Positions 1 through 24,068 of a stretch of 24,068 nucleotides of DNA are shown one piece after another. The position numbers and the translations under genes are program-made. The notes under the pieces were generated by a model that saw only the letters and a program-made list of their open reading frames with translations, searched no databases and had not been told where the DNA came from. The DNA comes from a virus: positions 1 to 24,068 of IMG/VR virus record IMGVR_UViG_3300042401_000197. One strand, 5' to 3'. The number at the start of each line of letters is the position of its first letter. Positions within the stretch are counted from its first letter, which is position 1.

Positions 1-583
1 CCATACACCCAGGTGAGTATAGCTTCCACATATCAATACCCGTAGCATAAGCATATAAGGAACCAAATTCCGGTAATATACCCATAGTGCACGAGGCATC
101 AAGACTAAAAATAGCAGCGGTTTTAAACGGACTAGTAAAGAATGCTAATGCAGAATGTGCTAGGTGGTGATTGACGATAGTTGCTTTAATTGTAGTATTA
201 AAGATATGCGCTTCTCCGGTAATTAGAGCTGCCTGCTCAGGTTCTATCTGATACGATTTTAAAGCAGGAAACAATAAATGATAGCCGTCTCCGGAAAGTT
301 CGCCAGTATCTGGGTTAAATACCGCAGGTAGTTTACTAGCTACCTTAGGTGGCATAAACACTCTTACACCAGAACCAGGCTTAAATGCATTTATTGCAAC
401 ATGGTCAATATCAGTAATCTTAAGTCCGGTCTTCTCAAGTACATACGTAATAATATCTGTGCTAAAGCGCCAATCTTTCTTCTTTTTAGATATTTTCTCG
501 AGAGAAGTATTAATCAATACACGACCGTCTTTAACAATAGCGGCTGCCGCGTCATGCTCCATATGTAAACCGAGTACTATCAT
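1..583 (-). CDS. Carbamoyltransferase, NodU/CmcH/TobZ family (3' end beyond window)
   Basis: The first 194 residues are visible; the gene runs off the left edge. The start is the ATG at 581-583, opening with MIVLGLHMEHDAAAAIVKDG, which fits the family N-terminus with its HDA/HDG metal- and substrate-binding motif (H10, D11). Residues 138-150 read NHHLAHSALAFFT, the family's HHxAHAxxAF motif, with H139, H140 and H143 at the expected catalytic positions. These enzymes transfer a carbamoyl group from carbamoyl phosphate, through a carbamoyl-adenylate, to a hydroxyl on a small molecule. Phage members have been proposed in comparative genomics to take part in DNA base hypermodification. The canonical DGxGE after the histidines is replaced here by LDAS (161-164), so the substrate may differ. 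It follows the HNH gene after 28 bases that hold two palindromes. The family is fairly certain; the substrate is not. Confidence 0.85.
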   Translation of the reverse strand, partial: MIVLGLHMEHDAAAAIVKDGRVLINTSLEKISKKKKDWRFSTDIITYVLEKTGLKITDIDHVAINAFKPGSGVRVFMPPKVASKLPAVFNPDTGELSGDGYHLLFPALKSYQIEPEQAALITGEAHIFNTTIKATIVNHHLAHSALAFFTSPFKTAAIFSLDASCTMGILPEFGSLYAYATGIDMWKLYSPGCM

Positions 584-609
584 ATATACAGTATATACCT
601 GTTAACAGG
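583..609. repeat. Two adjacent palindromes between HNH and carbamoyltransferase genes
   Basis: Positions 583-597 form the inverted repeat TATATAC-A-GTATATA (7-bp arms, one central base). Positions 598-609 form the perfect 12-bp palindrome CCTGTTAACAGG. They fill the gap between the HNH stop codon and the carbamoyltransferase ATG. This could be an operator or promoter region. No poly-T tail follows on the minus strand, so a terminator is unlikely. The function is not known. Confidence 0.4.
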
Positions 610-611
610 GA

Positions 612-1256
612 TTATTCCATATACAAATACGGTTTCCACTCTTCTCTTACGAAGTCTGTATCCGGTACGAATACCCCCGTAGAAAGCATCCTGCGAGGCT
701 TTACCTCTTGACCGTTTGCATCAAAGTACGGAAAGATACTATCCTTATCGTTATTACATCTACGGCAAGCTAGTACTAAATTAAAATCGTGATTAGTACC
801 ACCTTTAGATTTAGGTATAACGTGATCTTTGGTAGCTTCGTTAAAAGATATAGGATTTAAACAGTACTGACAGGTGCCTTTGTAAATGTTGTACAGAGAC
901 CTTAATGACACTGTATCTCCTTTGCGTAAGTGAAATCCAAAGTGATGACTACATATAGCAATAGTAGGTACGTAGTGACGAGATTCTTCCCCAGTGTCCC
1001 GGTTAGGTGCACTCCGAATATAAGGGTGCTCCTCAAATAAAGTTACATTGTCACTGCTCCAAGAAAGAGCATTCTCCGTCGGATAATGGTCTAGATCAGA
1101 ACCATCCCACGACATTATATTTCCTGCAGCATCCATTCCTTTAATTCGGCCTGTAACCATATGCCGTATTGCAGCGCGGGCCGAGCAGAATGAAAACGCT
1201 TGGAAGTACTTGTTCAGTAAAAGCGTAGTGCGAGTATTAGGTTCAACTAAATTCAT
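612..1256 (-). CDS. HNH endonuclease
   Basis: A 214-aa HNH nuclease. Residues 11-45 (LLLNKYFQAFSFCSARAAI onward) match the usual N-terminal segment of the bacterial and phage HNH family with the LN...RAI...G pattern. The nuclease core is at 129-171: CQYC (C129, C132), DHVIPKSKGG (D144, H145), N159 and CRRCNNDK (C164, C167). The CxxC pairs bind a structural zinc, and H145 with the N residues forms the beta-beta-alpha-metal site. It is a free-standing ORF, so it may be a homing-type endonuclease, or it may work in DNA processing. It is the only gene here with a purine-rich AGGGG close to its start, three bases before the ATG, which is probably too close to act. A weak terminator lies upstream, so the gene may have its own expression. 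Confidence 0.9.
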   Translation of the reverse strand: MNLVEPNTRTTLLLNKYFQAFSFCSARAAIRHMVTGRIKGMDAAGNIMSWDGSDLDHYPTENALSWSSDNVTLFEEHPYIRSAPNRDTGEESRHYVPTIAICSHHFGFHLRKGDTVSLRSLYNIYKGTCQYCLNPISFNEATKDHVIPKSKGGTNHDFNLVLACRRCNNDKDSIFPYFDANGQEVKPRRMLSTGVFVPDTDFVREEWKPYLYME

Positions 1257-1283
1257 CAGCCCCTATAATGGGCTCTCGCTTAT

Positions 1284-1303
1284 AAAAAGCAAGACTAATC
1301 TTG
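1284..1303 (-). terminator. Weak intrinsic terminator upstream of HNH gene
   Basis: On the minus strand the RNA reads CAAGA-UUAG-UCUUG followed by CUUUUU: a 5-bp stem with a 4-base loop and a short U tract. It begins eight bases after the stop codon of the 63-aa gene. An alternative pairing, AAGAC with GUCUU, uses the same bases. The stem is short and only one strong G-C pair is present, so termination is probably partial. Confidence 0.4.
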
Positions 1304-1310
1304 TCTTATT

Positions 1311-1502
1311 TTACTCCTGACCGTGCATCTTTAAAAGCTCTTGAGCTAAGGATTTAACCTTATCCATATCAGTAGCTTTTAAAATCTCTCTAGCAATATG
1401 TACTTCAGTTCTTTCCTCAGGGTTTTTCATATCTGTTTCGTCATGTTCTTCTGAAACAACTTGAGAATATTTTTCTGCTAATAGATTGAGCGTGTGAGCC
1501 AT
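1311..1502 (-). CDS. Small acidic protein of unknown function (63 aa)
   Basis: I do not recognise this protein. It is rich in Glu, Asp and Lys and looks wholly helical, with a central acidic stretch (EEHDETDMKNPEERTE, residues 18-33) and an amphipathic C-terminal helix (KVKSLAQELLKMHG). There is no signal peptide, membrane segment or cysteine. The ATG at 1502 is preceded by GTATATAC, a string also found before the carbamoyltransferase start. It ends the run of small genes that begins near 2518 and is followed by a weak terminator. Confidence 0.7.
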   Translation of the reverse strand: MAHTLNLLAEKYSQVVSEEHDETDMKNPEERTEVHIAREILKATDMDKVKSLAQELLKMHGQE

Positions 1503-1525
1503 GTATATACTTACACTATACTACC

Positions 1526-1771
1526 TCAAAATTTAACTTCTCCAACACCAATCTTATTACCTTCAGTTTGAAGCATTAATACCTTCACAGGTAGCTCTTG
1601 ATTAAGTTCTCTAGCAACTTTAATCGCACTATCAGTATCCGCAAATTTGGTGGCAAGGTTCAACTTACGGCACCATTTAGTTTCTACTGTATACAGTAGA
1701 CCTTCTTCTATAACATTCCGCGCGTTCATATACTTAACGGAAGCGTCTATTATAATATACTCGGTAGTCAT
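1526..1771 (-). CDS. Unknown protein (81 aa)
   Basis: I do not recognise this protein. It alternates short strands and helices: EYIIIDAS, LLYTVETKWC, a helix at SAIKVARELNQ, and a C-terminal strand pair with KVLMLQTEGNKIGVGEV. This suggests a small compact alpha/beta fold. The start ATG (1769-1771) shares one base with the stop codon of the preceding gene (TAATG), which points to translational coupling. The gene carries an 18-bp perfect palindrome at 1683-1700, listed separately. Confidence 0.7.
   Translation of the reverse strand: MTTEYIIIDASVKYMNARNVIEEGLLYTVETKWCRKLNLATKFADTDSAIKVARELNQELPVKVLMLQTEGNKIGVGEVKF
1683..1700. repeat. 18-bp perfect palindrome inside the 81-aa gene
   Basis: The sequence TCTACTGTATACAGTAGA is its own reverse complement. 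It shares the core ATACAGTA with the inverted repeat at 583-597. It lies in coding sequence (codons for LLYTVE), so it may be chance, or a binding site or mRNA hairpin. Confidence 0.5.
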
Positions 1772-1977
1772 TAACGCAATTTTTGTCTCTTATTAAGATC
1801 CCAAACCTCACTAATTCCAGTTTTGAAAGTAACTGTGAGTGTGCTACCACTCATAAAATATGTGGTAAGGCCGCGTTGACCTATATGTATAGAAAAATAA
1901 GGCGCCCCGGTGAGTGCATTAAATATTTGTAAAAAGTCTCCGGTGGGTTTAGCGGAATATGCTGCTGGATGGGACAT
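1771..1977 (-). CDS. Unknown small beta-rich protein (68 aa)
   Basis: I do not recognise this protein. The C-terminal two thirds are beta-strand-like (PYFSIHIGQRGLTTYFM, then TLTVTFKTGISEVWDL), ending in a basic tail (NKRQKLR). There are no cysteines and no signal or membrane segment. It starts one base after the stop codon of the deoxyribosyltransferase-like gene and shares a base with the next gene, so the three are probably made from one transcript. Confidence 0.65.
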   Translation of the reverse strand: MSHPAAYSAKPTGDFLQIFNALTGAPYFSIHIGQRGLTTYFMSGSTLTVTFKTGISEVWDLNKRQKLR

Positions 1978-1978
1978 G

Positions 1979-2518
1979 TTATCTTAGTTCAGGTTTAAGT
2001 AATCGCCACGATGGGCTATCAATAGGAATAGTACCATAATCGATATTAATAATCATATTAAGCGCTTGCTGAATAGTATCGTACATATATTTATGTTTAA
2101 GTTGCCCCATAAGCCATAATGGGCAATTATGCTTACCGCCTTCAATAACCGTAAAAATAGGTTTACGAGATGCTACTGCAGTTGAGAGTTCTTCAGCAGT
2201 ACCCCAGCTTGCAGTTGAAGGAATAATATAAGCAATAATAAAGTCAGAACGATCTACAAGATTAAGATCATAACGACGAATATCTCTAGCCCACTTAGTT
2301 ACCTCATCGTACTTCCCGTTAACCATATGATCTCTCATGCGAACCCGTACATCTGGCGATTCATCACAGTCATTAATAAACGGCTTGGTGTACGGATTAA
2401 AAACAGTAATATTACACGGTTTAAGTGCAGTTTCTACTGTAGTACGCCAGTTACTTCCATCAGCGTATTCCATTGCACCAATTGTATAACATTTAGTGCG
2501 GTATAGTGTGTTGTTCAT
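1979..2518 (-). CDS. Nucleoside 2-deoxyribosyltransferase-like protein
   Basis: A 179-aa protein with the Rossmann-like layout of the nucleoside 2-deoxyribosyltransferase family. The N-terminal strand YTIGAMEYADG (11-21) is followed by NITVFNPYT (36-44), then DLNLVDRSDFIIAYI (84-98), which is the family's D..xI..xDxxVA segment. SWGTAEELSTA (104-114) matches the GTxxExGxA motif that carries the catalytic glutamate, here probably E110. These enzymes exchange the base on a 2-deoxyribonucleoside through a deoxyribosyl-enzyme intermediate. Phage members could serve nucleotide salvage or the making of an unusual deoxynucleoside. The C-terminal 45 residues (PLWLMGQLKHKYMYD onward) are less typical. 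The 2-base gap to the ClpP-like gene indicates one operon. Family assignment is by motif only; activity is untested. Confidence 0.65.
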   Translation of the reverse strand: MNNTLYRTKCYTIGAMEYADGSNWRTTVETALKPCNITVFNPYTKPFINDCDESPDVRVRMRDHMVNGKYDEVTKWARDIRRYDLNLVDRSDFIIAYIIPSTASWGTAEELSTAVASRKPIFTVIEGGKHNCPLWLMGQLKHKYMYDTIQQALNMIINIDYGTIPIDSPSWRLLKPELR

Positions 2519-2520
2519 AA

Positions 2521-3084
2521 TTAAATTTTAACTACTTTATGCAATTCATCAAGCGAATTAATCATAACATCTGCAATACCTGCATCGACAATTTCTTGCC
2601 CGGTGTAGTATGTGCATTCAGACGCTAAGCTGGTTTCAGGGTACTTAAACCCCCGGTCTTTTATTAAATTAGCAAAATACTGTTCTTGTTTTTCCTGGAA
2701 CTCGATTTCGCTTTTATGTATACGGTGAGGGCTATCTGTAAGTTCGTATGAAGACCCGTGCATCATAATAACTGAACCAGGCATAACAATACGTTTACCT
2801 TTAGCGCCAGCTGCAAATATAATTGCACCAATACTCATAGCTGCTGAAGGTACCAATATCGCTACCGATGACCGTAAAAGCTTAAAAGTATTTATAATAT
2901 AAAGCCCGTCATTAACAGTACCCCCCTCAGTATTAAGTACCAATAAAATATCTTTCTTAGAGCTTTTATCTAGCTGGAGTAAGCGTTCCACAGCTGTACC
3001 GACACTTGCTGTATCGATAGCACCGTTAAGAAATACTACTCTACTACTTCCAAGCACTTTAGTTGTTTTTCGATTTGTAGGCAT
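2521..3084 (-). CDS. ClpP-like serine protease
   Basis: A 187-aa protein with the ClpP/crotonase fold. Visible family features are the strand FLNGAID (18-24), the NTEGGTVNDGL oxyanion segment (51-61, ClpP NSPGGSV), the nucleophile region SAAMSIGA with S84, and MPGSVIMMHG with H109. By eye the third triad residue, Asp in the ClpP RDRFLSA segment, falls on C157 in ECTYYTG, next to E156, so the triad may be altered. There is no propeptide. Phage ClpP-like proteins are usually thought to work in head maturation or in turnover of host proteins. The ATG at 3084 overlaps the preceding gene by 49 bp; a GTG at 3057 would shorten the overlap to 22 bp and keep the whole domain. The fold is confident and the activity less so. 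Confidence 0.85.
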   Translation of the reverse strand: MPTNRKTTKVLGSSRVVFLNGAIDTASVGTAVERLLQLDKSSKKDILLVLNTEGGTVNDGLYIINTFKLLRSSVAILVPSAAMSIGAIIFAAGAKGKRIVMPGSVIMMHGSSYELTDSPHRIHKSEIEFQEKQEQYFANLIKDRGFKYPETSLASECTYYTGQEIVDAGIADVMINSLDELHKVVKI

Positions 3085-3329
3085 TTGATTGTATTGAGGT
3101 TCTTTTCAATATCCCGGGCAGTTTTAATCTTCATTACTAATGTATCAGTACGCATATTGACATAATCCTGTATATCGAGCGGCTTGATATACTTCATGCC
3201 TTCTACGCCGTCAAAGTCAATACCTCTATCTTCGCACTTTTCTGCGATAATATCGACAGCTTCTAAAAGAGCAGCCCAGCGGGCGAACTCATACATTGTA
3301 ATTCGATTCGTTGTTGTATTAGCTTCCAT
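3036..3329 (-). CDS. Unknown helical protein (97 aa)
   Basis: I do not recognise this protein. The chosen start is the ATG at 3327-3329 (MEANTTTNRITMYEF), which overlaps the stop of the preceding membrane protein gene by 11 bp. The frame stays open to 3398, but that longer version would be read over the preceding gene and has no features in its favour. The protein looks mostly helical, with segments FARWAALLEAVDIIAEKCE and, near the end, TARDIEKNLNTIKCLQIEKQL, the latter possibly a short coiled coil. It contains three cysteines without a CxxC pattern. It sits between the membrane zinc-ribbon protein and the ClpP-like protease and overlaps both. Confidence 0.65.
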   Translation of the reverse strand: MEANTTTNRITMYEFARWAALLEAVDIIAEKCEDRGIDFDGVEGMKYIKPLDIQDYVNMRTDTLVMKIKTARDIEKNLNTIKCLQIEKQLKCLEVVE

Positions 3330-3744
3330 TTGTAGATGCGGTATTAGGGATCGGTTGAGCCTCATACATAGGTTCAGTGACAATAGCGGTCTCTGCAACT
3401 ATATAAACAGAATTTTTGACTTTACAATGTCCACAAATAAAACGATTATCTTGATCTAAACGCACGATAATCTCATTTTCTTTCTTGCAGGAAGCACAAT
3501 CAACTTTAATAGTACTTTGTGCTAGTACTTCAGCTTCCGCAATTTGGAAAGCTCTTGAATCTCGAGCAGCTTTATACTCTAAGAACGTATTGAATAGATA
3601 AAAGATTACATATTGCGTAATCGAAGTAACAAGAAACCACATTACCGGATTCTGCTTAAATACAAATGCAACCCCAGCAGCGAGAGTTGAAATAAATGCC
3701 GTCTTAAGAGACGATATAAGGAATATTTTTAATGAGTCGTTCAT
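3319..3744 (-). CDS. Membrane protein with cytoplasmic zinc ribbon
   Basis: A 141-aa protein of unknown function with a clear architecture. Two hydrophobic segments, about residues 5-29 and 33-55, form a membrane hairpin. A short charged linker (EYKAARDSRAFQIAEAE) follows, and then a zinc-ribbon-like module with C83-x2-C86 (CASC) and C104-x2-C107 (CGHC) on two beta hairpins. The tail from about 120 is Pro- and Thr-rich. The positively charged residues after the second segment suggest that both ends lie in the cytoplasm. It could bring a protein or nucleic acid to the inner membrane, but nothing in the sequence says which. It overlaps the following gene by 11 bp. Confidence 0.7.
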   Translation of the reverse strand: MNDSLKIFLISSLKTAFISTLAAGVAFVFKQNPVMWFLVTSITQYVIFYLFNTFLEYKAARDSRAFQIAEAEVLAQSTIKVDCASCKKENEIIVRLDQDNRFICGHCKVKNSVYIVAETAIVTEPMYEAQPIPNTASTNGS

Positions 3745-3768
3745 AACAACGACTATTAAATAACCTTA

Positions 3769-4164
3769 TTACCTAGGTGCAAGAGAAAAGTCGTGTAAAC
3801 TTGTAGCTAATTTTTTACACTCGACCATTATACCGTTTAACTTATTCTTAAATTCGATAGCTTTCTTTTCTTTACCTTTAAAAGCAGGTAATTTTGCAGC
3901 ATCCCGTGCTTTGTTTCTGAGATCTTGGGCGGTTAAGAATAAAGAAGCTAATTCTCTTACTGCATCTTGCAAAGGAAACGGTAACTCTTGTGGTTGCATC
4001 TGTTGTCCGTTACGGCTCTTAAGATCGCTAATCTTGTTTAGAGTGGGTACACTATCTTTGCTAAACTCATACGCAGATACTGTTTCAGGGGTCTGGGTAC
4101 CACTGCCCTGTCCAGTGTAATAGGACGCTTCGTCTAGTAACTTTTTAGTTTTTCTTGTTTTCAC
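3769..4164 (-). CDS. Unknown basic helical protein (~131 aa)
   Basis: I do not recognise this protein. The frame opens with non-ATG codons only. A GTG at 4164 (VKTRKTKKLLDEASYY) is preferred here, and a TTG at 4173 would add three residues; both overlap the preceding zinc-ribbon gene. The N-terminus is strongly basic. A Gln/Pro-rich linker (NGQQMQPQELPFPLQ) leads to a helical C-terminal half rich in Lys and Ala (DLRNKARDAAKLPAFKGKEK). There are no membrane segments. A nucleic-acid- or virion-binding role would suit the charge, but that is only a guess. Confidence 0.6.
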   Translation of the reverse strand: MKTRKTKKLLDEASYYTGQGSGTQTPETVSAYEFSKDSVPTLNKISDLKSRNGQQMQPQELPFPLQDAVRELASLFLTAQDLRNKARDAAKLPAFKGKEKKAIEFKNKLNGIMVECKKLATSLHDFSLAPR

Positions 4165-4336
4165 CCTTAACAATATTTACAGTACCGACCATGAATCTAT
4201 TAGAACATCTTGGACAAATCCAATGTGCTTCAGTTACGATGTCTTTTCCACGGTTAACCTGCATAATACGTGGATGTATAGAAGGTTGACCGCAAGTGGT
4301 GCAAGATTGTGCGCGTGGCTCTACGTTAGGCGTCAT
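4145..4336 (-). CDS. Small zinc-ribbon protein (63 aa)
   Basis: The protein is essentially one zinc ribbon: C12-x2-C15 (CTTC) and C41-x2-C44 (CPRC), separated by 25 residues that contain basic and beta-forming stretches (HPRIMQVNRGKDIV, HWICPRC). The C-terminal tail is basic (KGENKKN). Ribbons of this kind bind DNA, RNA or protein partners. The target is unknown. It follows RNase H after 9 bases, in an AT-rich gap (ATTATATATG at the start codon). It is the second small zinc-ribbon protein within 1 kb, after the membrane-bound one at 3319-3744. Confidence 0.7.
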   Translation of the reverse strand: MTPNVEPRAQSCTTCGQPSIHPRIMQVNRGKDIVTEAHWICPRCSNRFMVGTVNIVKGENKKN

Positions 4337-4345
4337 ATATAATAT

Positions 4346-5293
4346 TTACGCAAAAGTCTTAAAATACTCGGCTAAAATATTACCATTGGATTTTTTATTA
4401 AACGTAGCTTGCCAATTACTAAGCTTATCAATGATCGAGTTAAACTCTAAATCTACACAGATTTGTTTAAACTTGTCAAAGTCTGTGGTACAGCGCTCTA
4501 ATGTATTGAGCTGTGTACCGTAGAGTTCCGTTTCTTCTTTAAACTGCTCTAAGCCATACGATAAATCCATTAACTTAAGATTATCTTCTATAATCTTCTC
4601 GTTACTCTTGATAACTTCAAGGTCTTTTTCGTTACAGGTACCAGTTTTCTTGTATTCATTATAAGAAACTGCAAGTTTAAGTCCTTTTACCTTACCATAC
4701 CCCTCAATACCGGGAATATTATCAGAAACATCTCCGATAATCGCTTTATAGTACAGGTATTCCTTGGGGTCTACCTCGTAGGTCTCTTTAAAGTTGTGAC
4801 TGTCTACGAGATGTTTTTTAATAGGGTTATAATAGGATATATCCTCTGCAACTAACTGTATAAAGTCTCTATCTACGCTTATAATAATCTTTTTACCTGG
4901 AATCGTTTTTCCGAGCCAGCTAATAACGTCATCAGCCTCGAGTCTACCAGGGAACATATTTCTAATACCGAGACATTCAATAGAATTGAGAATATCTCCC
5001 ATACTATCATACACTTCCTTGTTCCTAGCTTGATCTCGGGTACCTTTATAGGTTCCTTCCGTGAGAGTGTTTCTAAAGTTCGTTTCAGTCGTAAGCTTTC
5101 GGTCCCAAGCTACATAAACCTTACTAGCATTGAATTGATCCACATAAGACTTAACAGTCTTAAGAAAGGTAAACACACTACCGGTGTTAACGCCTTTTGA
5201 ATTGATTAAAACTCTGCCTGTATTATTCGCTATCCAGTGGGTCCGATGGAGAGTGTTGTTTCCGTCTATTAAGAGCGTTATTTCGTTGTTCAT
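4346..5293 (-). CDS. rnh: RNase H / 5'-3' flap exonuclease, T4 Rnh type
   Basis: A 315-aa member of the FEN-1/T4 RNase H family (T4 Rnh is 305 aa). It removes RNA primers from Okazaki fragments and trims 5' flaps on the lagging strand. The acidic metal-binding residues sit in the expected blocks: LLIDGNNTLHR at the N-terminus, VYVAWDRK, GRLEADDVISWLG, IIISVDRDFIQL, and AIIGDVSDNIPGIEGYGKVKGLKL, which also carries the helix-hairpin-helix DNA-binding segment. The C-terminal region is helical. It overlaps the preceding 116-aa gene by about 70 bp at its start. The ATG at 5293 is supported because the first motif begins only a few residues later. Confidence 0.93.
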   Translation of the reverse strand: MNNEITLLIDGNNTLHRTHWIANNTGRVLINSKGVNTGSVFTFLKTVKSYVDQFNASKVYVAWDRKLTTETNFRNTLTEGTYKGTRDQARNKEVYDSMGDILNSIECLGIRNMFPGRLEADDVISWLGKTIPGKKIIISVDRDFIQLVAEDISYYNPIKKHLVDSHNFKETYEVDPKEYLYYKAIIGDVSDNIPGIEGYGKVKGLKLAVSYNEYKKTGTCNEKDLEVIKSNEKIIEDNLKLMDLSYGLEQFKEETELYGTQLNTLERCTTDFDKFKQICVDLEFNSIIDKLSNWQATFNKKSNGNILAEYFKTFA

Positions 5294-5573
5294 CGGTTGC
5301 TTTATGGTTGTATTCTGCTAAACACACATTATATATGCTCTTAGGTAGGACATCTACTGGATCCAAAAGTTTATTAGCAATACCCCAAACAAATTCTTTT
5401 TTAGGTATTTCCCGTACAAATTTATCAGGTAAAGAAAAGCAAACGATAGTGTCAGTGTTCTCTTTAACCTGTACCAACCATTCTCCCTTGTATCGGCCTT
5501 CTAATACTACGTAGATTCTTCTACGTTTAGGTAAAATAGCTAATTTTATTTTTTTAATTATCCGCGAGACCAT
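5223..5573 (-). CDS. Unknown protein (116 aa)
   Basis: I do not recognise this protein. The start chosen is the ATG at 5571-5573 (MVSRIIKKIKLAILPKRRR), which overlaps the preceding stop by 20 bp; an ATG at 5600 in the same frame would add nine residues read over that gene. The N-terminus is very basic. A strand-rich core follows (RIYVVLEGRYKGEWLVQVKENTDTIVCFSLP), suggesting a small beta barrel, and then a helical, charged tail that is read over the first 71 bases of the RNase H gene. The position next to RNase H hints at a replication accessory role, with no direct evidence. Confidence 0.65.
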   Translation of the reverse strand: MVSRIIKKIKLAILPKRRRIYVVLEGRYKGEWLVQVKENTDTIVCFSLPDKFVREIPKKEFVWGIANKLLDPVDVLPKSIYNVCLAEYNHKATDEQRNNALNRRKQHSPSDPLDSE

Positions 5574-6036
5574 ACGGATCGTTCCCGTTAGAGTTAGCAA
5601 TATTCTGACTAATCTTATACATTACTCGACGTAAACGTTCAAGTATTGCATCGTGCTCAGCAGTAGAATCAGCTGAAATCATTTCAACCGGGTTATTGTT
5701 TAAGTCGTAGCCGATCAATATGAAAGGACCCATAAACTCCTTAATAACAAAGTTTAAAGTGTCTATTTCTTTCTTCTTCTCTCTAACTACTTGGGTTTTA
5801 ATTTTAGCATACTCAAGTTGAGCATGCATTAACATATCTTGTATCTTTTTCTGCTCAGTACTAGAAATATTTATATCATTACCTGGAACAGACGGGGATT
5901 GAGGGGCTGGAGCAAAAGTACCTGGCCCGGCTGGTGCAGCTGAACTAATTGCACCAGTACTCGGTTTAATAGGGGCTACTTTTTTATTATTTGGCTTTTT
6001 TGTAGTGCCCTTAGTTATTTTAGTAATTTTGCTCAC
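5554..6036 (-). CDS. Unknown protein with Pro/Ala linker and coiled coil (160 aa)
   Basis: I do not recognise this protein. The start is a GTG at 6034-6036. The first 30 residues are basic (KITKITKGTTKKPNNKK). Residues 31-55 form a Pro/Ala/Gly-rich linker. Residues about 60-95 look like a coiled-coil helix (QKKIQDMLMHAQLEYAKIK), followed by a mixed domain with the segment FMGPFILIGYDLNNNPVEMI and a final helix. The sequence TATAAATA, the T4 late-promoter consensus, lies at 6043-6050, six bases before the GTG, so the gene may also have a late transcript. Confidence 0.65.
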   Translation of the reverse strand: MSKITKITKGTTKKPNNKKVAPIKPSTGAISSAAPAGPGTFAPAPQSPSVPGNDINISSTEQKKIQDMLMHAQLEYAKIKTQVVREKKKEIDTLNFVIKEFMGPFILIGYDLNNNPVEMISADSTAEHDAILERLRRVMYKISQNIANSNGNDPYGLADN

Positions 6037-6042
6037 TATGTA

Positions 6043-6050
6043 TATTTATA
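6043..6050 (-). promoter_or_regulatory. T4-late-type promoter box (TATAAATA), tentative
   Basis: On the minus strand this gap reads TATAAATA-TACATA-GTG. The octamer is identical to the T4 late-promoter consensus recognised by gp55 with the sliding clamp. Transcription would start about at the GTG codon, giving a nearly leaderless mRNA. A single match in AT-rich DNA is weak evidence. Other copies (near 2888 and 5868) are inside genes. Confidence 0.3.
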
Positions 6051-6052
6051 GT

Positions 6053-7126
6053 TTAGCGAACTAAGCTACGAAGTTCTGATTCAGAAACTGTCGCGGCAAA
6101 TCCACCGACTACACCTTTAACAATACATCCGATTGCATCGTGAGAGTGTAGAGACTCTAAGTGAGAGCATACAATCTTGAAGTCAATGATACGGCTATCT
6201 TTATTAAACTCTTGATAGAGTAAACGAGAAGCGTCTTCAACAAACTTTAAGTATGCTCCGTTAAGTTCAGCGAACGCTTGCTCGTCTTCTCTCTTAACCA
6301 TGACTTGAGTTTCAGTCTTGAGAGCATTAAGACACATCTGTTGAACCTCTTCAAACCAAATATGATCAGTATACTTAATTGATATACGAGCCGTAGAACG
6401 TTGCGAATGGGAAACAACTGCTTTATTGCGATACTTACGAGCATGTTCACCGAGTTCAAAAGAGCAAGGGCAGGCTGAAGAATAAACAAAGTCAAAGTGA
6501 ATGATCTTGTCGAACACCCCTTGTTGATTAAGATTACACTCAATAGAGATGTTATAGTATTGATAGCCCTCGTTACCAGAACGAAGACTCTTTTGCAGTA
6601 TAGGGTAAGAGATTTTAAGAATAATCTTAGCATCAAAAGTACCAAGGTTTTTCTTATAAAGTTTCAATACGTCTTCAATGTAGTTAGCGTCAAATACGTT
6701 ATCTTTATGTTCATAGAAAGAGCGAATAATACGAGACATATTAATACCTTTCTTATCAGCATCAAGAGATACTGTACCAGTAACAGCTGTTTCAAGCTCG
6801 ATAATAGTACCGTCTGGGCGGGTCCACTTAAGAGGGAGCTTAAAGTTATGAATACCTACTTGCTGAATAGCTACATTCGCTCCTTGAATAAGCGACGACG
6901 GGCCGTTCTGAAGATCAGGTAAGGTAGCAATATAAGCGCTATCAGGCTTAAGGGTGGTATCGTAATTACGATCTGGCTCCATATACTTAGAATTAACAGC
7001 ATCAAATAAAGGCTGTTTACCTTCTACGTCTTCTCCGAGCCAATCGTATGGTTTAGAATTATTCATAAATTTAAATGTTTGTGTATTGTTTACTGCTGTA
7101 AAGCTCTGATTTGTTATTGATTCCAT
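6053..7126 (-). CDS. folE2: GTP cyclohydrolase, FolE2 (GCYH-IB) type
   Basis: A 357-aa protein matching the FolE2/MptA family, which converts GTP to 7,8-dihydroneopterin triphosphate, the first step of folate and of 7-deazaguanine (preQ0) synthesis. Motifs counted from the ATG at 7126: PDLQN (70-74), VAIQQVGIHNFKLPL (85-99), GINMSRI (127-133), the metal-site segment SSACPCSFELGEHA (C219, C221), SHSQRS with H240, VKREDEQAF (277-285) and ESLHSHDAIG (324-333). All conserved parts are present, so it should be active. An ATG at 7066 (residue 21) would replace the 56-bp overlap with the preceding gene by a 4-base gap and loses no conserved residue, so it may be the true start. It lies apart from queF and dpdA, just behind the sliding-clamp gene. 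In this context it most likely feeds deazaguanine DNA modification rather than folate. Confidence 0.9.
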   Translation of the reverse strand: MESITNQSFTAVNNTQTFKFMNNSKPYDWLGEDVEGKQPLFDAVNSKYMEPDRNYDTTLKPDSAYIATLPDLQNGPSSLIQGANVAIQQVGIHNFKLPLKWTRPDGTIIELETAVTGTVSLDADKKGINMSRIIRSFYEHKDNVFDANYIEDVLKLYKKNLGTFDAKIILKISYPILQKSLRSGNEGYQYYNISIECNLNQQGVFDKIIHFDFVYSSACPCSFELGEHARKYRNKAVVSHSQRSTARISIKYTDHIWFEEVQQMCLNALKTETQVMVKREDEQAFAELNGAYLKFVEDASRLLYQEFNKDSRIIDFKIVCSHLESLHSHDAIGCIVKGVVGGFAATVSESELRSLVR

Positions 7127-7409
7127 ATTTTACAAGATAGGTTATTATAACCTCGATTGAGTCGGTTTTCAACTTAAACTTCTCCGGAATGTATTGACCA
7201 CCGTCATAAAGTTCAAAATAAGACTCTCCGAACATACTATCATGATTAACGTAGCAGGTACAGATTATAGAAGCATTACCTGGATCAATCATTACCGTCC
7301 AGCTACGAGGATCTGATTCTCCATAGCCATCGAAAAGCTTGTATACGAGGTATCCAGAATCCTTTAGTCTTTTGACGAAATAGCTCTGAGTTGTAATTTT
7401 ATTAGCCAT
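7071..7409 (-). CDS. Unknown protein following the sliding clamp (112 aa)
   Basis: I do not recognise a domain. The protein begins TTQSYFVKRLKDSGYLVYKLF and continues with beta-rich segments (SWTVMIDPGNASIICTCYV, SYFELYDGG) and a helix SIEVIITYLVKYG. The style resembles conserved hypothetical proteins found beside clamp or replication genes in marine T4-like phages, from memory and not checked. Its ATG overlaps the last base of the sliding-clamp stop codon (TAATG), so the two are probably translated together. Its 3' end may overlap the start of folE2. Confidence 0.7.
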   Translation of the reverse strand: MANKITTQSYFVKRLKDSGYLVYKLFDGYGESDPRSWTVMIDPGNASIICTCYVNHDSMFGESYFELYDGGQYIPEKFKLKTDSIEVIITYLVKYGINNKSELYSSKQYTNI

Positions 7410-8143
7410 TATTTGACAAGGCCAGAAATGATAAACTTGAATTCAGTTTCATCAGTAGGCTTCACATAGAAAGACATAATCTTAAATTTAAGATTAATAC
7501 CCACACGTGCTTTGTCAAACTTAACCCCCGATAGTACTCTAAAAATATCGAGATTGAACGGTAAAGCCTGTGTTAACGGTTGTCCTTCAATCTTATCAAC
7601 CACCTTAAGTGTGATGTTATCTGTATTAGACTTTTCCTTGTCTCCTAGCTCACAATAAATACCATCAGGTTGGCCGTAAAGATAAATCTTATTGGTATCA
7701 GTTGTGAACGAACTAGCTTTAAGGATTTCCTGTAGTTTCTTATACTCGATATCAAAGAAGGTATCAAGCTCTAATGACTCGATTTTCTCTCTCTTTAATG
7801 ATACCTTAGGTACAATAGCATCATCTAGAAAATGATACTTAAACTGAATAGTGTCAGACTTGTATAGAAGGTGATTACTATTAACTTTAAAAGTTACTTC
7901 ATCCTCTTCAATACACTCAATAACTCTTAGAAGCTTTTTAATATCTCCTATATTAAGTGTAGTCTCTTGCTCTACATCTAAAGCATGATTATACTTACCG
8001 AGCAATATAATACTCGTATCAGGTTTATTACATACAACATATAAGCCGTCTTTAGTGGCTTTAATAGAAGCTACATCAACAGCTTTACTGATGATGTTTA
8101 GGAAGTTATCCGCAAAGTCTTTTTTAGCCAGCTTGAGGTCCAT
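7409..8143 (-). CDS. 45: DNA polymerase sliding clamp (gp45)
   Basis: A 244-aa sliding clamp of the T4 gp45 type (T4 gp45 is 228 aa). It forms the trimeric ring that holds gp43 on DNA and, in T4, also activates late transcription. The two PCNA-like domains are recognisable: N-terminal DFADNFLNIISKAV, then GLYVVCNKPDTSIILLGKYN, a domain linker around residues 110-130, and the second domain with KKLQEILKASSF, NTDNITLKVVD and the terminal EFKFIISGLVK. It lies in the operon that contains gp32, and overlaps the preceding gene by 20 bp. The clamp loader genes (44 and 62) are not in the window. Confidence 0.9.
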   Translation of the reverse strand: MDLKLAKKDFADNFLNIISKAVDVASIKATKDGLYVVCNKPDTSIILLGKYNHALDVEQETTLNIGDIKKLLRVIECIEEDEVTFKVNSNHLLYKSDTIQFKYHFLDDAIVPKVSLKREKIESLELDTFFDIEYKKLQEILKASSFTTDTNKIYLYGQPDGIYCELGDKEKSNTDNITLKVVDKIEGQPLTQALPFNLDIFRVLSGVKFDKARVGINLKFKIMSFYVKPTDETEFKFIISGLVK

Positions 8144-8699
8144 CGTCTAGGTTCTTCTTCGGTTTTTTTTTATCTACTATGGTAGAGAGTTCGTTAATCT
8201 TATTCGTGAGAATTATAATCTTATTCTCGAGTTTATCAATAGCCTCCATGATTTCTTCGTAGCGTACTTTTCTCTCAAAATTAAATTCAGTTTGAGCATC
8301 ATTAGCGACAGGCTCAATATAAGGCAGATTTACTACACCGGGCGGTAAAGCAGCTGGAGCCATTATGGCCGGGATTTGGCGTATAACTTGAGGAGGAGCC
8401 TGCATTTGTGTCTGCGGCTGCATACCCATTGCTTTAGCAATACCCGAAGGCATTACTTTAGACATATCTACATCACTAACCTTAAGATCGCCTAACGCGG
8501 CTTTCTTTACTCCCATTACGTCATGCTGAACAAACTTACCCATCATAGCAATAGCGATTATTTGCTCTTGGGTGAGATTCTGGTTCTCGGAAGCAATTTG
8601 CTGGGCCTCAGCATCAGACATAGCAGGCGCAGCAGACCGGGCTTGACCGGCCTGCTGGCGTTGTTGCATTATCTGCTCGCGTCTTTGTTGCTCAGTCAT
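8124..8699 (-). CDS. Unknown Gln-rich coiled-coil protein between gp32 and gp45
   Basis: I do not recognise this 191-aa protein. The first 50 residues are rich in Gln, Arg and Ala (EQQRREQIMQQRQQAGQAR). A middle segment (VGVKKAALGDLKVSDVDMSK style) leads to a Pro/Met/Gln linker (about 92-125). The C-terminal 55 residues form a probable coiled coil (YEEIMEAIDKLENKIIIL) preceded by TEFNF, which resembles a short aromatic clamp-binding peptide. The end is basic (DKKKPKKN). Sitting between the ssDNA-binding protein and the clamp, and overlapping the clamp gene by 20 bp, it may bind one of them. That is inference from position only. Confidence 0.7.
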   Translation of the reverse strand: MTEQQRREQIMQQRQQAGQARSAAPAMSDAEAQQIASENQNLTQEQIIAIAMMGKFVQHDVMGVKKAALGDLKVSDVDMSKVMPSGIAKAMGMQPQTQMQAPPQVIRQIPAIMAPAALPPGVVNLPYIEPVANDAQTEFNFERKVRYEEIMEAIDKLENKIIILTNKINELSTIVDKKKPKKNLDDGPQAG

Positions 8700-8702
8700 C
8701 TA

Positions 8703-9641
8703 TTACAGGTCATCGAGACCGTCAAGAATAGCCTTGACTTTGTCATCGTTAGCTGACGCATCTTCTGCAACCGGTTTAGTGACAGGTTTAGCAGCAACTA
8801 CAGCTGGTTTAGCTGCTGGTTTAGCGATAGGCTTAGGAGCTTCGTACGGTACATCAATATCTTCTGCGTCTGCAACAGAGGCAGTGATTGCTGGGGTAGC
8901 GACCTCATTACCGTAGAAGTTAGTATCGATAAAAGTCTGGATCTCAGTAGCGGTCTTATGCTCGACAAAAGTATCGAGATCAAACACACTTTCATAGATA
9001 CTAGAGATCTTATCTTCATCAAGACCTTCAATAGGCCCTGGTGCGAGAAACTTAGAAGCAGTATAGGTCGGATACTTAGGTGCACCAGGCTTATCAGAGA
9101 CAAGCTCGGCCTTAATACGAAGACTGCAACCGTTTTCTGAAAGATCAAAGATCTTAGCGCCGAACTCAGAAGCATCATCACCACTAATAGCAGCTTCGAT
9201 AATCTTATTGAGTTGCTTACCAAAGCGAAGAACTTTAACAGTACCGTTGTTCTCAGGATTCTTTGGATCGCTTACAACGAAAATATTTACATACCAGTTC
9301 TCTTTACGACGAAGATTGGCTTTAGCGCGCTCTTGCTCTTCAGGAGTACCGCTGCGCAGAATCTTAAAGTAAAGCTCACTTACTGGGCAACGCTCACCCC
9401 AAGTCGAAGGAGATGTAATACTTGCGTATTGACCGGTAGCAATGCTATTCCAGCCGTGATGATAGTAATGAAGAAAGGTCTCTTTCGGGTTCTTGATATT
9501 AGGCAAGAGACGAATAACATAAGTTGCAGGTCCAGCAATAGAAAGAATATTCTTATAATTGCCGCCAGTTTGCTTAGTCTTAGCATTTTCAAGAGCACTC
9601 TTAATGCTTTCGAACATATTTGAATTGAACGTAGGTTTCAT
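8703..9641 (-). CDS. 32: Single-stranded DNA-binding protein (gp32)
   Basis: A 312-aa gp32 homologue (T4 gp32 is 301 aa) that coats ssDNA in replication and recombination. The OB-fold core is clear: TYVIRLLPN (40-48), HYYHHGW (58-64), WGERCPVSELYFKIL (81-95), and ENWYVNIFVVSDPKNPENNG (112-131), which is close to T4's segment. The T4 zinc site (one His and three Cys) is reduced: only C85 remains of the cysteine cluster. Residues 245-300 are an Ala/Lys/Pro-rich linker with PAAKPAV-type repeats. The C-terminus is acidic (DDKVKAILDGLDDL), as in T4, where it binds partner proteins. The 26-base leader before the ATG contains no G and could be an unstructured autoregulatory site. Confidence 0.93.
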   Translation of the reverse strand: MKPTFNSNMFESIKSALENAKTKQTGGNYKNILSIAGPATYVIRLLPNIKNPKETFLHYYHHGWNSIATGQYASITSPSTWGERCPVSELYFKILRSGTPEEQERAKANLRRKENWYVNIFVVSDPKNPENNGTVKVLRFGKQLNKIIEAAISGDDASEFGAKIFDLSENGCSLRIKAELVSDKPGAPKYPTYTASKFLAPGPIEGLDEDKISSIYESVFDLDTFVEHKTATEIQTFIDTNFYGNEVATPAITASVADAEDIDVPYEAPKPIAKPAAKPAVVAAKPVTKPVAEDASANDDKVKAILDGLDDL

Positions 9642-9667
9642 ATTAGTTTAGTTATTTTAGTGTATTA

Positions 9668-10309
9668 TTATTTTTTATCAATGATTTTAGTTATTATTTT
9701 AATACCTTCGTCAATTACGTTCTTAGCTCTAACAGATGTATTAAGTCTCATTTTGTATTTCGAAATGTTACTTGCTACATCCTTTAAGTAAAGTTCTTTA
9801 TCTTGAAGGTTAAAAGAGTTTAGCTGTATTTCGAAAGAAGGCAACTTAATCAACACATAAATGTTAATAAGTTTGTTGTTATAGTCTATAATAGACTTGT
9901 ATGTATAGCCTTCTTTCAAGTTACAATATTGTTCGAGAGTAATTTTCTTAGCAAAACAAAACCCGGCAATGTATTTGAGAGTTTTTTTAATGTCTTCAAT
10001 CTGATCTTCTGTATCAGGTAATTCCTCTTTCTTTTGCTTTTGTAGTGTGGTATACACGGCTATTGCTTTCTGGGTAGTATAAAAGTTGAGAGGGAACATA
10101 TCTTCGTCTTTATATATTTCGTAAGGAGCTTTAAGAAATTCTCTCGGATTTATTTGAGGAAATTTTTTAAAGAATAGCTCTAGACGTTGGCATATAAAGC
10201 CGTCCCCGGTTTTTTCAAATCCATCAAAATCCTTACGAGCTTTCCAGGGCTTATTTCTCGAGCCACGAGATACACTCAAGTAGGTATTATATATTTCTGG
10301 TACGTTCAT
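9668..10309 (-). CDS. 59: gp59-like helicase loader (probable)
   Basis: A 213-aa, Lys- and Phe-rich, largely helical protein of nearly the same length as T4 gp59 (217 aa). It lies directly before gp32, as in T4, where gene 59 precedes 32. The N-terminal part contains GSRNKPWKARKDFDGFEKT, RLELFFKKFPQINPREFLKAPYEIY and MFPLNFYTTQKAIAVY. The C-terminal part is helical and basic, ending KIITKIIDKK. gp59 loads the gp41 helicase onto gp32-covered ssDNA at forks and recombination intermediates, and both partners are encoded nearby. Sequence similarity to T4 gp59 is faint by eye, so the call rests on synteny, size and composition. Confidence 0.55.
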   Translation of the reverse strand: MNVPEIYNTYLSVSRGSRNKPWKARKDFDGFEKTGDGFICQRLELFFKKFPQINPREFLKAPYEIYKDEDMFPLNFYTTQKAIAVYTTLQKQKKEELPDTEDQIEDIKKTLKYIAGFCFAKKITLEQYCNLKEGYTYKSIIDYNNKLINIYVLIKLPSFEIQLNSFNLQDKELYLKDVASNISKYKMRLNTSVRAKNVIDEGIKIITKIIDKK

Positions 10310-10315
10310 TAGGTG

Positions 10316-10612
10316 TCATGATTGTAACACCTCTTTCACAACTTTGCTACGACATAAGTTGGGATTAAACTTTAAAAATAGCAATATTGCCTCTCTTTCA
10401 TTATCAACATGAATTAAGCGCATATAGATCTTTTTATAAATTTTGTTCTTAACAATTAAAGAAAATATAGCCACGCTATTGAGTTTCTTATTGTGCATTA
10501 TGGAGCAAAACGAACTAAACTTTAATAGTTCAGCCTCAATTTCTTCATCCATTAAGTAGTCTAATGGGTTGTTTAGTACTGCTTCTTCGAGGGCTCCAAT
10601 TACACCAGACAT
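10316..10612 (-). CDS. Unknown protein in the position of T4 gene 33 (98 aa)
   Basis: I do not recognise this protein. It begins with an acidic part (MSGVIGALEEAVLNNPLDYL, then MDEEIEAELLKF) and continues as a Lys-rich helical protein with a hydrophobic middle (NSVAIFSLIVKNKIYKKIYM). It sits immediately before the gp59-like gene; in T4 that place belongs to gene 33, the late-transcription co-activator (112 aa). No clamp-binding tail like that of T4 gp33 is visible at its C-terminus (VVKEVLQS), so identity with gp33 is only a possibility. Gaps to its neighbours are 6 and 2 bases. Confidence 0.65.
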   Translation of the reverse strand: MSGVIGALEEAVLNNPLDYLMDEEIEAELLKFSSFCSIMHNKKLNSVAIFSLIVKNKIYKKIYMRLIHVDNEREAILLFLKFNPNLCRSKVVKEVLQS

Positions 10613-10614
10613 TA

Positions 10615-11538
10615 TTATGTTTCCACGGGTGTTAATTGTTTTACAAATTCCATAAATGTTTCAGTTATCTTGCCACCTGCTGCATATTCATGGCCGCCTC
10701 CCTCACAAAGCTTAGCTGCTAGTTTTGACATATCTACTGTACATTCTTTTTTCTTTCTAAACGAAACATGAGAGTTATTAGCATTAACAAAGAACACGAT
10801 ATCGGAATTATACGTCTTTAATAAATGATCGCAAACATCATTAACATACTTGGCCCCAGTGGTGCCAGTTACAACAAGTTCTTGTTTGCTAATACTCACT
10901 TTGCCTGAGTACACTTGCAAATTCTCAATTGTAAGGTCTCTTCCGGTCTTAAACTCTTTCACGATATTCTTTTCAAATTGATTGAGACCGTCAAAGCCAT
11001 TATAGAATCTTTCAACAAATTTATGGGTACGGCCTTTTTCTAAAGTGCGTTGAGTGTTAGAGAACGCGCAATTTAAATCATACGTCTCTTCCAATTTAAA
11101 TTGATAGCTATCATAATCATTAGCTAGAGCAACAAGATATTTCTGCTTATCAGATAAATCAGATAGGTATTTTTTATCCTTAAATGTCTTATATATGAGC
11201 TTAGCACAGGAAGGAGCTTCTATAATTGTTATGTTTGCTCTTTTATACTTGTCCTTGACGTTAACATGGGTCAAGTGGTGATCAATTATAATTGCTTTTG
11301 GGTGATCAATCAAGTCTACACAATTACCTGTATCCAAATCTAAAAAAACAACATTATCGTAGTTATCAAAGCTATCCTCTTCGAGCCATTTTAAAAATTC
11401 TTTTCTAAAATTACTAACCGTTACCGGGGTAAATTTTATATCTCCGAGCTTAACTTTTAAAGCCCAATGCACGAGAAGTAGACTAGCGGCGCCGTCTAAA
11501 TCAACATCAGTAAAAACGTGTATGTTTTTGGTAATCAC
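10615..11538 (-). CDS. DHH/DHHA1-family phosphoesterase (RecJ/NrnA-like)
   Basis: A 307-aa protein of the DHH superfamily. Metal-binding motifs appear in order: TDVDLDGAAS (10-19), FLDLDTGN, IIIDHHLTH (the DHH motif), and NDYDSY. The C-terminal DHHA1 domain shows ISKQELVVTG and the Gly-rich substrate motif CEGGGHEYAAGGKI. The family contains 5'-3' ssDNA exonucleases (RecJ) and nanoRNases or small-nucleotide phosphodiesterases (NrnA). The short length and DHH-DHHA1 layout fit NrnA-type enzymes better than RecJ, which has an added OB domain. Its place between helicase and loader genes suggests DNA processing, but degradation of oligonucleotides or cyclic dinucleotides is possible. The start is a GTG at 11536-11538. 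Confidence 0.88.
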   Translation of the reverse strand: MITKNIHVFTDVDLDGAASLLLVHWALKVKLGDIKFTPVTVSNFRKEFLKWLEEDSFDNYDNVVFLDLDTGNCVDLIDHPKAIIIDHHLTHVNVKDKYKRANITIIEAPSCAKLIYKTFKDKKYLSDLSDKQKYLVALANDYDSYQFKLEETYDLNCAFSNTQRTLEKGRTHKFVERFYNGFDGLNQFEKNIVKEFKTGRDLTIENLQVYSGKVSISKQELVVTGTTGAKYVNDVCDHLLKTYNSDIVFFVNANNSHVSFRKKKECTVDMSKLAAKLCEGGGHEYAAGGKITETFMEFVKQLTPVET

Positions 11539-11552
11539 AAAGGTTATTTAAC

Positions 11553-12926
11553 CTATTTGGTAATGTTTTCAAGCTTTCTCTCTAAATTAGACATTTCATC
11601 TCCATCCTTACTAGAATTATTAGCTAATCCGATATAATCCTTTTCCTCAGAAAGAGAAAGAGTGGCATAGTCTAGTCTCATAGCAGTAGCGCCGTGTTTA
11701 GGTCCAATACGGTTCTTAATGCCACCTACCTTAATAATGCCGAGCTCCTGATCTCCTTCTTCTTGCTGAAGTGACCAAATCACGTCAGCAGTCATTGCAA
11801 CACCAAGAGATTCGGATACAGTATCGAGACTTGGATTCTCCATACCTTCCCGGTTAGTTTGAATAGCACTTACTATAGGGCACTCAAAGAAGTAAGACAT
11901 AGCACGAAGTTCTTCAGCAACTGCCTTACCTTGCTCGTAAGAGTTATCTCCACTACTAGACTTAACTAGACCTAGGTAGTCTATAATGATTATCCCTGGT
12001 TTAATCCCGTTTTTAATGAGCATCTCGAGATAAGCTTTAATACCACCTACCGTAATGCTTTTAGGTGGGAACTCTTTAACTATTAAGCGACGTTTCTTTT
12101 GTTCTGCTACGTCTTTGAAGTATATCTCTAAAGCAGCAGTTTGATCATGTAACTCTTTAACTGGAATCTTAGACACATGACTACTGAGACGTCTTGCATA
12201 CATCATCTCAGACATTTCAAGGGATATAAGAACAGCAGTCTCTCCATCAGGTAAACTATTAGCCACATTAGCAGCAATATTACCTAAGAAAATAGACTTA
12301 CCTACGTTAGTGGGTCCAAGGAACAAATAAAGAGCTTTACCTTTCTTATAAAGACCACCACCGATCTTAGAGTCAATAAATCCCCACCCAGTAGGAATAA
12401 CTTCAGTACTTGAACTCAAGTCATCGATAACTTTTTGATATTCACCGTAAAGATCTAAACCGATTTCACTAACAAGCTTAATGTTACAAGCGGTTTCAAA
12501 CATTTGCAGGAACTTACCATAGTCTGCTCTATCATTAGTGAAATCGTCTACAATCTTGAGAACAGTATTGTATACAGTCTTTTCTTTAAAAAACGTCTCG
12601 GTATTCTGAATAAGATCTTCAAGATTACCATTTAGATCAATCTGCTTGTAATTAGTAAGAGTCTCTTTAATGAGTTTAACGTCTTCCTCTTTCTTGAGGT
12701 AAGTCTTAATCTCTGTAATGGTAGGTACTGACTTTCTCTTAAGATAAAAGTCCTTTACGATACCCACAACTAGCTTGTTACCAGGCTGTTTAAAATTATC
12801 TGGCTTTAAATGCTCAATAACAAGAGATGCGTAATACGCATTAGTTAGCGCATTACATGCGATTACATTCTCAAAGTACTCTGTATTGACCTGAAGCTTA
12901 TTCTTCACTTCTTTATTATAACTCAT
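11553..12926 (-). CDS. 41: Replicative DNA helicase (gp41, DnaB-type)
   Basis: A 457-aa hexameric 5'-3' helicase of the T4 gp41 type (T4 gp41 is 475 aa). The N-terminal 170 residues form the helical domain. The RecA-like motor begins with TGWGFIDSKIGGGLYKKG and Walker A GPTNVGKS (204-211), then SLEMSEMMYARRL (motif with the catalytic Glu), Walker B GIIIIDYLGLV followed by SSSGDNSYEQ, the Q motif IVSAIQTNREGM and the arginine-finger region GIIKVGGIKNRIG. It unwinds the lagging-strand template and supports primase, which is not in the window. A strong terminator ends within a few bases of its ATG, so it is read by read-through or from a promoter inside the preceding gene. Confidence 0.95.
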   Translation of the reverse strand: MSYNKEVKNKLQVNTEYFENVIACNALTNAYYASLVIEHLKPDNFKQPGNKLVVGIVKDFYLKRKSVPTITEIKTYLKKEEDVKLIKETLTNYKQIDLNGNLEDLIQNTETFFKEKTVYNTVLKIVDDFTNDRADYGKFLQMFETACNIKLVSEIGLDLYGEYQKVIDDLSSSTEVIPTGWGFIDSKIGGGLYKKGKALYLFLGPTNVGKSIFLGNIAANVANSLPDGETAVLISLEMSEMMYARRLSSHVSKIPVKELHDQTAALEIYFKDVAEQKKRRLIVKEFPPKSITVGGIKAYLEMLIKNGIKPGIIIIDYLGLVKSSSGDNSYEQGKAVAEELRAMSYFFECPIVSAIQTNREGMENPSLDTVSESLGVAMTADVIWSLQQEEGDQELGIIKVGGIKNRIGPKHGATAMRLDYATLSLSEEKDYIGLANNSSKDGDEMSNLERKLENITK

Positions 12927-12961
12927 AAAATAAAAAAAGCTAAGGTTGCCCTTAGCTTTTT
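12927..12961 (-). terminator. Strong intrinsic terminator behind the propeller gene
   Basis: On the minus strand the RNA folds as AAAAAGCUAAGG-GCAA-CCUUAGCUUUUU: a 12-bp perfect stem closed by a GCAA (GNRA) tetraloop and followed by a U-rich tract (UUUUUUUAUUUU). Because the stem is flanked by A on one side and U on the other, it could also work on the plus strand. It begins 23 bases after the propeller stop codon and isolates that gene from the helicase gene. Confidence 0.9.
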
Positions 12962-12984
12962 ATTAATAATTTTTTTATTAATTG

Positions 12985-13980
12985 TTACGTAATGCGAAGA
13001 ACATAACCATGAATGGTCGGGTCATCTTTAGTATTAAATACCCCGATGATCCAGTTCTGCCAAACGCTGTCGCTAGTGGTTAAAAGACTGTCTGGATAAG
13101 TCCAGCGTGTGAACTTACCTTTCTTGAACTCACCTTTCTTGTTACGCTTTACAAGAGTACGAGCACCAAAGCCAGTGCCCTCTGGGTTAACAACCCAAGC
13201 TGATAAAGCGTAACCGTCTTTACCGTAAGGAGTAATACCGGAGAAGTGGTAGAAGATACTCTTTACCGGCTGATCATCGTATTCATAGGATGTCCAGTTA
13301 GTAAGTTCTTCAGTTTCACTATCCCAATCAACGATCAAGCCTTTCGCAATACCGGCTGGAATATTCTGGTCTCCGATTTCACTGTAGCCACCAACAATAG
13401 TATAGCTAGTACCACCGTTATGCCAAATACCATATGCAGTAATGCTAACAGCATCGTCATACACCATTTCTTGATATTTACCGGTAGCGATATTATAGAT
13501 AAACGCTCTACCGCTATAGATCTTAGTGTCAAAGTTACCGACAACGATACCACCATGTACGCTATGAGCAATAACATTGAGTACTTCATCAGTTTCTCCT
13601 GCAACAAGGGAGCTTGGATCTAAACGAAGCCAGTTACCCTTTCCATTGAGATCGCCTTGGTAAAAGCAACCTAGATCAAGACCGCCAGTAGCGTCAGTCT
13701 TGTAACTGCCAACAGCTTGAACTAATCCGTCGCCAAGATCGTCTACACTATAAAGCGCGGTTGAAGAACCGCCAGGGAAGTTAAAAAGGTGCCATGAACC
13801 AATATTTTTAGCTAATGGGCCTTTATAGATCATACCTTGAGTACCACCACTAGCAGGTTTAAATACCCCGGTAATAAATGCTTCGTTAACTGATTTAGTT
13901 ACTGGACGAATGCCTGTCAAAAAGGTACCGTCAGCAGTACCTGCGCCTGTATAATTGAATTCTTGGAATTTGTTTGCCAT
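12985..13980 (-). CDS. Beta-propeller-like protein of unknown function
   Basis: A 331-aa protein built from about five or six repeats of 45-55 residues. Each repeat has a small-residue strand such as GMIYKGPL, GCFYQGDL, GRAFIYN or GLIVDWD, a W- or Y-containing turn (IGSWHLFNFP, KGNWLRLDP, GKYQEMVYD, LTNWTSYEY), and a strand ending in VGxY or similar (VQAVGSYK, GGIVVGNF, YTIVGGYS). This suggests a beta propeller related to HAF-type repeats. There is no signal peptide, no membrane segment and no cysteine-rich motif. It lies between uvsX and gene 41, where T4 has the unrelated head-assembly gene 40, and has its own strong terminator. Gly, Ser and Thr content resembles virion proteins more than replication enzymes. 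A structural or host-binding role is possible but unproven. Confidence 0.75.
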   Translation of the reverse strand: MANKFQEFNYTGAGTADGTFLTGIRPVTKSVNEAFITGVFKPASGGTQGMIYKGPLAKNIGSWHLFNFPGGSSTALYSVDDLGDGLVQAVGSYKTDATGGLDLGCFYQGDLNGKGNWLRLDPSSLVAGETDEVLNVIAHSVHGGIVVGNFDTKIYSGRAFIYNIATGKYQEMVYDDAVSITAYGIWHNGGTSYTIVGGYSEIGDQNIPAGIAKGLIVDWDSETEELTNWTSYEYDDQPVKSIFYHFSGITPYGKDGYALSAWVVNPEGTGFGARTLVKRNKKGEFKKGKFTRWTYPDSLLTTSDSVWQNWIIGVFNTKDDPTIHGYVLRIT

Positions 13981-13995
13981 AATTTTATATTTACT

Positions 13996-15159
13996 TTAGT
14001 TTTTTTCTTTATCCTCTATTTCAGAGTCTTCGATTAGTTTATCGATAGCCTCTGCTACTGCCCCGCCGGAGCTACCATAGCAAACCTTCTCTTTAAGTGT
14101 TTGCTCGAGAAGTGGTAATGCTTTCTTTTCCCAGAACTCGGTGTCATTCTCCCAGCTCTTCTTATAACCGATTTTTTCAGTACCGAGGAAATAAGATTTG
14201 TCCCCGGTTATTACTCCCATTGCGATTGCCATATCGGCAAGACCTGCGTAACGACTCAAGCCTGTGCGAAAGTTATTATATAACTCTGCTTTAAGGAATG
14301 ACGGTACAAAGCGGTTTTTAACTGTCATTGCTGACAAGGTAACACCACTCACATTATGAGCTACTCCGATTGATTCTTCGTTTTCGTTCTTATCTATCTT
14401 TTCGTTACGAGTAGCAAGCTGAACAAGTAAAGAAGCGAGATAAACCGGGCCTGAACCACCTGACTGCTTCTTAACCAATTCTGGATAAAGAGAAGCAGGG
14501 TTATCATAGATATGATTAGTAAACAGGATCGGTACCCGAGCTTTAGCAGCCTTAAACGTAAGAGCGCGCATCATGGACTTCATAGCTTTCGCTTTAGTGC
14601 CCATATCAGCCGCATCTTTACCTTCAGTGACGTCTCGGAGCTCCTTAGCGCTAGCTAAGTTACCTAGACTATCAATAGCAACGATTACTTTGAGGTTCGG
14701 ATCATTCGCTGCAATAATCTTATCGAGAAACGTAGCAATCTGATTGCGGCAGTCTTCCACGGTCTCAACAGGATAATATTTGAGCCTCTTAGGATCAATA
14801 CCAACACCTTCAGCGGATTGACGGTCGACCGCAGCTTCGGTATCCCAAATAGCCGCAAAATAGCCTTTCTTTTGCGCATTGGCGACGATCTTGTTAACAA
14901 TAAGTGTTTTTCCAGCGCCCGAAGGCCCGGTGAAGCCAGTAATGCGGCCAACAGGAATGCCTTTATAAAGGGATCCAGAGAAGATAGCATTAAGAGCATA
15001 CGAACCAGTATCAATCCAGTCTCCTACAATAGAGAGCGAGTTTTCATCTGAAAGCAGTGATGCATCTGCATTAAGTGCATCTACTGCATCAAATATATCT
15101 TTGAGAGACGAAGCTTTCGTCTCGGTATTGTTATTACCAGTGGAAGGTTTACGAGCCAT
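13996..15159 (-). CDS. uvsX: RecA-like recombinase UvsX
   Basis: A 387-aa recombinase (T4 UvsX is about 390 aa) that forms filaments on ssDNA and performs strand exchange for recombination-dependent replication. The core begins DWIDTGSYALNAIFSGSLYKGIPVG; Walker A is GPSGAGKT (78-85); WDTEAAVD (105-112) follows; Walker B is VIVAIDSLG (158-166). Later come the L2-like and substrate segments PILFTNHIYDNPASLYPELVKKQSGG. The C-terminus is acidic (EDSEIEDKEKN), as expected for a regulatory tail. The ATG at 15159 lies three bases after the preceding stop. gp32 and gp59, its usual partners, are in the same window, and UvsY was not recognised. Confidence 0.95.
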   Translation of the reverse strand: MARKPSTGNNNTETKASSLKDIFDAVDALNADASLLSDENSLSIVGDWIDTGSYALNAIFSGSLYKGIPVGRITGFTGPSGAGKTLIVNKIVANAQKKGYFAAIWDTEAAVDRQSAEGVGIDPKRLKYYPVETVEDCRNQIATFLDKIIAANDPNLKVIVAIDSLGNLASAKELRDVTEGKDAADMGTKAKAMKSMMRALTFKAAKARVPILFTNHIYDNPASLYPELVKKQSGGSGPVYLASLLVQLATRNEKIDKNENEESIGVAHNVSGVTLSAMTVKNRFVPSFLKAELYNNFRTGLSRYAGLADMAIAMGVITGDKSYFLGTEKIGYKKSWENDTEFWEKKALPLLEQTLKEKVCYGSSGGAVAEAIDKLIEDSEIEDKEKN

Positions 15160-15162
15160 ATA

Positions 15163-15510
15163 TTACTTGGCGTCATCAGCATCAAACAACTTAATCGTTG
15201 GAGCTGGGGATGCATTTGCGGCTTTAAACATTTCAGTGTATTGAGCGATCAAGTTTGGCTCAAGTTCGCAATCGGTAGCTAGTGCTACAGATTGTCTAGC
15301 GTAGGACCATGTTGGGAACACGTCCCGATCTTTAAGAAACTCTCTAAACATAAGAGGATAGAGTTGAACTTGAAGTTTCTTTTCATTAGTCGGAGACACA
15401 TTAAGGATAGCTGGTTTAGTTACAGTGATAGTATCTTTGTTTTCAGATACGAGTGTAGCAACGATGGTGCGTTGAATGTTATCGAGGAATACGATGATTT
15501 TTGAGTTCAT
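15163..15510 (-). CDS. Unknown small protein coupled to UvsX (115 aa)
   Basis: I do not recognise a named family. The N-terminal 70 residues look like a small beta barrel (IIVFLDNIQRTIVATLVSE, DTITVTKPAILNVSP, KLQVQLYPLMFREFL), similar in style to Sm-like folds, followed by a helix and an acidic tail (IKLFDADDAK). Proteins of this general pattern occur as conserved hypotheticals near recombination genes in marine T4-like phages, from memory only. The three-base gap to uvsX suggests joint expression. The 36-base gap upstream is AT-rich. Confidence 0.7.
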   Translation of the reverse strand: MNSKIIVFLDNIQRTIVATLVSENKDTITVTKPAILNVSPTNEKKLQVQLYPLMFREFLKDRDVFPTWSYARQSVALATDCELEPNLIAQYTEMFKAANASPAPTIKLFDADDAK

Positions 15511-15546
15511 ATAGTTATATTATATTGTTATTGTTTTTAATCAAGC

Positions 15547-16476
15547 TTATTGACGGGGGAACTTAAAGTAAGGAGACTTTGGATTAATAAGATCTATATC
15601 TAATAGTTTCTTACTAGAAGCGCGTGTGGGTACGATATCCCAACCACCACGACGAGCGTAAAAACAAGTTACAAGTAAATCTTCTGGTTGCAAAAAGTCC
15701 CAAAGACGTTTATAAGCAGCTTCACAGATTTCTTCGTGAAAATGGCATTCATTACGGAACGAAACAATCCATTCAAGTAATGAAGCTTTAGTGACCGCTT
15801 TTTTGCTACGGTAGGCAATAAAAATATCCCCAGAGTCTGGCTGCTTAGTAATCTTACAGTTAGAACGAAGAAGAGTACTCATGTAACGTGCTTCAACCCA
15901 ATCTATATCAACGTTTCCGTCTAACTTTAATAAATCAGCAGACTCGTTAAATACAGTAAATTTCATTTTCTTTACTTCAGGAATATCTTCAAGAACATCC
16001 CAGCCGCCGTAGCTATTAAACCATTCGTTTTCCTTTAAGTAATCTCCTTTAAGTTGTTGTGTGTAAAACTCTACTTTAACTGGAGTCTCAAGCAATGCAG
16101 AAAGATCTTTTTCAGCAGTAGCTTTGACATTCTTAAGCACTTCTTTAGGGGTTCTACCGGATGGCTGCATGTTAAACCCGTTCCAGTAAAGCTTCATTGA
16201 CTTAGACTCTACGATGTATGGGTTAGAAGCAGAATAAACTACTTTAGCAACAAAAGACACGGGTAGACCAGAATCTGTTATTGAACTACATTCATAGCCG
16301 TTCCAGATATCATAACCCACAAAAGGAAGTGATTCGTTTTGCAAACCAAGGTAGGTACGGTTACGTTGACGTTCTTCACGTACAAGAATACTAGGGGAGT
16401 ACCTATCTGGAGAATCAACTCTTTGACCAAGTACTTTATCGATATTGTTTGTGTTATAGCTCATTTTATAATTCAT
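15547..16476 (-). CDS. queF: NADPH-dependent preQ0 reductase QueF
   Basis: A 309-aa protein of the long (two-domain, E. coli type) QueF class, which reduces the nitrile of preQ0 to the amine of preQ1. Residues 57-63 (IWNGYEC) and 89-102 (VESKSMKLYWNGFN) form the substrate- and NADPH-binding motif with E90. The catalytic domain shows SNCKITKQPDSGDIFI (205-220), with nucleophile C207 and acid D214 in the E. coli spacing, then SFRNECHFHEEIC with H247 and E248, and ARRGGWDIVPTRAS (274-287). All key residues are present. Its ATG overlaps the preceding stop (ATGA). A phage queF beside a dpdA gene means that preQ1, not only preQ0, is wanted for DNA modification, though use in host tRNA queuosine synthesis cannot be excluded. 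Confidence 0.95.
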   Translation of the reverse strand: MNYKMSYNTNNIDKVLGQRVDSPDRYSPSILVREERQRNRTYLGLQNESLPFVGYDIWNGYECSSITDSGLPVSFVAKVVYSASNPYIVESKSMKLYWNGFNMQPSGRTPKEVLKNVKATAEKDLSALLETPVKVEFYTQQLKGDYLKENEWFNSYGGWDVLEDIPEVKKMKFTVFNESADLLKLDGNVDIDWVEARYMSTLLRSNCKITKQPDSGDIFIAYRSKKAVTKASLLEWIVSFRNECHFHEEICEAAYKRLWDFLQPEDLLVTCFYARRGGWDIVPTRASSKKLLDIDLINPKSPYFKFPRQ

Positions 16477-17039
16477 TCGTTAAAATCTTTTTTAATTTCG
16501 TTAATTACTGTAGCAACTCGTTCTTCAACTGACCCAGTAAGAAATATAATATTTTTACTGACGCTGAAGTGATTAATATAAAAGTTAAACTGTGCAACTA
16601 CTCCATCGAAAAACTCTTTATTAACACTACGCTGACCATCTTCCTTTAACGGAAGTTCCGGTGCTACATAGAATATCTTATTATAAAACGGTAAGCACAA
16701 CTCGTATACCTTTTCAGTAGACTCCATAATTGCTTTATCTACTGTGCCTTTTTCGTAAAAGTAATGAGTATATGCAATACCATCTAAAGCAGCTCGATCC
16801 AAGATAACCCGTCCCGGAGTTAAAGCATACTCTAAATGTCTAGACATAATAAGATACTGAGAAGCAGAGTTACCAGCTTCATTAATAGGCAGTAGCTTAC
16901 TAATATTACGAGTTAGATTAGTGTTATATGAGAATTTTAACTCACTTGATAGGTATGAAACTTGTTTAAGCGCATTAACAAGAGTAGTCTTACCCTGTGA
17001 ATGTGCACCACAAATAGCTACTTTATAGTTTTTGTCCAT
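16473..17039 (-). CDS. P-loop ATPase/kinase-like protein (NadR/AAA_28 type)
   Basis: A 188-aa P-loop protein. Walker A is GAHSQGKTT (residues 10-18); the segment GRVILDRAALDGIAYTHYF resembles the D-R...LD..AY lid and substrate region of NadR-like and thymidylate-kinase-like nucleoside or nucleotide kinases; KIFYVAPELPLKEDGQR resembles the Walker-B/LID area with an Arg for phosphate contact. The size suits a small-molecule kinase. It is enclosed in the dpdA-formyltransferase-queF chain, overlapping the formyltransferase gene by 17 bp and queF by 4 bp. It may therefore phosphorylate a nucleoside or base precursor of this pathway, or be a general dNMP kinase. The substrate cannot be read from the sequence. 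Confidence 0.75.
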   Translation of the reverse strand: MDKNYKVAICGAHSQGKTTLVNALKQVSYLSSELKFSYNTNLTRNISKLLPINEAGNSASQYLIMSRHLEYALTPGRVILDRAALDGIAYTHYFYEKGTVDKAIMESTEKVYELCLPFYNKIFYVAPELPLKEDGQRSVNKEFFDGVVAQFNFYINHFSVSKNIIFLTGSVEERVATVINEIKKDFNE

Positions 17040-17625
17040 AAAATGATGTGTTAAGTGTATCTTTTTTTTTCAAAAAGGCTACCCAATTCTTAATAGAGAT
17101 TTCGTGAAGGTGGTCCATATAACCCCATAAACCGCTTACATAGGTAGACTTAATATCTTCGTTCATGACATAAGCGGATGAGACCACATCTCCAGCATCC
17201 ACTTCAGCTACAACTTTATGAATTACATGACCGTGATACTTGTAGTTAATATCAGAGTTCCATACCTTAGCTTGTGGGTCTTTACCTTTTAATTCCGGAT
17301 ACTTGGTTATTAACCCTGGATGTCCATTATAAATGGTATAACGAAAACAAACTTCTGGTGGAAGTATTCTGAGGTAACCGTGTAACGTAATAAACGCTCC
17401 AGGTGGTTTAAATACCGTATAATACTCTTCTACAGTCGGTACTCGTGGTAGAAAAACCATACGATCAAACGCAATTTCTAGCAGCTTTGGATTGATCGTA
17501 TCAATCTTCTCTAGGGGTTTATTAGTAATAATTGCATTCGGGAGCCTGCCGATCTGTTGAGAGATTTCATAGATCTCAGAACCAGATTGCGAAAATAAAG
17601 CATTCCAGACAAATTCACGTTTCAT
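17023..17625 (-). CDS. dpdN: Formyltransferase, probable dPreQ1 formyltransferase (DpdN-like)
   Basis: A 200-aa protein with the 10-formyltetrahydrofolate transferase fold of PurN. It shows the N-terminal nucleotide-like segment ALFSQSGSEI (9-18, PurN-like G/S loop), the core LHGYLRILPP (81-90; E. coli PurN AGFMRILSP), NGHPGLITKYP (100-110) with N100 and H102, KYHGHVIHKV (129-138) and EVDAGDVV (141-148) with D143. These are the three PurN catalytic residues in order. Published work on phage 7-deazaguanines proposed a dPreQ1 formyltransferase, DpdN, that gives 7-(formylamino)methyl-7-deazaguanine in DNA. The position one small gene after dpdA and two before queF supports that role here. A purine or sugar formyltransferase is the alternative. 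Confidence 0.75.
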   Translation of the reverse strand: MKREFVWNALFSQSGSEIYEISQQIGRLPNAIITNKPLEKIDTINPKLLEIAFDRMVFLPRVPTVEEYYTVFKPPGAFITLHGYLRILPPEVCFRYTIYNGHPGLITKYPELKGKDPQAKVWNSDINYKYHGHVIHKVVAEVDAGDVVSSAYVMNEDIKSTYVSGLWGYMDHLHEISIKNWVAFLKKKDTLNTSFYGQKL

Positions 17626-17861
17626 ACGTTTAGGCGGTAACCTATTATATTATTACTAAAGGAAATTACCATAGCAAAGTCAGTTATTTTTGCACTTTTT
17701 AAGTAAGCTTTAACTGCTTCAAATTTTGATACTGGTAATATCTCGTTTTTGGTACAATCAATAAAGTAGTAATCTGTAACAGTTACTCCACCTTCAAGTA
17801 AATTCGGATGATTTATTGAAAGATTGTGAGTAATTGCATCAATGTCAGTTAATTCATCCAT
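17622..17861 (-). CDS. Unknown small protein between dpdA and dpdN (79 aa)
   Basis: I do not recognise this protein. It has an acidic N-terminus (MDELTDIDAI), two beta-type stretches (VTVTDYYFIDCTKNEILPV and FAMVISFSNNIIGYRL) and one helix between them (KFEAVKAYLKSAK). It carries a single cysteine and no nucleotide-binding motif. The start overlaps the end of dpdA by 8 bp, and the stop overlaps the start of the formyltransferase gene by 4 bp (ATGA). Such tight packing suggests that it belongs to the same modification pathway, perhaps as a partner subunit. That is inferred from context only. Confidence 0.7.
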   Translation of the reverse strand: MDELTDIDAITHNLSINHPNLLEGGVTVTDYYFIDCTKNEILPVSKFEAVKAYLKSAKITDFAMVISFSNNIIGYRLNV

Positions 17862-18669
17862 TCACGTAGCTACGGAAAGCAGCAAGGTTATCTGCAATGC
17901 ATTTCTCTTGAACAGCATCTGGTACCGAATCAAGTAGGTCAACCAGTTTAGTACTCTCTTTATTCCAAGTACCAATTTTATCAGAGTATGCGACTTTCTT
18001 GATACCATGCACTATAGGTGAAGAGGTATCCAAAGAATCAATCCAGCTAAACTCTGGTCCTTGATAAAAGCTGAACTCTCTAGGGTGTGCACAACCAAGA
18101 AGATGGTGAGGCTTGCCCTTATTAATAATACCGTCATTCATTAAACGAGTAAGAGTCATTACTCTGCCCATCATAAACGATACCCACTTGTTAGGATGAG
18201 GAAACACTTCTCGGTAGTAAGAGTAATCAAATGAAATAGCGAGCTTATCTACATTCATTACTTGATCCATATATTCGTAGCATTTAACCAGCTCTCCATA
18301 ATTTTTACCCTGTACCACCCCAATCATTCTACTCTGCGTGTGAGGCACGTTATTCCAATCTAATCTAAAATTCCAGTCATGAGCAGATCTAATTGTACCA
18401 TTACAATCCTCTAACACATCTGGAATAATGTATTCGGTAGGTAAAAGCTTGTTAATCCAATATGCGTAGCGTTCTGAATCAAAAGCAGTACCAAGCTCAA
18501 AAATAGAATTATCTAGCAATACTTTACGGCCTTGTTCTAAACTCTCTTCAAAAAAATTAAAGTACTGCGGATGAGTCTCGAACAAATGTACAAGAGCGTA
18601 GTCGTAATCATTATAGGTACGAGAGATCTCGAGCATACTCAAGGGCGATTCGTGTGATATTTTAATCAT
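17854..18669 (-). CDS. dpdA: DNA guanine transglycosylase, DpdA-like (TGT fold)
   Basis: A 271-aa relative of queuine tRNA-ribosyltransferase. Corresponding segments are LLDNSIFELG (51-60; TGT TDSGGFQ, general-base D53), IIPDVLED (81-88), GVVQGKNYGEL (117-127; TGT GIVQGG), HHLLGCAHPREFSFY (188-202; TGT YLMGVGTPEDLL) and WIDSLDTSSP (209-218; TGT GIDMFDCVxP), where D214 would be the nucleophile. The C-terminal zinc site of tRNA TGT (three Cys, one His) is absent, and the protein is about 100 residues shorter. Both features fit the phage DpdA group, which swaps guanine in DNA for a 7-deazaguanine. Its ATG overlaps the polymerase stop (ATGA), so modification enzyme and polymerase are translationally linked. 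The DpdA subfamily needs a database comparison. Confidence 0.85.
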   Translation of the reverse strand: MIKISHESPLSMLEISRTYNDYDYALVHLFETHPQYFNFFEESLEQGRKVLLDNSIFELGTAFDSERYAYWINKLLPTEYIIPDVLEDCNGTIRSAHDWNFRLDWNNVPHTQSRMIGVVQGKNYGELVKCYEYMDQVMNVDKLAISFDYSYYREVFPHPNKWVSFMMGRVMTLTRLMNDGIINKGKPHHLLGCAHPREFSFYQGPEFSWIDSLDTSSPIVHGIKKVAYSDKIGTWNKESTKLVDLLDSVPDAVQEKCIADNLAAFRSYVNG

Positions 18670-21230
18670 GTAAATAAGTCAAATAGATCGGTTTGTGCTT
18701 CGTTGTTTACTTGTGGTAATTGCCAGTTAAGAGCGTTGTATACCGCTATTACAGGTGGCTTGATAATTGTATCAAACATCTCTTCGTAATCAACTTCAAA
18801 ATCACTAAATTCAGGAGGAAAACTTACTGGAAAGCAAAGAGTATCGATATTGTACTTGTTCGGTGCAATATAAATCTTTTTAACCTTACCGCCAGAGGTA
18901 ATCTTCTCGTATTTGGTTTCTAAGTTACGATGCTTAAGCAATTGGTTGTACCAAATAGCACCTTTAACGTGATTTGGGGTACCTTTAGCAATTTTGAAGC
19001 CATCTGCTCTTACCTGGTGCTTTTCAATGTCACTTAAGCCGCCTCTGATGGCGACATCATCAATAGGCATCTTTTTAAACGTATCATAAACATCTCTATA
19101 AATAGCATTAGCTTTATTTTGATCTTGTACCAGCAAACTACTCTCAATTACCTTTTTAATAAGCTCTTTAGCTTTCTTAGGGGTAGTGGAGCGTGCAATT
19201 TCAACCCCGACATATTTGAACTTACATACATCAGCTCCTTCATCGTTAATAACGTGAATAATATAGCGTTTCTTTTCAAGATACACTGCTACATCACAAA
19301 TAGATTCTCTTTTAAAGTAATACCGAGGATCAACAGAATTTAGCTTATCTTTAGCCCATTCTTTAATCTTATCGTTGAGATAAACTCCAATTTCATCGTC
19401 AATAAGCTCAAGGCCGTCTTTATTAACTTTACCGTCTGTAAAGATTTCTAGCTTCTTTTTATCCAGTAGAGGCTGAATGCTGATATGAGTGCTATCAGTA
19501 TCGCCATAAACAGTGAGCGACTTACCTTCATAACCATACTTTTCCCTCGCATATCGGTCGATAATTTCACTGGCTTGCTTAACAACTGCTTGACCAGTGA
19601 GAGTAATACTACCGGCATGATCACTATCACAAATAGGGCTAAACTTATTAGCAAAAACCCCGTAGATAGAATTGAGTAGAATCTTGATGACGTGTTGTAT
19701 GGTGTCTGCTCGTTCCATAGTCGACTTACACGTTTTGTATTCATCAGTATCTACTGTTAACTTACTTAACTTTTTCTTTAAGTCTACGTATATGTTCTTG
19801 TTTATTACACGCTCTTTATATAGGCCGTCAATAAGTGAAGGTACCACACCTTGCTTCTTTTGAGTATAGAGTACGTTAGCTTTGGATATAGCGAGCTTCT
19901 CAGCTTGCATAAACTGAACAAACTTCTCGTTAGAGAGCTTAAAATCCTTGTTACTAGTTAGACGTATAGTGATACTCTCATCATCTTTAGCAACTATCTT
20001 ACCAACCTTTGTCTCCGGGGATATATTCAGGGTAATAATAGTATTAGGGTATAGTGAGTTAGCGTCATAACTTACAACCGAGGTTTGAAGACCTCTTTCG
20101 GGATCTCTAACGTATCCGCCTTCAATAGCTTCCCGAGTAGGTCCTTCTACGAAAGTAGGTATAACCATACCGTGCTTGTAGGCTTCTAGAGCTACACATC
20201 CAGTAACAATAGATACCTTACCAAGCGCAGCTTCAAAGCTGGTTAAACCTTTATAGGCCAACATACGAATAATCTTAAAGAATTGAAGTTTCTTCTCCAT
20301 TCTCACTAACAGATCAACGTCTTGAATGTTGTAGTTAACAAAGTTATCCCAATCAGTCTTAGATAGATCTGCTAAATTAGTAGCATTAATAGCTAGTTTA
20401 CCTTCTCCGAGTTCATGCTGGGCAACAAAGTTAAGAGCATACGATTCAAGTAGTCCGCGTGCAAAACCTCTATACACTTCCATGTAATCCATTGCAGATA
20501 TACCATGTATATACCAGCGATCCAATTCCTGCCCTTTAACGAAGATACCTTTACGGCACCACAAACTTTTTACTGGAGATAAGCGTTTTGCAGCATCTTC
20601 CCCTAAAAGACTATTAATACGGTTAATAAGATAAGGGAAGTCGAAAAAGTCCGTATTCCACCCCGAAAGAATATCTGGGTAATAATCCTTCTCCCAAAAC
20701 TCTAAGAACTTCTCAAGTAAGTCATGCTCACTTGTGCATTCAGTATATACTACGTTCTTACGAGTAGGGGTGTAAGGTTTAGCGCCGAAAGTGTAAAACG
20801 TCTCAGACAAGTTATCATATACAGTGATTAGATTGATCGGGTGCTTAGCGTCTTTAGCTTCCGGGAACTCATCTGGCGAATATACCTCGATATCAAGAAA
20901 GCATACCTTAAGGGGGTTATTAGAAAACTCAGGTTTATCGTAAACGTCTTTGAATTGCTCGATGAGAAATTGCTGCTCTACTTGAATGTTATGATAGAGT
21001 CGTTTGATTGCTCCGTCTTGAGCAGCTTTATTACGGTCAAAGTTACTTCTGAATACCTTCTTCTTTAACTTAGTATTAAAGATAGACAACGCATCAGCCG
21101 TATCAGAATTAGTCTCGATATAAAAATACGGCTGGTAAGGCATCTTCTTAATGACGCGATTACCCTGCTCATCCCAAGTAAAGAGCTGACAGACGCTATC
21201 TCGAGGGCTATAATAGATATTACGGTACAC
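18666..21230 (-). CDS. 43: Family B DNA polymerase (gp43)
   Basis: An 854-aa replicative polymerase (T4 gp43 is 898 aa) with 3'-5' exonuclease. Exonuclease motifs: FLDIEVYSP (D113, E115), SGWNTDFFDFPY (D194), YNIQDVDLL (D304). Polymerase motifs: SYDANSLYPNTI (motif A, D389), KILLNSIYGVFANK (motif B, K516) and VYGDTDST (motif C, D577 and D579), then LEKKRYIIHV (KKRY). The C-terminus EAQTDLFDLFT looks like the clamp-binding peptide. All catalytic residues are present. The start is the GTG at 21228-21230, supported by the immediate MYRNIYYSPRDSV N-terminus and by a hairpin over this codon that resembles the T4 gp43 operator. It follows the glycosyltransferase gene after 30 bases. Confidence 0.97.
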   Translation of the reverse strand: MYRNIYYSPRDSVCQLFTWDEQGNRVIKKMPYQPYFYIETNSDTADALSIFNTKLKKKVFRSNFDRNKAAQDGAIKRLYHNIQVEQQFLIEQFKDVYDKPEFSNNPLKVCFLDIEVYSPDEFPEAKDAKHPINLITVYDNLSETFYTFGAKPYTPTRKNVVYTECTSEHDLLEKFLEFWEKDYYPDILSGWNTDFFDFPYLINRINSLLGEDAAKRLSPVKSLWCRKGIFVKGQELDRWYIHGISAMDYMEVYRGFARGLLESYALNFVAQHELGEGKLAINATNLADLSKTDWDNFVNYNIQDVDLLVRMEKKLQFFKIIRMLAYKGLTSFEAALGKVSIVTGCVALEAYKHGMVIPTFVEGPTREAIEGGYVRDPERGLQTSVVSYDANSLYPNTIITLNISPETKVGKIVAKDDESITIRLTSNKDFKLSNEKFVQFMQAEKLAISKANVLYTQKKQGVVPSLIDGLYKERVINKNIYVDLKKKLSKLTVDTDEYKTCKSTMERADTIQHVIKILLNSIYGVFANKFSPICDSDHAGSITLTGQAVVKQASEIIDRYAREKYGYEGKSLTVYGDTDSTHISIQPLLDKKKLEIFTDGKVNKDGLELIDDEIGVYLNDKIKEWAKDKLNSVDPRYYFKRESICDVAVYLEKKRYIIHVINDEGADVCKFKYVGVEIARSTTPKKAKELIKKVIESSLLVQDQNKANAIYRDVYDTFKKMPIDDVAIRGGLSDIEKHQVRADGFKIAKGTPNHVKGAIWYNQLLKHRNLETKYEKITSGGKVKKIYIAPNKYNIDTLCFPVSFPPEFSDFEVDYEEMFDTIIKPPVIAVYNALNWQLPQVNNEAQTDLFDLFT

Positions 21231-21245
21231 AGTGTTATTGTGTAC
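21225..21245 (-). promoter_or_regulatory. Hairpin over the gp43 start codon: probable translational operator
   Basis: In the mRNA, GUACACA pairs perfectly with UGUGUAC around the seven bases AUAACAC, and the GUG start codon lies in the 3' arm. Read with its closing A, the loop is AAUAACAC. The gene 43 translational operator of T4, which gp43 binds to repress its own synthesis, has an eight-base loop AAUAACUC, so seven of eight bases agree. The position at the gene 43 start is also as in T4, although in T4 the hairpin precedes the start codon and covers the ribosome-binding site. The T4 facts are from memory; binding here is inferred. Confidence 0.7.
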
Positions 21246-21260
21246 TATTTTAACGTATTA

Positions 21261-22433
21261 TCAAGAAAAATATAGGTCTGTAAACGCCTTAATATTGTCC
21301 TCAAGCCACCATTTGGTTGCAACCTTACGAGCACTATCTGATTCAGTAAGGTAACGCTTTCTATCAACGAGAATTTTCTTGATAAGGTCTACCATTTCAT
21401 CAGAAGTGTTAAAGCGTAGAGGCGCCATTTTGTATGGTTCTAAGTCTTGACATATACAAGGTAGACCTAATGCACCCGCTTCTAGGTACTTAATAGGGGC
21501 TTTAGCCAGATTAAACTTGTTGTTCTGTAATGGTGCAATAACCACATTAAGATTGAGACTACTGTATGTAGCCGGATAGTCCCAGATTCTAGTCCATGGT
21601 ACATATTCAATATCTCCGCTTCTTACTAAATGAGCCAATTCTACCGGACAACCACCCATAATAACCCATTTAAAGGTTTTGACAGTCTTGATAATAGTGT
21701 CGCGAATATCAGCAAAATCATCTCGTGCACCTGGAACCTCACCTACGTTAAAGTGAGTAGGGCTCCCAATGTAGCCCACTCTTGGACGGCGCTTAAAGAG
21801 TTCATAGTTTTCAGCAATCTTTGTCTTACTATAAAAACGATCAATCCAAAACTTAGGCATATAGTTTGGAAGTACTATGCCCTTTACCCCAGTCTTTTCC
21901 TGATAATAACTCGACATATACGAAGTGGGTGTGGTGATACCATCACACAGCCTCATAATTTCTACTGCAGTGTTACTAATAATTGGATCAAGAAACGCTT
22001 CCCGAGCTTTATTATATACAGGAATATCTTCAGGGAAAATTACATCATCAATATCATAATAAATTTTAAAGTTGTTTGTCCTATCAGACATACTTCTTAA
22101 AGCTTTTACGAATTGTAGCTGAGAGGGTGTTACTTGTCTTTGTATTCTCACACTCTTGATACCTTGGTAGAAGTTCTCTTGTAAGATCATGAAATTATTG
22201 TTATTAATAATTCCAAGCTGTTGACCGTTAATTACTGCCTCAGGCCAGTGCATTCTCCAAAAACCACACCCTTGATGGTCAGCTGCAAAGCTTACCGCCC
22301 GAGGCATACCATTCGGCATCCCACCGTGAGATGGTGCAGGTGCCTGCTGAGCGTTTAAAGGACTACCCATAACAGGTGCTCCAAAAGGAAGTTGAGGAGC
22401 TCCGATCACTCCAGCGTTATTAGGAAATGTCAT
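21261..22433 (-). CDS. Glycosyltransferase, GT-B fold
   Basis: A 390-aa glycosyltransferase of the GT4-like (group 1) kind. The first 45 residues are a Pro/Gly/Ala/Met-rich tail (GAPQLPFGAPVMGSPLNAQQ). The domain begins DHQGCGFWRMHWPEAVING. Family signatures are YYDIDDVIFPED (D-x-D-D region), LCDGITTPTSYM, the interdomain RVGYIGSPTHF (Gly-rich), WVIMGGCP, IEYVPW and the donor-site NKFNLAKAPIKYLEAGALGLPCIC with the E of the EAGALG motif. The sugar acceptor cannot be read from the sequence. Location between gp46 and gp43 and the DNA-modification genes nearby suggest a modified base as acceptor, but a surface polysaccharide or virion protein is possible. It starts inside the last 14 bases of the gp46 gene. 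Confidence 0.88.
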   Translation of the reverse strand: MTFPNNAGVIGAPQLPFGAPVMGSPLNAQQAPAPSHGGMPNGMPRAVSFAADHQGCGFWRMHWPEAVINGQQLGIINNNNFMILQENFYQGIKSVRIQRQVTPSQLQFVKALRSMSDRTNNFKIYYDIDDVIFPEDIPVYNKAREAFLDPIISNTAVEIMRLCDGITTPTSYMSSYYQEKTGVKGIVLPNYMPKFWIDRFYSKTKIAENYELFKRRPRVGYIGSPTHFNVGEVPGARDDFADIRDTIIKTVKTFKWVIMGGCPVELAHLVRSGDIEYVPWTRIWDYPATYSSLNLNVVIAPLQNNKFNLAKAPIKYLEAGALGLPCICQDLEPYKMAPLRFNTSDEMVDLIKKILVDRKRYLTESDSARKVATKWWLEDNIKAFTDLYFS

Positions 22434-24068
22434 AATTTGTAGTTCTTGTAGTTATACCGTTTTTCTTTTCAAGGTATACTATCTCGCCGCTTGTACAGTA
22501 TTTTTTACTTTCTTTACGGTGCGAGATAATATAGATAGACTCATTATAGTTATCTACCCTTTCTCTTAGAATATCAAGTACTAACTCAATACCTTTCTCA
22601 TCTAAAGACGAATCAAATAACTCATCAAACATACTTAAATTGAGCCAAACATCAGCTTGTGCTCTACGAATGTCCTGAAAAGTAAATAACATCGCCAAGT
22701 CAATAGCTTTACGTTCAGCACCAGAGAAGTTAAAGTAACTACACTCTTTACCTCTTTCATTAGTAATAGTTTCATCAAAGAACTCGTTAAATACAACATT
22801 ACTATTACTCTCGAGTCTGCGCAGGTATTGAGCAAGTCGTGTATTAAGAACTTGTAGTATCTTTTTCACAATAAACGACTTTACCCCTTCTTCTGAAGTA
22901 ATAAACTTAGCATTCTCAATAATATCCATTCTTTCCTGTAAAGCAAGAATAGCTTCTTTAATCTCTTTCTGTCGAATCAATATAATGTTAATTGTGTCTT
23001 GAAAATTATTAGAGTCTTTATTAAGCTGATCAATATCGATAACCAATTGGTTCTGCCAATCGTTAAGTTGCTTGGTACGAGAGTTAATATTCTCTACTTC
23101 CTTTTTACGAATAGTAAAGTTGTTTAACTTACGCTCCATATCAGGTATAGACTTTTCAAGCTTGTCTAAGTTCTTTTGTGCTTCAGCAAGACGAGGTGTC
23201 TCTCTCTTAACTACCTCGGTATAGTTATAAATTTCTTTACCACAGTCATCTTTGTCTTTTTCATATTGTGTATTAGTAGCTTCAGCAAGATCTTTACCAC
23301 AATGCGGGCACTTACTATCAACCTTCTTAAGCTTTTTAACACGGTCTGTATTAAACTTAATGTGTGCTTCCGCCTCAGTAATAAGCTTGTTAATTGCAGC
23401 TACTTTCTTATCGTAAGCCTTTTCTGCATCTTTTAAGAGCTTTAGATCTTCTTCGACTTTAGCTTGCGCGGCTATATCAACCGACTCAAGTTTACCGAGC
23501 TTTTCATTAAGTAAAGCAAGTTCTTGAATATTATTATTCTGACGGTTAACTAGAGTATCGAGTCTTTTCTTTTTATTAACCTCGTAATTCTCTTGTTGTT
23601 TAGCAGCTTCAGTTAAAGAGCGTTCTACTTCTACATGCTTAGTATTTTCAATATCAATACTTCTCTTAACATCATTAAAATCAGAACGTGCTTGAAGTAA
23701 CATATTACCAAACACTTCAAGCCCTAGAATACCTTCAATAAACTTGCGCTTTTCAACCTTCTTTTGAGCCATGAACGGTATCGTATTATTAATAGTCATA
23801 ATAACACTATTCTGAAACACCTCAGAAGAGGTCTTAATAATATCTACGATATACTCTGTAGTTTGAGGCACTCCAGAACGGGTAACATCTTCCCCGTTTA
23901 TAAAGAAGTAACACTTAGTAGGGTTAAGAGTTCTTACAATCTTACACTTGTTTACTTGTTCGTTCTGTTGGTAGTCGAATTCTAACTCTACTTCGCAAAG
24001 AATATCAGGTGCTTGATCGTTAACAATGTTTTCTTTCTTGAGATCTCGAATAGTAGATCCATATAATG
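22420..24068 (-). CDS. 46: Recombination endonuclease subunit gp46 (Rad50/SbcC-like), 5' end beyond window
   Basis: At least 548 residues are visible, reading without a stop to the right edge (first codon 24064-24066); T4 gp46 is 560 aa. The visible start LYGSTIRDLKKENIVN corresponds to the stretch just after Walker A, so roughly the first 60 residues lie outside. Two long coiled-coil arms flank the zinc hook CPHCGKDL. Near the C-terminus are the ABC signature FSGAERKAIDLAMLFTFQD and Walker B LSMFDELFDSSLD, followed by IYIISHRKE (H-loop). With gp47 it forms the Mre11/Rad50-type nuclease that resects DNA ends for recombination-dependent replication. gp47 would be upstream, outside the window. 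A GTG at 23871 in the same frame is internal, not the start. Confidence 0.95.
   Translation of the reverse strand, partial: LYGSTIRDLKKENIVNDQAPDILCEVELEFDYQQNEQVNKCKIVRTLNPTKCYFFINGEDVTRSGVPQTTEYIVDIIKTSSEVFQNSVIMTINNTIPFMAQKKVEKRKFIEGILGLEVFGNMLLQARSDFNDVKRSIDIENTKHVEVERSLTEAAKQQENYEVNKKKRLDTLVNRQNNNIQELALLNEKLGKLESVDIAAQAKVEEDLKLLKDAEKAYDKKVAAINKLITEAEAHIKFNTDRVKKLKKVDSKCPHCGKDLAEATNTQYEKDKDDCGKEIYNYTEVVKRETPRLAEAQKNLDKLEKSIPDMERKLNNFTIRKKEVENINSRTKQLNDWQNQLVIDIDQLNKDSNNFQDTINIILIRQKEIKEAILALQERMDIIENAKFITSEEGVKSFIVKKILQVLNTRLAQYLRRLESNSNVVFNEFFDETITNERGKECSYFNFSGAERKAIDLAMLFTFQDIRRAQADVWLNLSMFDELFDSSLDEKGIELVLDILRERVDNYNESIYIISHRKESKKYCTSGEIVYLEKKNGITTRTTNYDIS

Follow-up and report, generated by a model that had tools for sequence, protein, structure and literature searches.

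A predicted beta-propeller gene inserted between uvsX and an ancestral terminator in the replication module of uncultured T4-like phages

In our study, a stretch of viral DNA of 24,068 nucleotides (IMG/VR record IMGVR_UViG_3300042401_000197, positions 1 to 24,068; the window) was analysed, and a gene for a predicted beta-propeller protein of 331 amino acids was found to be inserted between the recombinase gene uvsX and the helicase gene 41. We consider it somewhat more probable than any other account taken together (roughly 0.55) that this gene is a moron-like, late-expressed accessory cassette encoding a dispensable protein which is carried on the virion or assembled with it, both timing and function being deduced from sequence features. 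The window comes from an uncultured T4-like phage and comprises part of its replication module, in which uvsX, the gene 41-type helicase, a DHH phosphoesterase and the DNA polymerase are all encoded on the minus strand. Among GenBank phages, the best matches to uvsX, polymerase and helicase reach only about 28-36% identity, and hence the phage has no close isolate. From their gene content, the phages of this group look like lytic T4-types and not like prophages. The features of the locus are given below from upstream to downstream.

13996..15159, minus strand: uvsX-like recombinase gene, upstream neighbour of the insertion (PHROG 97 UvsX-like, E 4e-64; Pfam RecA, E 5e-20)
13986..13994, minus strand: late-promoter-like GTAAATATA immediately following the stop codon of uvsX; its TAAATA core lies at -13 relative to the ATG of the propeller gene (score 8.56, null p 0.012)
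12985..13980, minus strand: inserted gene, 331 aa, predicted beta-propeller (ORF; AlphaFold2 pLDDT 62; Foldseek propeller matches; dN/dS)
12934..12961, minus strand: ancestral rho-independent terminator hairpin, equal to the uvsX terminator of the empty sites (fold; 42/42 junctions; single copy)
12915..12920, minus strand: TATAAT, candidate -10 element of gene 41, placed exactly 6 nt ahead of its conserved start GTG at 12908-12906
11553..12926, minus strand: gene 41-type DnaB-like helicase, downstream neighbour of the insertion (PHROG 19, E 5e-72)

The open reading frame at 12985-13980, which a preliminary description of this DNA had reported between uvsX and gene 41, is real, and a gap of 15 nt without any terminator separates it from uvsX. 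The same gene was found in just three other IMG/VR contigs, always at the uvsX-gene 41 junction. Of the 67 phages in which gene 41 is complete (38 distinct helicases, window included), uvsX and gene 41 are adjacent and the propeller gene is absent in 64; the carriers, counting the window, make up 3/67 full-length junctions. The gene thus lies, as a moron does, between two genes which are adjacent in related phages. At the empty sites, 36-89 bp separate the uvsX stop from gene 41. The gene had been thought to stand in the place of T4 gene 40, and this replacement was rejected: close relatives have no gene at all between uvsX and gene 41, and because the junction is empty in them this phage group had no gene 40 that could be replaced. 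That the gene is an insertion was borne out by its presence in a small minority of the junctions. The opposite case, a universal member of the operon with no independent transcript, fails because so few relatives carry the gene. In relatives further removed, whose uvsX is no more than 54% identical, a distance of 1.4-5.3 kb often separates uvsX from gene 41, and the propeller profile found no match in the DNA between them. Nor was a propeller homologue present elsewhere in the relatives' genomes, as judged from 20 additional records with lengths of up to 140 kb.

The terminator hairpin AAAAAGCTAAGG-GCAA-CCTTAGCTTTTT (12961-12934, minus strand) has 12 pairs and a GCAA loop of the GNRA type. Its folding energy is -15.7 kcal/mol (z = -4.6 in comparison to shuffled sequences), and it ranks first among the terminator-like sites of the window, so that the 12-bp stem, GNRA-loop terminator described earlier between the ORF and gene 41 is confirmed. 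GCTAAGG-NNNN-CCTTAGC or a close variant was found upstream of gene 41 in 42/42 distinct junctions, empty or occupied, with 26 GCAA loops, 14 GAAA, 1 TTTC and 1 variant loop region, and at the empty sites it follows directly after uvsX. Its occurrence at every one of the 42 distinct junctions makes the terminator older than the insertion. It is thus ancestral and not, as had been supposed, the propeller gene's own stop signal. The propeller gene is thus flanked by the stop codon of uvsX on one side and by the former uvsX terminator on the other, and a terminator of its own, as sought in a moron, was not found. A hairpin brought in as part of the insert was rejected on account of the empty junctions, and a repeated mobile element on account of copy number, which is at most one per genome in the records searched. 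Rfam gave no match. As separate observations, the stem is conserved nearly letter for letter, with hardly any compensatory change, in relatives with strongly diverged synonymous sites, and in the carrier L001 (L001:1590-1607) the loop reads TTTC, which is GAAA in reverse complement and looks like the result of a flipped hairpin. Stem conservation and inverted loop together suggest either a sequence constraint beyond pairing or a flipping palindrome.

Directly after the terminator, TATAAT-N6-RTG-AAR is present in 34/42 distinct junctions. The helicases of the relatives align from residue 7-8 of the gene 41 ORF, and the conserved start of gene 41 is probably the GTG at 12908 and not the listed ATG at 12926. 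The TATAAT in front of this GTG points to a separate promoter for gene 41 and to an mRNA without a leader.

The distribution of the propeller gene is sparse and not clade-like, and in the helicase tree the carriers fall into two separate well-supported groups, which forces at least two changes. Between the window and carrier L002, uvsX is 92.6% identical at the nucleotide level whereas the propeller gene is only 81.3% identical; between L001 and L002, on the other hand, the flanks are 74% identical and the propeller gene 90%. As the alleles do not follow their flanks, the gene has moved between lineages, and this would most simply be homologous exchange at the same site. Further, the alleles have a dS of 0.5-1.1 and a dN/dS of 0.035-0.08; by these rates the gene is shown to be under strong purifying selection with no sign of diversification. 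Its GC content is 43.0% in comparison to 43.7% for uvsX, its codon fit is mid-range among 18 genes and its GC3 is ordinary. A base composition unlike that of the neighbours, as sought in a moron, was thus not observed, and recent foreign DNA was rejected on composition. Of the recent moron-like insertion put forward earlier, the insertion stands (3/67 junctions) but the recent date does not: ordinary codon usage and GC3, together with dS of 0.5-1.1 and dN/dS of about 0.04-0.08, give no indication of a recent foreign acquisition. By these measures the gene is a selected, long-resident phage gene and not recent host DNA.

No relative of the 331-aa ORF could be detected in Pfam, NCBIfam, PHROGs, PDB sequences, GenBank phages, plasmids or GTDB genomes, and its product represents an orphan protein family. 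The scans of bacterial genomes and plasmids, which gave no close relative, use short peptide matches that distant relatives could escape. The earlier statement that the protein is unrelated to gp40 holds at profile level, as no PHROG, Pfam or NCBIfam profile of the gp40 family, or of any other family, matched it. Its virion-like composition was also upheld, Gly+Ser+Thr reaching 29%, the highest among the 18 window proteins compared. No signal peptide or membrane segment was evident when the sequence was inspected by eye, and the whole protein appears to be a single propeller without a further domain; no virion-attachment domain could be recognised.

The fold was predicted by AlphaFold2 from four near-identical sequences as an all-beta structure of four-strand units with a mean pLDDT of 62; a second allele gave a similar strand order at a pLDDT of only 43. 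The structure prediction for blade number, which had been proposed earlier, gives five four-strand units (residues ~19-66, 73-120, 133-172, 177-238 and 241-294) followed by C-terminal strands. There are probably six blades in all, the sixth being deduced and closed by the N-terminal strand (residues ~4-10). The best Foldseek matches are propellers, with TM at most ~0.5; the top PDB fold match is the enzyme CylK (TM 0.48, sequence identity 11%), and the best viral match, a structural protein of cyanophage S-ShM2, is one of fold only. Homology to the fold-matched cyanophage structural proteins was rejected, as they show no sequence relation to the propeller protein where tested. A repeat at sequence level is weak, one repeat pair scoring 44 against 37 for the best of 20 shuffles and the blade-versus-blade sum being near chance (z ~1.2). 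Of the beta-propeller-like repeat protein proposed before, the fold is plausible and the sequence repeat weak; a propeller fold is likely but not secured.

Whether the propeller gene has a promoter of its own was approached through a motif learned from the 35 nt upstream of ORF starts in two near-complete relatives, G005 (140 kb) and G007 (123 kb), with the window left out. The learned motif is gTAA[G/A]TATT. In these two genomes 58 copies of TAA[A/G]TA lie between -15 and -11 relative to gene starts, on the sense strand only, where ~5 are expected. It precedes 11/16 virion genes, taken as ten G007 genes with PHROG annotation (tail tube, sheath, hub, portal and similar) and their G005 orthologues, and 2/21 replication genes (Fisher p = 0.0003). 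This appears to be a new signal, lying ~13 nt upstream of mostly virion gene starts and resembling the T4 late promoter core TAAATA. It could instead be a translation signal specific to late genes; the motif stands before mainly virion genes in L170-L175 (G007) and L176-L182 (G005), in a phage group having no obvious Shine-Dalgarno sequences. G007 also carries three tryptophan-halogenase-like genes (PHROG 2928; L170:12407-14008, L174:167-1705 and L174:2120-3349) and a cluster of four tail-tube paralogues (PHROG 45) surrounding a tail sheath gene of 783 aa (L175:3043-7964).

All three complete propeller alleles have TAAATA at -13, with scores of 8.6, 8.6 and 7.8 and null p of 0.012, 0.012 and 0.020 for the window, L002 and L001, respectively; L001 has GTAAATAAA where the window has GTAAATATA. 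Neither uvsX nor gene 41 has such a motif. An independent promoter for the propeller gene is suggested by this late-promoter-like TAAATA. The T4 late-promoter consensus has been placed at -13 to -6 relative to the transcription start site (PMC2988020), and with this spacing the transcript, if the site is a promoter, would start ~2 nt before the propeller ATG and be nearly leaderless. The late promoters of T4 and cyanophages are TATAAATA and NATAAATA (PMC2984593), and a TATAAATA-like sequence, as looked for in a T4-type late gene, was found upstream of the propeller gene (GTAAATATA or GTAAATAAA at -14), the motif being enriched before virion genes. TAARTA also precedes 4/29 other window genes examined, none shown to be a virion gene, at 11-12 nt before the starts of genes 1311-1502, 4145-4336, 5554-6036 and 10615-11538. 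These four may be genes of the replication module with late or mixed expression. Because they share the pattern, the TAAATA site alone is no proof at a null p of 0.01-0.02, and the argument from it is probabilistic.

In the favoured explanation, a cassette made of the late-promoter-like leader and the propeller ORF would have entered downstream of the uvsX stop codon and in front of the terminator that uvsX already had. The late RNA polymerase would start at or just before the propeller ATG and the transcript would end at the old uvsX hairpin, so that the product would be made alongside virion proteins despite its replication-gene neighbourhood. This product may be a dispensable protein that serves for decoration or adsorption and binds through the surface of its propeller. 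Several points count against a late virion protein: the location in the replication module favours early or middle read-through from uvsX with no terminator between, the cyanophage matches are of fold only, no virion-attachment domain is recognisable and the model is of moderate confidence. The main rival, an early host-interaction protein co-transcribed with uvsX, draws on the same location and 15-nt gap. It would be an early or middle host-takeover or counter-defence factor without a promoter of its own, transcribed to the shared terminator and acting as a cytoplasmic protein-binding scaffold. Genes in an arms race, too, typically show a sparse distribution and allele exchange; however, TAAATA at -13 in every complete allele, as in the relatives' virion genes and unlike most of their replication genes, and strong purifying selection without diversification make this reading rather unlikely.

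If the leader does indicate late expression, the protein could still act outside the virion as a cytoplasmic or envelope-acting factor, for example in exclusion, lysis timing or glycan binding. The propeller fold serves enzymes and glycan binding besides structure, and the best PDB fold match is itself an enzyme; yet the CylK match is too weak for function transfer and the protein has no evident signal peptide or membrane segment, and we regard this option as less likely still. A functional analogue of T4 gp40, or another replication accessory working with UvsX or gp41, has only its position in its favour, but the propeller gene is missing from 64/67 phages in which uvsX and gene 41 are closely related, and its alleles show no covariation with the replication genes on either side, which makes such a role highly improbable. 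Building on the late virion cassette, it may tentatively be proposed, though as less probable than not, that these genes form a new family of free-standing, late-expressed phage propeller proteins decorating the virion and spread among T4-like lineages by homologous exchange at one fixed niche, the late unit being nested in an earlier-expressed one with a common terminator.

The locus indicates how the conserved replication core of T4-like phages can take up an accessory gene and remain undisturbed: the newcomer brings a late-type promoter signal and is parked before an existing terminator; in this arrangement, the uvsX stop signal would also end the new transcript. Moreover, TAA[A/G]TA beside the start codon is a testable late-promoter motif for an abundant uncultured phage group without an isolate, and could serve to tell late from non-late genes among its many unknown ones.

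In comparison to known propellers, the predicted model has four-stranded blades like those of CylK, YCF48 and the structural proteins of cyanophages S-ShM2 and S-PM2, whereas identity to these is ~10-13% with no detectable sequence homology. PeSLs are composite promoter-terminator motifs of T4-type phages proposed as gene-shuffling sites (Arbiol 2010; Comeau 2014; cited in PMC4503421). The present insertion point resembles them in having a stem-loop terminator with a promoter-like TATAAT directly behind it, but the recurrence within a genome that belongs to a PeSL, as defined in the citing text, was not seen. The hairpin is single copy in every genome searched, and within-genome shuffling between repeated copies is therefore not indicated. 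The core TAAATA stands upstream of virion genes in this group as in the TATAAATA and NATAAATA promoters of T4 and cyanophages, whereas here it is often TAAGTA and lies ~13 nt before the start codon, so that late mRNAs would be nearly leaderless. Unlike morons, the propeller gene borrows a resident terminator, has ordinary base composition and codon usage and is found in T4-type, lytic-looking phages instead of prophages; like morons and other accessory insertions, it is one gene between the adjacent genes of its relatives, apparently with its own promoter, dispensable by its distribution and mobile between phages.
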